Source: Pseudomonas oryzihabitans
Lineage (GTDB): Bacteria; Pseudomonadota; Gammaproteobacteria; Pseudomonadales; Pseudomonadaceae
Direction: 5' to 3'
Assembly (NCBI RefSeq): GCF_006384975.1
Contig: NZ_CP021645.1
Span: 1,640,001-1,704,000 of the forward strand
DNA: 64,000 nt
Part shown: one piece after another, positions 1 to 64,000 of the stretch
How positions within the stretch are numbered: the stretch's first letter is position 1
Layout: the number at the start of each line of letters is the position of its first letter
The notes under the pieces: model-generated
Seen by the model: the letters and a program-made list of their open reading frames with translations, nothing else
What the model was told of the DNA's origin: nothing
Database searches by the model: none
Position numbers and translations under genes: made by a program

Positions 1-1176
1 GGCGTCCTTCAAGGTACCCGTGAGGGTCTGGCGCGCCTGGTAGCCCACTTGGCTACCCACGGTGAGCGCGCGCCAGTTACCGTTGAAGGTCAATTGTTCG
101 AGGGTGGCCAGTTCTTCGACCGGCAGGCTGCCATTGTCCACCCGGGTCCGCCGTACCAGATCGAACAGACCACGCCAGCTGAGCGCATCCACCCGCGCCA
201 CCTTGCCCTGCGCAGTCAGCCGCAAGAGCCCCGGTGCGCTGCCGGGGCTAACCTGCACCTCTTCGCGATAGGGATGGCTCTGCCCCTCGTAGCGACTCTC
301 CCCTTCCTCCACGAAGCGCTGCAGCGGAACGCGGGCAGCCGGCAAGCCAAGTGACTGGATGGCCTGCAGCGGCTGAGGTCGCGCCGTCGGCAGCTCGGCC
401 AGGGGGGCTGGTACGTTTGCCGATGGCGCCTCGGCCGTCAACGCCTGCATCCGCGGCGCTGCCAACAAGGCATCACGCCGATCGCAGGCGGCTTCCAGCA
501 GTGTCCGCCGCTCGAGGGGCGCGCTGGCGAAGGCTTCCTGGGTTGGCGTAGCGAGCTGGCCATCGACGATACGGCCACTGGCATCGAGGCCATAGCGGGC
601 CGCGAGCGTATAGCGCCGCGCCTTACAGTCCGCCGCCAGGGAGTCGCGCCATTGCCGTACCGGTGCGCCATAACGCGGCGTCTGCACCGCCGCGGCCAGC
701 TGCTGCCCACCCCAGAACCGCCGCACACCGTTGACGTCGACCAGGCTGTTGCGATCCAGGACCAGGGTGTCACCACCCGGCGCAATGGCCAGGGCACGCC
801 AATCCGAGCTGAATGGCTGCGCGCAGAGCGCCTGTACCTGGAGATTGTGCTTGAGCGCGGCCACCTTGGGCGGACTCAGGGACAGCGGTGCGGCATAGCC
901 ATTCACCCGCCCCGGATAGACTCGCTGCGCACCATCCAGATAGAGCAATTCGCCCTCGTCCTTCGCACAGTCCACCGCCACCAGTGCCGTGCCACCCTCG
1001 GGCAGGGCCAGCGCCAGTTGTAGACGGGAACCGTCGCGCAGGACGCTGTCGGCAACCACCGGACGGGCGAAGAGATCCTCGGCGTCGGTAGCGGGCTGCG
1101 CGGGCGGCGGCTGCGAGGTGGTACAGCCGGTCAGGATCAGGAACAGGCAGAGGGCGTAATGACGACTGGAGATCAT
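1..1176 (-). CDS. Putative lipoprotein, 3' end beyond window
   Basis: The frame is open from an ATG at 1176 down to base 1 (392 codons) and continues past the edge. The N-terminus is a lipoprotein signal: a short hydrophobic run ending in FLILTGC with the lipidated Cys at residue 18, then a Thr/Ser/Gln/Pro-rich linker, so the product should be anchored in the envelope. A GAGAGGA ribosome site sits a few bases before the ATG. The rest is a soluble domain that I do not recognise, with no visible catalytic motif. It diverges from the CsbD gene, so its promoter must lie in 1177-1313. The gene is confident because the frame has no stops, but the function is unknown. Confidence 0.75.
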   Translation of the reverse strand, partial: MISSRHYALCLFLILTGCTTSQPPPAQPATDAEDLFARPVVADSVLRDGSRLQLALALPEGGTALVAVDCAKDEGELLYLDGAQRVYPGRVNGYAAPLSLSPPKVAALKHNLQVQALCAQPFSSDWRALAIAPGGDTLVLDRNSLVDVNGVRRFWGGQQLAAAVQTPRYGAPVRQWRDSLAADCKARRYTLAARYGLDASGRIVDGQLATPTQEAFASAPLERRTLLEAACDRRDALLAAPRMQALTAEAPSANVPAPLAELPTARPQPLQAIQSLGLPAARVPLQRFVEEGESRYEGQSHPYREEVQVSPGSAPGLLRLTAQGKVARVDALSWRGLFDLVRRTRVDNGSLPVEELATLEQLTFNGNWRALTVGSQVGYQARQTLTGTLKDA

Positions 1177-1313
1177 GGATCCTCTCGGTAGAAACCGCGA
1201 TGAATATCGCGAACAACGAATTGAACCTGAACGAAATGCGTCTGGCGCGGATCAATAGAGGAAGCATGCCGCTTGGCATGACCCTCCCCGTTTCCACAAC
1301 ACGAGGTGCATTC

Positions 1314-1565
1314 ATGAATACCGATCAAATCATAGGCAGTGCCAAGGACGCCACCGGCAAGGTCCAGGATAGCTTCGGCGCCGCGACCGGCAATGCCGAC
1401 TGGCAGGCCGAGGGCAAAGCCCGCCAACTGGAGGGCAAGGTACAGCAGCAGTATGGCCAGGCCATCGACTGCGCTCGCAACATGACCGCCGACAAGCCCT
1501 TCACCGCCCTGGCCGTCGCCGGTGGCATTGGCTTCGTACTCGGCGTACTGCTTTCGCGCTCCTGA
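1314..1565 (+). CDS. CsbD family stress protein with C-terminal membrane anchor
   Basis: This 83-residue protein starts MNTDQIIGSAKDATGKVQ, and its first 55 residues have the hydrophilic, Gly/Gln/Lys-rich pattern of the CsbD family (general stress proteins of unknown biochemical role). The C-terminal 25 residues form a glycine-containing hydrophobic helix ending LLSRS, like the tail of ElaB/YqjD/DUF883 proteins, so it probably sits on the inner membrane. I chose the ATG at 1314 because the CsbD homology starts there; an upstream ATG at 1200 would add 38 unrelated residues. The gene is followed directly by the palindrome at 1595-1642. Confidence 0.85.
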   Translation: MNTDQIIGSAKDATGKVQDSFGAATGNADWQAEGKARQLEGKVQQQYGQAIDCARNMTADKPFTALAVAGGIGFVLGVLLSRS

Positions 1566-1594
1566 TCGAGGACGCGGGGCTGGCGAATGCGCCA

Positions 1595-1642
1595 GCCTCA
1601 ACACAAAAGGGCCTGTCTAGACAGGCCCTTTTGTGTTGAGGC
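1595..1642. terminator. 48-bp perfect palindrome, bidirectional terminator
   Basis: Two 24-base arms are exactly complementary around a central CTAG (between 1618 and 1619). The arms contain AAAAGGGCCTGTC and its complement, so either strand ends its GC stem with a run of T. It lies between the convergent csbD-like gene (stop 1565) and the response regulator (stop 1653) and should end both transcripts. Confidence 0.8.
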
Positions 1643-1652
1643 TGCAACGACC

Positions 1653-2012
1653 TCAGAGAACGAGGTACTTGCGTACGGTATCCACGATGTCGCCGATGTT
1701 GAAAGGCTTCTGGAACACGGCATCGAACAACTCCGCGCTCTCCTGCCCCAGATGAGCCTGGGCGCCACTCATGAGGATGATGGGCAGGTGCTGCAGCCCT
1801 TGGCGTTCTCGCAGCGCCTCGGCCAGTTCACGGCCGTTCATCACGGGCATCATGAAATCGGTAATGACCAGTGAGGGTAGCTCGCGATCGAATACGTCCA
1901 GCGCACGGCGACCATTGCTCGCCTTGACCACCATGTAGCCTTCGTCTTCGAGGGCGAAGGCCAGGATGTCCGCTATCAGAAATTCGTCGTCGACTACCAG
2001 TATCGTCGTCAT
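1653..2012 (-). CDS. Single-domain response regulator (CheY-like)
   Basis: The 119 residues form one receiver domain with no output domain. The acidic pair is in VVDDE near the N-terminus, the phospho-acceptor Asp is in VITDFMMP (about residue 51), and the conserved Lys is in FQKPF. It starts 25 bases after the stop of the KaiC-like gene on the same strand, so the two form an operon. The likely role is phospho-relay between the KaiC-like ATPase and an unlinked kinase or target; the partner is not visible here. The start ATG at 2012 is preceded by GGGAGAG. Confidence 0.88.
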   Translation of the reverse strand: MTTILVVDDEFLIADILAFALEDEGYMVVKASNGRRALDVFDRELPSLVITDFMMPVMNGRELAEALRERQGLQHLPIILMSGAQAHLGQESAELFDAVFQKPFNIGDIVDTVRKYLVL

Positions 2013-2037
2013 TTGGAAACTCTCCCATCCGACGCGA

Positions 2038-3486
2038 TCATGGTTGCGCTGAGGGCATGGCTGAACCTGAAAGCACCTTCACCATGTCTTTGAACGCCTT
2101 TTTCAATTCGATTCCCGAGTGGCCCATTACCAGTTCACGGAGCGAGGGGTCATAGAGACTGTCGCGCACCTTGAGAATGGACAGGACTCGCTTGATCTCT
2201 GCCTCGGCCTCGACGAAACGCAGCAGGATGAGATTGTCCACCATGCTGGAAAGTTCGGGCGCCGGGGCTGCTATGTCCGCGCCGAACACATCGCGCAACT
2301 CCCAGGTGGCTAGAACTGTGACGCCTTGGGTACGGAGCTCGTTCAGTAGCGCACTGAAGTATTCGATGAGCCGTCCTTGCGGGATGGCGAAACGGGCGAT
2401 GGCACCCAGGCTGTCGATCACCAGCCGCTTGATGCCATGCTCCTGGATCAATGCCAGCAGCTTGAGTCCGACTTCGTCGATACGCAGTTCGGTGGTGGGC
2501 TGCCAATGTATGTGAACGGCGCCCTCCTTCACCCGACTGGCCAGATCGAGACCGAGCGAGTCCGCCTTGAGATGCAGTCGCTCCAGTGGCTCGTAGAAGC
2601 CGAACATCAGGCCCGGCTCTTCCGGCGTACAGGCGGCCAGGAAATTCAGGCTGATGGAGGTCTTGCCGGATCCCGAGGGCCCGATGATCAGGGTCGTCGA
2701 ACTCTCCGGCAGGCCCTGATCGACCATGGTGTCCAGCGACGTGATACCACTGGTCACCCGCTGGTTGTTGACCCTGTAGCTCGAACCCGCCGAGGGATCG
2801 CGATAAAGCGTTTCCAGACGCGGAAACACCGTGATGCCGACGTTGGAGATGGTGAATTCATGAAAGCCCGGTAGCGCGCCGCTACCACGGGTCTTGCGCA
2901 GGGCCAGGCGCCGGATGGTGCGACTGCCGATCTCTTCCTCGTGCAGATCCAACACGCCATCGACCATGGTGTGTTCCGGGCTGCCGTCCTCGAGTCGCGC
3001 GCTGGTGAGGAAGATCACCGTACACCCGGCGAAGGCCGCGTGGCCCTGGAGTTCGGCGATGAACTTCTTGGTGTCGATGGGTGTTTCCGCACGCGAGCGG
3101 GCATTGAGCAGGCCGTCCACCACCAGCAGGCTGGCCTTCTGTCGACTGATCTCTCGGCGCAGCAGACGCACCACCTCATCCAGCCCCTCGCCTTCCATGG
3201 TGTCGAAGGCGCTGAGGTACTGGACCTGATCGCCGATGCAGGAGCGATCGAAGAAATCCAGTGTGGAAAAGAACTGGAACATCCGCTCATGCGTTTCCGA
3301 CAACATGGTCGCGAAGAGCACCCGGCCGCCGTTACGCACGTGGTTGAAGGCGATCTGGTTGGCCATGATCGATTTACCGGAGCCGGGACGACCCTGAATG
3401 ACATAGGAGGCACCGGCAACCAGGCCTCCCTTCAAGATCTCATCCAGCCCCTGGATACCGGTTACGACGCGCTCAAGTTGATTCAA
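2038..3486 (-). CDS. KaiC-like double-domain RecA-fold ATPase
   Basis: Two KaiC domains lie in tandem. The first has Walker A GRPGSGKS at residues 32-39 and the second has GPSGSGKT near residue 265. Each has a Walker B-type stretch (LLVVDGLL, RLVIDSLG). In the second domain the region matching the autophosphorylation sites of cyanobacterial KaiC reads ELSSMVDN, so Ser-Ser stands where KaiC has Ser431-Thr432 by my alignment. I prefer the TTG at 3486 (GAGG 8 bases upstream, 482 aa). An extension to 3579 adds 31 Arg/Ser-rich residues without homology. No KaiA or KaiB gene is nearby. The downstream partner is a lone receiver domain. Outside cyanobacteria such proteins are linked to stress or signalling, and a clock role is not implied. 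Confidence 0.85.
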   Translation of the reverse strand: MNQLERVVTGIQGLDEILKGGLVAGASYVIQGRPGSGKSIMANQIAFNHVRNGGRVLFATMLSETHERMFQFFSTLDFFDRSCIGDQVQYLSAFDTMEGEGLDEVVRLLRREISRQKASLLVVDGLLNARSRAETPIDTKKFIAELQGHAAFAGCTVIFLTSARLEDGSPEHTMVDGVLDLHEEEIGSRTIRRLALRKTRGSGALPGFHEFTISNVGITVFPRLETLYRDPSAGSSYRVNNQRVTSGITSLDTMVDQGLPESSTTLIIGPSGSGKTSISLNFLAACTPEEPGLMFGFYEPLERLHLKADSLGLDLASRVKEGAVHIHWQPTTELRIDEVGLKLLALIQEHGIKRLVIDSLGAIARFAIPQGRLIEYFSALLNELRTQGVTVLATWELRDVFGADIAAPAPELSSMVDNLILLRFVEAEAEIKRVLSILKVRDSLYDPSLRELVMGHSGIELKKAFKDMVKVLSGSAMPSAQP

Positions 3487-3602
3487 GAACGATGCCTCAA
3501 ACTGATGTTGTGTCTGGGACGACCACGACCGTGCTCGTTCAGCCCTTCGCAGGCATGAGCCTATAAGTGTACTGCGCAAATAGCCAGCTAGAGGGCTTTC
3601 CC

Positions 3603-4463
3603 TCAGCTACGTTTGCGGATCAGTCCTTCCTGAGCGACCGAGGCGACCAATTGACCATCGCGCGTGTAGATACTGCCTCGGCACAGGCCGCGGGCACCGC
3701 CGGCCCAAGGGCTGTCGATGGCGTACAGCAACCAGTCGTCCAGGCGGAAATCCCGGTGGAACCACACCGCATGGTCTAGGCTGGCGATCTGCAGCGAACG
3801 GTCCCAGAAGCTGGTGCCATGGGGTAGCAAGGAACTGGGAAGCAAGTTGAAGTCCGAGGCATAGGCCAGCAGATAGCGATGCAGCGCGGGCTGGTCGGGC
3901 AGATCGCCGGTGGCGCGGAACCAGACGTGCCTGACCGGCTCGCTGGTCTCCGGCTTGAAGGGATCGGTGAAGACCACCGGGCGCATCTCGATCGGCCGCG
4001 GCCCCAGCAGCTTGTCGCGCAGCGGCGCCGGAATCTGCTCGGCGTAGCGCTGGGCATGGGCGATCTCCGATTGCAGGGCTTCAGGGGCAGGCACTTGCGG
4101 CATGTTGGTCTGATGCTCGAAGCCCGGCTCCTCGATATGGAAGGACGCGCTGCAGAAGAAGATCGGCTGCTCGCCCTGGAAGGCGGTGACCCGACGAGTG
4201 GAAAAGCTGCCACCGTCGCGGATCCGATCCACCTGATAGGTCACGGCATCCACCGCCGAACCGGCGCGCAGAAAGTAGCCATGCAGGGAGTGAACGCGCC
4301 GCTCCATCGGTACCGTTTGACTGGCAGCCGACAAGGCCTGCCCCAGTACCTGTCCGCCGAAGAGCTGCGGAAAGCCCAGATCCTGACTGCCGCCCCGATA
4401 CAGATCGGGCGCCAGGGATTCGAGACTCAGCAGATCGACCAGGTTTTCCAGTACCTTGCTCAT
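3603..4463 (-). CDS. tesB: Acyl-CoA thioesterase II
   Basis: The 286 residues equal the length of E. coli TesB. The protein is a double hot-dog fold that hydrolyses acyl-CoA to free fatty acid and CoA in the cytoplasm. The landmarks are GGSQDLGFPQLFGGQVLGQAL near the N-terminus, YASDFNLLPSS carrying the catalytic Asp, and VASVAQEG with the conserved Gln near the C-terminus. The start at 4463 (MSKVLENL) fits the family and has AAGGAA upstream; extending to 4805 would add non-homologous sequence. It is divergent from the LOV kinase gene, with 169 bases between the starts. That gap contains a CATCGT-ATG-ACGATG dyad at 4548-4562 that could be an operator. Confidence 0.93.
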   Translation of the reverse strand: MSKVLENLVDLLSLESLAPDLYRGGSQDLGFPQLFGGQVLGQALSAASQTVPMERRVHSLHGYFLRAGSAVDAVTYQVDRIRDGGSFSTRRVTAFQGEQPIFFCSASFHIEEPGFEHQTNMPQVPAPEALQSEIAHAQRYAEQIPAPLRDKLLGPRPIEMRPVVFTDPFKPETSEPVRHVWFRATGDLPDQPALHRYLLAYASDFNLLPSSLLPHGTSFWDRSLQIASLDHAVWFHRDFRLDDWLLYAIDSPWAGGARGLCRGSIYTRDGQLVASVAQEGLIRKRS

Positions 4464-4632
4464 GGGAAGGTTCCTTGACAGAGAGCGGCCATCATACGCA
4501 AAACCAGCGATAAGCTGCGCGACCTGCCTCCATCTACGCGACCTACTCATCGTATGACGATGATTGGTGGAGCTAGTCGGCGGAATAATGGTCACAATGA
4601 GGTTACCGCTGTCCGATCTCAGGCGTCCTTCC

Positions 4633-6252
4633 ATGACCGAAACCTCACCCGCATCCTCTCCCGTACCGTCCGCGTCGTCGCAGATCGCGGAGCTGGGCAA
4701 GGGTCTCGGACACAACGACATCTTCTTCGCCGCGGTGAAGAAGACCCGTATGCCGATGATCGTGACGGACCCGCACCAGCCGGACAACCCCATCATCTTC
4801 GCCAACGAGGCCTTCCTGCGGATGACCGGCTACGAGCTCGCCGAGGTGCTGGGCCGCAACTGTCGCTTCCTGCAGGGCCCCGATACCCAGCAGGAGCATA
4901 TCGCCGAGATTCGCAATGCCCTGCGTGAGCAGCGCGATTGCAACGTCGAGCTGCTCAATTACCGCAAGGACGGTACGACCTTCTGGAACGCGCTGTTCAT
5001 CTCGCCGGTGCTCGATCCCCAGGGCGAGCTGATCTATTACTTCGCCTCGCAACTGGACGTCTCCCGGCGGCGCGATGCCGAGGACGCCCTGCGCCAGGCG
5101 CAGAAGATGGAAGCCCTGGGGCAGCTCACCGGGGGTATCGCCCACGACTTCAACAACCTGCTGCAGGTCATGGTCGGCTATCTGGATATCCTGAGGATCA
5201 ATCTGGATCGCCCCGAATTGGACCGCGATAAAGCCAAGCGCCATGTCGACAATACCCGCGACGCGGTGAATCGGGCGGCAACCCTGACGCAGCAACTGCT
5301 GGCCTTCGCCCGCAAGCAGCGCCTGACCGGACGGGCGGTGGATCTGAACAAGTTGATCACGATGCGCCAGGCGCGCCTGGCCAAGGCGCTCGGCGATCCC
5401 TTCCGCTTCATTTTCAGACCGGCCTCGGGGTTGTGGAGTTGCCGTCTCGATCCGATCCAACTGGAAACCGCCCTGCTCAACATCGTCGACAACGCGCGCC
5501 TGGCGATGCTGGAGCGTGGGACCGGCACCCTGACGCTGGAAACCCTGAACATCGAGGTCACCGGCCAGGACCTGGCGCACGGTGGGTTATCGCAAGGGCA
5601 TTACGTCTGCATCGCGCTGACCGACACCGGTTGCGGGATGTCCACCGACATCCTGGGCCGGGCGCTGGATCCGTTCTTCACCACCCGCGAGGAGGGCCAG
5701 GGCAGCGGTCTGGGGCTGTCGATGGTCTATGGCTTCCTCAAGCAGTCGGGCGGTCTGGTCCGGCTGTATTCCGAAGTCGGCGTGGGCACCTGCGTGCGAC
5801 TTTATTTCCCCGTCGCCGAAGAGCAGGTCAGGGAGCATCCCGCTCCGCTGCAGGTCGCCCATGAAGACAAGGGCGGCTCGGAAACCATCCTGGTGGTGGA
5901 CGACCGACCGGATGTGGCGGCCCTGGCGCAAGCCATTCTGGAGGAAGGCGGCTACCGGGTATTGGTGGCCTATAACGGCCAGCAGGCCCTCGATCTGCTC
6001 GCACGTGAGAGCTCCATCGACCTGCTGTTCAGCGACCTGATCATGCCGGGCGGGATGAATGGGGTCATGCTGGCCAAGGAGGCGCAGCGGCGCCAACCGA
6101 GTCTGCGCATCCTGCTCACCACGGGCTATGCCAACAACGCCCTCGAACTCGAGGAGGGCAGCAGTGAGCGCTTTCAGATCCTCAACAAGCCCTATGGCCG
6201 CCAGGATCTGACCCGCGCCATCCGCCACATGCTGGACAGCGCCCAGCCATGA
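4633..6252 (+). CDS. Blue-light LOV hybrid histidine kinase
   Basis: The 539-residue protein is built as LOV (about 30-150), coiled linker, HisKA/HATPase (about 160-395) and receiver (about 420-535). The LOV core has GRNCRFLQG, the flavin-adduct Cys motif, so it should bind FMN and respond to blue light. The H-box is [12 protein letters not shown], the N-box NIVDNAR, and the G-boxes DTGCGMS and GQGSGLGLS. The receiver phospho-acceptor lies in [10 protein letters not shown]. Size and order match the LOV-HK of P. syringae. The start at 4633 gives [11 protein letters not shown] or GTG codons up to 4564 are possible but add nothing conserved. Its TGA overlaps the exoD ATG, so it heads a coupled operon. 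The kinase's own receiver implies phosphotransfer to an unlinked effector. Confidence 0.93.
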
Positions 6253-6881
6253 GGGACGAGGCCCTGGAGCGCGACGCCGCCAGCTGCGACACCGGGCCTG
6301 CGGGTCCGGTCGATCTCCAGAGCTTCCTCGCTTGCCTGGAGCGAGTCGGTAACAGTCCAGAGCAAGTGTCGGTGCAGCATCTGATCGACGCCATCGGCAG
6401 CCGCTCCTTCGGCCCCATGATCCTGCTGCCGGGGGTGCTGGCCATCTCGCCGCTGACCGGCATCCCCGGTATCGCGACCGCCATCGCGGTCTTCGTGATG
6501 CTGGTGAGTGGTCAATTGCTGCTCGGCCGCGACCACTTCTGGCTACCGCGCTGGGTATTGGAACGTAACGTCTCGCGGCGCAAACTGCGCAAGTCGCTCA
6601 GGCTGATGCAGAAACCCGCGCGGTGGGTGGACAAGGTGGTCAGGCCGCGCCTGCGAGTGCTGACCTCGCGGCCGGCGCACTTCGTCACCGCCCTGCTCTG
6701 CATCCTGATCGCCGCGACCATGCCGGTGCTCGACCTGGTTCCCTTCGCCAACACCACGGCGGGCCTGGCGCTGACCTCCTTCGCGCTGTCGCTGATCGCC
6801 CGCGACGGCCTGTTGTTTTTGCTGGCGCTGGGCTTCTGCACCGGCATCGTCTGGTTCATTCTGGAGCTGTTGGTGTTTTGA
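6249..6881 (+). CDS. exoD: ExoD family exopolysaccharide synthesis protein
   Basis: This 210-residue integral membrane protein has the ExoD signature: an N-terminal amphipathic domain, GSRSFGPMILLPGVLAISP with the conserved Pro/Gly-rich membrane turn, and three to four further helices (FVTALLCILIAATM, LLFLLALGFCTGIVWFILELLVF). ExoD proteins affect exopolysaccharide production and alkaline tolerance, but the biochemical activity is unknown. The ATG at 6249 overlaps the kinase stop (ATGA), and its own TGA overlaps the TTG of the next gene (TTGA). It is therefore translated in step with both neighbours and probably belongs to the blue-light response. Confidence 0.88.
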   Translation: MRDEALERDAASCDTGPAGPVDLQSFLACLERVGNSPEQVSVQHLIDAIGSRSFGPMILLPGVLAISPLTGIPGIATAIAVFVMLVSGQLLLGRDHFWLPRWVLERNVSRRKLRKSLRLMQKPARWVDKVVRPRLRVLTSRPAHFVTALLCILIAATMPVLDLVPFANTTAGLALTSFALSLIARDGLLFLLALGFCTGIVWFILELLVF

Positions 6882-7804
6882 GCGCCCGCCTGCCGCTGGT
6901 CTACCACGAGGACTACAGTCCGCCCTTCCCTGCCGGCCATCGCTTTCCGATGGAGAAGTTTCGGCTGCTACAGGAGCACCTGAGCACCACGGGCATCCTG
7001 GGATCGGACAATTGGCATCGGCCCGAACCCTGTCCGGACGACCTGCTCGCCCTGGCTCACGCGCCCTCCTACATCCAGGCCTTCCGAGCGGGCGAACTGG
7101 CGCCGCCGCTACAACGCCAACTGGGGTTACCCTGGAGCGAAGCCCTGGTACGTCGCACCATCCGCGCCGTGGGCGGTTCCCTGCTCACCCTCGAACTGGC
7201 GTTACGCCATGGCCTGGCCTGCCACCTCGCCGGCGGTACCCACCATGCACACCACGATTACCCGGCGGGATTCTGCATCTTCAACGACCTGGCCATCCTC
7301 GCCCTGTCGCTGCTGGAGAGCGGGCGCGCCGGGCGGGTTCTGATCCTGGATTGCGACGTACATCAGGGCGACGGTACGGCCCGCATCCTCGCCGAGGTGC
7401 CGGACGCCATCACCGTGTCCTTGCACTGTGCGACCAACTATCCGGCGCGCAAGGCCCAGAGCGACTGGGATATTCCCCTGCCGCGCGGGCTGAACGACGC
7501 GGGCTATCTACGGGTGCTCGACGATGCCCTGAGCTACCTGTTGCCCTTCTATCAGCCAGACGTCGTGCTCTATGACGCCGGCGTGGACGTACACCGTGAC
7601 GACGCCCTGGGTTATCTGGACCTGACCGATGCGGGGCTCGCCGCCCGTGACGGCTTCGTCTTGCGACGCTGCCTGGCGGCGGATATACCGGTGGTAGGGG
7701 TGATCGGCGGCGGTTATTGCGCCGATCGCGTGGCCCTGGCCCAGCGCCACGGCATTCTGCACCACACGGCGACCCAGGTCTGGCATGAGCTGGGCCTGAA
7801 CTGA
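6878..7804 (+). CDS. Histone deacetylase superfamily amidohydrolase
   Basis: This is the zinc amidohydrolase fold shared by histone deacetylases and acetylpolyamine or acetoin-utilisation enzymes. The active-site His pair is in AGGTHHAHHD, the zinc ligands are in LDCDVHQGDGT and DAGVDVHRDD, and the Gly-rich GVIGGGY is near the C-terminus. The natural N-terminus is SARLPLVYHEDYSPPFP, which needs a TTG start at 6878 inside the exoD stop (TTGA). A longer reading from 6623 would run inside exoD and is rejected. The 308-residue length is usual for class II-like bacterial members. The substrate cannot be told from sequence; deacetylation of a small amide or a protein lysine are both possible. Confidence 0.9.
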   Translation: MSARLPLVYHEDYSPPFPAGHRFPMEKFRLLQEHLSTTGILGSDNWHRPEPCPDDLLALAHAPSYIQAFRAGELAPPLQRQLGLPWSEALVRRTIRAVGGSLLTLELALRHGLACHLAGGTHHAHHDYPAGFCIFNDLAILALSLLESGRAGRVLILDCDVHQGDGTARILAEVPDAITVSLHCATNYPARKAQSDWDIPLPRGLNDAGYLRVLDDALSYLLPFYQPDVVLYDAGVDVHRDDALGYLDLTDAGLAARDGFVLRRCLAADIPVVGVIGGGYCADRVALAQRHGILHHTATQVWHELGLN

Positions 7805-7816
7805 ACAGGAGTTTCC

Positions 7817-8593
7817 ATGAGCAAGACCGCTAAGACCCCCGAATCGAGTCAGGCGCGCCTGGCCGTGCTGATCGACGCCGACAACGCCCCGGCTGCCATC
7901 GTCGACGGCCTCATGGCCGAGATCGCCCGCTTCGGCGTGGCCAGCGTCAAGCGTATCTATGGCGACTGGACCCAGCCGCAACTGAACAGCTGGAAGAAGG
8001 TACTGCTCGACCATTCCATTCAACCGGTGCAGCAGTTCGGCTACACCAAGGGCAAGAACGCCACCGACAGCGCCCTGATCATCGACGCCATGGACCTGCT
8101 CTACACCCGCCGCTTCGACGGCTTCTGCCTGGTCTCCAGCGACAGCGACTTCACCCGTTTGGCCGCGCGGCTGCGTGAAGAAGGGCTGACGGTCTACGGC
8201 TTCGGCGAGGAAAAGACGCCGGACCCCTTCGTCTCAGCCTGCGACAGATTCATTTACACCGAGATCCTCAGGTCCAAGCCGCGCGAAGAGTCGCGCGAAG
8301 TCAGCAGCACCTCGGACAAGCCGGCTACCACCAATCGCGGCAAGCCCAAGCTGAGCACCATCCTCAAGCTGATCGAGCAGGCCGTGGAAGACGCCTCCGA
8401 CGAGGGCGGCTGGGCCAACCTGGGCATGGTCGGCGCCAACCTGGGCAAGGTGCGACCCGACTTCGACGCCCGCCTCTACGGTCATCGCAAGTTCAGCGGC
8501 CTGGTGAAGGCCCATGGCGATCGCTTCGAGGTCCAGGAACGGGATCCGGCCGATGGCAGTTCCGGCAAGGCGGTGTATATCCGCAATCGTTGA
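7817..8593 (+). CDS. NYN (PIN-like) nuclease domain with OST-HTH/LOTUS domain
   Basis: Residues 15-155 are a NYN domain of the DUF88/LabA type. The acidic metal-binding residues lie in VLIDADNAP, KNATDSALIIDAMDLLY and LVSSDSDF. Residues 175-258 form an OST-HTH (LOTUS) domain, which in other proteins binds RNA. The combination suggests an RNA nuclease or RNA-binding regulator in the cytoplasm. It begins 12 bases after the HDAC-fold gene with AACAGGAG upstream and is the last gene of the LOV-kinase operon. LabA, a relative of the NYN part, is a clock-output factor in cyanobacteria. A KaiC-like gene lies 4 kb away here, but a functional link is only conjecture. Confidence 0.88.
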   Translation: MSKTAKTPESSQARLAVLIDADNAPAAIVDGLMAEIARFGVASVKRIYGDWTQPQLNSWKKVLLDHSIQPVQQFGYTKGKNATDSALIIDAMDLLYTRRFDGFCLVSSDSDFTRLAARLREEGLTVYGFGEEKTPDPFVSACDRFIYTEILRSKPREESREVSSTSDKPATTNRGKPKLSTILKLIEQAVEDASDEGGWANLGMVGANLGKVRPDFDARLYGHRKFSGLVKAHGDRFEVQERDPADGSSGKAVYIRNR

Positions 8594-8747
8594 AGCCGCC
8601 GCGCTTGCCCGGCTCTAGCGCGCACAACAGCGCCGAAAAGCGGCGAACGGTAGCCATCAAGGTGCCATACCATCGGTCCGACACCGCGGAACCGCTCGGC
8701 TGGCGGCGGCCTCCACCCTAGGTGAACGCTACCCAACGGAGACCGCC

Positions 8748-9989
8748 ATGCGAGCCTTGACCTACCACGGTGCCCACGATGTCCGCGTCGATACCGTACC
8801 CGATCCGACCATCCAGGACGCCGACGACATCGTCCTGCGGGTGACCGCCACGGCCATCTGCGGCTCGGACCTGCACCTGTATCGCGGCAAGATTCCCACC
8901 GTGGAGCACGGCGACATCTTCGGCCATGAGTTCATGGGCATCGTCGAGGAGACCGGACCGGGGGTCACCGCCGTGCAGAAGGGCGACCGGGTGGTGATTC
9001 CTTTCGTCATCGCCTGCGGCAGCTGCTTCTTCTGCAACCAGGATCTCTACGCCGCCTGCGAGACCACCAATACCGGGCGTGGCGCCATCCTCAACAAGAA
9101 GCAGATTCCGCCGGGCGCTGCGCTGTTCGGCTTCAGCCATCTCTATGGCGGCGTGCCAGGCGGCCAGGCCGAATACGTGCGGGTGCCCAAGGCCAACACA
9201 GGTCCCTTCAAGGTGCCGGGCACCCTGGCCGACGAGAAGGTGCTGTTCCTCTCCGACATCCTGCCCACCGCCTGGCAGGCCGTGCTCAATGCCGGCATCG
9301 GCCAGGGCTCCAGCATCGCCATCTACGGCGCCGGACCGGTGGGCCTGCTGTCGGCGGCCTGCGCCAAGATGCTCGGCGCCGAGCGCATCTTCATGGTCGA
9401 TCACCATCCCTATCGCCTGGCCTATGCGCAGCGGACCTATGGCGTGATCCCGATCAATTTCGATGAGGACGACGATCCGGCCGCCACCATCATCGAACAG
9501 ACGCCGGGCAAGCGCGGGGTGGACGGGGTGGTGGATGCCGTGGGCTTCGAGGCCAAGGGCAGCACCACCGAGACCATTCTCGCCAACCTGAAGTTGGAAG
9601 GCAGCAGCGGCAAGGCCCTGCGCCAGTGCATCGCCGCGGTCCGCCGCGGGGGAAGCGTCAGCGTGCCGGGCGTCTATGCCGGCTTCATCCATGGCTTCCT
9701 GTTCGGCGATGCTTTCGACAAGGGCCTGACCTTCAAGATGGGCCAGACTCACGTGCAGCGCTATCTACCGGAGCTACTAGAGCACATCGAGCGCGGCGAC
9801 CTGGCGCCGGAGGCGATCATCACCCACCGGTTATCCCTGGAGCAGGCGGTCGACGGCTATAAGATCTTCGACAAGAAGCAGGAGGACTGCCGCAAGGTGA
9901 TCCTCACGCCTGGGCGGACCGAGCCGATCATTCCCGAGCGCCTGGAAGAACCCCTGGCGGCGCCGCTGGGTCAGGCCGGCGTGGTCTAG
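8748..9989 (+). CDS. Zinc-dependent dehydrogenase, glutathione-independent formaldehyde dehydrogenase-like
   Basis: The 413-residue medium-chain dehydrogenase has catalytic zinc ligands in [12 protein letters not shown] and IFGHEFMG, and the structural zinc cysteine cluster [15 protein letters not shown]. The nucleotide-binding loop [12 protein letters not shown] is followed by an acidic MVDHH turn typical of NAD use. The long insert after the structural zinc ([26 protein letters not shown]) is the hallmark of the FdhA-like branch. It probably oxidises an aldehyde or alcohol with NAD; the substrate is not fixed by sequence. It stands alone, with ACGGAG before the ATG and 154 bases of leader after the NYN gene. 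Confidence 0.88.
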
Positions 9990-10035
9990 TCGAGTCGCGT
10001 ACAATGGCGGTTTTCCTCAGCTCCTGGATGCCGCC

Positions 10036-11268
10036 ATGTCTCTCCTTTCCGCCACGCCCGTCGTCGCTGTCATCGGGGGTGGCCCCGCCGGGCTGATGGC
10101 GGCCGAGACTCTGGCCGCCGCAGGGGTTCCTGTGGACCTCTTCGATGCCATGCCTTCGGTGGGCCGCAAATTCCTGCTGGCCGGCGTGGGTGGCATGAAC
10201 ATCACCCATGCCGAGGAGCAGGCTGCCTTTCGCCAGCGTTATCGCGAGCGCGAGAGCGGCGTCAGCCCCTGGCTCGACAGCTTCGATAGCGATGCCCTGC
10301 GCGCCTGGATTCATGAGCTGGGTATCGAGACCTTTGTCGGCACCTCGGGCCGGGTTTTTCCCACCGACATGAAGGCCGCTCCCCTGCTGCGGGCCTGGCT
10401 GCATCGCCTGCGCGACCAGGGCGTACGCATCCACACCCGCAGTCGCTGGCTAGGCTGGGACGCCGAGGGCCGGCTGCGCCTGGCCACGCCCGACGGCGAG
10501 CGTAGCGTCCAGGCCCAGGCCTGCGTGCTGGCGCTCGGCGGCGGCAGTTGGCCGCGCCTGGGGTCGGACGGCGCCTGGCAGGCACTGCTGGCCGAGCGGG
10601 GTATCGCACTGCGACCGTTGGAGCCGGCCAACTGCGGTTTCGAGGTAGCGGGTTGGAGCGACTTGCTCAAGACCCGCCATGCCGGCGCCCCCATCAAGCC
10701 CGCCGCCCTGGCCCTGTCCGGCCAGCCGCCGCGCCAGGGCGAGTTCGTGCTGACCGAAACGGGGATCGAAGGCAGCCTCGTCTATGCGCTGTCGGCGGAG
10801 ATTCGGGCGGCCATCGCCCGCGATGGTCAGGCCACCCTGACGCTGGACCTCGCCCCGCAACGGGAGCTCGCGGATCTGAGCCGCGCCCTCGCCAAGCCCA
10901 GGGGTAATCAATCCCTGGCCAACCACCTGCGCCGCCAGGCCGGGATCGAGGGCGCCCGGGCTGCCCTGCTCCGCGAACTGGCACCGGCCGAAGCCTTCCA
11001 AGACATGACCCGGCTGGCCCAGGCCTGCAAGGCCGTACCTCTTACGGTGGTAAGGCCGCGCCCGCTGGCCGAGGCCATCAGCAGCGCTGGCGGCGTCCCC
11101 TTGGAGGCGCTGGATGAGGGCCTGATGCTCAGGCAACTGCCCGGCGTCTTTTGCGCGGGCGAGATGCTCGACTGGGAGGCGCCCACCGGTGGCTATCTGC
11201 TCACCGCCTGCTTCGCCAGCGGGCGGGCGGCAGGCCAGGGGGTATTGCGCTGGCTAGCGCAACGCTAG
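10036..11268 (+). CDS. TIGR03862/BaiN-type FAD-dependent oxidoreductase
   Basis: The protein is 410 residues. It opens with the dinucleotide-binding motif VIGGGPAGLMAAETL and continues with the family marker GRKFLLAGVGGMNITH. A C-terminal block, GVFCAGEMLDWEAPTGGYLLTACFASGRAAG, closes the FAD site. It belongs to the HI0933/YhiN-like flavoproteins, whose substrates are mostly unknown. The terminal TAG shares three bases with the TAG of the convergent phosphatase gene (the two stops overlap within CTAG at 11265-11268), so there is no terminator space between the two genes. Confidence 0.88.
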   Translation: MSLLSATPVVAVIGGGPAGLMAAETLAAAGVPVDLFDAMPSVGRKFLLAGVGGMNITHAEEQAAFRQRYRERESGVSPWLDSFDSDALRAWIHELGIETFVGTSGRVFPTDMKAAPLLRAWLHRLRDQGVRIHTRSRWLGWDAEGRLRLATPDGERSVQAQACVLALGGGSWPRLGSDGAWQALLAERGIALRPLEPANCGFEVAGWSDLLKTRHAGAPIKPAALALSGQPPRQGEFVLTETGIEGSLVYALSAEIRAAIARDGQATLTLDLAPQRELADLSRALAKPRGNQSLANHLRRQAGIEGARAALLRELAPAEAFQDMTRLAQACKAVPLTVVRPRPLAEAISSAGGVPLEALDEGLMLRQLPGVFCAGEMLDWEAPTGGYLLTACFASGRAAGQGVLRWLAQR

Positions 11269-13154
11269 GAACGCTCGACGAACTCCGTCGCCGGCGAGCC
11301 ATCGGCATTGTGCTGGCGGATCACCGCCGGCCGGCCTTCCGCGTCCAGCAGCACCTGGCCCATGCCGGCGCCGTTCCACAGGCGTTCACCGGCGTCACGC
11401 CGATCCGGTAGCCGTGGCTGCAGTTCCCAGCGACGCCGCTTGGTGAAGCCATTGAGCGGCGACCAGGGTGCATAGAGCCAGCGGTTGAGCCTATCCAGCG
11501 TCGCCAGCAGGCGCGGCGGAAACTCGTTCTTGATGCCGCTGCTGGTGATCTGCCAGAGCCGCGGCTCTCCGCGTCTATCGCGGATGCGGATGTCGTAGAC
11601 GAAGGAGTAATGCACGTCGCCGGAGAGCACCACGTAGTTGCCCGGGGTGCGCCGGTGGCGAAAGATGTTGAGCATGGTCTTGGCCGCACCGGGATGGGCC
11701 ATCCAGTTCTCGGCGTCCACCATCAGCGGCTGGCCGAACCAGGTGAAGATGCGCTGTACCGCCTCGATCAACTTGACGCCGAACATGGGCGCTGCCGAGA
11801 CGATCACCGCCGAGGGATGGTCCAGCAAATCCTGTTGCAGCTCGCATAAGGCCTCCCAATCCATCAAGCCTGAGGGATGTTCGAGCCGGCGCTCACTGCG
11901 CCAGCGCCGGGTGCGGGTGTCCAGCACGATCAGCGGCGGTTCGGTCTTGAGGACGTAGTGCCAACCTTGGAAAGCCAGGAGATCATCAATACAGGTGTTC
12001 TGCACCGGGCAATCCAGCCGGCCATCGTCCCCCGCCGTGGCCAGCAGTCGCTCCGTGGCCGCCAGGGGCTCGGCCACCGATTCGGGCGCATTGCCCCAGG
12101 CCTGGCACAGCAGATAGGCCAGCAGCGCATTGCCGATGATCCGCCGCGAGAAGGGATGGCCGTAGGCGGTTTCCTCCCAGCGCGCGGACAGATTCCAGTC
12201 GTCGGTGACATCGTGGTCGTCGAAGATCATCAGCGTCGGCACGCTGGCCAGGGCGCGCGCCGCCTGGGGCAACGTCGCGACGAAGGCCTCGATGCAGCGC
12301 GACTCCCGGGCATAGCGCTCGCGGTCCTGCTCGTCCAGCGCCGGCGGTTCGACGTCGATCAGGGTCCAGGGCGTCGGCGACCAGCACAGCAGGTAGAGGG
12401 CCAGGACCTCGCTCAGGGTCACCAGGTGATTGTGCGCATTGGTGGAGGTGAAAATAGGTTTCTCCACCCCACCGAAGAAGCGTTCGCGCAGCGCTCGGTT
12501 GGACTTGAAGGCCGGCAGCAAGTCCTCGCGATGGTAGAGGTTGGCCGCATGGGCCATCAGTGCCTCGCTGTCCGCCACCACGGCGCCTTCGAGCAACTCG
12601 CCATACAGCCCGAGGCGGCGGATCAGCGCCTGCACGGCCAGCAGCATGGGCCCGGCCACGTCGTCGGCGTAGACCTGGTCTCCGGTGAGCAGCAAAGCCG
12701 CCGGTCGTTCCTGGGCGGTGTTGCAGCCCTGCACCAGACGATCGACCGCGACCAGCCCATCGGCCGAAGCATGGTGGGGCTTGCGGCAGGAACCGTGCAG
12801 CAGATGATCGAAGCGGGCCCGCAAGACGAAGCGCGGCAAGCCCCCGTCGGCCTGTAGCAGATGCGGCGCCCAGTCGCGCATCCCGCCAGCGGGCAGTTGC
12901 ACGTCGTAGTCGATGAAGACATCCGTTGGCAACGCCGCCTCCGGCCAGACCTCGATCAACTGCAGATAGGCCTGTTCGCCCAGGCGCAGGCAGCGCACCT
13001 CGCTACGCAGCGCCAGCTCGATGCCGTCCTGCCACAGCCGCGGACCAGGTGCCTCGGCACCGGTGGTCACCAACCAGAGCAACAGCCGCGACGACTCGAC
13101 CCGCCGCAGCAGCGGACCAGCCAATACCGGGGGTAAGGCACTCGCGTCGATCAT
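11265..13154 (-). CDS. PhoD-like metallophosphatase
   Basis: This 629-residue protein is of the PhoD/DUF7800 kind. The metal-binding motifs are in order: LLTGDQVYADD, MIFDDHDVTDDWN and VLSGDVHYSF. About 200 N-terminal residues form the beta-sandwich that precedes the phosphatase core. I see no signal peptide, so unlike secreted PhoD it is probably cytoplasmic. The start at 13154 (MIDASALPP) has AGGAGA at the right distance; the extension to 13184 adds only ten residues. The substrate is a phosphodiester or phosphomonoester of unknown identity. Its promoter must share the 138-base gap with the divergent helicase gene. Confidence 0.85.
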   Translation of the reverse strand: MIDASALPPVLAGPLLRRVESSRLLLWLVTTGAEAPGPRLWQDGIELALRSEVRCLRLGEQAYLQLIEVWPEAALPTDVFIDYDVQLPAGGMRDWAPHLLQADGGLPRFVLRARFDHLLHGSCRKPHHASADGLVAVDRLVQGCNTAQERPAALLLTGDQVYADDVAGPMLLAVQALIRRLGLYGELLEGAVVADSEALMAHAANLYHREDLLPAFKSNRALRERFFGGVEKPIFTSTNAHNHLVTLSEVLALYLLCWSPTPWTLIDVEPPALDEQDRERYARESRCIEAFVATLPQAARALASVPTLMIFDDHDVTDDWNLSARWEETAYGHPFSRRIIGNALLAYLLCQAWGNAPESVAEPLAATERLLATAGDDGRLDCPVQNTCIDDLLAFQGWHYVLKTEPPLIVLDTRTRRWRSERRLEHPSGLMDWEALCELQQDLLDHPSAVIVSAAPMFGVKLIEAVQRIFTWFGQPLMVDAENWMAHPGAAKTMLNIFRHRRTPGNYVVLSGDVHYSFVYDIRIRDRRGEPRLWQITSSGIKNEFPPRLLATLDRLNRWLYAPWSPLNGFTKRRRWELQPRLPDRRDAGERLWNGAGMGQVLLDAEGRPAVIRQHNADGSPATEFVERS

Positions 13155-13292
13155 AGGGTCTCCTGTGGCCGCAGAACTGACCACTATGCCGCGCCGGGAT
13201 TCAGCGTGCAGCCGCCGCCTGGCTACAAAGTTTGAGCGCGCATCACAGTCGGCCTAGAATTCGCTCCCTTTTCGTCGCCATCCAGGCCTGTC

Positions 13293-14609
13293 ATGACCTT
13301 TGCCGACCTCGGCCTCATCGAGCCGCTGCTGAGCGCCCTCACCGCACTGGAGCACAGCTCCCCTACTCCCATCCAGCGCCAGGCGATCCCGGCGGTGCTG
13401 GCCGGTCGCGACCTGCTGGCTGCGGCCCAGACCGGTACCGGCAAGACCGGCGCCTTCGGCCTGCCGCTGCTGCAGCGGCTGGTGCAGGAAGGTCCGGCGG
13501 TATCGCCCAACCACATCCGCGCCCTGATCCTGACCCCTACCCGCGAACTGGCCGAGCAGGTCCACGCCAGCCTGCGTGACTATGCCCAGAACCTGCCGCT
13601 GCGTACCGCCGTGGCCTACGGTGGCGTCAGCATCAATCCGCAGATGATGAAGCTGCGCAAAGGCGTGGACGTGCTGGTGGCGACCCCGGGGCGCCTGCTC
13701 GACCTGTTCAACCAGAACGCCGTGCGCTTCGACCAGGTGCAGCTGCTGGTGCTGGACGAAGCCGATCGCATGCTCGACCTGGGCTTTTCCCGGCAGTTGG
13801 GCGAGTTGTTCGTCATGCTGCCGCGCAAGCGCCAGACCCTGCTGTTCTCGGCGACCTTCTCCGATGCCGTACGCCAGCTGGCCGCCCCGGTGCTGCGCGA
13901 TCCCCAGACCATCGACGTCAGTCCGCGCAACACCGCCGCCGTCACCGTCAAGCAGTGGGTGATACCGGTCGACAAGAAGCGCAAGACCGAGCTATTCCTG
14001 CACCTCTATCGCAGCGGACGCCGTCAGCAGGTGCTGGTATTCGCCAAGACGCGCAAGGGCGTGGAGCAACTGGTGGAAGCCCTGCAGGCCGAAGGCCTGG
14101 CGGCGGAATCCATCCATGGCGACAAGCCCCAGCCGGCCCGGCTGCGCGCCCTCGCCCGCTTCAAGGCCGGCGAGGCCGACATCCTGGTGGCCACCGACGT
14201 GGCCGCCCGTGGCCTGGATATCCAGGACCTGCCGCTAGTGGTCAACCTGGATCTGCCCATCGTGGCGGAAGACTATGTCCACCGCATCGGCCGGACCGGG
14301 CGCGCCGGCAACCAGGGCCAGGCGGTATCGCTGGTGTGCGCGGACGAGGTGGAGCAACTGGCGGCCATCGAGACGCTGATCGGCCAGGTCCTGCCACGCC
14401 GCGACGAGCCGGACTTCATCCCCGATCACCGCGTCCCCGAGACCCGCCCCAACGGGCTGGTGGTGAAGAAGCCCAAGAAGCCGAAGAAACCCAAGGTCGG
14501 CGCGCCGGTGTCGGACAAACCCCTGGGGCGCTGGGTGGAAGACGGCAAGCCCAAGGTCAAGTCGGTGCGCAAGGCACCCGGCTTCGGCAAGGCGCGCAAG
14601 AAGCCCTGA
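13293..14609 (+). CDS. rhlE: DEAD-box RNA helicase, RhlE type
   Basis: The 438-residue protein carries all helicase motifs: the Q motif SSPTPIQRQAIP, motif I AQTGTGKT, motif Ia PTRELAEQ, DEAD box LVLDEADRMLDLGF, SAT in LFSATFS, and motif VI HRIGRTGRAG. The last 65 residues are Lys/Pro-rich (KKPKKPKKPK), the basic RNA-binding tail typical of the RhlE branch. It should unwind RNA duplexes in ribosome assembly or mRNA decay. Several RhlE paralogues are usual in Pseudomonas, so the symbol marks the subfamily. The 309-base gap after it holds repeats. Confidence 0.88.
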   Translation: MTFADLGLIEPLLSALTALEHSSPTPIQRQAIPAVLAGRDLLAAAQTGTGKTGAFGLPLLQRLVQEGPAVSPNHIRALILTPTRELAEQVHASLRDYAQNLPLRTAVAYGGVSINPQMMKLRKGVDVLVATPGRLLDLFNQNAVRFDQVQLLVLDEADRMLDLGFSRQLGELFVMLPRKRQTLLFSATFSDAVRQLAAPVLRDPQTIDVSPRNTAAVTVKQWVIPVDKKRKTELFLHLYRSGRRQQVLVFAKTRKGVEQLVEALQAEGLAAESIHGDKPQPARLRALARFKAGEADILVATDVAARGLDIQDLPLVVNLDLPIVAEDYVHRIGRTGRAGNQGQAVSLVCADEVEQLAAIETLIGQVLPRRDEPDFIPDHRVPETRPNGLVVKKPKKPKKPKVGAPVSDKPLGRWVEDGKPKVKSVRKAPGFGKARKKP

Positions 14610-14628
14610 GGCAGGGAGCCCTGTAGCC

Positions 14629-14918
14629 TGGAAAACCGCGGAGCGTTTTCCGGGGGCGGCCTTGCAACTTATCGAAGGGATGGTGGATGAGGCTAGCGCC
14701 GTCATCCATCCTACGATGCTGTTGTAGGAGCAGCTGTCTTATCGCAGACGTGCCCGCGATAGACCGTAGGTTGGGTTGAGCGCAGCGAAGCCCAACATGA
14801 CCTCGTGGCGCAGGCCATGTTGGGCTTCGACGATGGAGCCGTCTCAACCCAACCTACGGCGGCACGTAGGAGCGGTCGCTATGGCGCACCGGCATGGCCG
14901 CGATATGCCAGGCGTCGC
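14629..14918. repeat. Repeat-filled gap: hairpin, REP-like units and a 96-bp inverted repeat
   Basis: This gap between the helicase and cysS stop codons contains no gene. At 14632-14655 there is a TGGAAAAC...GTTTTCC hairpin of the kind seen again beside both IS110 copies. REP-like GTAGGAGC units occur at about 14724 and 14866, the second paired with CATGGCCGCGATAT. Between them an imperfect palindrome spans 14764-14859: its outer arms are CCGTAGGTTGGGTTGAG and the exact complement, and its inner arms are CGAAGCCCAACATG and its complement. The fold could act as a terminator or mRNA stabiliser for the convergent genes. Confidence 0.75.
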
Positions 14919-16303
14919 TTACTCCGCCAACCGCCAGGTAGTGCCGCCCTTGCCGTCTTCCAGCACAACGCCCAGGGCGGTGAGCTGATCACGGATACGG
15001 TCGGACTCCGCCCAGTTCTTCTCGGCACGCGCGGTCAGCCGGGCCTGGATCAGCGCCTCGACCTCGGCCGCATCCACCCGACCCGCCGCATCGGCGCGCA
15101 GGAAGGCTTCCGGCTCCAGCTGCAGCACGCCCAGCACCTCGCCCAGCTCGCGCAAACGCCCGGCCAGGCCGGCCGCAGCGGCGGGATCGCTTTCGCGTAG
15201 GCGGTTGATCTCGCGCGCCAGCTCGAACAGCACGCCACAGGCACCGGCGGTGTTGAAGTCGTCGTCCATGCACTGGGCGAAGCGCTCGGCATAGCTTTCA
15301 CCACCCTGGGCCGGTGCCTGGGGCAGGCCCTTGAGCGAATGATAGAAGCGCTCCAGGGCGCCCTTGGCTTCGCGCAGGTTGTCTTCCGAGTAGTTGATCG
15401 GACTGCGGTAGTGGCTGGCGATCAGCAGGTAGCGCACCACCTCGGGGTGGTACTTCTCCAGCACCTCGCGCAGGGTGAAGAAGTTGCCCAGCGACTTGGA
15501 CATCTTCTCGCCATTGATGGTGATCATGCCGCAGTGCAACCAGGCGTTGGCGTAGGTCTTGCCGGTGGCTGCCTCGCTCTGGGCGATCTCGTTCTCGTGG
15601 TGCGGGAATTCCAGGTCGTTGCCGCCGCCGTGGATGTCGAAGGTCTCGCCCAGGCAGCAGGTTGACATCACCGAGCACTCGATGTGCCAGCCCGGCCGCC
15701 CTTCGCCCCAGGGCGACGACCAGCTCGGCTCGCCTGGCTTGGCGCCCTTCCACAGGACGAAGTCCAGCGGATCTTCCTTGGCCTCGCCCGGCTCGATGCG
15801 GGCACCGATGCGCAGGTCCTCGATCCGCCGCCGCGACAGCTTGCCGTAGCCGGCGAAACGGTTGACCCGGTAGTAGACGTCGCCATTGCCCGGGGCATAG
15901 GCGTAGCCCTTGTCGATCAGGGTCTGGATCATGGCGTGCATGCCGCCGATATGGTCGGTGGCGCGCGGCTCCTGATCGGGCTTGCGGATATTCAGCCGCG
16001 CCTCGTCCTCGTGCATGGCGTCGATCATCCGGCCCACCAGGTCGGTGAAGGGCTCACCGTTGGCATTGGCGCGGTTGATGATCTTGTCGTCGATGTCGGT
16101 GATGTTGCGCACGTAGGTGAGGTCGTAGCCGCTATGGCGCAACCAGCGGGTGATGACGTCGAAGGCCACCATGCTGCGACCATGGCCCAGGTGGCAGTAG
16201 TCGTAGACGGTCATGCCGCAGACGTACATCCGTACCTGCCCCGGTACCAGCGGCTTGAAGGCTTCCTTGGTCTTGGTCAGGGTGTTGTAGAGATGCAGTG
16301 CCA

Positions 16304-16304
<1 letters not shown>
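14919..16304 (-). CDS. cysS: Cysteine--tRNA ligase
   Basis: The 461 residues equal the length of E. coli CysS. The enzyme charges tRNA-Cys in the cytoplasm. Residues [17 protein letters not shown] hold the first zinc ligand (Cys29) and the HIGH motif (HLGHG, 38-42). WHIECSVM and [10 protein letters not shown] supply the remaining zinc ligands, and KMSKS is intact. The ATG at 16304 overlaps the glnS stop (TGATG); an adjacent ATG at 16307 in the same frame is equally possible. Reading farther upstream to 16571 would run through glnS and is not the gene. Co-translation with glnS gives a two-synthetase operon. Confidence 0.97.
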
Positions 16305-17992
<1,688 letters not shown>

Positions 17993-18139
17993 GGGATCCT
18001 TAACTGGGCAGGCGCACGGCCAGGGTAGGCCGGGCAAAGGTAAACCCGTATCATAGCCCAACCCGTCAAGTCCCGGCGAAACCCTTGAGGCCCTCGCCGG
18101 GTCTGGATGCTGTCCCCCTTAGCTTACGGATTCGCTGCC

Positions 18140-18640
18140 ATGATCAAGCTGCACACCAACCACGGCGTCATCACCCTGGAACTGTTCGAGGACAAGGCGC
18201 CTGAAACCGCGGCCAACTTCAAGGAATACGTCAAGAGCGGTCACTATGACGGCACCATCTTCCACCGCGTGATCGGCAACTTCATGATCCAGGGTGGTGG
18301 TTTCGAGCCGGGCATGAAGCAGAAGCCGACCCGCGCCCCGATCAAGAACGAAGCCAATAACGGCGTTTCCAACGAGATCGGCACCGTCGCCATGGCCCGC
18401 ACCATGGACCCGCACTCCGCCTCGGCGCAGTTCTTCATCAACGTGTCCAACAACACCTTCCTCAACCACACCGCGCCCACCAGCCAGGGCTGGGGCTATG
18501 CAGTGTTCGGCAAGGTGGTCGAGGGCATGGACGTGGTCAACGCCATCAAGGGCGTCGCCACCACCAGCAAGGCCGGTCATCAGGACGTGCCGAGCGAAGA
18601 CGTCATCATCGAGAAGGCCGAGATCGTCCCCGCTGAGTAA
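18140..18640 (+). CDS. ppiB: Cytoplasmic peptidyl-prolyl isomerase B (cyclophilin)
   Basis: The 166-residue protein has no signal peptide, matching cytoplasmic PpiB rather than periplasmic PpiA. Active-site residues are in [15 protein letters not shown] (Arg/Phe) and [10 protein letters not shown] (Gln/Phe). It catalyses cis-trans isomerisation of Xaa-Pro bonds. The start at 18140 gives [16 protein letters not shown], the normal N-terminus. A single base separates its TAA from the lpxH ATG, so the genes are translationally coupled. A strong terminator-like hairpin lies just inside lpxH. Confidence 0.95.
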
Positions 18641-18641
18641 G

Positions 18642-19373
18642 ATGAGCATTCTACTGGTCTCCGACCTGCATCTCGAACCGCAACGCCCGGACATCGTCCG
18701 GGCGTTTTTGCATCTCCTCGAGACGCGGGCCCGTGGCGCCGAGGCGCTCTACATCCTTGGCGACCTGTTCGAAGCCTGGATCGGCGACGATGCCATGGGG
18801 CCTTTCGAGCGAGAGATCGCCACTGCCCTGCGCCGACTAGCCGACAGCGGCACGGCGATCTACCTGATGCACGGCAATCGCGACTTCCTCATCGGCAAGG
18901 CCTTCTGCCGCCAGGCCGGCTGTCAGCTGCTGCCGGATCGTCACGTCACTGACTTCCACGGCCAGCGCGTGCTGCTCATGCACGGCGATACCCTCTGCAC
19001 CCGTGACGAGGGTTACCAGAAGCTGCGCCGTATCCTGCGCAACCCCTTCACCCTCTTCGTCCTGCGCCACCTGCCCCTCACCAGCCGCCAGAAGCTGGCG
19101 CGCAAGCTGCGCAGCGAGAGTCGCCAGCAGACCCGCGCCAAGGCCATGGACATCACCGATGTCACCGAGGCCGAGGTCGAACGGGAAATGCAGGCCGCCC
19201 AGGTGACGACACTGATCCACGGCCACACCCACCGACCCGCCACTCACGAGTTGCAACTGAACGACCACCCCGCGCGGCGAATCGTGCTGGGCGACTGGGA
19301 CAGCCTGGGTTGGGTACTGGAAGCCACGCCGGCAGGCCTTATCCAGCGAAATTTCGCCCTCGACGAACGGTAA
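18642..19373 (+). CDS. lpxH: UDP-2,3-diacylglucosamine hydrolase
   Basis: The 243-residue calcineurin-like phosphoesterase cleaves UDP-2,3-diacylglucosamine to lipid X and UMP on the inner face of the membrane, in lipid A synthesis. The metal ligands are in [37 protein letters not shown] and [11 protein letters not shown]. The start at 18642 gives [12 protein letters not shown], the family N-terminus; the upstream 18498 codon lies in ppiB. Codons 14-22 contain an ACGCCCGGAC/GTCCGGGCGT hairpin followed by five T, which looks like an intrinsic terminator placed inside the coding sequence. Confidence 0.96.
18683..18709 (+). terminator. Terminator-like hairpin inside the start of lpxH
   Basis: A perfect 10-bp stem (18683-18692 with 18696-18705) has a three-base loop ATC and is followed by TTTTT. 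It lies 43 bases after the ppiB stop and within lpxH codons 14-22. It could attenuate ppiB transcription before lpxH. Codon choice for a conserved RPDIVRAF stretch could also produce it by chance, so the function is inferred. Confidence 0.4.
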
Positions 19374-19558
19374 TCGGACGTCCAGACAAGCGTCGCCAAC
19401 GGCAGGCTAACCCCTTGGTATGAAACGCCTTTTCGAACTATCGAAAACCATTATCAAGGGGCGCTGCGACCGATCGTCACATGCCGATTTCAGAAATCCG
19501 TAGGTGCGACCGATGATGAGGGATGTAAAGAGATGTAACCCTCTCGCGGAGCCCGCCT

Positions 19559-20371
19559 ATGCAACTCGACACCCTTTTCGCCCAGCTACACAACCTGCCC
19601 AGCGTTCCCGAAGTGGCGCAGGTGCTGATCAAGCAGTTCGACGACCCCAACACCAGCATCGAAACCCTGTCGCGCACCGTCGCGCGTGATCCCGTCATCG
19701 CCGCCAAGGTGCTGCGCCTGGCCAACTCGGCGCGCTTCCGTGGCGCCCGCGAATCCACCAGCATCGAAGACGCCGCCCTGCGCCTGGGCTTCAATACCCT
19801 GCGCACCCTGGTGCTGGCCTCGGCCTTCACCAGCGGCTTCAAGGCCGCCCCGGGCTTCGACCTGCCCGCCTTCTGGTACAACAGCTTCCTGGTCGCCAGC
19901 CTGTGCAAACCGCTGGCCAAGCAGGCCGGTCTGGACCAGGAGACCGCCTTCACCTGCGGCATGCTGCATGACATCGGCGAACTGCTGATTCAAAGCGGTG
20001 CTCCGGAACTGGCGCCGAGCCTATCCGGACCAGCCACGGCCAGCAGCCACCGCGCCGCCGATGAAACTCTGCAACTGGGCTTCGGCTATCCGGAAGTGGG
20101 CGCTGAGCTCGCGCGCCGCTGGCAGCTACCGCAGGTGCTGCGCGATGCCATCGCCTTCCAGGCTCGCCCGCTGCAGGCACCCGAGGGCAACGGTTATGCC
20201 CTGATCGTGGCCCAGGCGGTCGCCGTGGCCGAGGTGCTGCATGAGAACGCCGGCGACAGCAAGATCCTGGACCTGAGCGGTCCCCTGTTCGCCGACATCG
20301 ATCTCGAACAACTGACCCTGGTACTGCCCAACGCCCGCGATACCGCCGCCACCTTCAGCCAGGCTGCCTGA
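19559..20371 (+). CDS. HDOD domain signalling protein
   Basis: The 270-residue protein is a single HDOD domain, related to HD phosphohydrolases. The start is MQLDTLFAQLHNLPSVPEVAQVLI. Then come ARDPVIAAKVLRLANSA and the HD pair in GMLHDIGELLI; the rest of the HD metal set is incomplete, as usual for this family. HDOD proteins act in regulation, including motility and post-transcriptional control, through an unknown mechanism. The ATG at 19559 has CGGAG eight bases upstream. The 185-base leader from lpxH contains no obvious gene. The gene ends at a bidirectional terminator shared with the tRNA. Confidence 0.88.
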   Translation: MQLDTLFAQLHNLPSVPEVAQVLIKQFDDPNTSIETLSRTVARDPVIAAKVLRLANSARFRGARESTSIEDAALRLGFNTLRTLVLASAFTSGFKAAPGFDLPAFWYNSFLVASLCKPLAKQAGLDQETAFTCGMLHDIGELLIQSGAPELAPSLSGPATASSHRAADETLQLGFGYPEVGAELARRWQLPQVLRDAIAFQARPLQAPEGNGYALIVAQAVAVAEVLHENAGDSKILDLSGPLFADIDLEQLTLVLPNARDTAATFSQAA

Positions 20372-20400
20372 AGCGGGCCCTGGCCAAACGGCGGACAAGA

Positions 20401-20434
20401 AAAAACCCCTGGAGCCAAGCTCTCAGGGGTTTTC
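20401..20434. terminator. Bidirectional terminator between HDOD gene and tRNA-Ser
   Basis: The stem AAAACCCCTG/CAGGGGTTTT has a short interior mismatch and loop. T runs follow on both strands (TTTTCTT on plus, TTTTTCTTG on minus). It should end the HDOD transcript rightward and the tRNA-Ser transcript leftward. Confidence 0.75.
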
Positions 20435-20440
20435 TTAATC

Positions 20441-20530
20441 TGGCGGTGAGGGAGGGATTCGAACCCTCGATAAGATTTCTCCTATACACACTTTCCAGGC
20501 GTGCTCCTTCAACCGCTCGGACACCTCACC
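20441..20530 (-). tRNA. tRNA-Ser (anticodon GGA)
   Basis: Read on the minus strand this is a 90-nucleotide tRNA. The acceptor stem is GGTGAGG with CCTCACC, then the discriminator G and an encoded CCA (20441-20443). The anticodon loop CTGGAAA gives GGA, reading UCC and UCU serine codons. The long variable arm (between the anticodon stem and GGTTCGAATCC) is the class II feature required for serine. The T loop is GGTTCGAATCC. Confidence 0.97.
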
Positions 20531-20571
20531 AGATTTGCTCGGCGTCTGCGTCTGCATCACCGAGGCGCGCA

Positions 20572-20600
20572 ACTATAGGCAAAGGCGATTTCGATGGCAA
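20572..20600 (-). promoter_or_regulatory. Sigma-70 promoter of tRNA-Ser
   Basis: On the minus strand a -35 TTGCCA (20595-20600) and a -10 TATAGT (20572-20577) are separated by exactly 17 bases, about 40 bases before the mature tRNA 5' end. The match and spacing are those of a strong stable-RNA promoter. Confidence 0.75.
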
Positions 20601-20958
20601 GCTTTTTCTTCAATCGATTCATACATTTGCACGAAGGAGCCGAGAGAGCTGCTGCCAGGCGGCGTTCACGGGATGACCGGCCAGTCGCCTGGGAAGCCAC
20701 GATAACCGCCCATACCTCCGACAAACGGTAGAGTCGCACGTGATTTTGTAATCGGTTGAAAGTTATGAAGAATTCGGCCAGAGCGACACTTTTGATAACC
20801 GCCTGGTCGGCAGCCGCCACAAAACTGAAATTTATGTTCTATAGCTACTGGATAGTGCTCAAGCCTGCGGGTATCAGTAGCTGCATGCCATCCTTGCGCA
20901 AGCGCTTCCCGTCCAAGACGTAAAGGCTTCAAACAGCTAACAATAAAGGCCCAGAGTC
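20601..20958. other. Intergenic stretch without recognisable gene
   Basis: The stretch has lower GC than the surroundings, with several AT-rich patches (such as AATCGGTTGAAAGTTATGAAG near 20750 and TTTATGTTCTATAGC near 20832) that could be promoter material for the small gene at 20959. No coding frame with family features was found on either strand, and no RNA fold stood out by eye. Confidence 0.5.
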
Positions 20959-21060
20959 ATGTTCAAGAATCCCGTCCCCAAGTGGCGCCAGGCGAGTTTC
21001 GTGCTCATCGTCACCACCGTCGTGCTGGTAATACCCAACCTGTCCCGATTCTTTGGTTAG
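20959..21060 (+). CDS. Candidate 33-residue single-span membrane protein
   Basis: An ATG at 20959 opens a 33-codon frame starting MFKNPVPKWRQ and ending in SRFFG. A basic N-terminal segment is followed by one hydrophobic helix (ASFVLIVTTVVLVIPNL), which would place it in the inner membrane. AAAGG stands 10 bases upstream. The TAG stop lies inside the left arm of the repeat element at 21057. I know no family for it. The balanced composition and the ribosome site support a real gene, but the short length keeps confidence moderate. Confidence 0.5.
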   Translation: MFKNPVPKWRQASFVLIVTTVVLVIPNLSRFFG

Positions 21061-21283
21061 TGTGGTGTTTCAGGAGTTCGCGCAAGAATTGGCGAGTGAT
21101 TTTTTGACGGTTCGGCGCTCCGACGGTTCGGCGCTCCGACGCTGCAGCGCCCCGATTGGCCGGGCGCCAGGACGAGTCATAGCAGGGCTATGGCGAGGAG
21201 TGGCAACGCCGGCAAGGAGGTACGCCTCTGCGGCGAAAAAGCGCCGCCAAAATTGCGCAGTTAACTTCTGAACAGCGCACTAA
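21057..21283. repeat. MITE-like element, family A, copy 1 (inverted terminal repeats)
   Basis: The ends at 21057-21078 and 21263-21283 are imperfect inverted repeats beginning TTAGTG. The interior shares long near-identical blocks with 58000-58166 (CGAGTCATAGCAGGGCTATG, GGCGAGGAGTGGCAACGC, AAAAAGCGCCGCCAAAATTG). A small hairpin ATAGC-AGG-GCTAT sits in the middle. This copy also holds a 16-bp unit GACGGTTCGGCGCTCC twice in tandem (21106-21137). The stop codons of both flanking genes lie in the terminal repeats. No transposase is encoded, so movement would need help in trans. Confidence 0.75.
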
Positions 21284-22017
21284 CGCCAATAATCGGCGGG
21301 TGGTGCCGGCAAGGCGCCCACCAGGTCACGCAGCCCCTCCCCCCAGCCTCGGCGCAGGCTCTGGAAGTAGTCGTCATGCTCATCGATCCGGTGGCTCTTG
21401 ACCTGGTCGAGGCGATCACGCGGATAGACCACCAGATCCAGCGGCAAGCCCACCGAGAGATTGCTGCGGATCGTCGAGTCGAAGGACAGCAAGGCGCAAC
21501 GCAGCGCCTCTTCGAGCGGCGTGTCGAAGCTCAGCGCCCGATCCAGGATGGGTTTGCCGTACTTGCTCTCGCCGATCTGAAAATAAGGCGTGTCCTCGGT
21601 GGCACTGATGAAATTGCCATGGGGATAGATGTTGAACAGCTCAGGCTCGGTGTCCTTGATCTGGCCACCCAGCAGGAAGGAACAGCTCAGGTCGAGGCCG
21701 TGGCCGCTGGGCGCATCCTGGGCATCGCGGTGGATGATCTCGCGCAGGGTCTGTCCCAGCAGGATGGCGGCATGATTGAGCGTGGGGACGTCGTGCAGAT
21801 TGGGGTGCTCGCTGTCCAGACGTTGGCGCAGCAGGCTGATGACCGCCTGGGAGGTGGCCAGGTTGCCTGCCGACTGGATGGCGATGAGGCGTTCACCGGG
21901 TACTCGGAACAGATGCAGCTTGCGAAAGGTGGCGATGTTGTCGACCCCGGCATTGGTACGGGAATCGGCGACGAACACCAGGCCGTCGTGCAGCTTCATG
22001 GCGACGCAGTAGGTCAT
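21280..22017 (-). CDS. Anbu proteasome-like peptidase
   Basis: The 245-residue N-terminal nucleophile hydrolase belongs to the Anbu (COG3484) branch of proteasome beta-like proteins. After Met removal Thr becomes residue 1, with Asp17 in VFVADSR and Lys32 in ATFRKLH, matching the proteasomal triad. Anbu subunits assemble into open helical rings; the physiological substrate is unknown. It is the last gene of an operon with ATP-grasp, alpha-E and transglutaminase genes, the standard Anbu company. A 113-base spacer with two GC hairpins separates it from the transglutaminase gene. Its TAG stop is supplied by the end of the MITE-like element. Confidence 0.93.
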   Translation of the reverse strand: MTYCVAMKLHDGLVFVADSRTNAGVDNIATFRKLHLFRVPGERLIAIQSAGNLATSQAVISLLRQRLDSEHPNLHDVPTLNHAAILLGQTLREIIHRDAQDAPSGHGLDLSCSFLLGGQIKDTEPELFNIYPHGNFISATEDTPYFQIGESKYGKPILDRALSFDTPLEEALRCALLSFDSTIRSNLSVGLPLDLVVYPRDRLDQVKSHRIDEHDDYFQSLRRGWGEGLRDLVGALPAPPADYWR

Positions 22018-22058
22018 GCGAACCTCGGGTAGAAAAGACGGATTGCCCTAGCACTGAC

Positions 22059-22108
22059 GGCGGCGAGACGCGCCGCCAGACGACGAGGCCGCACAGTGGC
22101 GGCCTCGT
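22059..22108 (-). promoter_or_regulatory. Two tandem GC hairpins in the Anbu operon
   Basis: One stem pairs GGCGGCG (22059-22065) with CGCCGCC (22071-22077). A second is a perfect 10-bp ACGAGGCCGC/GCGGCCTCGT stem with loop ACAGTG (22083-22108). There is no T run, so mRNA processing, stabilisation or partial attenuation before the Anbu gene is more likely than full termination. Confidence 0.5.
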
Positions 22109-22130
22109 TCCCTCGGGTGACTGTCGCAGA

Positions 22131-22934
22131 TTATTGTTGCTGTTGCTGCACCTGCTGCAAGGGCTCCACCAGCACCTTGGCTTCCATTTGCTCCACGCCA
22201 CCGCCACGACGCATGCCACGCACCGGGCAGGCGTCGAGGTAGTCCAGGCCGACGGCCAGGCGCAGGTGCCGCTCCGGACGGGCCAGGCGGTTGGTGACGT
22301 CGTAGCTGTACCAGGCGCCGTCGTGCCAGGCCTCGGCCCAGGCATGGCTGGACAGGTGTTCGCTGTCGTCGGTGCAGAGGTAGCCCGAGACATAGCGAGC
22401 CGGAATGCCCAGGCTGCGCGCGCAGGCCAGGAAGGCATGGGCATGGTCTTGGCACACCCCTGCCCCCTTGGCGAAGGCCTGGGCGGCGTTGCCGTCCACC
22501 TCGGTGGAACCGGGGATATAGGCCATCCGCTCGTGCAGTCGCTCCATGAGTTGGATGAGGGTGGCGCGATCGCGATGGCCATCGCAGACCTCGCGGGCGA
22601 AATCCGCCAGGGCCGCGTCGGCCTCGGTCAGCCGCGTCTGGCGCAGGAAGGGAAAGGGCGAGGCCTGGCAGGGCTCGGACTCGAAGTCCTCGTCGATCTC
22701 CACCTGGCCGCTGGCGGTGATGGTGATGGCGTCGTGCGGGGTATCCAGGGTCAGGACATGCAGGATGTTGCCGAACGGATCGCGCTGGGCACGGGCCGGG
22801 CGCGGCAGCGCCAGTTCCCAGTCGAGGATCCTCTGGTGGGCGTCGCCCTGAGGCGTGAGCCGCAGGTACTGGATGCTGGCGCGGACCTGGTCGGCGTAGC
22901 GATACAGCGTTTCGTGATGGATCGCGAGTCTCAT
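22131..22934 (-). CDS. Transglutaminase-like cysteine protease (Anbu operon)
   Basis: The 267-residue protein has an N-terminal bacterial transglutaminase-like beta domain (MRLAIHHETLYRYADQV) and a catalytic core. The Cys is in GAGVCQDHAHAFLACARSLGIPARYV, the His in SSHAWAEAW and the Asp in YSYDVTNR. This triad fits peptide or amide hydrolysis as well as cross-linking. The C-terminus is a Gln-rich tail (QQVQQQQQ). Its ATG overlaps the stop of the alpha-E gene (ATGA). Within the operon it may process a peptide-like product of the ATP-grasp ligase; that is inference from the family context. Confidence 0.92.
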   Translation of the reverse strand: MRLAIHHETLYRYADQVRASIQYLRLTPQGDAHQRILDWELALPRPARAQRDPFGNILHVLTLDTPHDAITITASGQVEIDEDFESEPCQASPFPFLRQTRLTEADAALADFAREVCDGHRDRATLIQLMERLHERMAYIPGSTEVDGNAAQAFAKGAGVCQDHAHAFLACARSLGIPARYVSGYLCTDDSEHLSSHAWAEAWHDGAWYSYDVTNRLARPERHLRLAVGLDYLDACPVRGMRRGGGVEQMEAKVLVEPLQQVQQQQQ

Positions 22935-23884
22935 ACGGTCTCCAGGTATGCGGTATTGATGGCGCTGCCGAGCTGGCGGATATGGACGATGAAATCGCCG
23001 ATCCAGGGATGCAGGCCTTCGCCCAGCACCTCGTCGATGCTGGTGTAGCGCAGTCGGGCCTCGAGGCCGGCTGCCAGGCGCTTGGCCTCGCGGCCGTTCT
23101 CGCCCGGCAGGCTGGCCAGCACCCGGTGCAGTTCGATCACGCAGGACAGCAGCGAGCGCGGCAGGTCTTCCTTCAGCAACAGCAGCTCGGCACCGTTGCG
23201 TACGTTAAGGGCATCGCGATAGAGCTCGGTGTAGGCCTCGAAGGCGCTCAGGGCGCGCAACAGGGCGCTCCACTGATAGAAGCCACGGGCGGAGGAGTCA
23301 CTGATGGCCTCGGCTTCTTCCTCACCCAGCACCTGATAGCGGGCATCGAGCATGCGCAGGGTGTTGTCGGCCCGCTCGACGAAGGTCCCCAGGCGGATGA
23401 AGCGATAGGCGTCGTTCCTCATGATGGTGCCGACGGTGGCACCGCGGAACAGGTGGGATCTTTCCTTGACCCATTCACAGAACCGGCTGATGCCGAAGCG
23501 GATCAGCCCGGTGACGGCGATCTCGCGCATCTCCAGCCAGGTGGCGTTGACGTTCTCCCACATGTCGGCGGTGATGCGTCCGCGCACCGCGTGGGCATTG
23601 CTGCGCGCCGCCTGCAGGCAGCAATAGATGCTGCCGGGATTGCGCTCGTCGAGGGCGAAGAAGTGCAGCAGGCGCTCGGGGTGCAAGGCGCCGTGCTTGT
23701 CACGGTAGTCATCCAGGGTGCCGGTGATGAGCAGCGGCATGGCCAGTTCGTCCAGGCCTCCGCCCTGCCCGCTCTGCGGCATCATGGAAAGGGAATAGCT
23801 GACGTCCAGCATCCGCGCGAGATTCTCGGCGCGCTCCAGGTTGCGGGACATCCAATACAGATCGGCAGCGGTACGACTCAACAT
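22931..23884 (-). CDS. Alpha-E domain protein (DUF403, COG2307)
   Basis: The 317-residue protein is all-helical and starts MLSRTAADLYWMSRNLERAENLARMLDV, the conserved opening of the alpha-E family. Later markers are WENVNATWLEMRE and SAFEAYTELYRD. The biochemical role is unknown; members nearly always neighbour the circularly permuted ATP-grasp gene. The start at 23884 agrees with the family, while the frame open to 23989 only adds Arg/Pro-rich sequence. It lies 67 bases after the ATP-grasp stop and overlaps the transglutaminase start. Confidence 0.92.
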   Translation of the reverse strand: MLSRTAADLYWMSRNLERAENLARMLDVSYSLSMMPQSGQGGGLDELAMPLLITGTLDDYRDKHGALHPERLLHFFALDERNPGSIYCCLQAARSNAHAVRGRITADMWENVNATWLEMREIAVTGLIRFGISRFCEWVKERSHLFRGATVGTIMRNDAYRFIRLGTFVERADNTLRMLDARYQVLGEEEAEAISDSSARGFYQWSALLRALSAFEAYTELYRDALNVRNGAELLLLKEDLPRSLLSCVIELHRVLASLPGENGREAKRLAAGLEARLRYTSIDEVLGEGLHPWIGDFIVHIRQLGSAINTAYLETV

Positions 23885-23951
23885 GGTGGGGTCGCCTTTC
23901 AAAAGTCCTTGCGGGGCCGCCGAAGCGGCCTGATGTTCACGGCGTCCGGTC

Positions 23952-25361
23952 CTAGTCCTGGACCACCCAGGTGTCCTTGGTGCCGCCACCTTGCGACGAA
24001 TTCACCACCAGGGAGCCTTCGCGCAGCGCTACCCGGGTCAGGCCGCCGGGCACCAGGCGCGTCTTGCGGCCGGACAGCACGAAGGGCCGCAGATCGATAT
24101 GGCGCGGCGCGATGCCGTTCTCGACGAAGGTCGGGCAGGTGGACAACGACAGGGTCGGCTGGGCGATGTAGGCGCTGGGGTTGGCCTTGAGCCGCGCGCG
24201 GAAGACTTCGATCTCGGCGCTGGTGGCGGCAGGGCCGACCAGCATGCCGTAGCCGCCGGAACCATGGACTTCCTTGACCACCAGCTCGGGCAGGTTGGCC
24301 AGGACGTGGGACAGCTCTTCCGGCTTGCGGCACTGCCAGGTGGGCACGTTGTAGAGGATCGGCTCCTCGCTGAGGTAGAAACGGATCATCTCCGGCACAT
24401 AGGGGTAGATGGACTTGTCGTCGGCCACCCCGGTGCCTATGGCGTTGGCCAGGATGACGTTGCCCGCGCGATAGGCGGCCAGCAGTCCGGGGACGCCGAG
24501 CATGGAGTCCGGATTGAAGGCCAGGGGATCGAGGAAGGCGTCGTCCAGCCGGCGATAGATGACGTCGACCTTCTGGAAACCCGAGGTGGTGCGCATGAAC
24601 ACCTGCTCGTCGCGCACCAGCAGGTCGGCGCCTTCGACCAGTTCCACGCCCATCTCCCGGGCCAGGAAGGCGTGTTCGAAGTAGGCGCTGTTGAAGCGTC
24701 CCGGGGTGAGCACCGCTACCGTGGGGTTGTTGACCGGGGTGGAGCTGCGCAGGGTGTCGAGCAGCAGGTTCGGATAGTGGTCGATGGGCGCGATGCGCTC
24801 GAGGGTGAACAGCTCGGGAAACAACCGCATCATCATCTTGCGGTTCTCGAGCATGTAGGACACCCCGCTCGGGGTGCGCAGGTTGTCTTCCAGCACGTAG
24901 TAGGCACCATCGCCGTCACGCACCAGGTCGACCCCGGCGATGTGGGCATAGATGCCATTAGGCAGATCCAACCCCTGCATCGCCAGCTGGTATTGGTCGT
25001 TGGCCAGCACCTGCTCGGCAGGGATGACGCCGGCCTTGATGATGCGCTGGTCGTGGTAGAGGTCGTGGAGAAACATGTTCAGCGCCTGGACGCGCTGGAT
25101 GCAGCCACGCTCGATGATCTGCCATTCGCTGGCCGGAATCGCCCGGGGCAGCGCATCGAAGGGAATCAGGCGCTCCGTGCCCTGCTCGTCGCCATAGAGG
25201 GTGAAGGTGATACCGGCCCGGTGAAACAGCAGGTCGGCTTCGCGGCGGCGCTGGGCCAGCAGCTCGGGGGGTGTCTCACTCAGCCATTTGGCATAGCGAC
25301 CATAATGCGGCCGACACTGCGCCTGGACGTCATACATCTCGTTATACAGTGGGCGGCTCAT
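23952..25361 (-). CDS. Circularly permuted ATP-grasp protein (Anbu operon, COG2308)
   Basis: The 469-residue protein begins MSRPLYNEMYDVQAQ and has the family blocks RAIPASEWQIIERGCIQRVQAL, DGAYYVLEDNLRTPSGVSY (ATP-binding Glu/Asn) and KEVHGSGGYGMLVG. Circularly permuted ATP-grasp enzymes are presumed to form amide bonds, making a peptide-like compound handled by the other operon products. The start at 25361 has a near-perfect AAGGAGAT site (25366-25373). It is the first gene of the Anbu operon, with a sigma-54 promoter 33 bases upstream. Confidence 0.94.
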   Translation of the reverse strand: MSRPLYNEMYDVQAQCRPHYGRYAKWLSETPPELLAQRRREADLLFHRAGITFTLYGDEQGTERLIPFDALPRAIPASEWQIIERGCIQRVQALNMFLHDLYHDQRIIKAGVIPAEQVLANDQYQLAMQGLDLPNGIYAHIAGVDLVRDGDGAYYVLEDNLRTPSGVSYMLENRKMMMRLFPELFTLERIAPIDHYPNLLLDTLRSSTPVNNPTVAVLTPGRFNSAYFEHAFLAREMGVELVEGADLLVRDEQVFMRTTSGFQKVDVIYRRLDDAFLDPLAFNPDSMLGVPGLLAAYRAGNVILANAIGTGVADDKSIYPYVPEMIRFYLSEEPILYNVPTWQCRKPEELSHVLANLPELVVKEVHGSGGYGMLVGPAATSAEIEVFRARLKANPSAYIAQPTLSLSTCPTFVENGIAPRHIDLRPFVLSGRKTRLVPGGLTRVALREGSLVVNSSQGGGTKDTWVVQD

Positions 25362-25393
25362 GCCGATCTCCTTATCACTCGCATGTGCAGCGT

Positions 25394-25409
25394 CGCAAGC
25401 CGCGTGCCA
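25394..25409 (-). promoter_or_regulatory. Sigma-54 promoter of the Anbu operon
   Basis: The minus strand reads TGGCACGCGGCTTGCG, which matches the -24/-12 consensus TGGCACG-N4-TTGC with correct spacing between GG and GC. The predicted transcription start is near 25383, giving a 22-base leader to the ATG at 25361. Such a promoter needs an enhancer-binding activator. Confidence 0.8.
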
Positions 25410-25458
25410 GGGCGCAAGCCATCAAACCCCGGCCTTTAAAAGGCAAATGGGCAGGCGA

Positions 25459-25495
25459 TGCACCAAAATCAGGCGCGCGGAGCGGTTCGTGCACC
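25459..25495 (-). promoter_or_regulatory. Possible NtrC enhancer half-sites
   Basis: Two copies of TGCACC (25459-25464 and 25490-25495) stand 31 bases apart, three helical turns, about 60-100 bases upstream of the sigma-54 promoter. TGCAC is the half-site of the NtrC dyad. The second half of each dyad is poor, so NtrC is a reasonable but unproven activator. Confidence 0.35.
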
Positions 25496-25565
25496 GTAAC
25501 CTTTCTGCGTTGTGGCTAAGACGGTGCGCGCAAGGGAAAGTGCGACGACAGCTGCGAGGAGAAGG

Positions 25566-25604
25566 TGCAAAAAGAAACCGGCAATGCCCTCTGGCATGCC
25601 GGTT
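25566..25604 (-). terminator. Terminator of the rraB-like gene
   Basis: The stem AACCGGCA-TGCC/GGCA-TGCCGGTT has one bulged A and loop CTCT. On the minus strand it is followed by TTTCTTTTT, the normal intrinsic terminator layout, 15 bases after the gene. Confidence 0.8.
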
Positions 25605-25618
25605 CCTGGTAACGCCGG

Positions 25619-25960
25619 TCAGGCGTGGGTTCGGGCGATCTCCTGGGTAACGCCCCAGCCATCCAACTGGCCGCCGAGTGGAACCACCACCGCCTCGAGA
25701 TCGCTCTCGAAATCATCGATGGTGGCGTGGGTCGCGAACATCACCTTGCTGACCTGTAGATGCCAGCCGCCGTCCTCATGGGGCATCACCTGAGCGTTGA
25801 GGGACTCACCGTGGAACTGGTCCGCCGCCTGGCGGGCCGTGCGTTCGTCGGTGAAGATGGCGAAGAAGTCGATCGGATGGAAGCGGGCGAAATCGAAACC
25901 GCCCTCCTTCATCCGTTGCAGCAGGTTCAAGCTCACATCATCAGCAAACGACAAGGACAT
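25619..25960 (-). CDS. RraB family protein (ribonuclease E regulator-like)
   Basis: The 113 residues form one ferredoxin-like RraB domain. The start is MSLSFADDVSLNLLQRMKEGG, the middle carries HPIDFFAIFTDERTARQAAD, and the C-terminus has LDGWGV, the motif near the end of E. coli RraB (DGWGT). RraB binds RNase E and changes degradosome activity; this shorter protein may do the same or be a paralogue with another target. It has its own terminator and stands apart from both the Anbu operon and speE. Confidence 0.8.
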   Translation of the reverse strand: MSLSFADDVSLNLLQRMKEGGFDFARFHPIDFFAIFTDERTARQAADQFHGESLNAQVMPHEDGGWHLQVSKVMFATHATIDDFESDLEAVVVPLGGQLDGWGVTQEIARTHA

Positions 25961-26064
25961 AGGACTTCCCTCCTCTGGTTCGGATGATTCGCTCGAACGG
26001 GCGTCGACACCGACCCCCGCCGAGTCGCGGCTGACTGCTCGAAGGGTGCAGCGACCGCCGTGGC

Positions 26065-26916
26065 TTACGCCTTGCCGATGGCCTCCAACACGTATCGAGG
26101 TAGAGCAAAGGCAGCGGCATGCAACTCCGGTGTGTAGTACCGGGTGTGAATGCCTTTTTCACTGTAGCGTTGCGCTAGGGTTTCGGCACGCTGTGTGCGT
26201 AACGAAATGTCCTTGCTCCCCCAAGCCAAGGTCATGACGCCCCCTATGTAGGTAGGCACCGCCGACAGGTAAAAGTGCCAGTCGGCGAACAGTCCGGCCA
26301 TCCGGCTGGCGGTGGTCTTGACCTCTTCCAGCTGCAGGAAGGGCGTGCCGTTCTGGGCCACCATCACGCCGCCGTCGCTCAGGCAACGATGGCAGGCCTG
26401 GTAGAAGTTCTCGGAGAAGAGCACCTCGGCTGGCCCGATGGGATCGGTGGAATCGGAGATGATGACGTCGTAGCGCTCGGTGGTGTTGGCGACGAAGTTC
26501 ATGCCATCGTCGATCACCAGATTCAGCCGCGGATCGTCGAAGGCGCCGGCGGAATGGCTGGGAAAGAATTGCTTACACATCTCCACCACCGAACCGTCGA
26601 TCTCGACCATGGTGATGTGCTCGATCCCCTGGTGCTTGGCCACCTCGCGCAGGATGCCGCCGTCCCCACCGCCGATGATGAGTACCCGCTTCGGCGCCGA
26701 ATGGGCCAACAGGGGCACATGGGTAAGCATCTCGTGGTAGATGAATTCATCGGCCTCGGTGGTCTGGATGACGCCATCCAGGGCCATTACCTTGCCCAGC
26801 ACGGCATTCTCGAAGATCACCAGGTGCTGATGCTCGGTACGCACCTCGTGGAGCAGGCGCTCGACGGTGAATCGCTGGCCATAGCCGTCATAGAGGGTTT
26901 CCAGGTAGTCGCTCAT
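26065..26916 (-). CDS. speE: Polyamine aminopropyltransferase (spermidine synthase)
   Basis: The 283-residue protein transfers aminopropyl from decarboxylated S-adenosylmethionine to putrescine. Landmarks are the N-terminal hairpin MSDYLETLYDGYGQRF, the nucleoside-binding loop VLIIGGGDGGILREV, the acidic MVEIDGSVVEMC, and the catalytic Asp in DVIISDSTDPIGPAEVLF. The start at 26916 has GGAGA upstream; the longer frame to 26973 is not conserved. The by-product 5'-methylthioadenosine feeds the methionine salvage genes mtnBDC found 1.3 kb away, a sensible association. Confidence 0.96.
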   Translation of the reverse strand: MSDYLETLYDGYGQRFTVERLLHEVRTEHQHLVIFENAVLGKVMALDGVIQTTEADEFIYHEMLTHVPLLAHSAPKRVLIIGGGDGGILREVAKHQGIEHITMVEIDGSVVEMCKQFFPSHSAGAFDDPRLNLVIDDGMNFVANTTERYDVIISDSTDPIGPAEVLFSENFYQACHRCLSDGGVMVAQNGTPFLQLEEVKTTASRMAGLFADWHFYLSAVPTYIGGVMTLAWGSKDISLRTQRAETLAQRYSEKGIHTRYYTPELHAAAFALPRYVLEAIGKA

Positions 26917-26948
26917 GTCGATCTCCGCAGGTGGCAGGCCGAGACGAG

Positions 26949-26975
26949 CAATGCCCGGCCAAAAGCCGGGCATTG
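26949..26975 (-). terminator. Hairpin between the PLDc_N gene and speE
   Basis: A perfect 11-bp stem CAATGCCCGGC/GCCGGGCATTG has loop CAAAA. The T tract after it on the minus strand is weak, so it may terminate the small membrane-protein transcript only partly. Confidence 0.5.
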
Positions 26976-27012
26976 TAAGAGCTGGATGTGACAGGCTCCA
27001 GCGTTGTGCTGG

Positions 27013-27228
27013 CTAACCCTTGTGGGTGGGCGCGGTGGCCGAGCGATTGCCGCGTGGACCGGCGGCGGCCCAGGCGATCAGGCCGATCACCGGCAGCACG
27101 ACGATCAGGATCGTCCAACCGATCTTGGCGTTGTTGGTGCTATCGCTGCGGATGACGTTGACGATGGCCCAGATGTCGAGCAGGAAGACGATGAAGCCTA
27201 GTACACCGCCGATGGTGGAATTGATCAT
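27013..27228 (-). CDS. PLDc_N domain small membrane protein
   Basis: The 71 residues contain two membrane helices (GGVLGFIVFLLDIWAIVNVI and IGWTILIVVLPVIGLIAWAAAG) joined by the charged loop RSDSTNNAK, the pattern of the phospholipase D nuclease N-terminal domain found alone in many bacteria. The last 12 residues are polar. No catalytic domain is attached, and the role is unknown (envelope-related). GGGAGTCGC precedes the ATG at 27228. Confidence 0.85.
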   Translation of the reverse strand: MINSTIGGVLGFIVFLLDIWAIVNVIRSDSTNNAKIGWTILIVVLPVIGLIAWAAAGPRGNRSATAPTHKG

Positions 27229-27333
27229 GTCGCGACTCCCGTTACGAGGACACAGGTCTCGTCAATTGGGACTGGCGAGGGCGGCGCCGAGTTCGGCCGG
27301 CTCGCTTGGCAGCGGCGCCGGCCAGGGGCGTTC

Positions 27334-27475
27334 AGAGCCAGGGCAAAGGCTCGCGAGCTAGAGACAAACAAGGCGAAAATGGCTGAGGAAGCGGAGTTTA
27401 CAAGCGGTAAATGAGCATTCCGAAGCCATTTTTAACGCCGTTTGGCCGACGCGCAGCAGTCTTTGCCCTGGCTCT
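27334..27475 (-). repeat. Structured repeat family B, copy 1
   Basis: Outer arms AGAGCCAGGGCAAAG (27334-27348) and its exact complement (27461-27475) enclose an inner stem AAAATGGCT/AGCCATTTT and a central hairpin TTTAC-AAGC-GGTAAA. The core TGAGGAAGCGGAGTTTAC is shared with copy 2. The right arm reaches the mtnC stop codon, so the element forms the 3' end of the mtn transcript. Confidence 0.75.
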
Positions 27476-28161
27476 CAGGCGAAACGGACCAGATCGATGT
27501 CGGCGAAGGAAGAGACGCAAGGATGATCGCCCAACTGGCCACCGGCGCGGACCAGGCCACAGGTCGGCAGACCCGCCTGCCGCGCGGCATCCAGCTCTTC
27601 CACCACATCGGAAAGAAACAGCAGTTCCGCCGGCACATGGGTAGTAGCCGAGGCGATCCGCGCATAGGACTCGGCCTCGCGCTTGCCGCCGGTCAGGGTA
27701 TCGAAGTAACCGGAGAACAAAGGGGTGAGATCGCCGTGCTCGGAGCAGCCGAAGATCAGCTTCTGCGCCTGCACCGAACCGGAGGAATAGACATACAGCG
27801 GCAGACCCGCCGCGTGCCACTGGCGCAGCGCCTGGACGGCATCGGGGTAGACGTGGCCCTTGAGCGTGCCAGCGCGGTAACCCTCCTCCCACACCTGACC
27901 CTGCAGGGCCTTGAGCGGGGTGGCCTTGCGGTCGGCGGCGATCCACTCAAGCAGGATGGCGATCACCCGCTCCACGTCGGCATTCAATTCGCCGGCTTCG
28001 GCGCGCACCGCGTCGAGTTGCTCGGCCACCGCCGGCGTCCCGGCATGGGCCCGCACGAAGGCTGGCAGGTGCTCGCGGGCATAGGGGAAGAGCACGTCGA
28101 AGACGAAGCTCACGGCGCTGGTAGTGCCCTCGATGTCGGTGAGGATGCCCTTGATGGTCAC
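27475..28161 (-). CDS. mtnC: Enolase-phosphatase E1 (acireductone synthase)
   Basis: The 228-residue HAD-superfamily enzyme converts 2,3-diketo-5-methylthiopentyl-1-phosphate to acireductone in methionine salvage. The nucleophile motif is [15 protein letters not shown] (Asp-x-Glu). [15 protein letters not shown] is motif II, and [17 protein letters not shown] carries the motif III/IV acids. Its ATG overlaps the mtnD stop (ATGA). It is the last gene of mtnB-mtnD-mtnC. mtnA and mtnK-type genes are not here, as in P. aeruginosa where mtnA is elsewhere. Confidence 0.96.
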
Positions 28162-28709
28162 GCCTCGACCTCCAGCCGTGGGAAGCGCTGGGCAATGTCC
28201 ACGCCGGTGAAGTGGGCGACCCAGCCTTCAGGGTTATCGAACAGGCGGATGGCGACGAAGGACGGCGACTCGCTCATGTCGAACCAGTGCGGCGTGCCGG
28301 CCGGCACCGAGATGAGGTCGTCCTTCTCGCAGAGCACGGCATAGACGTGGTCGGCGATGTGCAGGGTGAAGAGGCCCTGGCCGGCGACGAAGAAGCGTAC
28401 CTCGTCCTCATTGTGGCGATGCTCTTCGAGGAACTTGGCGCGCAGCGCCTCCTTCTGAGGATGCTCCGGACTCATGCTGATGACGTCCACGGTCTGGTAG
28501 CCACGTTCTTCGATCAGGCGGTCGATCTCGGGCCGGTAGGCGGCGATCACCTCCTCCTGGCTGGCACCGGGCGCCACCGGGGCGGTGGCCTGCCAGCGCT
28601 CGAAACGCACCCCGACTTCGGCCAGGGTAGCGGCTATGTGTTCGCCATCGCTGATCACCTTCAGCGGCTGGTTGGGTTCGGCATCGTGGTAGACGGTCAG
28701 TCGGCTCAT
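28158..28709 (-). CDS. mtnD: Acireductone dioxygenase
   Basis: The 183-residue cupin oxidises acireductone to the 2-keto acid precursor of methionine plus formate when it carries iron; with nickel the reaction differs. The metal ligands are in [18 protein letters not shown] (two His and one Glu) and the distal His in [11 protein letters not shown]. The start at 28709 gives MSRLTVYHD. It overlaps mtnB by four bases (ATGA) and mtnC likewise, so all three salvage enzymes are made together. Confidence 0.96.
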
Positions 28710-29320
28710 GGGCGCAGGCTCCGGGTCTTGAGTTCGCATTCGAAGAGGAATTCGAAGGCTTCCACGTGACGCAAGGCATCGGCCATGCGGGGGGCCCAAG
28801 TATAGAGGCCGTGGCCGCGGATCAGGTACCCCACGCAGTCGGGATGGACGTCGAGCCAGGTCTGCACCTTGTCGGCCAGGCGCGGGATGTCCTGATCATT
28901 GTCGAACACCGGTACCTCAACCCGCACCTCATGGGTGGTGACGCCGTGCAGCGCCTTTTGCAGCTCGTAGCCTTCCAACAGCAGGCGGTCACCTTGGAGT
29001 TCGCGGGACAGCACCGTGGAATTCACCGAATGGGTGTGCAGCACCGCGCCGATCTCCGGCTGCCAGCGATAGAGCTGGGTGTGCAGCGCCGTCTCCGCGG
29101 AGGGCTTCTTCGGCTCCAGCGGGGTACCGTCGAGATCGGTGGCAAGGATATCGTCCGGTTCGAGCTGGCCTTTGTGCTTACCGGAGACGGTCAGCAGCAG
29201 GCGGCTGTCGGACAGCCGCACCGAATAGTTGCTGCTGGTGGCTGGGGACCAACCGCGGCCATAGAGGAAGCGACCGGCGTCGATGATTTCCCGGGCCAGT
29301 TGCTCACGCTGCTGGATCAT
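28706..29320 (-). CDS. mtnB: Methylthioribulose-1-phosphate dehydratase
   Basis: The 204-residue class II aldolase-fold zinc enzyme dehydrates methylthioribulose-1-phosphate. The zinc ligands are in AVLHTHSVNST and YLIRGHGLYTW, and the acid residue is in KKPSAETALHTQLYR. AGGAGA precedes the ATG at 29320. It is the first gene of mtnBDC, and the family B repeat copy 2 lies directly upstream, between it and the MFS transporter gene on the same strand. Confidence 0.95.
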   Translation of the reverse strand: MIQQREQLAREIIDAGRFLYGRGWSPATSSNYSVRLSDSRLLLTVSGKHKGQLEPDDILATDLDGTPLEPKKPSAETALHTQLYRWQPEIGAVLHTHSVNSTVLSRELQGDRLLLEGYELQKALHGVTTHEVRVEVPVFDNDQDIPRLADKVQTWLDVHPDCVGYLIRGHGLYTWAPRMADALRHVEAFEFLFECELKTRSLRP

Positions 29321-29333
29321 GGAGGGTTCTCCT

Positions 29334-29476
29334 AGGTTCTGTACGAAAAGTCGCCGAGCGACGGTCAGGCGAGGCGAAAAACGCTGAGGAAGCGGAGTTT
29401 ACGAGAGGTAAATGAGCATTCCGAGGCGTTTTTCAACGAAGCATCACCGAGCGCAGGCACTTTTCGTACGGGACCT
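29334..29476 (-). repeat. Structured repeat family B, copy 2
   Basis: Outer arms at 29334-29351 and 29459-29476 pair over 16 of 18 positions (CGTACGAAAAGT core). The inner stem is AAAAACGC/GCGTTTTT and the central hairpin TTTAC-GAGAG-GTAAA. The core is the same as in copy 1, while both stems have changed on both sides, so pairing is kept. The last codons and the stop of the MFS gene lie inside the element. Confidence 0.78.
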
Positions 29477-30607
29477 AACGGACAAGAGGATGAGGAAGGC
29501 GCCTACCAAGGCCGCCAGGGTGGCGCCCAAAAAGGCGGCGAAGGCGCCGGACACCTGCCAGGCATAGCCAGCATACAGGGCACCGAGCGCACCGCCAGCC
29601 CCGGACAGCGCTGCATAGAGCGACTGGGCCTGGCCCTGGCGACGGCGGTCGAAATGCGCCTGGATGAACTGGATGGCGGCGGCGTGGAAACAGGCGAAGG
29701 TGGCCGCATGCAGCAGCTGGGCGAACAGCAGTATCCCGAGCTGGTCGGCCAGGGCGCCCAACAGCAGCCAACGCCCGGCGGCGATCAGGAAGGCGGTGAC
29801 CAGCAGGGTGGTCAAGGCGATCCGCGCCAACAGCTGGGGCATCACCAGAAAGACCAGCACCTCGGCGATCACGCCCAGGGACCAGAGCTGGCCGATGACG
29901 CCCCGGCTGTAGCCCAGCTCTTCCAGGTGCAGGGTGAAGACCGTGTAGTAGGGGCCATGGGACAGCTGCATCAGCGCCGCGGCGACGAAGAAGGCCAATA
30001 CCGGCGGCTGGCGCAGGGTGGTCAGGAAGGGCTCGGCCGGGGCCTCGATCCGCTGGCCGGGATCCACCTTCACCCCCGGTACCGCCAGGGAAGCCAGCAG
30101 GATGATGGCCATCACCAGCAGCAGATAGGCGGGATAGAGATCCAGGCTGACGTATTCGAAGGCCCAACCGAGGCCCGCTACCGCAGCGATGAAGCCGATG
30201 GAGCCCCAGAGGCGAATACGGGCGTAACGCTGCGGCTGGTCACGCAGGTGGGCCAGGGTGATGGCCTCGAATTGCGGTAGCACGGCGTGCCAGAAGAAGG
30301 CGTGGGTCGCCATGATCAATGCCAGCCAGACGAAACCCTGGCCGAGGTAGATGCCGGCGAAACACAGCAGGGTGCAGGCGGCGCCGAGGCGGACGATGCT
30401 CAGGCGGCGGCCGGTGCGATCGGCCAGCCAACCCCAGAGGTTGGGCGCCAACACCCGCATCACCATGGGAATGGCCACCAGTTGCCCGATGGCCGTGCCG
30501 GAGAAGCCCAGGTGGTGGAAATACAGCCCCAGGTAGGGCGCCGTGGCGCCCAGCAGCGCGAAATAGGCGAAATAGAAGCCCGACAGGCGCCAATAGGGAA
30601 CCGGCAT
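29444..30607 (-). CDS. MFS transporter, HcaT/PPP-like
   Basis: The 387-residue, 12-helix major facilitator starts MPVPYWRLSGFYFAYFALLGATAPYLGLYF. The loop 2-3 motif is NLWGWLADRTGRRL, and HAFFWHAVLPQFEAITLAHL lies in the middle. This is the MFS_1-like branch that includes phenylpropionate permease HcaT and nucleoside symporters; the substrate is unknown. In P. aeruginosa the same gene lies between aroC and mtnB. The start at 30607 is an ATG with a weak ribosome site (CGGGCGG); a TTG at 30661 inside the repeat is less likely. The C-terminal residues SRTKSACAR are encoded by repeat copy 2. Confidence 0.85.
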   Translation of the reverse strand: MPVPYWRLSGFYFAYFALLGATAPYLGLYFHHLGFSGTAIGQLVAIPMVMRVLAPNLWGWLADRTGRRLSIVRLGAACTLLCFAGIYLGQGFVWLALIMATHAFFWHAVLPQFEAITLAHLRDQPQRYARIRLWGSIGFIAAVAGLGWAFEYVSLDLYPAYLLLVMAIILLASLAVPGVKVDPGQRIEAPAEPFLTTLRQPPVLAFFVAAALMQLSHGPYYTVFTLHLEELGYSRGVIGQLWSLGVIAEVLVFLVMPQLLARIALTTLLVTAFLIAAGRWLLLGALADQLGILLFAQLLHAATFACFHAAAIQFIQAHFDRRRQGQAQSLYAALSGAGGALGALYAGYAWQVSGAFAAFLGATLAALVGAFLILLSVRSRTKSACAR

Positions 30608-30624
30608 CGTCCGCCCGGTGCTTG

Positions 30625-30779
30625 GCGCCTGTTCGGGATCTCGCGAGCTAGAGACAAACAAGGCGAAAGTGCCTGAGGAAGCAACGTTTGCGAAGGTTAA
30701 GGAGCATTTCGACGGGGCTGGCCTTCCAGGGCATTTTCAACGCCGTTTGGCCGACGCGCAGCTGATCATGAACAGGTGC
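30625..30779 (-). repeat. Structured repeat family B, copy 3
   Basis: Outer arms GCGCCTGTTC...GATC (30625-30640) and 30764-30779 pair at 13 of 16 positions. The flanks CTCGCGAGCTAGAGACAAAC and CGCCGTTTGGCCGACGCGCA match copy 1. The inner stem GAAAGTGCC/GGCATTTTC is again altered on both sides, with a G-T pair. The central hairpin is decayed. It abuts the aroC stop codon exactly. Confidence 0.72.
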
Positions 30780-31871
30780 TCAGAGCTGCGGCAGAACGGG
30801 CGTGCCCACCCGCACCTCGGCATTCTGCGCGCGGTGACGCAGCAGGTGATCCATCAGCACCAGGGCCATCATGGCCTCGGCGATGGGCGTGGCGCGGATG
30901 CCCACGCAGGGATCGTGGCGCCCCTTGGTGATGACGTCGACCGGATTGCCGTGCACGTCGATGGAGCGACCGGGAGTGGTGATGCTGGAGGTGGGCTTGA
31001 GTGCCAGGTGAGCGACGATGGGCTGGCCGGAGGAGATGCCGCCCAGCACGCCACCGGCGTTGTTGGAGAGGAAGCCCTCCGGGGTCAGTTCGTCACGGTG
31101 CTCGGTGCCGCGCTGGGCGACACTGGCGAAGCCGGAGCCTATCTCCACGCCCTTCACCGCGTTGATGCTCATCAGCGCATAGGCCAATTCGGCGTCGAGA
31201 CGGTCGAAGATCGGCTCGCCCAGGCCCGGCGGTACGCCTTCCGCGACCACGCTGATCCGCGCGCCCACCGAATCCTGGTCGCGGCGCAGCTGGTCCATGT
31301 AGGCCTCGAGCTCGGGAACCTTGTTCGGGTCCGGGCTGAAGAAGGCGTTCTCTTCCACGCTGTCCCAGGTCTTGAAGGGGATCTCGATGGGCCCCAGCTG
31401 GCTCATGTAGCCACGCACGCGGATGCCCTGGGTGGCCAGGTATTTCTTGGCGATGGCGCCGGCCGCCACGCGCATGGCGGTCTCCCGCGCCGAGCTGCGA
31501 CCGCCGCCGCGGTAGTCACGCAGGCCATACTTGTGGTGGTAGGCGTAGTCGGCATGGGCCGGCCGGAAGAGGTCCTTGATCGCCGAGTAGTCCTTGGACT
31601 TCTGGTCGGTGTTGCGGATCAAGAGGCCGATGGGCGTGCCGGTGGTGACGCCTTCGAAGACCCCGGAAAGAATCTCCACCTCGTCCGCTTCCTGACGCTG
31701 GGTGGTGTGGCGACTGGTACCGGGCTTGCGCCGGTCCAGGTCGCGCTGCAGGTCGGCGGTATCCAGGGGCAGTCCGGGTGGGCAACCGTCGACGATGGCG
31801 ACCAGCGCCGGGCCATGGCTTTCGCCGGCAGTGGTGACGGTGAACAGCGTGCCGAGGGTATTGCCGGACAT
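30780..31871 (-). CDS. aroC: Chorismate synthase
   Basis: At 363 residues it is the normal pseudomonad length. It makes chorismate from 5-enolpyruvylshikimate-3-phosphate using reduced FMN. The start is [46 protein letters not shown] and [27 protein letters not shown] are the three signature regions. GGAG lies before the ATG at 31871; the extension to 31976 is unlikely. It is divergent from the alpha/beta hydrolase gene, so the 133-base gap must contain both promoters. Confidence 0.97.
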
Positions 31872-32004
31872 GCGAGGGCTCCGCGCTACGGGTGAAAGGT
31901 ATAGATTCAACTGGAAGTGGGCGATTTTACACGCGCCGTGGTCTTTTACACGGATTGTGTGCGGGATAGGCCCCACACCCAGGTCTCAGGTGGCCCGTTT
32001 CGTC

Positions 32005-32973
32005 ATGCGTCTGCTGCTTTCCCTGCTGCTGTGCTTCGCCCTTCCCTCTTTCGCCAAGGCGGTCGATCCCGTGTTCCATGGTCCGATCCAACTCGACACC
32101 GGCACTGGCGTGCTCAAGGGCAGCCTGATCCTGCCCCTTAGCGAGCGCCCGCAACCGGTGGTGCTCTTCGTCTCCGGCTCGGGACCGACCGACCGCAACG
32201 GCAATGGCCCTGGCGCGCGCAATGCCGCCCTGCAGCGGCTGGCCGAAGCCCTGGGCAATCGGGGGATCGCCAGCGTGCGCTTCGATAAGCGCGGCGTGGC
32301 CGCCAGCCGCCCTGCCGAACCGGACGAGAGCCGGCTGAGCGTGGAGCGTTATGTCGACGACCTGGTCGCCTGGATCCGGCTGCTGGAGGCCGATCCGCGC
32401 TTTTCCAAGGTGATCCTGCTCGGCCACAGCGAAGGCGCCCTGATCGCCAGCCTAGCCGCCGACCGGATACCGGTCGCTGGCGTGGTGACCCTGGCCGGCA
32501 GCGGTCGCCCCATCGACGTGGTGCTGCGCGAACAGTTGGCCGGCAAGCTGTCCCCGGCTGAGTTGGCCAGCGCCCAGTGGATCATCGACCAGTTGTTGCG
32601 CGGCACGCCGGTGCCCGAGGTACCGCGCGAGTTGCTGGTGCTCCTGCGTCCCAGCGTGCAGCCCTATCTGATCTCGCTGTTCCGCCAGCAGCCGGCCAAA
32701 GCCTTCGCCGGCATCCAGGCGCCGGCGCTGATCGTCCAGGGTACCCACGACGTCCAGGTGGAGGTCGCCGATGCCCAGGCGCTGCACCGGGCCAAGCCCG
32801 ACGCCGAGCTGGCCATCATCCCCGGCATGAACCATGTCCTGCGCATCGCTCCAGCGAGTTTGCGGGCGCAGTTGCCCACCTACGATGACCCCAACCTGCC
32901 GCTGGCCCGCGAATTGGTACAGCGCGTCGCCGCCTTCGTCGAACACTCAGGTTCCTCAGCCGCCAGCCGATAA
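32005..32973 (+). CDS. Secreted alpha/beta hydrolase
   Basis: The 322-residue protein has a cleavable signal peptide (MRLLLSLLLCFALPSFAKA, cut before VDPVF). The nucleophile elbow is LLGHSEGALIASL, the acid is in IVQGTHDVQVE and the catalytic His in PGMNHVLRI, so the triad is complete. The oxyanion region is VSGSGPTDRNGNGPG, typical of the COG1073-like periplasmic branch. Esterase or peptidase activity on an unknown substrate is expected. A GTG start at 31990 adding MARFV is possible. Confidence 0.85.
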   Translation: MRLLLSLLLCFALPSFAKAVDPVFHGPIQLDTGTGVLKGSLILPLSERPQPVVLFVSGSGPTDRNGNGPGARNAALQRLAEALGNRGIASVRFDKRGVAASRPAEPDESRLSVERYVDDLVAWIRLLEADPRFSKVILLGHSEGALIASLAADRIPVAGVVTLAGSGRPIDVVLREQLAGKLSPAELASAQWIIDQLLRGTPVPEVPRELLVLLRPSVQPYLISLFRQQPAKAFAGIQAPALIVQGTHDVQVEVADAQALHRAKPDAELAIIPGMNHVLRIAPASLRAQLPTYDDPNLPLARELVQRVAAFVEHSGSSAASR

Positions 32974-33016
32974 GCCGGCAAAGGCGCCCAGGAGGTGCCC
33001 CGCCTGGAGTCTGCTT

Positions 33017-33796
33017 GTGGAAGCCCCCGATCACGAAGCCCCGGCCGTCGAGGCCGCCCCTCATGAGCCCCATCCCTGGGCCAGCCTGCCACCCGAGCGC
33101 TTCCAGCTGCTGCGGCTGATGCCCCAGCCGGTGGATCGCCGGGTCGGTGCACGCCCCCTGCGCTTCGTGCAACTCGGCCTGGTCGAGCGGCACGGCGAAG
33201 AGGAAAGCCTGCTGCGGCTGTCGGTACAGATCCCGGGGCAGGTATTGCACCGCGAAGTGAACGTGTTGGAGGTCTGGGTCGACCACCATCTCGGCGAGAT
33301 CCGCCTGGGACCGGAGCGCGGCCTGCAGGTCGAACCGGAGGAACGCGGCCTGGGTCGCTTCCTGTTGGCCCGCGCCGCGGCCTGGGCGCGCCTGCGCTGG
33401 AGCCACTACCGGGTGCAGGACCTGCCGCTCGCGCGCCGCGATGCGCTCGACGAAGACAGCCGCATCCGGCGCGATCATGTCCTCACCGCCCAGGGCTTCG
33501 TCGTGGAGACGGCCGAAGACAACGAGCGCCAGTTGCTCTGCCGGGCCGCGCGGGTTAGCCAGTTGCGCGAAGACTGGAACGCCGACAAGGTGCAACTGCT
33601 GTCGCTGCTCGACGGCGCCACCCTGCTGGAACAGTGCGACCGGGTCATCGACGAGCGCGATGCCAGCCTGCGGCAGCTGGAGGACCGTATCGCCCTCTAT
33701 CGCCGCGATGACGTCTCCATGCGCTTCGCCATCGGCTGCCTGGCGGTGTTCTGCCTGTTCCAGGCCGCGCTGCTGATCTGGATGGCGCTGCGCTAG
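33017..33796 (+). CDS. Uncharacterised tail-anchored protein
   Basis: The 259-residue protein starts at a GTG (33017) with GGAG seven bases upstream; no ATG is available before residue 31. A soluble region of about 230 residues is rich in Arg, Glu and Leu and probably helical (LLDGATLLEQCDRVIDERDASLRQLEDRIALYRRDD). One C-terminal transmembrane helix, FAIGCLAVFCLFQAALLIWMAL, follows, so it is probably anchored with the bulk in the cytoplasm. It follows the hydrolase gene by 43 bases, the order I recall near aroC in P. aeruginosa. I recognise no domain. Confidence 0.7.
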   Translation: MEAPDHEAPAVEAAPHEPHPWASLPPERFQLLRLMPQPVDRRVGARPLRFVQLGLVERHGEEESLLRLSVQIPGQVLHREVNVLEVWVDHHLGEIRLGPERGLQVEPEERGLGRFLLARAAAWARLRWSHYRVQDLPLARRDALDEDSRIRRDHVLTAQGFVVETAEDNERQLLCRAARVSQLREDWNADKVQLLSLLDGATLLEQCDRVIDERDASLRQLEDRIALYRRDDVSMRFAIGCLAVFCLFQAALLIWMALR

Positions 33797-33942
33797 GCGG
33801 CCCAATCCGGATGGCCGTCACCTTGCGCTTACGCCTCTCGGCAGCGCCCAACCGCCATCCCTCCGCGGAGGCTTGCTCCCCCGCCGGACCCTGCTAACGT
33901 AGCGCCCCGTTCGCATCCATCCGCTCGGAGTGCCCGCTGTTC

Positions 33943-36318
33943 ATGGTCTCGCCTCTTTCGCTTCGCCGGCGCGCGCCCCTGCGCCTCGCTACCCTCGGCC
34001 TGCTCACCGCCCTCGCCGGTTGCCAATACTTCGCCGAGGAGCAGCCGACCCGCAGCCAGCCACAACTCAAGGGCAGCCTGCCACTACGCGGCCTGGCGCA
34101 GACCGTCTCGGTGCGCCGCAACGCCGAAGGCCAGCCGCTGATCGAGACCACCACCTTCCACGATGCCTTGTTCGCCCTGGGCTACGTGCACGCCAGCGAG
34201 CGCCTGGCGCAGATGGTGGAGTTGCGCCTGCTGGCCCAGGGCCGGCTGGCCGAGGCCTATGGCGCAAGCCGGCTGGACACAGATAGATTCATGCGGGCGG
34301 TGGACCTGCGCAAGGCGGCCCAGGTGGCCTATACCAATGCCTCGCCCCGCCTGAAGACCTTCTTCGAGGTCTATGCGCGGGGCGTCAATGCCTATCTCTA
34401 TCGCGCGGGCGAACGGGTCGAGCTGGATGGCCACGACTATCGCGTCGACTACTGGAAGCCGGAAGACAGCGCCCTGCTCTACGAACTCCTGAACTTCGCC
34501 CAGGCGGTGGACCTGCGCAAGGAGACCGCCGCCCTGGCCCTGGCCACCCAGGTCAGCCCCGAGCGCCTGGCCTGGCTGCTGCCCACCTACCCGGACGAAC
34601 CCCTGCCCGAAGAGGAGACGGCCAAGCTACGCGGCCTGAACCTGCGCGGCCAGGTACCGGGCCTCGAGGCCCTGCTGGAGGTCCAGCGGCGACTGGCGCA
34701 GCAGGCCCCCTTCGGCGGTCCTACCGGCACCGCCTGGGCCGCCACGCCCAATCACACCCGCAGCGGTCGCAGCCTGCTGGGGGTGGACGAGGTCAGCGCC
34801 TTCGACGGCCAGTCGCCCTTCACCCTGGTGACCATCAGGGCCCCGCGCTTCGAGGCCGTGGGCACCACCCTCCCCGGCCTGCCGCTGCTGCTCGATGGCT
34901 ACAACGGGAACTTGGCCTGGGCCGGCACGACGCTGATGGGCGACAGTCAGGATCTCTACCTGGAGCGGCTGCAACGCCAGGGCGGACGCCTGCAGGTGCA
35001 GAGCGGCGGCCAATGGCAACCCGCCAGCCAACGAGTGGAAACCTTCTTCGTGCGCGGCGAAAAACCCCGGCGCGAAACCCTCTATGCCAGTCCGCGCGGC
35101 CCCTTGCTGAATCTGGCCCTGGCCCCGGAAGCCGATGGCTACGGACTGGCCCTGCGCAGCGGCCGCCTGGAAGCCGACAAGAGCCTGGATGCGCTCTTCG
35201 ATCTCTCCCGGGCCAAGGACGTGGAGCGTGCCTTCGAGCTGGCACGGGATATTCGCGCCAGCGATTGGAATCTGATGTTCGCCGATGCCCAGCACATCGG
35301 CTGGCAGGTGACCGGTCGCTACCCCAACCGCCGCAGCGGCCTGGGTCTCTTGCCCGCGCCCGGCTGGGACGAGCGTTACGCCTGGGATGGCTATGCCGAT
35401 ACCATGCTGCATCCCTACGACCAGGACCCGGCGCAAGGCTGGCTCGGCACCGCCAACCAGCGCGTGGTGCCCCGTGGCTACGGCATGCAGCTCTCCAGCA
35501 GTTGGTCGGGGCCCGAGCGCCTGGAGCGTCTGGCGCAACTGATGAGCCGCTCGCCGCGCCTGGATAGCCGCGACGCCATCGCCCTGCAGCAGGACCAGAC
35601 CACCACCCTGGCCGCCAAACTGAAGACGCAACTTGGCGCTCCCGGCTTTGCCGCACCGCTGCGCCAGGCCATCGCCGCCTTGCCCGCCGAGCAGCGCCGT
35701 GCCGCGGAAGAGGCCCTGAGTCGCCTGCTGGCCTTCGATGGCCGCCTGGCTGCCAGCTCCGCCGAGGCAGCGGTCTATGAAGCCTTCCTCCAGGTCCTGG
35801 CCGAGCAGACCTTCGCCAAGGCGCTCGGCGGCACTGATAGCCCGGCCTGGCATGCCTTCACCACCCTCAGCGATACCGGCTACAACCCCGTCGTCGACCA
35901 CCTGCTGGCCCGCGACGACAGCCCCTATTGGGGCGATGCCGGCATCCAGGCGAACAAGCCCGCCGTCTTCGCCTGGGCGCTGGCGGGGGCCATCGACCGT
36001 TGCGTGACGCAACTGGGCAATGATCGAGCGAGCTGGCAGTGGGGACGGCTGCATCGGCTGGCTGGCGCGGCCAGCGGCGGCGACATGTCCACCCTGGACC
36101 TGACCGCCAGCCACTGGGGCGGCGACTCGAAGGTCTGGCTGGCTCCGGCGCTGCGTCTGGTGGTGGACTTCGGCCTGACCGAGCCGCTGCTGGCGAGCCA
36201 GGCCGGCACCCCGGGCAATGGCTGGGCCAGGGGCCAATACCAGAGTCTGCCGCTGCAACCGCAGAACCTGGAGCGCGTCTATGGGCGTGACCGTTTGCTA
36301 CTGATCCCGCAGAAGTAA
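33943..36318 (+). CDS. Penicillin acylase family lipoprotein
   Basis: The 791-residue protein has a lipoprotein signal (LLTALAGC, lipidated Cys27). The fold is that of Ntn-hydrolase acylases: an alpha region (TTFHDALFALGYVHASERLAQMVELRLLAQGRLAEAYG) and a beta region with GYNGNLAWAGTTLMGDSQDLYLERL. At the alpha/beta junction, where these enzymes have Gly-Ser-Asn-x-Trp with the Ser as nucleophile, the sequence is PTGTAWAA (260-267), so the Ser is absent. A Thr (261 or 263) could serve, or the protein may be inactive. The following DPHL motif is also missing. It is envelope-anchored, and the substrate (amide, lactone or lactam) is unknown. Confidence 0.82.
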   Translation: MVSPLSLRRRAPLRLATLGLLTALAGCQYFAEEQPTRSQPQLKGSLPLRGLAQTVSVRRNAEGQPLIETTTFHDALFALGYVHASERLAQMVELRLLAQGRLAEAYGASRLDTDRFMRAVDLRKAAQVAYTNASPRLKTFFEVYARGVNAYLYRAGERVELDGHDYRVDYWKPEDSALLYELLNFAQAVDLRKETAALALATQVSPERLAWLLPTYPDEPLPEEETAKLRGLNLRGQVPGLEALLEVQRRLAQQAPFGGPTGTAWAATPNHTRSGRSLLGVDEVSAFDGQSPFTLVTIRAPRFEAVGTTLPGLPLLLDGYNGNLAWAGTTLMGDSQDLYLERLQRQGGRLQVQSGGQWQPASQRVETFFVRGEKPRRETLYASPRGPLLNLALAPEADGYGLALRSGRLEADKSLDALFDLSRAKDVERAFELARDIRASDWNLMFADAQHIGWQVTGRYPNRRSGLGLLPAPGWDERYAWDGYADTMLHPYDQDPAQGWLGTANQRVVPRGYGMQLSSSWSGPERLERLAQLMSRSPRLDSRDAIALQQDQTTTLAAKLKTQLGAPGFAAPLRQAIAALPAEQRRAAEEALSRLLAFDGRLAASSAEAAVYEAFLQVLAEQTFAKALGGTDSPAWHAFTTLSDTGYNPVVDHLLARDDSPYWGDAGIQANKPAVFAWALAGAIDRCVTQLGNDRASWQWGRLHRLAGAASGGDMSTLDLTASHWGGDSKVWLAPALRLVVDFGLTEPLLASQAGTPGNGWARGQYQSLPLQPQNLERVYGRDRLLLIPQK

Positions 36319-36332
36319 GGGCCTCAAGGGCG

Positions 36333-36358
36333 AACCCGCGACTTGGCGCGGGTTTTGC
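36333..36358 (+). terminator. Terminator of the acylase gene
   Basis: The stem AACCCGCG (36333-36340) with CGCGGGTT (36347-36354) has loop ACTTGG and a short TTTT overlap at the 3' side. It lies 15 bases after the stop. Confidence 0.6.
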
Positions 36359-36460
36359 CCCGACCCCAGCAGACCCCACGCGACATCGAGCGACGTTACC
36401 TCTGACCGGACCCCGGCCCGGCAATTAGCTGCTTGACCGTCGGGTGGAGGCTGCGCCCCT

Positions 36461-36477
36461 GTCACCATAATGGTGCG
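36461..36477 (+). promoter_or_regulatory. NtrC-like dyad upstream of nasS
   Basis: The 17-mer GTCACCATAATGGTGCG contains CAC-N7-GTG centred in a perfect CACCATAATGGTG palindrome and matches most of the NtrC consensus TGCAC-N7-GTGCA. It lies 74 bases before the nasS ATG. No clear sigma-54 promoter follows, so it may work as an operator or a distant enhancer. Confidence 0.45.
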
Positions 36478-36550
36478 TAGCTTTTCAAAGACGCCCACCA
36501 AGGGTGCACGAAAGGTCGCCTGAGCACCTTCGTCCGTTGCTGGAGACACC

Positions 36551-37747
36551 ATGCCTGCCTCGCCTTCCCTGTCCGCCGCGCACCTTTGGGTCGCCGGCTC
36601 CGACGCCCCGGAAAAACCCGAACTCAACCTGGGCTTCCTGCCGCTAAGCGATGCCGCTTCGCTGATCGTGGCGGCGACCCAAGGCTTCGGTGAACCCCAT
36701 GGCCTGACCCTGAATCTGCACCGCCAGCCGTCCTGGTCGGCGCTGCGCGACAACCTGCTCGGCGGTCGGCTCGATGCCGCCCATTGCCTCTACGGCCTGG
36801 TCTATGGCATCCACCTCGGCCTCGGTGGCGCTCCGGCGACCGACATGGCGGTGCTCATGGGGCTCGCGCAGAACGGCCAGAGCATCAACCTGGCGCGCAG
36901 CCTGGCCCTGGAAGGCGTGCACGACACCGCTTCCTTCGTCGCCCGGGTCCGCCAACCGGGTGCCCAGCCGCTGACCCTGGCGCATACCTTTCCCACCGGC
37001 ACCCATATCTTCTGGCTCTACTACTGGCTGGCCGCCCAGGGCATCCATCCCTTGCACGACGTGCGCACCGTGCTGGTACCGCCGCCGCAGATGCCCGAGC
37101 ACCTGGCCGCCGGCCGGGTGGACGGCTATTGCGTGGGCGAGCCCTGGGGCGCCGCTGCCGTGGCGCGTGGCCAGGGCTTCACCCTGACCACTACTCAGGC
37201 CATCTGGCCGGACCATCCGGAAAAGGTCCTGACCTGCACCCGCGCCTTCGCCGAGCGCTATCCCAACACCGCCCGGGCGCTGATCCGCACCCTGCTCGAC
37301 GCCAGCCGCTTCATCGAGGACAACCGGGAGAATCGCCTGAGCACCGCGCAACTGATCAGTGATCCCGCCTATGTGAACGCCGATCCAGCCCTGCTCGCCG
37401 ACCGCTTCCTCGGTCACTACGAAGACGGACTCGACCACCGCTGGGACGATGCCCATCCCCTGGCCTTCCATCGCCGAGGCGAGGTCAATCCGCCCTATCT
37501 CTCCGATGGCCTCTGGTTCCTCACCCAATTCCGCCGCTGGGGGTTGCTGCGCGAGGATCCCGACTACCTGGCCATCGCCCGCGCCGTACAATGCACCGAG
37601 CTATACAGCGAGGCTGCCGCGGGCCTCGGGCTGGAGCGACCGGCCACCCAGCGCAGCAGCACCCTGCTCGATGGCCGCACCTGGGACGGTAGCGATCCGG
37701 CCGGCTACGCCCGCAGCTTCGCCCTCCATGCCCTCACCGACCACTAG
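36551..37747 (+). CDS. nasS: Nitrate/nitrite sensor NasS
   Basis: The 398-residue protein belongs to the NrtA/CmpA periplasmic-binding family but has no signal peptide (MPASPSLSAAHLWVAGSDAPE), the hallmark of cytoplasmic NasS. Family blocks are LNLGFLPLSDAASLIVAA, THIFWLYYWLAAQGI and GYCVGEPWGAAAV. NasS binds nitrate or nitrite and in their absence holds the antiterminator NasT. nasT follows after 11 bases. Nitrate reductase genes are not in the window, but the transporter gene nasA is 9 kb downstream with a NasT-type leader. Confidence 0.92.
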   Translation: MPASPSLSAAHLWVAGSDAPEKPELNLGFLPLSDAASLIVAATQGFGEPHGLTLNLHRQPSWSALRDNLLGGRLDAAHCLYGLVYGIHLGLGGAPATDMAVLMGLAQNGQSINLARSLALEGVHDTASFVARVRQPGAQPLTLAHTFPTGTHIFWLYYWLAAQGIHPLHDVRTVLVPPPQMPEHLAAGRVDGYCVGEPWGAAAVARGQGFTLTTTQAIWPDHPEKVLTCTRAFAERYPNTARALIRTLLDASRFIEDNRENRLSTAQLISDPAYVNADPALLADRFLGHYEDGLDHRWDDAHPLAFHRRGEVNPPYLSDGLWFLTQFRRWGLLREDPDYLAIARAVQCTELYSEAAAGLGLERPATQRSSTLLDGRTWDGSDPAGYARSFALHALTDH

Positions 37748-37758
37748 GGAGAACGACC

Positions 37759-38331
37759 TTGCGCATCTTGCTCATCGACGACACCCCCAAGCAGGTCGGC
37801 AGGCTCAAGGCCGCCTTGATCGAGGCGGGCTTCGACGTCATCGAAGACTCGGGCCTGACCATCGACCTGCCCGCGCGCATCGAGGCGTTGCGGCCGGATG
37901 TCATCCTGTTCGACACCCAGTCGCCCAGCCGCGACGTGATGGAGCAGGTCGGCCTGGTCAACCGTGACCTGCCCCGTCCCATCGTCATGTTCACCGACGA
38001 ACACGACCCGGCGGTGATGCGCCGCGCCATCCAGTCCGGGGTGAGCGCCTACATCGTCGAGGGCATCCAGACCAGCCGCCTACACGCCATCATCGATGTC
38101 GCCCGGGCGCGCTTCGAGACCGACCAGGCGCTGCGCGCCGAACTCCAGGCCCGTGAGCAACAACTGCTGGAACGCAAGAAGGTCGACCAGGCCAAGGGCC
38201 TGCTGATGAAGATGCGCGGCTGCAGCGAGGACGAGGCCTACACCCTGATGCGGCGCCAGGCCATGAGCAAGCAACAGAAGCTGATCCAAGTGGCCGACCA
38301 GATCATCGCCATGAGCGAATTGCTCGGCTGA
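37759..38331 (+). CDS. nasT: NasT, ANTAR-domain RNA-binding antiterminator
   Basis: The 190-residue protein has an N-terminal receiver-like domain (MRILLIDDTPKQVGRL, VILFDTQSP) and a C-terminal ANTAR domain (about 130-190: LLERKKVDQAKGLLMKMRGCSEDEAYTLMRRQAM). When released from NasS it binds paired hexaloop hairpins in leader RNA and prevents termination. The start is TTG at 37759 with AGGGAG seven bases upstream. The best target in view is the nasA leader at 46997-47078. Confidence 0.94.
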   Translation: MRILLIDDTPKQVGRLKAALIEAGFDVIEDSGLTIDLPARIEALRPDVILFDTQSPSRDVMEQVGLVNRDLPRPIVMFTDEHDPAVMRRAIQSGVSAYIVEGIQTSRLHAIIDVARARFETDQALRAELQAREQQLLERKKVDQAKGLLMKMRGCSEDEAYTLMRRQAMSKQQKLIQVADQIIAMSELLG

Positions 38332-38399
38332 AACACCTTGTAACATCCTGGTAATCAGCACGCTCGAAACTGGCGGTCACCTTCAACCGGAGACCGCCC

Positions 38400-39644
38400 A
38401 TGCGCGCCGTCACTGCCAGCTTCATCTGCGGATTGCTGCTCACTCCACTGGCCCAGGCGGCCAGCCCTCAGCCCGAAGCCTTGCTCACCAGTCTGGAACA
38501 GGCTGGCAAGAGCCCGGCCTTCGCCAAGCTGGAACAGCGCCAGCGTGAGTTGCTGGTACAGCGCCTGCGCCAGGCTGCCCAGCCGTTCGACCAGAGCGGC
38601 ATCGAGCACGTCCGCCAGGGCGCTCCCCTGGCCGACGAGGCGTGGCTGACCGCCCAAGGCTACGACTTCGCCAAGGAAAAACTGCAACAGGACGACATCC
38701 AGGTACTCGAAGGCTTCCGCACGCTGCCGGCGAGCCTGTTGGCGGCCAGTACCGCCACCGTCGTCCGGATCAATCACAGCGCTTCGCCGGCGCTGCAAAA
38801 CCGCGCGGTGCTCGATGCCGATGGCATTGCCTTCCTCTACTACACCGCCGACGCCCTGGGGCCGCGCCTGGGCCAGGCCTTCCTGGACGCCTATGAGCGT
38901 GGCGAGCTGGGCAAGGCCGCAGCCCTGATCAAGGCCTCGGAGGTGAGCACCGCGCCAGCCAAGAAGTATTTCGATTACCCGCGCCCCTTCCTGCGCCCGG
39001 AAAAACCTGTGACCCTGGTGCCAGATCGCGTGGTGGTGGGCGATGGCAAACCCTATGTCGCCTCGGCTGGTGCCTTCCCCAGCGGCCATAGCACCGTGGG
39101 CTACACCGATACCCTGCTGCTCGCTGCCATGCTGCCCGAACGGGCCCCAGCGCTGATCGCCCGAGGGGCCGGCTACGGCTACTCGCGGCAGGTACTCGGC
39201 GTGCACTATCCGCTGGACGTCATCGGCGGGCGCATGATCGCCCAGTACAACGTCGCTCACTACCTGGCCGACCCGGCCTATCGCCGCCTGTTCGACGAGG
39301 CCCGCGAGCAGTTGCGCAGCGCCCTGACCAAAGCCTGCGGCATGGCCCTGGCCCAGTGCGCGGCGGGCGCCCCAGCCGACCAGGATCCCTGGAACAGCCG
39401 CGCGGCCTTCTCCTTCAACCACTACACCCTGACCTACGGACTGCCGGCTGCCGGCTCCGCCACGCAGCCGGTCCAGGTCCCGGAGAACGCCCCCGTTCTG
39501 GCCCAGTCACTGGCCCCGGCGCTCAACGCCACCACCGCGCAGAAACGCCTGGCCAAGCCCTATGGTGTCGCCGAACTGGGCCTGGATCCGGCGCATGCGC
39601 AGTGGCAGCGGCTGGATCTGTTGGATGCCATTCATCAGCACTGA
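38400..39644 (+). CDS. Secreted PAP2-type (class A) acid phosphatase
   Basis: The 414-residue protein has a signal peptide (MRAVTASFICGLLLTPLAQA). The phosphatase motifs are KKYFDYPRPFLRP, PSGHS and SRQVLGVHYPLDV, matching KX6RP - PSGH - SRX5HX3D. It is longer than typical PhoN (about 250), with an extra N-terminal helical region and a C-terminal 100 residues of unknown role. It probably hydrolyses phosphomonoesters in the periplasm. It follows nasT by 68 bases and may be read through from it. Confidence 0.9.
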   Translation: MRAVTASFICGLLLTPLAQAASPQPEALLTSLEQAGKSPAFAKLEQRQRELLVQRLRQAAQPFDQSGIEHVRQGAPLADEAWLTAQGYDFAKEKLQQDDIQVLEGFRTLPASLLAASTATVVRINHSASPALQNRAVLDADGIAFLYYTADALGPRLGQAFLDAYERGELGKAAALIKASEVSTAPAKKYFDYPRPFLRPEKPVTLVPDRVVVGDGKPYVASAGAFPSGHSTVGYTDTLLLAAMLPERAPALIARGAGYGYSRQVLGVHYPLDVIGGRMIAQYNVAHYLADPAYRRLFDEAREQLRSALTKACGMALAQCAAGAPADQDPWNSRAAFSFNHYTLTYGLPAAGSATQPVQVPENAPVLAQSLAPALNATTAQKRLAKPYGVAELGLDPAHAQWQRLDLLDAIHQH

Positions 39645-39763
39645 GCAACCAGTGATCTGAACCTCAGGGACTACCGGCAGGGACGCCGGTTCAAGCGCGT
39701 GGAAGAGACGGGAAAAGAATGCCAACATAACTCTTCCACGGACTCGCTCAATCAAAAGGACTT

Positions 39764-40093
39764 ATGCCCATGAGCTCGCTGCAAGCCGAAATGCTGGTCG
39801 AACAAAAAGTCGCCAACGCCCGCAAATCCACCGGCGCCGCCTACGTCATCTGGTTCTTCCTCGGCATACTTGGCGGTCATCGTTTCTACCTCGGCCGCAC
39901 CGGATCCGGCGCTGCCATGCTGGTGCTCTGGCTGATCGGCTGGGTCACCTTCTTCATTCCCTGGATCGTGACCGGCATCTGGTGCCTGGTCGATGCCTTC
40001 CTCATCCCTGGCATGATCCAGGAGCATCAAGACAAGGTGCGTCAGCAAGCACGCCTGGAAGTGGCCGTGCTGCAGGGTAGCAACTCGCTCTGA
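39764..40093 (+). CDS. TM2 domain membrane protein
   Basis: The 109-residue protein has two membrane helices (AAYVIWFFLGILGGHRFYLGR and AAMLVLWLIGWVTFFIPWIVTGIWCLVDAFLIPG). The GGHRFYLG motif and the DAF turn define the TM2 family, whose function is unknown. AAAGGA precedes the ATG. Upstream, CGTGGAAGAG (39698-39707) and its complement (39731-39740) form a stem in the leader that could end the phosphatase transcript or regulate this gene. Confidence 0.88.
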   Translation: MPMSSLQAEMLVEQKVANARKSTGAAYVIWFFLGILGGHRFYLGRTGSGAAMLVLWLIGWVTFFIPWIVTGIWCLVDAFLIPGMIQEHQDKVRQQARLEVAVLQGSNSL

Positions 40094-40475
40094 TGATTCC
40101 CGGGGCGCTCTGCAAGAGCCGAGCGCTTCACGCGATTTTTCCTCGAAGAGCATAGCGGCTTACGATTGCGGTACGCCGCCGATCACCTACCCTGTCCCGG
40201 ATCGCCCGAAAGGGTGTGGACGTTGGCGTACGTCACTCGACCACTTCCAGTCCCAGGCGTCGCCCCGCGCGCTTCTATCCGTCGCTTCCTGCGCCTTCAA
40301 ACTCACTGCCGAGCTCAAAAGAACCGCTCGCCGTCGTGACGACTGCACGATGGCCCTGTGAAAATCGCTGGGCCGAGCGACGAAGCGCCCCACCCTGGGG
40401 CGAGTGAGCGAGGCCGGTGCAGCGAAGGCCCAGGCTCGCCACCCGCAGCCTGGGCCAATGCGGCCTGCCAAGCTC
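40094..40475. other. Intergenic stretch without recognisable gene
   Basis: Just after the TM2 gene a GCGCTC/GAGCGC hairpin (40105-40126) is followed by ATTTTT and may terminate that gene. The remaining sequence has no frame with family features on either strand. It leads into the sigma-54 promoter of the chemoreceptor. Confidence 0.5.
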
Positions 40476-40491
40476 TGGCAAAGCTATTGCT
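40476..40491 (+). promoter_or_regulatory. Sigma-54 promoter of the chemoreceptor pair
   Basis: TGGCAAAGCTATTGCT matches the -24/-12 pattern TGGCA-N6-TTGCW with the right GG to GC spacing; only the C at position 6 is lost. The expected start site is near 40502, 58 bases before the ATG. Chemotaxis genes under RpoN are common in Pseudomonas. Confidence 0.65.
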
Positions 40492-40559
40492 TGGGATGAT
40501 CGGCCCGGCCAGCCGCTCTTGCGTGGCCGCTCACGGATACCGCGCCTGTTGGAGTCGTC

Positions 40560-41696
40560 ATGGCCGCATCATCCCTCGCTAGCGCTTCACGCTCATCTGC
40601 CACACGCCACTCAGCGCCGTTGCCAGGTCTATCCTCAAGTCTTGGACTGGTGGGTGGCGTCCTGCTGGCAATCCTGGCCACCCTGCTGGCAGCCAACGAC
40701 CAGATCTTCGCCGCGGTCGGCGTCCTCGGTCTATTGTTGCTGCTGGCCTGGCGTTGCCAACTGGCACTGAACCAGCGCCACCGTCAGCACCTGTTCTGGC
40801 ATGCCGAACTTGCCCGGCTGCTGGAGACACCGGCCGACGTCGATCCCGCCAACCTGCTGGTCGCCGCCGCCGAACGACTGGAGCGCAGCGAACGCATTCG
40901 CAGCGAAACGGCCTACGCCAGCCAGGCCCTGGGGCGACTGAGCGAGCTGTCCCATCGACAGGGCAACGAGCAGGAGCGTGGCATCGCCATGATCGCCGCG
41001 GCAGCCGAGGAAATCGAACGCACCCTGGCCAGCATTCGATCCCTGGCCGACGCCGCTGGCGAGGCCTTCGCCGACAGCCACGGGCAGAGCCTCGCCGGCC
41101 ATGCCAGCGCCTGCCAACTGGGCGAAGGGATGGCATCCATCCGGCATAGCCTGGATGCCACCTCGACCACGGTGAACACCCTGCTCAGCGGTACCCAACA
41201 CGTGGAGCAGGCCGTGGTGGCCATTCAGCAACTGGCGCGACAAACCCAGCTGCTGGCGCTGAACGCCTCGATAGAGGCGGCGCGCGCCGGCGAACAGGGC
41301 CGGGGCTTCGCCGTGGTCGCCGAGGAAGTACGCCATCTCGCCCAGGCCACCGATCAGGCGACCCGCAGTATCACCGAGGTTACCGGCACCATCGTGACCG
41401 CGATCCGCCAGGTCGCCAGCCAAGTCGGCGAACACGACGGTCTGCTCGGCCACGAACACAGCCGTTGCGGGCGTCTGGCCGGCGAGCTGGACGCCATCGC
41501 CCAACGCAGCCAGAGCAACCTCGAGCAACTCGGCCAGATGCGCCAGGCCCTGACCGAACATGGCCAGGCCAATCACGCCTTGAGCGAACAATTGCAGCAG
41601 TTGCACCTTGGTGCTCAGGCCTACGCCGAGCAGCGCGAAGCCCTGCACGAGCTTACCGACTATCTGCGCAAGCTGACCGGGAGGGTGCGGCCATGA
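40560..41696 (+). CDS. Methyl-accepting chemotaxis protein without sensory domain
   Basis: The 378-residue protein has two adjacent membrane helices (about 29-45 and 48-64) joined by a turn of a few residues, so there is no periplasmic ligand domain and no HAMP motif that I can see. The cytoplasmic part is the MCP coiled hairpin with the CheA/CheW contact tip [28 protein letters not shown]. It must sense through the membrane, the cytoplasm or a partner. Its TGA overlaps the ATG of the NIT-like gene, which points to that protein as the partner. GGAG stands six bases before the ATG. Confidence 0.88.
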
Positions 41697-42415
41697 CGCT
41701 GCTGACCACGCTGCTTACCGCCGCCAGTCTGTCCGCCGGCCTGGTGATTGGCTGGAATCGATTGGAGCGCCGTCGGACCCAGGATTCCAGCCTGGAGCTC
41801 ATCCTGCGCCTGCAGGTGGGTCTCGACCTGCTGCAGGGTGTCCAGCAGCATCGTGGACTCGGCGGCCAGGATGGTCGCGAAGCCCAGGAGCGCCGCGCGA
41901 TGCTGCAACAGCGACTGGAGCCGCTGTGGCAGCAGTGGGCACATGAGGCGCAATACCAGGGCTGGCAACAGCTGCGCCAGGCGCCGGCTGATCTGGACGC
42001 CCATTGCCAACTGATCGAAGCCTTGCTGCAGCGTTGGCGATTGTTGGAATTACACCTGCGCTCGCTGCATCCCGCCCGACCATCCCTGGTGGAGCGCTGC
42101 CAAGCCATCGAAAACCTGGGACTGATTCGAGGCCTGAGTGTGCGCGCAGCGCGTCATCCACGTTGTCCGTTGGAATTCCAGGTACGCCTGAAATACCTCT
42201 GCGAGCAACTGCACAATGGTCAGGTCGAACCCGCGCTGGCCCAGGCGTTGGAAAAGCTGCGGAACGACCTGTTGGAAGCGCCCCGCACTACCCTCAGTCC
42301 GGAAGCCTGCTACGCCCTGCTCACCCCCTTGATCGACGCCCGCCTGGAGGCGTTGCGCCCCCTGGTGCGTCTCGACATGACAAAGGGCTCGACAAGCGCA
42401 GCGACCTGCGGCTAA
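41693..42415 (+). CDS. Membrane-anchored NIT-like sensory protein (partner of the chemoreceptor)
   Basis: The 240-residue protein has one N-terminal membrane helix ([21 protein letters not shown]) and a helical domain of about 215 residues. Two stretches, [16 protein letters not shown] and [17 protein letters not shown], resemble the LQxERGLS helices of nitrate/nitrite-sensing NIT domains; the likeness is partial. It overlaps the receptor gene by four bases (ATGA), is under the same sigma-54 promoter, and lies between nasST and nasA. A ligand-sensing subunit for the receptor is the best reading, with nitrate or nitrite the first guess. The family assignment is tentative. Confidence 0.5.
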
Positions 42416-42489
42416 TGTCCGCTGCAGGTCACATGCCGTGACCCACGTCGCTCGGACGGTTCCGGGCGCTTACGTACTTCGAGGAACGC

Positions 42490-43731
42490 ATGACTGATTC
42501 CAGTCCCGTGCGCCGCTTTGCGCGCATCGATCGCCTGCCCCCCTACGTCTTCAATATCACCGCCGAACTCAAGATGGCCGCTCGCCGGCGTGGCGAGGAC
42601 ATCATCGACCTGTCCATGGGCAACCCCGACGGGCCGACGCCGCCGCATATCGTCGAGAAGCTCTGCCAGGTCGCCCAGCGCGAAGACACCCACGGTTACT
42701 CCAGCTCCAAGGGCATTCCCCGGCTGCGGCGCGCCATCTCCCATTGGTATCGCGACCGCTACCAGGTAGAGATCGATGCCGACAGCGAAGCCATCGTCAC
42801 CATCGGCTCCAAGGAAGGCCTGGCACACCTGATGCTGGCCACCCTGGATGCCGGCGATACCGTGCTGGTGCCCAATCCGAGCTATCCGATCCACATCTAC
42901 GGCGCGGTGATCGCCGGCGCCCAGGTGCGTTCGGTGCCCCTGGTGCAGGGCATGGACTTCTTCGCCGAACTGGAGCGGGCCATCCGCGAGAGCATTCCCA
43001 AGCCGAAGATGATGATCCTCGGCTTCCCCTCCAACCCCACCGCCCAGTGCGTGGAGCTGGACTTCTTCGAGCGCGTGGTGGAACTGGCCAAGCGCTACAA
43101 CGTGCTGGTGGTGCACGACCTGGCCTATGCCGACATCGTCTTCGACGGCTGGCAGGCGCCCTCCATCATGCAGGTGCCCGGCGCCAAGGACATCGCGGTG
43201 GAGTTCTTCACCCTGTCCAAGAGCTACAACATGGCCGGCTGGCGGATCGGCTTCATGGTCGGCAATCCCGAGCTGGTCGCGGCCCTGGCGCGGATCAAGA
43301 GCTATCACGACTACGGCACCTTCACCCCGCTGCAGGTGGCCGCCATCGCCGCCCTCGAAGGTGACCAGCAGTGCGTGCGCGACATCGCCCAGCAGTACCA
43401 GCAGCGCCGTGACGTGCTGGTACGTGGCCTGCACGAGGCCGGTTGGATGGTGGAGAATCCCAAGGCGTCCATGTATGTCTGGGCCAAGATTCCCGAGCCC
43501 TATGCCCACCTGGGTTCGCTGGAATTCGCTAAGAAGCTCCTGGCCGAGGCCAAGGTCTGCGTCTCGCCCGGCCTGGGCTTCGGCGACTATGGCGATGACC
43601 ATGTGAGATTCGCCCTGATCGAGAATCAGGACCGCATCCGCCAGGCGGTGCGCGGCATCAAGCAGATGTTCCGCGCCGACGGCCTGCTGCCTCGCGCGCC
43701 TGCGCGCAAGTCCGGCGTCGAGCCCGCCTGA
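42490..43731 (+). CDS. alaC: Alanine transaminase AlaC-type aminotransferase
   Basis: The 413-residue fold-type I PLP enzyme has its PLP Lys in [16 protein letters not shown]. Other conserved sites are [45 protein letters not shown] and [12 protein letters not shown]. This is the YfdZ/AlaC subgroup making alanine from pyruvate and glutamate. It stands alone after the chemoreceptor pair, with GAGG upstream of the ATG. Related methionine or diaminopimelate transaminases are the main alternative. Confidence 0.92.
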
Positions 43732-43835
43732 GATGAGGTAGGGCGCCACCGTGCCGCCGACCGGCGGCGCGGCTGGCGCTTGCCAGGAACCTGGGTCCAG
43801 GCTATAAGCAGACTATTCGTCTCCAGGGCACCGCC

Positions 43836-44030
43836 ATGCTGAAAGGCCTGTTCAACCTGCTCAAATCGCCCTCCGCGGACGAGCTCAAGCTGGCCGCGAG
43901 CATCAACAACTCCTACAAGTCCATGCGTGTGGTCGGTCGCGGCACGGTGCGCATCGATCCGGCGGAAGTCTTCGACTCCCCCGAATTCAAGGAAGACCTG
44001 GACCGCGCCCGGCGGCTCATCAACAGCTGA
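43836..44030 (+). CDS. Hypothetical 64-residue protein
   Basis: The short, mostly helical cytoplasmic protein is MLKGLFNLLKSPSADELKLA with a charged C-terminal half (SPEFKEDLDRARRLINS). I recognise no family. Its TGA overlaps the ATG of the next gene (TGATG at 44028-44032), so the two are co-translated and probably work together. Codon use is like the neighbours'. Confidence 0.7.
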   Translation: MLKGLFNLLKSPSADELKLAASINNSYKSMRVVGRGTVRIDPAEVFDSPEFKEDLDRARRLINS

Positions 44031-44785
44031 TGTTCCTGCTGCTGCTCCTGCCGATCCTGGTCAGCGGCTTTCTCGTCTGTCACAAGCACCCGCTGTACTT
44101 CTATCGCCTGCACCGCTACGAGGGGCAGTATCTCTATCTGCAAAGCGCCCGCTTCGGGCTGTTCTGCACCCTCCTCGCCGTGATCCTGCACCTGGGCCTC
44201 GCCCAGCTCGTCCAAGAGCGTGCCTGGTCGCTTGGGGGCAGGACCTTCTCGCTGGACTATTTCGCCGGCCTCGCCGAGCTGCTGCGCCGGACCGGCACCC
44301 TGGAAGATACGTTGCAAGCCGCCTGGATCCTGCTGGTGACGGTGACCGCCCTGCTGGTCCCCAGCGCCTGGGCGGCGCTGGCGCGCGGCACCATCAAGCG
44401 CAAGTACGGCCTCAGCGAGGACAATTACCGCACCTTCATCCTCGCCGGCATCCTCAAGGACAGCCCGCTGGACGACCTGCTGATGACCGCCTCCATCAAC
44501 AAGGAGACGCTGATGCTGACCCTGGAGGAGCGCAAGGTGTACGTCGGCCGCATTACCACCCTCGGTGAGCCGAGCGAAACCCAGGGCGCGGACCAGGACG
44601 TCTGCATCAAGCCGATCATGAGTGGCTACCGCGACAAGGACAAACTCTGGGTGACCTTCACCACCCATTATGCGGACAAGGGCAAGGACATCTACCTGAC
44701 CCTGAAACAAAGCCAGATCGTCTCGGCGACGCGCTTCGATTTCGACGCCTATGAGGCGTTTCGCTCAAGCGTAAGCCGCAATTGA
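44030..44785 (+). CDS. Hypothetical membrane protein with C-terminal soluble domain
   Basis: The 251-residue protein has helices at about 1-15, 38-58 and 92-117, then a soluble domain (125-251) with predicted mixed strands (KETLMLTLEERKVYVGRITTLGE, DKLWVTFTTHYADKGKDIYLTL). The N-terminal half has HKHPLYFYRLHRYEGQYLYLQSARFG. I do not recognise the family. It is coupled to the 64-residue gene upstream and followed by a hairpin at 44846-44869. Confidence 0.72.
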   Translation: MFLLLLLPILVSGFLVCHKHPLYFYRLHRYEGQYLYLQSARFGLFCTLLAVILHLGLAQLVQERAWSLGGRTFSLDYFAGLAELLRRTGTLEDTLQAAWILLVTVTALLVPSAWAALARGTIKRKYGLSEDNYRTFILAGILKDSPLDDLLMTASINKETLMLTLEERKVYVGRITTLGEPSETQGADQDVCIKPIMSGYRDKDKLWVTFTTHYADKGKDIYLTLKQSQIVSATRFDFDAYEAFRSSVSRN

Positions 44786-44845
44786 CGCGGCTTCCGCAGA
44801 TATCCACGGGGAACGTATGACTTTTTAGGCGGGTCCCATTTGCAG

Positions 44846-44869
44846 GGCGGCCACCACAGCGGTGCCGCC
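44846..44869 (+). terminator. Hairpin after the two-gene hypothetical unit
   Basis: GGCGG-CACC pairs with GGTG-CCGCC, with one bulged base and loop ACAGC. TTCTCATTCT follows. It is a plausible but not strong terminator. Confidence 0.5.
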
Positions 44870-44903
44870 TTCTCATTCTGCCTAGGAAATCAGGAGCACC
44901 CTC

Positions 44904-45419
44904 ATGACGCCCATGCTGAAGAAAGCTTCCAGCCTGTCCCTCGCCATCCTGTTCGCCGCCGGTGTCGGTCTGGCCCAGGCCGCCGACCAGCTGTTGCCGG
45001 CGCAATTCGTCGACGACGCCTCGGCCAAGGGCATCGCCGAGATCGAAGCGGGCAAGCTGGCGCTGGAAAAGAGCCAGTCGCAGGACATCAAGAGTTTCGC
45101 CCAGCAGATGATCGATGACCACACCAAGGCCAACGCGCAATTGAAGAGTCTGGCCCAGCAGAAGAAGCTGGAAGTCTCCAGCGACGCCGAGCTGATGGAC
45201 AAGGCCAAGGCCATGATCCTGCAGGTGCGTGACGACTCCTTCGATCGCTCCTACGCCAACAACCAGGTCGTGGCCCACGAGCAGACCATCGCGATCTTCC
45301 GCACCGAAGCCGAGACCAGCAAGGACGCCGAACTGAAGGCCTTCGCCCAGAAGACTCTGCCGACGCTGGAGCACCACCTCCAGGAAGCCAAGGCGCTGCA
45401 GAGCAAGTACGCGAAGTAG
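44904..45419 (+). CDS. DUF4142 secreted protein
   Basis: The 171-residue protein has a signal peptide (LSLAILFAAGVGLAQA, cut before ADQLL). The DUF4142 body is a ferritin-like helical bundle: DDASAKGIAEIEAGKLALEKSQ, DIKSFAQQMIDDHTKANAQL and LPTLEHHLQEAKAL. Members are periplasmic and appear in stress contexts; the ligand is unknown. CAGGAGCACCC precedes the ATG. The IS110 copy 1 has landed in the REP directly downstream. Confidence 0.9.
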   Translation: MTPMLKKASSLSLAILFAAGVGLAQAADQLLPAQFVDDASAKGIAEIEAGKLALEKSQSQDIKSFAQQMIDDHTKANAQLKSLAQQKKLEVSSDAELMDKAKAMILQVRDDSFDRSYANNQVVAHEQTIAIFRTEAETSKDAELKAFAQKTLPTLEHHLQEAKALQSKYAK

Positions 45420-45486
45420 CTGCAAGCCTATTATCGCGGCCATGGGCCGCTTGTGTCTTGGCTTGCCGTTAGGATGAAGGTGAGAG

Positions 45487-45628
45487 CAGCAGGGGGCAGG
45501 CTGTAGGGCCGCAGTGTTCGAGCACGTGTAGGAGCCGGTCCCGCCCCCTGCTGACCTCTGACGTCCTAGCCCGAACAGTTGATCGAGCTTCTACCTCGAA
45601 CCGCACAAGCGTGGGCCTTCGTCAGAGG
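45487..45628 (+). ncRNA. Predicted bridge RNA of IS110 copy 1
   Basis: There are two stem-loops. Stem 1 pairs CAGCAGGGGGC (45487-45497) with GCCCCCTGCTG (45543-45553). Its loop holds GGGCCGC (45506-45512), identical to the left target half, and TGTAGGAGC (45527-45535), the complement of the right target half GCTCCTACA. Stem 2 pairs CCTCTGACG (45555-45563) with CGTCAGAGG (45620-45628). Its loop holds ACAGTTG (45575-45581), identical to the element's right end, and CACAAGCG (45604-45611), the complement of the left-end junction CGCTTGTG. This is the target-loop and donor-loop arrangement of IS110 bridge RNAs. Transcript ends are not determined. Confidence 0.8.
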
Positions 45629-45675
45629 CGCTCTCCTCACCAGTATAGGAGGACCTGACGATGAAGGCAGCCTAG

Positions 45676-46593
<918 letters not shown>

Positions 46594-46612
46594 GAAGACA
46601 GTTGCTCCTACA

Positions 46613-46800
46613 GCGAGTGATGATTTTGTAGGAGCAGCCGTATCGGCGGATCGCCATGGCCACGATAAGCAGGAGCAGCGCCGTAGCGTGGAAAACGGCG
46701 CAGCCTTTTCCACTGGGAACCTGCGGAGACACGCGCCCTCACCCCAACCCTCTCCCAAAGGGAGAGGGAGCTGTCCGAGCAGGCGTTAGTTTCCTTCTGT
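46613..46800. repeat. REP and hairpin repeats right of IS110 copy 1
   Basis: TGTAGGAGCAGCC at about 46628 faces the GCTCCTACA at the IS end, forming the second half of an inverted REP pair. A GTGGAAAA/TTTTCCAC hairpin (46688-46713) and a CCCTCTCC/GGAGAGGG palindrome (46748-46768) follow. The same two units recur at 60864-60945 and the first also at 14632-14655. The rest of the gap to the nasA leader (46801-46990) shows no gene; the nasA promoter should lie there. Confidence 0.7.
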
Positions 46801-46996
46801 TTAATCACCGCGCCTCAGGCTTGGTAATAGCTGCCCGTTTCTATAGCACTATGAAGCGCCAATAAAGGGCAACTCTCGACAACAGCGCCCGATCATTGTG
46901 CAGCACCTGGCCTAGATTTTCCGCCACGATGCCCTCAAGGCGGGTCAACACCGGGCTTGTCCGACTTGGCGTCGCTCTTGCAATGCCTTGGGTAGC

Positions 46997-47078
46997 GGTG
47001 GCCAACGGCGGTCACCCCAACCGACAAAGGCGTCAGTTCACCTCCCGGCAACGGGTAAGGGTGACTGGCGCTTTTTTT
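46997..47078 (+). promoter_or_regulatory. NasT-responsive attenuator leader of nasA
   Basis: A hairpin GGTGGCC/GGTCACC (46997-47016) carries the six-base loop AACGGC, with A at position 1 and G at position 4, the signature recognised by ANTAR proteins. Fourteen bases later a long terminator begins: GCGTCAG-T-TCACC with GGGTGACTGGCGC, an inner CCCG-GCAA-CGGG stem with a GNRA tetraloop, then seven T (47072-47078), 27 bases before the nasA ATG. NasT binding should prevent this terminator. A first ANTAR hairpin is expected upstream, but I could not place one securely. Confidence 0.72.
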
Positions 47079-47105
47079 ATGTCCGTGACGTGCCCGAGGT
47101 GCCCC

Positions 47106-48317
47106 ATGAGTCCCAGTTTCTGGAAAGCCGGCCATGCGCCGACCCTGTTCGCCGCCTTCCTCTACTTCGACCTGAGCTTCATGGTCTGGTACGTGCTCGG
47201 CCCAATGGCCGTGCAGATCGCCACCGACCTGCAGCTGACCACCCAGCAACGCAGCATGATGGTCGCCACCCCCATCCTCGCCGGCGCGGTCCTCCGCCTG
47301 ATCCTCGGTTTCGTCGCCGATCGGCTGTCGCCCAAGACCGCGGGCATCATCGGCCAGGTGGTGGTGATCCTGGCACTGCTGGTCGCCTGGCAACTTGGCG
47401 TGCACAGCTATGAGCAGTCTCTGTTGCTGGGTCTGTTCCTCGGCTTCGCCGGTGCGTCCTTCGCCGTGGCCCTGCCGCTGGCCTCCCAGTGGTATCCGCC
47501 GCAGCACCAGGGCAAGGCCTTGGGCATCGCCGGCGCCGGCAACTCAGGCACGGTGTTCGCCGCCCTCTTCGCCCCGGCGCTGGCCAAGGCCTTCGGCTGG
47601 ACCAACGTGTTCGGCTTCGCGCTGATCCCGCTGGTACTGACCTTGGCGGTCTTCGTGCTCTGCGCCCGCAATGCCCCGGAGCGTCCGGCCCCCAAGAAGC
47701 TGGCGGACTATGCCCGCGCCCTGGGTGATCGTGACAGCTGGTGGTTCATGTTCTTCTACAGCGTGACCTTCGGCGGCTTCCTCGGCCTGGCCAGCACCCT
47801 GCCCGGCTACTTCCACGACCAGTACGGTCTGGACCCGGTGACCGCTGGCTACTACACCGCAGCCTGTGTGTTCGGCGGTAGCCTGATGCGTCCGCTGGGC
47901 GGCGCCCTGGCCGACCGTATCGGCGGTATCCGTGCCCTGCTCGGCATGTACACCGTGGCCGCCATCTGCATCGCCGCCGTGGGCTTCCACCTGCCCAGCG
48001 CCATGGCCGCCCTGGCCCTGTTCGTGGTCGCCATGCTCAGCCTGGGCGCCGGCAACGGCTCGGTGTTCCAACTGGTACCGCAGCGCTTCCGCAAGGAGAT
48101 TGGCGTCATGACCGGGCTGATCGGCATGGCCGGCGGCATCGGTGGCTTCGCCCTCACCGCCGGCCTGGGCGCGGTCAAGCAGGCCACCGGCGACTACCAG
48201 CTCGGCCTCTGGCTGTTCGCCGGCCTGGGTATCCTCGCCTGGTTCGGCCTGCTGAGCGTCAAGCGTCGCTGGCGCACCACCTGGGGCTCGGCTGCCGTTA
48301 CCGCAGCGCGGGTCTGA
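47106..48317 (+). CDS. nasA: Nitrate/nitrite transporter NasA (NarK family MFS)
   Basis: The 403-residue, 12-helix protein starts MSPSFWKAGHAPTLFAAFLYFDLSFMVWYVLGP. The two nitrate-signature segments are present: AGAGNSGTVFAALFAPALA and LGAGNGSVFQLVPQRF, with the substrate Arg in AVLRLILG. It imports nitrate for assimilation. The start at 47106 lies just past the leader terminator; the frame open from 46896 covers the leader and is not coding. The reductases nirB/nasC are not in the window, so assimilation genes are split in this genome. Confidence 0.93.
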   Translation: MSPSFWKAGHAPTLFAAFLYFDLSFMVWYVLGPMAVQIATDLQLTTQQRSMMVATPILAGAVLRLILGFVADRLSPKTAGIIGQVVVILALLVAWQLGVHSYEQSLLLGLFLGFAGASFAVALPLASQWYPPQHQGKALGIAGAGNSGTVFAALFAPALAKAFGWTNVFGFALIPLVLTLAVFVLCARNAPERPAPKKLADYARALGDRDSWWFMFFYSVTFGGFLGLASTLPGYFHDQYGLDPVTAGYYTAACVFGGSLMRPLGGALADRIGGIRALLGMYTVAAICIAAVGFHLPSAMAALALFVVAMLSLGAGNGSVFQLVPQRFRKEIGVMTGLIGMAGGIGGFALTAGLGAVKQATGDYQLGLWLFAGLGILAWFGLLSVKRRWRTTWGSAAVTAARV

Positions 48318-48488
48318 AGTGGCACCGAGCCGCACCTGATAGCCTTCGAAATCACTAGGCGGGCGCTGTTATCCGACACTTCATCGGCTAATAGCGTCCG
48401 CTTGTTAACGTGATCATTCGACTATCTAGTAAGAGTCCCTCCGCGGTGCGACCCTGAGTAAAAGAACAATTAAAGGGAAGAAATCCTC

Positions 48489-50483
48489 ATGCTATTGCAC
48501 CCGGTCTTGTGGTTGATGAACCGTAGTCGTTACGCGACGAAGTTCACCCTCATATTGCTGGTATTCATGCTGCCCTATTGCTGGCTGTCACTCGATAAGC
48601 TGGCAATCCTGTCCGAAGAGCGGCGCATCGCCTTGCATGAGCGCGAAGGCGTCTCCTTGATCGAGCAGGCTATCGTCACCTATGAAGCCGCGCTGAAGCG
48701 GGCGGCTCTGAACCTGATCGCCGGGGGCGGCGCCAATAATGAACAGCTGGGAATCAACCAGGCCAGACAGGAAAATCAGGCGGAGTTCGTGACCGCTCTG
48801 GCCCGTCTGACTCAGTTGCGTGATGCCGGCGGTTACTCCGACATCGTTTTGCCCCCCGCTGAGCCCAAGGCCTACGAGTCCAATCCGGCGGATCCGATGG
48901 ACGCGCTGTACAGTGATTTCAACGATGCTGGACGTACGCTGCGTAGCGCTCTGGGACAACTGGCGACCCGCAGCCAACTGAACACCGATGCCGACCCGGC
49001 CGTGGCCCGGCCAATCGCCTTGGTGCTGGGGCCTTTGCTGGACGGCCAGGAAAAGACTTCCCGCGCCCAGGCCTATAACGGCTACGTCAAGATCCTCGGC
49101 ATGCTATTCGCCACGTCCAAGCCTGCCGTGCACAACCTCGCTGAGGAGCTGCAGCAACTGTCCCAACTGCTCGCCAGCAACCAGAGCGAAGCCGGAGTCC
49201 AGGCGACCCGGGTACTCGAAGGCCTGACGGCACTCTATGAACACGAGGTGATAGGCCCCTATTACGACGGTAGCCTGTCGCCCGAAGGCGGTGCCGAAGG
49301 GTGGCGCGAGAACTTCGCCGCCTACCAGGTCCAGGCCCAGGCGCTCCAGGACCAAACCAAGGCGCTGCTCAGGCTGGTCGACCAGGCGCTGGCCCAGCGG
49401 GACGCTGAGAAACAACGGGCCCTCACGCTCCACACGGTGCTGGCCGCTACCCTGATCTTCGTGCTGCTCTACCTCTTCGCTGGCTTCTACTGGTCGGTGA
49501 CCGGTACTTTGAAAGATCTGCGCAAGGGGACCCAACGACTGTCCGAAGGCGATTTGCGCGAAGACATCATCACGCGCTCCCGTGATGAATTAGGCGATCT
49601 GGTGAGCGATTTCAACCAGATGCAGCATCGCGTACGCGCGCTGATCGGTGACGTCACGCGCCTGACCACCGCCGCCACCGAGCAGGCCAGCCAACTCAAC
49701 GCCAGCGCCGAATCAGGCAGTGAGCGGTCGGGTCGCCAAGCGGAATCCATGGAAGAGGTCACCACGGCCATGAGCCAATTGACCCTGAGCGTGCATGAGA
49801 TCAGCCGCAGTGCTCTGGTATCGTCGGATTCGGCGCGCCGGGTCGGCGTCGAATGCCAGGACGGTCAGTTGCAGATGCAGCAGGCCGTGCAAGGCATCGG
49901 TGGTCTGGTCACCGGCATGCGTAGCTCGTCTATGGCCATCCAGTCGGTGGAAAGCGAAAGCCAAAACATCTCCAAGGTGCTCGGCCTGATCAACGCCGTG
50001 GCTGAGCAGACCAACTTGCTGGCGCTGAACGCATCCATCGAGGCGGCCCGCGCTGGCGAGCAAGGGCGAGGCTTCGCCGTAGTGGCCGACGAGGTGCGTA
50101 ATCTCGCGCATCGATCCAAGGGCCTCACCCAAGACATCGAGGTCATGGTCCAACGTCTGCAGACCCAGGTGAGCTCGGCTGTCGCGGCCATCGCTGCCAA
50201 TGAACAGGGAGTCACCCAGGCCCGCCAGCAGATCGAACTGACTGCCGACGTCTTCCAGAAAATCACTGTCGATGTCGACGAAATCGCCAGCCATGCCGCC
50301 CAGATCGCCTCCGCCACCGAACAGCAGGTATCCCTGGTGGCGGATGTGCAACGCAATGCCCAAGTCCTGCGCGAGCTGGGCCGCACCACTCTGCAGGATT
50401 CCCGCGAAGTGGCGGGCCTGACCCAGCAGATGGCCAGCGGTACCCGGGCGCTGCAGCAGACCCTGGCCGCTTTCCACGTCTAA
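48489..50483 (+). CDS. Methyl-accepting chemotaxis protein with periplasmic helical domain
   Basis: The 664-residue receptor has TM1 at about 18-36, a periplasmic domain of about 285 residues (37-325) that looks wholly helical, TM2 ([21 protein letters not shown]), HAMP ([35 protein letters not shown]) and the signalling hairpin with tip [31 protein letters not shown]. The ligand is unknown; the position after nasA is suggestive only. GGGAAG precedes the ATG. The size of the sensory region fits a large helical bundle such as HBM-type domains. Confidence 0.9.
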
Positions 50484-50522
50484 TGTGGGGTAGCGCGGGC
50501 CGTCAACGGTTCGATGAGGGCG

Positions 50523-51104
50523 TCAGGGCTCTTCCGGTGACGGCCGCACGTAGCTGGTCAGCACGTGGTCCCGCCAAACGCCATCGATCTGCAGATAGCG
50601 TCGGGCCAGGCCTTCGCGCTCGAAGCCAAGGCTGTCGAGCAGATGGGCACTGCGGGCGTTTTCTGGCAAATGGTTGGCCATGATGCGATTCAGGCCCAGT
50701 TCCTCGATGACGAAATCCCGCCCCAGCCGTACTGCGCTACGCATCAGCCCGAGCCCCTGCCAGGTCTCGTCCAGGCCATAGCCCAGGTAGCAGGCCTGGA
50801 AACCACCGCGAACGATCTGGCTGAAATTCACCGTCCCTATTACCAGCGGGCCCGCCTTGAGGATCAGACGCAGCTCCGTCAGTCCCGGCCCGCCAGCACG
50901 ATAGGCCGCCACCTGCCCCTGCCACTGGGCGAGGGTGAAGAAGGCGTCGGAACGCCGCGGCATCGACAGTGCCAGGTGCTGGCGGTTGCGTCGGTAGTAA
51001 TCGGCGACCGCGGCGGGATCGGCCAGAGTCAGGTCGATCAGCTCGACCGCCTCGGTCACGGCGAAGCGCGGGGGATACTGCAGGCGTACGCTCAGGCTGC
51101 TCAT
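50523..51104 (-). CDS. RimJ-type GNAT N-acetyltransferase
   Basis: The 193-residue GNAT protein resembles ribosomal-protein-alanine acetyltransferases: LDETWQGLGLMRSAV is the acetyl-CoA loop, and ELGLNRIMANHLPENARSAHLLDSLGFEREG is the conserved C-terminal block. It may acetylate the N-terminus of a ribosomal protein or a small molecule. It is the last gene of a minus-strand operon, overlapping the next GNAT gene by four bases. The ABC transporter genes upstream suggest that at least one of the pair modifies or detoxifies a transported peptide. Confidence 0.85.
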   Translation of the reverse strand: MSSLSVRLQYPPRFAVTEAVELIDLTLADPAAVADYYRRNRQHLALSMPRRSDAFFTLAQWQGQVAAYRAGGPGLTELRLILKAGPLVIGTVNFSQIVRGGFQACYLGYGLDETWQGLGLMRSAVRLGRDFVIEELGLNRIMANHLPENARSAHLLDSLGFEREGLARRYLQIDGVWRDHVLTSYVRPSPEEP

Positions 51105-51633
51105 CGAGGGGTGTCCGGCGGAAGTTCATAGACCCAGGTCGCGCAACGCCCACCCTCGGGCCCTGCGCGATCGTTTTCCAGCACGCGGATACGGCGGAAG
51201 CCGACCCGTTCGGCAAGCCGCTGGCTGGGACCGTTGGCGGCCGAGGTGGTGAGATAGAGACCGGCCTTGCCGCGCTGCTCGACGAAATGGCGTAGCGCGG
51301 TGCTCATGAAGCCCTGCCCGGCATGCAGGCTATGCATCCAGTAGCCGATCTCGTAGCGCCGCCCGCCATCCAGCGGCGTGAGCCCCAGGCAGCCGAGCAA
51401 CTCGTCACCCCGCACCAAAAAATAGCGCTTCTCGCCCAGCTCCAGGGTGAAGGCGCCACGCGCGGCGAGCAGGCTGTCGCGCGCCTGGGCGACCGTGGTG
51501 TGCTCCCGCGCCCAACCGAGGAAGCGCCGATGCTCGGCATAGCTCCAGTTGAGCGCCTCGGCGAAGGCCGCAGCCAGACGGGGTTGCGGCCAGACCAGCT
51601 CGAAGTCGGCCAGGGCGATGCGTGGCGGAAAAT

Positions 51634-51637
<4 letters not shown>
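51101..51637 (-). CDS. GNAT N-acetyltransferase
   Basis: The 178-residue protein has the RimL-like pattern: YEIGYWMHSLHAGQGFMSTALRHFVEQ is the acetyl-CoA pyrophosphate loop region and NGPSQRLAERVGFRRIRVLEND the C-terminal motif. Its start overlaps the ABC ATPase stop (ATGA), and its stop overlaps the following RimJ-type gene. The substrate is unknown. Confidence 0.85.
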
Positions 51638-53282
<1,645 letters not shown>

Positions 53283-53286
<4 letters not shown>

Positions 53287-54740
53287 GGCTGCACCTCGCC
53301 TTGGCCAGGGCGGCGTCTGAGCCAGGCGGATCTCAGGCGACGACTGCGTGGATCGAAGGCATCGCGTACGGCATCGGCGAAGAGGTTGGCCGCCAGCACC
53401 AGGGCCAGCATGAAGGCGAAGGCGCTCAGCAGATTCCACCAGATCATCGGGCTGCGCGACATCTCGGTACGGGCGTCGTTGATCATGGAGCCGAAGGAAT
53501 TCATGGTCGGGTCCACGCCGATGCCCAGGTAGGACAGTACCGCCTCATAGAGCACCAGGCTGGAGAATTCCAGGGTCAGGGTGATGAGCACCAGATAGAA
53601 GACATTGGGCAACAGGTGTCGGCGAAGGATGGTGAAATGGGAAACGCCGAAGGCCCGCGCCGCCTGCACGTATTCCAGCTCGCGCAGCTTGAGCGCCTCG
53701 GCGCGCAACAGCCGGCACAGCCCGGCCCAGCCGGTGAGGCCGAGGATCAGGCAGAGCATGAACAGCCGTAGGTCGGCGCGCGCCGCACCGGTGTCGAAGA
53801 ACTCGGGGTGGCGGTCGATGAACACCTGCATCATCAGCACGCAGGCCGCCACCAGCAGCACCCCAGGAATGGAGGTCAGGGTGGTGTAGAGATAGGTGAT
53901 GATGTCATCCACCCGCCCCTTGAAGTAGCCGGCGGCCAGGCCGAAGCCGATGGCGGGCGGCAGCATGGCCAGGGTGGTCAGGCTGCCGATGACGAAGGCG
54001 GTGCGGATGCTCTTGAGCGACTGGTAGAGCACGTCGTTGCCAGTGCTGTCGGTACCCAGCACGTGGTAACCGCTGGCCAGGCCGATCACACTGCCGGCCA
54101 CCAGGCAGACACCCAGCCAGGTCAGCAGGATGGCGCGCCAGGGCGTGGCGGTATGGCCACGGACGATGAGTCCGCAGCGCGCGGCGAAACCGCCTGGTTC
54201 GCGCACCCTTGCCGCCGCCAGCGCGGCGGTGGCCAGGGCCAACGCCAGGCCGCCGAGCAACCCGAGGGCCAGCCGCCCGAGCACGTCGCCGCGCCATTGC
54301 GTGGAGGGATCGCTCAGCGTCGTACCGGCGTGCTTGAGCCGCGGAAAGTCGCGCAGCGGCTTGCCATCGGGCGACGAGCCCAGGGTTTCCTTGGTGAATT
54401 GGTGGGTGGCGAGCGGCGCGGAATAGGTCTTTTCACGCTGGGTGAGCGGGGTATCGGCGAGCAGGCCATCGAGGGCCGAGAGCACCGTGGGCGCATAGAT
54501 CGGCGCCTGGGCCCCGGGCGCGGCCGGCAGCTGCGGTCGGTAATGCACGGAATCCAGCAGGGCGATGGCGACGAAGCTGGCCAGCACCACGGCGGCGCTC
54601 ATCGCCGGGGCGTCCTGCAGCACCCGGCGCCAGCTGGCGCGCAAGGCGGGCTGGCGCCGGGCACGCCAGGCATAGAACAGGGTACCGGCCACCAGTAGGT
54701 AGAGGGCGAGATCGGTCCAGAGCAAGACGAATTTCGGCAT
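53283..54740 (-). CDS. Peptide ABC transporter permease (DppC/YejE-like), extended N-terminus
   Basis: The 485-residue permease is longer than usual (about 300-340). The C-terminal 280 residues are a normal DppC unit with the EAA loop EYVQAARAFGVSHFTILRRHLLPN. The first 200 residues contain extra helices and a periplasmic stretch (VLSALDGLLADTPLTQREKTYSAPLATHQFTKETLG), as in YejE-type permeases. It begins five bases after the DppB-like stop. The final residues PGQGEVQP are cytoplasmic. Confidence 0.9.
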
Positions 54741-54745
54741 GGCGG

Positions 54746-55723
54746 CTACTCGAAGCGAACGCGCGGATCGGCGAGGGTGTAGGACAGGTCCGCCAGGATC
54801 AGCCCGACGATGTAGAGCACCGAGCCCAGGAACACCATGGTACGGACCACGGCGAAGTCCTGGCCGTTGATGGCGTCGATGGTATAGCTGCCCAGCCCAG
54901 GGATGCCGAAGAAGGACTCGGCGATCAGGCTGCCCATGATCAGCAGCGGAATGGCCGAGACCACCCCGGTAAGGATGGGCAGCGCCGCGTTGCGCAAGAC
55001 ATGGCGCAGCAGCACCTGACGCTCCGCCAGGCCCTTGGCCCGGGCGGTGCGCACATAGTCCTTGCCGATCTCCTCGAGGAACAGCGCGCGATAGAAGCGT
55101 GCCTGGCTACCGAGGCCGGAAATCACCGCCACCAGTACCGGCAACGCCAGGAAACGCAGCATATTCCAGCCCTCCTCGTAGCCCGAATAGGGCACCAGGC
55201 GCAGGATCTTCGCGAACAGCCACTGGCCGGCGATGATGTAGAACAGCGAGGAGATCGACAGCAGCAGCACGCAGAGCACCACGCCCCAGAAATCCAGCCG
55301 GGTGGCGCGGAAGAACACCAGCAGCAGGGCGAAGCCGACGCTGGCGACCAAGCCGAGGACGAAGGTCGGCAACGCCAGTGCCAGGCTCGGCCCGGCGCGC
55401 TCGACGATCTCCCGGCCGATGTCATGGCCGCTGTCGGAGGTGCCGAAATCGAACCTCAGCAGACTGACCGACCGATCGAAGAAAAGCGTATCGGTAAACC
55501 GCTCCGCCCCTTCACGGGTGGTATTAATGAGCAAGGGTTTGTCGTAGCCGTGCTCGGCCTTCCAATCCGCGATGGCTTCGGTGGTGACGTACTTGCCGCC
55601 GATGGCCAGACGCGCCATGTCGTCCGGGGTGTTGACGGTGAAGAACAGCACGAAGGTCAGCAGATTCACGCCGATCAGGATCAACACGCCATAGGCCAGG
55701 CGTCGCAGCAGATAGCCGATCAT
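54746..55723 (-). CDS. Peptide ABC transporter permease (DppB/YejB-like)
   Basis: The 325-residue permease starts MIGYLLRRLAYGVLILIGVNLLTFVLFF. The EAA loop is KDYVRTARAKGLAERQVLLRHVLRNAALP, and six helices are visible. I set the start at 55723, overlapping the binding-protein stop (ATGA). The same frame stays open to 56920 through the antiphase of the binding-protein gene, which is not coding. It pairs with the DppC-like protein to form the channel. Confidence 0.92.
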   Translation of the reverse strand: MIGYLLRRLAYGVLILIGVNLLTFVLFFTVNTPDDMARLAIGGKYVTTEAIADWKAEHGYDKPLLINTTREGAERFTDTLFFDRSVSLLRFDFGTSDSGHDIGREIVERAGPSLALALPTFVLGLVASVGFALLLVFFRATRLDFWGVVLCVLLLSISSLFYIIAGQWLFAKILRLVPYSGYEEGWNMLRFLALPVLVAVISGLGSQARFYRALFLEEIGKDYVRTARAKGLAERQVLLRHVLRNAALPILTGVVSAIPLLIMGSLIAESFFGIPGLGSYTIDAINGQDFAVVRTMVFLGSVLYIVGLILADLSYTLADPRVRFE

Positions 55724-57945
55724 GGCCTTTCCTCCCTTGCCTGATCGCCAAAGGCGGTCTGGCGCTCCCGGTGCCGGAGGATGCGCCAGGCCGGCCACAC
55801 CAGCAGCAGCGCCAGGCCCAAGAGCAGCCACAGCGGCCAGAGCACCGGCTGATTCCACTCCAGCACCTTGCGCTCGCGCAGGGCCGGGTCCAGGCGCAGG
55901 TAGCGCAGTTGATCGCGGACCATCTGGGTCGGCTTGGCGTTGTACACCCACTGCTGGTAGGCGCCCGCCGAAAGCGGATTCCAGCCGAACAGCCAGGGCG
56001 CGTCCTGTTGCACGAGGGCGACCATGCGCCTGATCAGCGCGAGCTTCTCCGGACCGTCGTCGAGACTCTTCATCTGCTCGAACAGCCGATCGAATTCGGG
56101 ATTGCTGTAGTTGCTGACATTTTCGCCGCCATGCTTGGCCTTGCCCTGGGGCCCGTAAAAGAGGAAGAGGAAGTTCTCGGCATCGGGATAGTCGGCGTTC
56201 CAGCCCCAGAAAAAGATCTGCGCCGCGCCCTTGCGCATCTTGTCCTGGAATCTGTTGTAGTCGGAGCCGCGCAACTCCAGCTGGATGCCCAGCTTGGCGG
56301 TCTGCTGGCGCATCCAATCGAACATGGCGCTGTCGCCGCTGGTCTGGGCATCGTATTGCAGGATCAACGGCCGCCCGCTCTGGGCATCGCGACCATCGGG
56401 ATAGCCGGCTTCGGCGAGCAGCCGCTTGGCTTCTTCGATGGGGCGCCGCTGGGGCTTGCCATCGACCAGGCGATAGACCACGGGATCCAGCCCCGCGGGG
56501 GGCGGCTCGTAGCCGAACACCCCGGGTGGCAGCGGCCCCTGGGCGACCAGGCCATTGCCGTTGAGGAAGACGGTGATGTAGCTCTCCCAGTCGAAGGCGA
56601 TGGACAGCGCCTGGCGCAACTTGCGATTGCGCTCCTGCTGCTCGGGCGTGGCGCCCTGCCCCACCACCGGGTCCAGCCAATTGAAGCCCAGGTACCAGTT
56701 GGAGGCTTCCACCGCGGTCGGCAACTTGAGACCGCGCTCGCGATAGAGTTCGGCGGAGTCGGCCGAATCGCCGGCCTTGGTGCGCAGGGCCACGCCATAT
56801 TCGCCCCGCTCGATCTGCGGGGTGTCGTAGTAGCCCTGGATGAACTTGCCCATCAGCGGCACGGCTTCCTTCTCCAGGCTGAACACCGCCCGGTCGATCA
56901 GCGGCATCGGCTTGCCGCAATCGTCCAGCCGGCCCTGCTCGCGATCACTGGGCTCGCCCGCGCAAGGATAGGGATCGGCATGGTAGTTGGGATTGCGCGC
57001 CAACACGTGACGCCGATTGGGGATGGATTCCACCAACTGGTAGGGCCCAGTACCCACCGGCCAGCTGTTGAAGGACAGGTCGTGGGCGGCCATGCCCGGC
57101 TGGCTGTAGAAACGATCCGCCTCCCAGGGGATGGGCGCGGCGAAGGTCATGGCCAGCCAGTAGTTGAATTGCGGGTACTTGCCGATCACCCGTAGGCGCA
57201 GGGTGTGGTCGTCCAGCACCTCGACCCCGGGGAGGTCACCCTGGCGCAGGTCCAGCCACGGCAGCGGCGCGCCCTTGGGCAGACTGGCGCGCAGGGCCTT
57301 GTCCTGGGCGCGCAGCTGGTCGCCGAAGGCCTGCATGCCGACCAGATGCTCGGCGAAGATGCCATAGCTGGGCGAGACCAGCCGTGGACTGGCCAGGCGA
57401 CGCAGGCCATAGGCGTAGTCGGCGGCGGTCAGGGCGCGGGTGCCGGTCTCGGGAAAGTCGGGGATCTGGTAGCGGTCGGCCAGATCTTCGGGTTTGATCG
57501 GGAAGTAGCGGTAGTTGCCCTGAGCATCGCGGGCGAAGGCCGGATGGGGCGCGTAGCGGGCATCGCGCCGGATGGGAATGTCGTAGACGCTCTCGGCGAT
57601 CTTCTCCGGCGGCGCATCGTCCGGCAGGCGCTGGCCCTGGGCGTCCAGGTAATAGGGCGTGACCACCCGCTCGGCGCCCCGCGGGATCAGTTCGTAGGGC
57701 CGCTTGAAATAGTGATAGCCATAGAGCGGTTCATAGATGTTGTAGGTGAAATTGGTCTCGTCGCCGGAGTAGGAACTGGCGGGATCGAGGTATTTCGGCG
57801 AGCGGGTGGTGAGGGCGGTATAGAGGGTATTCTGGCCCTCGGCCCCGGCGCGGTAGGGGCTGTTGATCGGCGTGTCATCGGGTGAACAGCCACCGAGCAG
57901 CGCCAGGGTGAGCAGCGCGAAGAGTTGTCTGGACAGTCTGGGCAT
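55720..57945 (-). CDS. Peptide-binding lipoprotein with C-terminal transmembrane helix
   Basis: The 741-residue SBP_bac_5 family protein is larger than the usual 530-600. It has a lipoprotein signal ending LLGGC (Cys20), then the DppA/OppA-like fold (NIYEPLYGYHYF, LSFNSWPVGTGPYQLVE, QALSIAFDWESYITVFLNG, FFWGWNADYPDAENFLFLFYGP). At the C-terminus there is a clear membrane helix, PVLWPLWLLLGLALLLVWPAW, with a basic tail RILRHRER. It is therefore anchored at both ends, rare for a binding protein. It is first in the operon, and its promoter lies next to the family A element. Confidence 0.9.
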   Translation of the reverse strand: MPRLSRQLFALLTLALLGGCSPDDTPINSPYRAGAEGQNTLYTALTTRSPKYLDPASSYSGDETNFTYNIYEPLYGYHYFKRPYELIPRGAERVVTPYYLDAQGQRLPDDAPPEKIAESVYDIPIRRDARYAPHPAFARDAQGNYRYFPIKPEDLADRYQIPDFPETGTRALTAADYAYGLRRLASPRLVSPSYGIFAEHLVGMQAFGDQLRAQDKALRASLPKGAPLPWLDLRQGDLPGVEVLDDHTLRLRVIGKYPQFNYWLAMTFAAPIPWEADRFYSQPGMAAHDLSFNSWPVGTGPYQLVESIPNRRHVLARNPNYHADPYPCAGEPSDREQGRLDDCGKPMPLIDRAVFSLEKEAVPLMGKFIQGYYDTPQIERGEYGVALRTKAGDSADSAELYRERGLKLPTAVEASNWYLGFNWLDPVVGQGATPEQQERNRKLRQALSIAFDWESYITVFLNGNGLVAQGPLPPGVFGYEPPPAGLDPVVYRLVDGKPQRRPIEEAKRLLAEAGYPDGRDAQSGRPLILQYDAQTSGDSAMFDWMRQQTAKLGIQLELRGSDYNRFQDKMRKGAAQIFFWGWNADYPDAENFLFLFYGPQGKAKHGGENVSNYSNPEFDRLFEQMKSLDDGPEKLALIRRMVALVQQDAPWLFGWNPLSAGAYQQWVYNAKPTQMVRDQLRYLRLDPALRERKVLEWNQPVLWPLWLLLGLALLLVWPAWRILRHRERQTAFGDQAREERP

Positions 57946-57999
57946 CGCGTTCCTGCACCGAAAGAAACCTGGGGCGGTAAAGTAGTCCGCGTAAACGAC

Positions 58000-58166
58000 C
58001 TAGTGTGGTGTTTCAGAAGTTCGCGCAAGAAGTGGCGAGTGATTTTTTGGCTTGGGCCAGGCGCCGCGACGAGTCATAGCAGGGCTATGGCGAGGAGTGG
58101 CAACGCTGCCCAGGACGAAAAAGCGCCGCCAAAATTGTGCAGTTAACTTTTGGAACACCACACTAG
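58000..58166. repeat. MITE-like element, family A, copy 2
   Basis: Terminal repeats 58000-58021 and 58145-58166 match at 20 of 22 bases and begin CTAGTGTGGTGTT. The interior shares blocks with 21057-21283, including the ATAGC-AGG-GCTAT hairpin and the AAAAAGCGCCGCCAAAATTG block. Shorter inner pairs (TGGGC/GCCCA here, TTGCCGG-like in copy 1) change together. It sits between the divergent binding-protein and cupin genes and may carry or disrupt their promoters. Confidence 0.8.
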
Positions 58167-58199
58167 CTTGAGCTATTTTCCCGCGAGGTGCAGCACCCC

Positions 58200-58721
58200 A
58201 TGCAATCCCGGAAAGATTTCGACAAGATCGCTCATTGGTCCAGCCTGCAGGCTCCCGACGGCCCCGGCTATCCGGACAATGACGAGCGCTTCTCCCTCGG
58301 CGCCGCCTTCGGCCGCCACTTCGGCTTCGCCCGCCTGGGCATCCACCATGAGCTGCTGCCTCCCGGCCGACGCACCTCGCGCCCCCATGCCGAATCCACC
58401 GAAGACGAGTTCATCTACGTGATCACGGGCCATCCCACCGCCTGGATCGACGGCCACGCCCATCGTCTCAAACCTGGCGACGGCGTCGGTTTCAAGGCAG
58501 GCGACGGCGTCACCCATACCTTCATCAACGAGACCGCGGAGCCGGTGGAATTGCTGGTGGTGGGTGATACGAGCCGCGCGGGCAACCGGTTGCACTATCC
58601 GCTGCATCCGGAATTCACCGCCAGCCTGGGCGACAAGCAGTGGCGGGATTATCCAGCGCGAGAGCTGGGGCCGCATCCGGGAGTGGCGACGTCACCTTCA
58701 GAGGACGCTGGATGCCCCTGA
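58200..58721 (+). CDS. Cupin domain protein
   Basis: The 173-residue single cupin has metal-site residues in RPHAESTEDEFIYVITGHPTAW and the second motif GDGVTHTFINETAEPVELLVVG. The early part LGAAFGRHFGFARLGIHHELLPPGRRTS is typical of the small sugar-binding or isomerase-like cupins. Its activity is unknown. The start at 58200 gives MQSRKDFDKIAHW; GAGG is 12 bases upstream, and a GTG at 58188 is the alternative. The stop lies 10 bases inside the following GNAT gene. Confidence 0.82.
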   Translation: MQSRKDFDKIAHWSSLQAPDGPGYPDNDERFSLGAAFGRHFGFARLGIHHELLPPGRRTSRPHAESTEDEFIYVITGHPTAWIDGHAHRLKPGDGVGFKAGDGVTHTFINETAEPVELLVVGDTSRAGNRLHYPLHPEFTASLGDKQWRDYPARELGPHPGVATSPSEDAGCP

Positions 58722-59536
58722 AGCCGCTGCAGCTCCCCGCGTCCATTCGCGCCAATGCCGGACTCCTCACCCAGCTGCAATTGGCACCCGATACCTGCCT
58801 GACCTATCAGGAGCGCTGGGTGGGGATTCGCACGCCAGACTGTCCCGACTACTACTTCGGTAACTACCTGCTGCTGGAGCAGCGTCCCACCGCCGATCAA
58901 ATAGCCGCCTGGTCAGCCGATTTCGAGGACCTACTTGGCAGCCCGGAGCGCTTGGCCCACCGTGCGTTCGTCTGGCCAGAACCTCAGGCTGAAGGGCCAC
59001 CAGCGGGCCTGCCTGGCGGCTACGACTATCAGCACCTGGTCTCGATGCGCCTGCCAGCCGATGCCGTACCGCAAGCTCCCGCGCTGCCTGAAGGATTGAC
59101 GATGCGCCGCCTCGAACAGGCCACCGATTGGCAACAGTGGCGCGAGTTGCAAGCCGACGTCACCCCAGGCAGCGAACAACCCGAGGCCCACCGGCGCTAT
59201 CTGGACTACCAGGCCCGGCGCTACCGCTCGCTGTGTGACAGCGGTCTGGGCGATTGGTGGGGTGTCTTCGCTGGCGAGGAGCTCCTGGCCTATCTCGGCC
59301 TCTATCGCCTCGGTCGACTGGGTCGCTTCCAGGCCGTCACCACCCGCCCGGACTGGCGCCGCCGCGGCCTCTGCCAGGCCCTGCTCGGCACGGTGCTCTG
59401 GCAACAGCGCCAGGCGTTGGAGGCCTTCGTGATCGTCGCCGAGGGTGAACATCACGCTCAGCGGCTCTATGCCAAGGCGGGTTTCGTCGTGGAGGGTGGG
59501 ATAGGTACGTTGCTGCGGACGGGTGCGGGTGGTTAG
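58712..59536 (+). CDS. GNAT family N-acetyltransferase
   Basis: The 274-residue protein has about 120 N-terminal residues of unknown fold and a C-terminal GNAT domain (YLGLYRLGRLGRFQAVTTRPDWRRRGLCQALLGTVLWQ, then AEGEHHAQRLYAKAGFVVEG). AGAGGA six bases before the ATG and the 10-base overlap with the cupin gene show coupling. The substrate is unknown. Confidence 0.85.
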   Translation: MPLKPLQLPASIRANAGLLTQLQLAPDTCLTYQERWVGIRTPDCPDYYFGNYLLLEQRPTADQIAAWSADFEDLLGSPERLAHRAFVWPEPQAEGPPAGLPGGYDYQHLVSMRLPADAVPQAPALPEGLTMRRLEQATDWQQWRELQADVTPGSEQPEAHRRYLDYQARRYRSLCDSGLGDWWGVFAGEELLAYLGLYRLGRLGRFQAVTTRPDWRRRGLCQALLGTVLWQQRQALEAFVIVAEGEHHAQRLYAKAGFVVEGGIGTLLRTGAGG

Positions 59537-59564
59537 GTTAGGCGGGTAACGCCTTCGCTCCAAG

Positions 59565-59619
59565 CGTTAGCGGGATCGCGGCCACGGGCCGCTCCTACAG
59601 GGCGTGATGCTCTTGTAGG
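59565..59619. repeat. Intact REP beside IS110 copy 2
   Basis: ATCGCGGCCACGGGCCGCTCCTACA is a complete REP on the plus strand, with the uninterrupted IS target core GGGCCGCTCCTACA at 59586-59599. Fourteen bases further, TGTAGGAGC (59615-59623) is the half-REP on the opposite strand that IS copy 2 interrupts. The two form an inverted REP pair. Confidence 0.8.
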
Positions 59620-59632
59620 AGCAACTGTCTTC

Positions 59633-60550
<918 letters not shown>

Positions 60551-60597
60551 CTAGGCTGCCTTCATCGTCAGGTCCTCCTATACTGGTGAGGAGAGCG

Positions 60598-60739
60598 CCT
60601 CTGACGAAGGCCCACGCTTGTGCGGTTCGAGGTAGAAGCTCGATCAACTGTTCGGGCTAGGACGTCAGAGGTCAGCAGGGGGCGGGACCGGCTCCTACAC
60701 GTGCTCGAACACTGCGGCCCTACAGCCTGCCCCCTGCTG
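60598..60739 (-). ncRNA. Predicted bridge RNA of IS110 copy 2
   Basis: It has the same sequence as in copy 1. Target guides are GGGCCGC (60714-60720) and TGTAGGAGC (60691-60699). Donor guides are ACAGTTG (60645-60651) and CACAAGCG (60615-60622). All read on the minus strand. Confidence 0.8.
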
Positions 60740-60776
60740 CTCTCACCTTCATCCTAACGGCAAGCCAAGACACAAG

Positions 60777-60945
60777 CGGCCCATGGCCGCGATAGGCAAA
60801 CGCCAGAGCTCCACAGGAGCGGCCACATCGGCGGACCGCGCTGAGCGACGAATAGAGACTTCACGTGGAAAACGCTGCGCGGTTTTCCACCCTACGCGGA
60901 GCGTGCAGGTAGCGCCCCCTCTCCCTTTGGGAGAGGGCCGGGGTG
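60777..60945. repeat. REP half and hairpin repeats left of IS110 copy 2
   Basis: CGGCCCATGGCCGCGATA next to the IS is the other REP half. AGGAGCGGCCACATCGG follows near 60816. A GTGGAAAAC/GTTTTCCAC hairpin (60864-60890) and a CCCTCTCCC-TTT-GGGAGAGGG palindrome (about 60917-60938) repeat the arrangement at 46688-46768. No gene is present. Confidence 0.7.
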
Positions 60946-60957
60946 AGGGCCGCCTCC

Positions 60958-60985
60958 ACAAAAAAGCCCCGGCATGGCCAGGGCC
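60958..60985 (-). terminator. Terminator of aroE-aroQ
   Basis: On the minus strand GCCC-T-GGC/GCC-G-GGGC with loop CAT is followed by six T, 30 bases after the aroQ stop. Confidence 0.75.
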
Positions 60986-61013
60986 TCTTGGAAGCGGAAC
61001 GCCAAGCGCCTCG

Positions 61014-61457
61014 CTACCGCCTGGCCTGGGCCGCGCTCACCGCCGCGCGCAGTGCCAGCAGGTAGCTGTCCACGCCGAAACCGGCGATCTGGCCCAGGAC
61101 GATCTCGGCGAAGACCGAGTGATGGCGAAAGCTTTCCCGCGCATGGATGTTGGACATGTGCAGCTCCACCACCGGTACGGTAAGGATCGCCAAGGCGTCG
61201 CGGATGCCATAGCTGTAGTGGGTCCAGGCGCCGGCGTTGATGAGCACGGCGTCCACGCCTTCCTCAAAGCCGCGATGGATGCGCTCGACCATGTCCCCTT
61301 CGTGATTGGTCTGGAAGCTTTCCACCGCGACGCCGAGTTCCGCACCCAGGGCGGCCAGCCTGGCGTCGATCTCGGCGAGGGTCACGGTGCCGTACTGCAC
61401 GGGATCGCGCTTGCCGAACATGTTGTGGTTGATACCGTGCAACATCAGGATCTTCAT
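61014..61457 (-). CDS. aroQ: Type II 3-dehydroquinate dehydratase
   Basis: The 147-residue protein fits the dodecameric type II family. Active-site blocks are HGINHNMFGKRDPVQYG (usually HGPNLNLLG-REP..YG), LINAGAWTHYSYGIRDAL (usually NPAAYTHTS-ALRDAL) and ELHMSNIHARESFRHHS. The substitutions (His for Leu, Ala-Gly for Pro-Ala) mark a divergent branch, perhaps the second copy used with quinate or shikimate breakdown. The start at 61457 gives MKILMLHGIN. It follows aroE by eight bases. Confidence 0.88.
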   Translation of the reverse strand: MKILMLHGINHNMFGKRDPVQYGTVTLAEIDARLAALGAELGVAVESFQTNHEGDMVERIHRGFEEGVDAVLINAGAWTHYSYGIRDALAILTVPVVELHMSNIHARESFRHHSVFAEIVLGQIAGFGVDSYLLALRAAVSAAQARR

Positions 61458-61465
61458 GGGGCCGC

Positions 61466-62284
61466 TCACTGCAGAGGAATGGTCAGTTGGTCGATGACTG
61501 GCCGGGTCTCGGGGCGCACGCCGCGCCACCAGGCGAAGGCTTCGGCGGCCTGTTCCACCAGCATGCCCACGCCGTCCGCCAGTTGCGCCACGCCCTGCTC
61601 CTGCGCCAGGCGCAGAAAGGGCGTTAGGCCCTTGCCATAGGCCAGCTCGTAGGCCAGCCCGGCCTGGGTGAAGACACCGGCCGGCACCGGTGGCAATTCG
61701 CCGACCAGGCTGGCCGAGGTGGCGTTGATCACCAAGTCGAAGCGCTCCTCTTCCAGCGCTTCGTAGCGGCTCACGCGCAGCAGTGGATGGCCGATCTCCT
61801 GGGCCAGTCCGGCGGCCTTCTGCTCATCGCGATTGACCATCACCAGCTCCGCCGGTCCGGCCGCGAGGAAGGGCAAGAGCGCACCGCGCACGGCACCACC
61901 GGCGCCCAGCAGCAGCACCCGCTTGCCGGCCAGGGGCTGGCCGAGGTTGACCTCGATGTCGCGCAGCAGGCCGATGCCGTCGAAGTTCTCCGCCAGCACC
62001 CGCTCACCCTCGAACTTCAGCGCATTGGCCGCCTTGGCCAGGCGCGCCCTTTCGCTGGGCTCGGTGGCCAGCTGGAAGGCCTGCAGCTTGAAGGGTGCCG
62101 TGACATTCATGCCCCGCCCGCCCTGGGCGCGAAAGCGCTGCACGTCGCCTGCGAAATCCTCCAGCGAGCCTTCGATGGCGCCGTACTCCAGATCCTGGCC
62201 GCTGGTCGCGGCGAACAGGCGATGGATCAGGGGCGACTTGGTGTGATTGATCGGGCGGCCGATCACCGCGTACTGGTCGGTCAT
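61466..62284 (-). CDS. aroE: Shikimate dehydrogenase
   Basis: The 272 residues equal E. coli AroE in length. The start is MTDQYAVIGRPINHTKSPLIHRLFA. The catalytic Lys is in NVTAPFKLQAF and the Asp in NFDGIGLLRDIE, with NADP loop LLGAGGAVRGALLPF. It converts 3-dehydroshikimate to shikimate, or the reverse in catabolism. Pairing with aroQ beside a LysR remnant suggests a once-regulated unit. Pseudomonads often have another aroE, so this may be the second copy. The start at 62284 is preferred over 62380. Confidence 0.9.
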   Translation of the reverse strand: MTDQYAVIGRPINHTKSPLIHRLFAATSGQDLEYGAIEGSLEDFAGDVQRFRAQGGRGMNVTAPFKLQAFQLATEPSERARLAKAANALKFEGERVLAENFDGIGLLRDIEVNLGQPLAGKRVLLLGAGGAVRGALLPFLAAGPAELVMVNRDEQKAAGLAQEIGHPLLRVSRYEALEEERFDLVINATSASLVGELPPVPAGVFTQAGLAYELAYGKGLTPFLRLAQEQGVAQLADGVGMLVEQAAEAFAWWRGVRPETRPVIDQLTIPLQ

Positions 62285-62312
62285 GCCGGCATTTCCTGGG
62301 TGAAGAGCACAG

Positions 62313-62657
62313 GTGCTGTTTCCCCAGGACTGGGTCTGCCTGGTCAGCGCCGAGCATCCGCGCCTGCGGGACGGCCTCACGGCGGCGGCCTACGCCCGGG
62401 AAGGTCATGTGCTGGTCAGCGCGGGGACCGGCCAGAAGCTGCTGGGCGCGGTGGTCGGTAACTCCGACCTCATCGTCACCCTGCCACGCCACATAGGTAC
62501 CACCCTGGCCACGACCTACGGATTAGAGCTCCACGAGTGTCCGGTGCCCATCGAGGCCTTCGCGGTCAAGCAGCACTGGCATGCCCGCTATCACCAGGAC
62601 GCCGGCAACCGCTGGTTACGTAGCGTCTTCGTCGAGCTGTTCGGGCGTAGCCGCTGA
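62313..62657 (+). pseudogene. LysR-type regulator remnant (C-terminal fragment)
   Basis: About 114 codons match the end of the LysR effector domain: WVCLVSAEHPRLRDGL, HVLVSAGTGQ, GNSDLIVTLPRHIGTTLA and the C-terminal WHARYHQDAGNRWLRSVF. The HTH and first half of the effector domain are gone; the frame opens only after TGA at 62301, 17 bases from the aroE start. Between SAGTGQ and GNSDLIVTLP some 25 usual residues are also missing in frame. It is divergent from aroE, as the regulator of that unit would be. Expression as a working regulator is excluded. Confidence 0.82.
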
Positions 62658-62688
62658 TCTTTTAGGCTTTCTCCAAGCTGAAACGAAG

Positions 62689-62713
62689 AAGCCCCAGCAC
62701 GGGGCTGGGGCTT
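62689..62713. terminator. Terminator of ibpA (bidirectional)
   Basis: AAGCCCCAGC/GCTGGGGCTT has a 10-bp perfect stem and loop ACGGG, with CTTTT on the plus side and CTTCTTC on the minus side. It lies between the LysR remnant and the convergent ibpA gene. Confidence 0.75.
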
Positions 62714-62734
62714 TTGGGCAGGACGCCTGGACGA

Positions 62735-63181
62735 TCAGTTGTCCAGGGCCGGGCGCTGGCCGGCAATGGCGATGCGCTTGGGCTTGGCTTCTTCCGGGAT
62801 CACCCGTACCAGCTCGATGCTCAGCAGGCCGTGCTTGAGATCGGCGCCCTTCACCTCGATATGGTCGGCGAGGCGGAAGGACAGCTTGAAGGCACGTTGG
62901 GCGATGCCCTGGTGCAGGAAGGTCACGCTCTCGGCGCTGTTTTCGCGCCGGCCACCCTTGACGGTGAGGACGCCACGCTCGACTTCGATTTCCAGGTCAT
63001 CTTCCTGGAGACCGGCGGCGGCGATCACGATGCGATACTGGTCGTCACCGTGCTTCTCGACGTTGTAGGGCGGATAGGAGCTGCCAGCGTCGTTGCGCAG
63101 GGCGGATTCGAACAGGTCGTTGAACCGGTCGAAGCCGACGGAATGACGGAACAGCGGGGCCAGGGAAAGTACGTTGCTCAT
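62735..63181 (-). CDS. ibpA: Small heat shock protein (Hsp20/IbpA)
   Basis: The 148-residue protein has an alpha-crystallin domain (about 38-130: YPPYNVEKHGDDQYRIVIAAAGLQEDDLEIEVERGVLTVKGGR). The N-terminal FDRFNDLFESAL and C-terminal IAIAGQRPA are as in the IbpA family. It holds unfolding proteins in the cytoplasm for refolding. It has a sigma-32 promoter and a ROSE-type RNA thermometer leader, giving two-level heat control. Confidence 0.95.
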   Translation of the reverse strand: MSNVLSLAPLFRHSVGFDRFNDLFESALRNDAGSSYPPYNVEKHGDDQYRIVIAAAGLQEDDLEIEVERGVLTVKGGRRENSAESVTFLHQGIAQRAFKLSFRLADHIEVKGADLKHGLLSIELVRVIPEEAKPKRIAIAGQRPALDN

Positions 63182-63250
63182 GGTGAATCTCCTGATAGGT
63201 TCAGCAAGTTTCGGTATTGCCTGCGGGACCCGACTTCGGCATCCCGCATG
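63182..63250 (-). promoter_or_regulatory. ROSE-type RNA thermometer of ibpA
   Basis: In the 5' leader TTGCT (63203-63207 on the complement) can pair with the ribosome site AGGAG (63189-63193), leaving the mismatched G characteristic of ROSE elements. An upstream GCGGGATGCC/GGGTCCCGC hairpin completes the layout. Heat would melt the final helix and free the ribosome site. Confidence 0.78.
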
Positions 63251-63254
63251 AACC

Positions 63255-63283
63255 TAGATAGGAACCCCCCACAAAATTTCAAG
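63255..63283 (-). promoter_or_regulatory. Sigma-32 promoter of ibpA
   Basis: On the minus strand -35 CTTGAAA (63277-63283) and -10 CCTATCTA (63255-63262) have a 14-base spacer. This matches the heat-shock consensus CTTGAAA-N11-16-CCCATNT closely. Confidence 0.8.
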
Positions 63284-63310
63284 GGCAAATCCCGACGAAC
63301 GGTAGTACCC

Positions 63311-63472
63311 CTATTTCTTCTTCGGCTTGCGCTTTTTCTTCTTGCCATTGGCCAGCGGCAACGCCTGCTCGAAGGCCGAGCGCACCTCTTGCAGGCGGCG
63401 CTCCTTGAGGTCGTGGATGCGCTTGCCGCGCTCGGTGGTGAAGTCGATGAGGTTGTTGCTGTCGTCGCTCAT
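63311..63472 (-). CDS. Small basic-tailed protein (53 aa)
   Basis: This is MSDDSNNLIDFTTERGKRIHDLKERRLQEV..., ending in the run NGKKKKRKPKKK. An acidic N-terminus, an amphipathic helix and a poly-Lys tail suggest nucleic-acid association. I know no family. Its ATG overlaps the alkB stop (ATGA), so it is co-translated with the repair gene. An upstream start to 63547 would lie in alkB. Confidence 0.75.
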   Translation of the reverse strand: MSDDSNNLIDFTTERGKRIHDLKERRLQEVRSAFEQALPLANGKKKKRKPKKK

Positions 63473-64000
63473 GGGGCTATCCAACGAAAGGTGAGATTCA
63501 GCCGCACCCCGCTGGCCTTGCGGGTCTTGGCGATCTGATGCTGCCAATGATGCTGGGTCGCGCCGGCCATGACCAGCAGGCTGCCATGACCCAGCTCCAG
63601 GGAATGGCCGATGCGGCTCGTGCCCTTGCGGCGAAAGTCGAAGCGCCGTGCGGCGCCCAGGTTGAGCGAGGCGATCAGCGGATTGCGGCCAAGACTGGCC
63701 TCGTCATCGCTGTGCCAACCCATGGAGTCCTGGCCGTCGCGATAGCGATTGAGCAGCACGCCATTGAACGCCTGGCCGCTGGCCGCCTCGACTTGGGCAC
63801 GGATGAGCTGCAACAACGGCGTCCAGGGCAAGGCGGCATGATCCAGGCCGGCATAGCCGTAGACCACCCCGGGATCGGCATACCAGGCGACCTGCCGCGG
63901 CACCGGGTGCCAGCGGTTGAACACCCGCACCTGTGGCTGGCTCCAGGGCGTTTCGGCTTCTAGCTGCCCTAGCCAGGCGTCGGCGGTTTCCGGCGGCAGC
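63469..64000 (-). CDS. alkB: AlkB-type 2-oxoglutarate/Fe(II) dioxygenase, 5' end beyond window
   Basis: The frame is open from its TGA at 63469 to the window edge, at least 177 codons. The iron ligands are in MGWHSDDE (His-x-Asp) and in TQHHWQHQI (distal His). The 2-oxoglutarate Arg is in RLNLTFRW. LLNRYRDGQDS and SLNLGAARRFDFR are conserved AlkB-fold elements. It repairs alkylated bases by oxidative demethylation; the short form resembles AlkB homologues in other pseudomonads more than inducible E. coli AlkB. Confidence 0.88.
   Translation of the reverse strand, partial: LPPETADAWLGQLEAETPWSQPQVRVFNRWHPVPRQVAWYADPGVVYGYAGLDHAALPWTPLLQLIRAQVEAASGQAFNGVLLNRYRDGQDSMGWHSDDEASLGRNPLIASLNLGAARRFDFRRKGTSRIGHSLELGHGSLLVMAGATQHHWQHQIAKTRKASGVRLNLTFRWIAP

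Follow-up and report, generated by a model that had tools for sequence, protein, structure and literature searches.

A REP-targeting IS110-group element of Pseudomonas oryzihabitans whose left noncoding end reads as a bridge RNA

IS621 of E. coli, a member of the IS110 group, has CT as its core. The parts of PMC11208160 drawn on here describe for IS621 a left-end RNA with two internal loops, one for the target and one for the donor, together with a two-base core, a promoter at the circle joint and REP sequences as targets, and the predicted organization of the element reported in this work is alike in each of these respects. A comparable role is assigned to the seekRNAs of ISEc21 (IS110 group) and ISPa11 (IS1111 group), in which an RNA from a noncoding region selects the target, and ISPa11 targets the REPs of P. 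aeruginosa (both according to the portion of PMC11187229 used here). ISPpu9 and ISPpu10 of P. putida KT2440 are also IS110-family elements located in Pseudomonas REPs, in 7/7 copies each as given in the section of PMC1525189 that concerns them; they may be distinct from our element, and the likeness is one of family and REP sites.

Our element was found in a 64,000-nucleotide stretch of the P. oryzihabitans chromosome, which is the window of this study and contains two copies of it (Table 1). The element is 1155 bp long with one CT core counted, the two window copies show no difference in the 1156 bases compared, and copy 3 (L009), located elsewhere in the 5.36-Mb chromosome, is about 95-96% identical to them. 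Both window copies show the left junction GGGCCG-CT-TGTGTC and the right junction AAGACAGTTG-CT-CCTACA, which match the interrupted site GGGCCG-CT-CCTACA proposed for both insertions in the preliminary description of this DNA. All 3 own-genome copies have a two-base CT core at a specific site, with no longer duplication. The RNA-like region lies upstream of tnp, and the downstream noncoding end comprises just 13 bases, core included, so that an RNA in the right (downstream) end, the feature of the IS1111 group, is not present. Judged from its sequence, the element is a member of the IS110 group with a left noncoding end that encodes a predicted bridge RNA. The same genome also contains a second IS110 element (L324, G000:C1:2721934; 4 copies found, one viewed). 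Its left end includes TCCACCCT and CGTAGAT, which by eye match another palindromic repeat, CATCCACC-CT-ACG, found at the flanks of that element.

Table 1. Positions in the window of the element, its predicted RNA and its target halves
Feature	Position	Strand	Basis
IS110-group insertion sequence, copy 1 (TGTGTC...AAGACAGTTG plus one CT core)	45452..46606	+	junctions; identity with copy 2
Second identical copy, same REP sequence as site	59620..60774	-	junctions, comparison with copy 1
Left target half and core, GGGCCG-CT (interrupted REP arm)	45444..45451	+	
Core and right target half, CT-CCTACA (remainder of interrupted REP arm)	46605..46612	+	
Conserved -10-like hexamer TAGGAT	45470..45475	+	TANNNT at same offset in relatives
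Predicted bridge RNA stem-loop 1, target-binding loop	45487..45553	+	both-side changes in 10/11 stem-1 pairs
Left target guide GGGCCGC	45506..45512	+	covariation, shuffle test
Right target guide TGTAGGAGC, 9/9 complementary to GCTCCTACA	45527..45535	+	covariation, shuffle test
Predicted bridge RNA stem-loop 2, donor-binding loop	45555..45628	+	alignment, consensus fold, pair covariation
Left donor guide ACAGTTG	45575..45581	+	shuffle test; invariant in 13 aligned sequences
Right donor guide CACAAGC	45604..45610	+	6/7 letters invariant; first is T in 3/13 aligned sequences
IS110 recombinase gene	45661..46593	+	in-frame TAG in both window copies; copy 3 open

The preliminary description had placed two stems in the left end, at 45487-45497/45543-45553 (11 bp) and 45555-45563/45620-45628 (9 bp), with four guide words in the two loops; both stems are perfect as placed and all four words were found where they had been claimed. 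Loop 1 matches both strands of the target (bottom and top) and loop 2 does the same for the donor, and the guides of loop 2 as well as both junctions agree with the joined ends ACAGTTG-CT-TGTG given in that description. When the noncoding end was shuffled with its dinucleotides preserved, matches of guide length arose by chance in 293, 19, 321 and 60 of 5000 shuffles, each guide taken alone, whereas the summed length of the longest matches of the four guides, which is 30, was reached in 0/5000 and all four guides appeared at once in 0/5000. The folding energy of the single sequence is ordinary for its base composition (z -1.26; 21/200 shuffles fold as well or better), and inside the element Rfam gave no match at the gathering score; the case for a bridge RNA is a comparative one, and folding energy alone is no proof. 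Elsewhere in the window, Rfam gave a narK RNA (46968-47036) and a ROSE_3 thermometer (63176-63248) above the gathering score.

In 13 aligned sequences, 89.5% of the cells of the window stems are paired, compared with 34.9-44.6% in slid controls, and 40 cells are changed on both sides, compared with a shuffled mean of 12.0 (0/500) and with 2-9 in the slid controls. The signal is stronger in stem 1, where compensatory changes are seen and 10/11 pairs are changed on both sides, than in stem 2, where 81.6% of cells are paired and the outermost pair is kept in just 15%. The RNAalifold consensus has 37 pairs, 13 of them with compensatory change, and a 5' hairpin that precedes the two looped stems in the single-sequence fold is absent from this consensus of 13 relatives. 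A TANNNT motif occurs at the -10 offset of the window element in 26/32 distinct left ends, with the next commonest offset in 5/32, and across the circle joint (46602-46606 joined to 45452) the element reads TTGCTT, 17 nt and TAGGAT, the -35 box and the spacing being assigned by eye. This arrangement is in line with the joint promoter of IS621 (in the relevant part of PMC11208160), and a sigma-70-like promoter is predicted to be assembled solely in the circular form, across the joined ends.

All 3 own-genome copies are located at GGGCCG-CT-CCTACA within REP arms of the form ATCGCGGCCATGGGCCG-CT-CCTACA. Besides these occupied sites, the uninterrupted 14-mer has 43 exact sites in the chromosome (reversed pattern 0); 30/43 free sites were viewed in context and all are REP, 27 by the strict pattern and 3 as variants off by 1-2 letters. 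The element is present in 2/13 genomes of the genus, and in the other one (G010) we found 12 left ends with the element's own DNA, 11/12 preceded by GGGCCG-CT and one (L046) by ATGGCCG-CT, likewise in a REP arm. Copies at unrelated sites, which the preliminary description had named as evidence that would speak against its reading, were not encountered in either genome. The element copies of G010, which belongs to a sister species, mostly break off at 100-N assembly gaps, and copy counts from such drafts are thus too low: among the 11 left ends viewed, 7 enter these gaps, L049, L053 and L054 join other sequence, and L042 joins the right end with no N, which may be an internal deletion derivative or a mis-join. 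Matches in G010 to element positions 1-122 and 1034-1156 had raised the idea of MITE-like mini-elements, and we now read them mainly as collapsed full copies.

Relatives for the comparison of guides and targets came from a contig scan (80/311 confirmed loci kept), a family pattern scan (30 loci) and four further loci, and pattern-based extraction yielded 97 donor-loop places, 86 of them with both ends, which after removal of 3 duplicates of own-genome copies left 83 rows and 32 distinct left ends in a set that is biased toward close relatives, as only loci with the conserved donor motif and with CT-TGT at the left end were admitted. At least 5 of these 83 rows duplicate insertions that the set already contains (L271-L274 duplicate family-scan loci, and L197 duplicates L136), so that distinct insertions number at most 78; the permutation tests were done on non-redundant guides, which repeated rows do not affect, and a left end that lacked a right flank was dropped, leaving 31. 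The 16 non-redundant left guides share 86 identical letters with their own targets, compared with a permuted mean of 59.8 and a maximum of 80 (0/20000 permutations), and the 8 distinct right guides reach 61, compared with 41.5 (6/20000). Loops that fail to covary with their targets had been the other observation named in advance as adverse, and the opposite was found. The loop of P. wadenswilerensis has ACGCCGG and its target is ACGCCGG-CT-CCCACA, that of P. bharatica has AAGCCAGC for AAGCCAG-CT-CCCACA, and that of G034 has AGGTCCGC for AGGTCCG-CT-CCTACA. Poor matches at the fixed register also occur (L119 4/9, L131 5/9, L154 5/9, L160 3/9), and the distant L166, L179, L180 and L183 match at 1-2/9 in that register and fit after a one-base shift by eye, which was not counted.

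We hold it to be nearly certain that the left end of this IS110-group element encodes its bridge RNA, which addresses the REP target via loop 1 and the joined ends via loop 2. The anatomy, the guide-target and guide-donor matches, the exact junctions, the covariation and the conserved -10 are all directly visible in the DNA. The proposal that this RNA programs insertion into the REPs of this genome is supported by the sites and the covariation, while for transcription, RNA binding and recombination, and hence for activity, we rely on published work on IS621 and ISEc21. By analogy with these elements, excision as a circle would create the promoter across the joined ends, transcription from this promoter would yield the RNA of the left noncoding end, and the bridge RNA would bind the DEDD/serine recombinase. 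Loop 1 would then pair with both strands of the REP arm about its CT (GGGCCG-CT-CCTACA) and loop 2 with the ends of the element once these are joined (ACAGTTG-CT-TGTG); insertion would follow from strand exchange at both CTs.

The recombinase gene complicates this picture for the window copies. An in-frame TAG occurs early in the frame of copy 1 (45673-45675) and at the equivalent place in copy 2 (59620-60774); it was unnoticed in the preliminary description. The protein of copy 3, which matches the solved chains of IS621 and ISCro4, has Pfam PF01548 (DEDD) and a C-terminal PF02371, and scores 225 bits against NCBIfam NF033542 (IS110 'RNA-guided transposase', cutoff 140). With the recombinase frame interrupted, the window copies may be inactive on their own, and one could go further and regard them as dead relics that no longer use their RNA and whose spread came before the stop codon or took place without it. 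This is suggested by the early position of the TAG in both frames, where all 17 aligned homologues keep the same residue, but we consider it unlikely. Copies 1 and 2 are identical and both stopped, which indicates that the stopped element was copied, and since copy 3 differs from them by some 4-5% the stop should be older than the latest copying, although gene conversion may have contributed; the ends and guides of the window copies are also intact. We therefore suppose that the window copies probably depend on the open copy 3 and that their recent movement was served in trans. Supply from copy 3 is the simplest account, and gene conversion or readthrough may be alternatives to it.

Another explanation would be that the structured left end merely regulates the recombinase gene, as a 5' leader or as the target of an antisense RNA, with the guide matches as by-products. 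Researchers have found that in ISPpu9 of P. putida, which also resides in REPs, small RNAs and a structured leader act on tnp expression (as presented in the part of PMC8450116 considered here), and regulatory and guide functions may coexist in one left end. However, a regulatory leader by itself gives no reason for loop words that track their targets across 16 left and 8 right guides, nor for the four-word match seen here (0/5000 shuffles), and we judge it very improbable as the full account. That the preference for REPs stems from recognition of the REP hairpin by the protein, with no RNA pairing, is hardly credible. Although IS110 elements had been reported to target REPs at a time when no bridge RNA was known (PMC1525189, in the passage concerned), relatives about 50-56% identical in protein target other words (AGCTG, GCCCCC, GCCGG, GGTCCG), each mirrored at least partly in its own loop, and the Dehalococcoidia and Hyphomonas relatives target other sequences again, with loops that carry those words one base off register (by eye).

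The bridge RNA reading leaves aside one feature that was absent from the preliminary description, namely that the right junction, as AAGACAGTTG-CT-CCTAC, is a dispersed repeat in Pseudomonadaceae, with up to 58 copies per genome. The right junction AGACAGTTGCTCCYAC occurs in 50/298 family genomes (the reversed control gave 0 in all), with 58 copies in G139, 57 in G149, 55 in G165, 52 in G074 and 44 in the single-contig G153, while the donor-loop pattern of the window bridge RNA was found in 8/298, a count that misses G010, where the copies lie in gaps. PF01548 had no match in 6/10 genomes searched (G153, G012, G019, G165, G074 and G254, 4/6 of them drafts), and NF033542 had none in G153, G012 and G019. 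In the window itself, a right-junction-like word with one mismatch, AGACAGCTGCTCCTAC, stands without an element at 14724-14739 (minus), preceded by a REP-like tail.

When 30/44 places in G153 were viewed, 21 proved to be the right ends of cassettes, 8 follow a different palindromic repeat and 1 is of another kind. These cassettes are about 95-200 bp long, their ends resemble TTGTTTTCTGGG ... CCCAAAAGACAGTTG and their palindromic middles vary; a left CTCCYAC copy precedes 13/21 of them by a first-pass pattern, with NCCG ahead of it in 10/13, as in the REP arm. Within one genus, cassettes that lack a transposase and end in AAGACAGTTG-CT-CCTAC, many in REP arms, were found in G153, for which no IS110 recombinase was detected, and in relatives (L275-L304, L358-L377), and among 20 stretches similar to one cassette, fetched from G144, G157, G034, G165 and G153, 19/20 fit the script's pattern. 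Part of the cassettes have the right donor half and CT core of the IS and are seated in its target. Their left ends are another matter: most do not match the right donor guide and read CCTACR-TTGTTTTCTGGG after the CT where the donor rule has TG, which argues against simple bridge-RNA donors. TG does follow the CT in a few (L289, L298 and L369).

Solo right junctions were also considered as excision scars, an idea that we dropped, as the sequence upstream of them is genus-specific and unlike the element's own right end; in addition, 13/15 genomes with 10-58 sites have no protein match at E 1e-40 or better, of which 12, most of them drafts, count, as G010 carries the element hidden in gaps. Simple target-site duplications are not favoured either, with a left copy that differs from the right one in 5/13 G153 cassettes. 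A comparison of one locus with sister genomes agrees with insertion at CT, as a single weak case in which the repeats enclosed by the flanking genes vary among the 25 genomes.

We tentatively raise the possibility, doubtful as it is at present, that IS110-group bridge-RNA recombinases mobilised such transposase-less cassettes and that, together with the recently copied stopped elements, they point to trans-acting IS110 RNPs seeding REP-based repeats. On this proposal, the cassettes would carry, besides the IS right donor half AAGACAGTTG-CT, subterminal inverted repeats like those of the IS, with no RNA and no gene; they would sit in REP arms of the IS-target type in several Pseudomonadaceae, and in some lineages would have persisted longer than the elements. 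If true, IS-ended cassettes with neither recombinase nor RNA would account for some of the mosaic organization of Pseudomonas REPs. A search of open-licence literature, outside which most subscription journals lie, gave no paper with the solo-junction words, and the cassettes may have been described already.

Taken as we read it, the element is a natural RNA-guided mobile element programmed for a repeat of which its own chromosome has 43 or more copies, and its relatives amount to a ready set of guide-target pairs from nature. Published work already covers bridge RNAs, the covariation of their guides and the targeting of REPs by IS110 elements (PMC11208160, PMC11187229 and PMC1525189, in the parts used here), and the sole part that could be new is the cassette proposal. 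The REP sequence and the guides of IS621 differ from those of the window element, whose right target guide matches 9 nt, compared with 4-7 nt on the 3' side of the loops in the pertinent part of the IS621 paper (PMC11208160). Also unlike IS621, 2/3 copies here have a stopped recombinase frame, and the 5' hairpin is not conserved in the 13-sequence alignment. IS1111 members have their RNA downstream of tnp (PMC11187229, in the portion consulted), whereas that of the window element lies upstream. For the cassettes, a comparable case is that of the orphan ssr9 segments, which are bounded by ISPpu9 ends and lack tnp; in the part of PMC8450116 that describes them these orphans are not in REPs, unlike the cassettes, but they provide a precedent for transposase-less cassettes.
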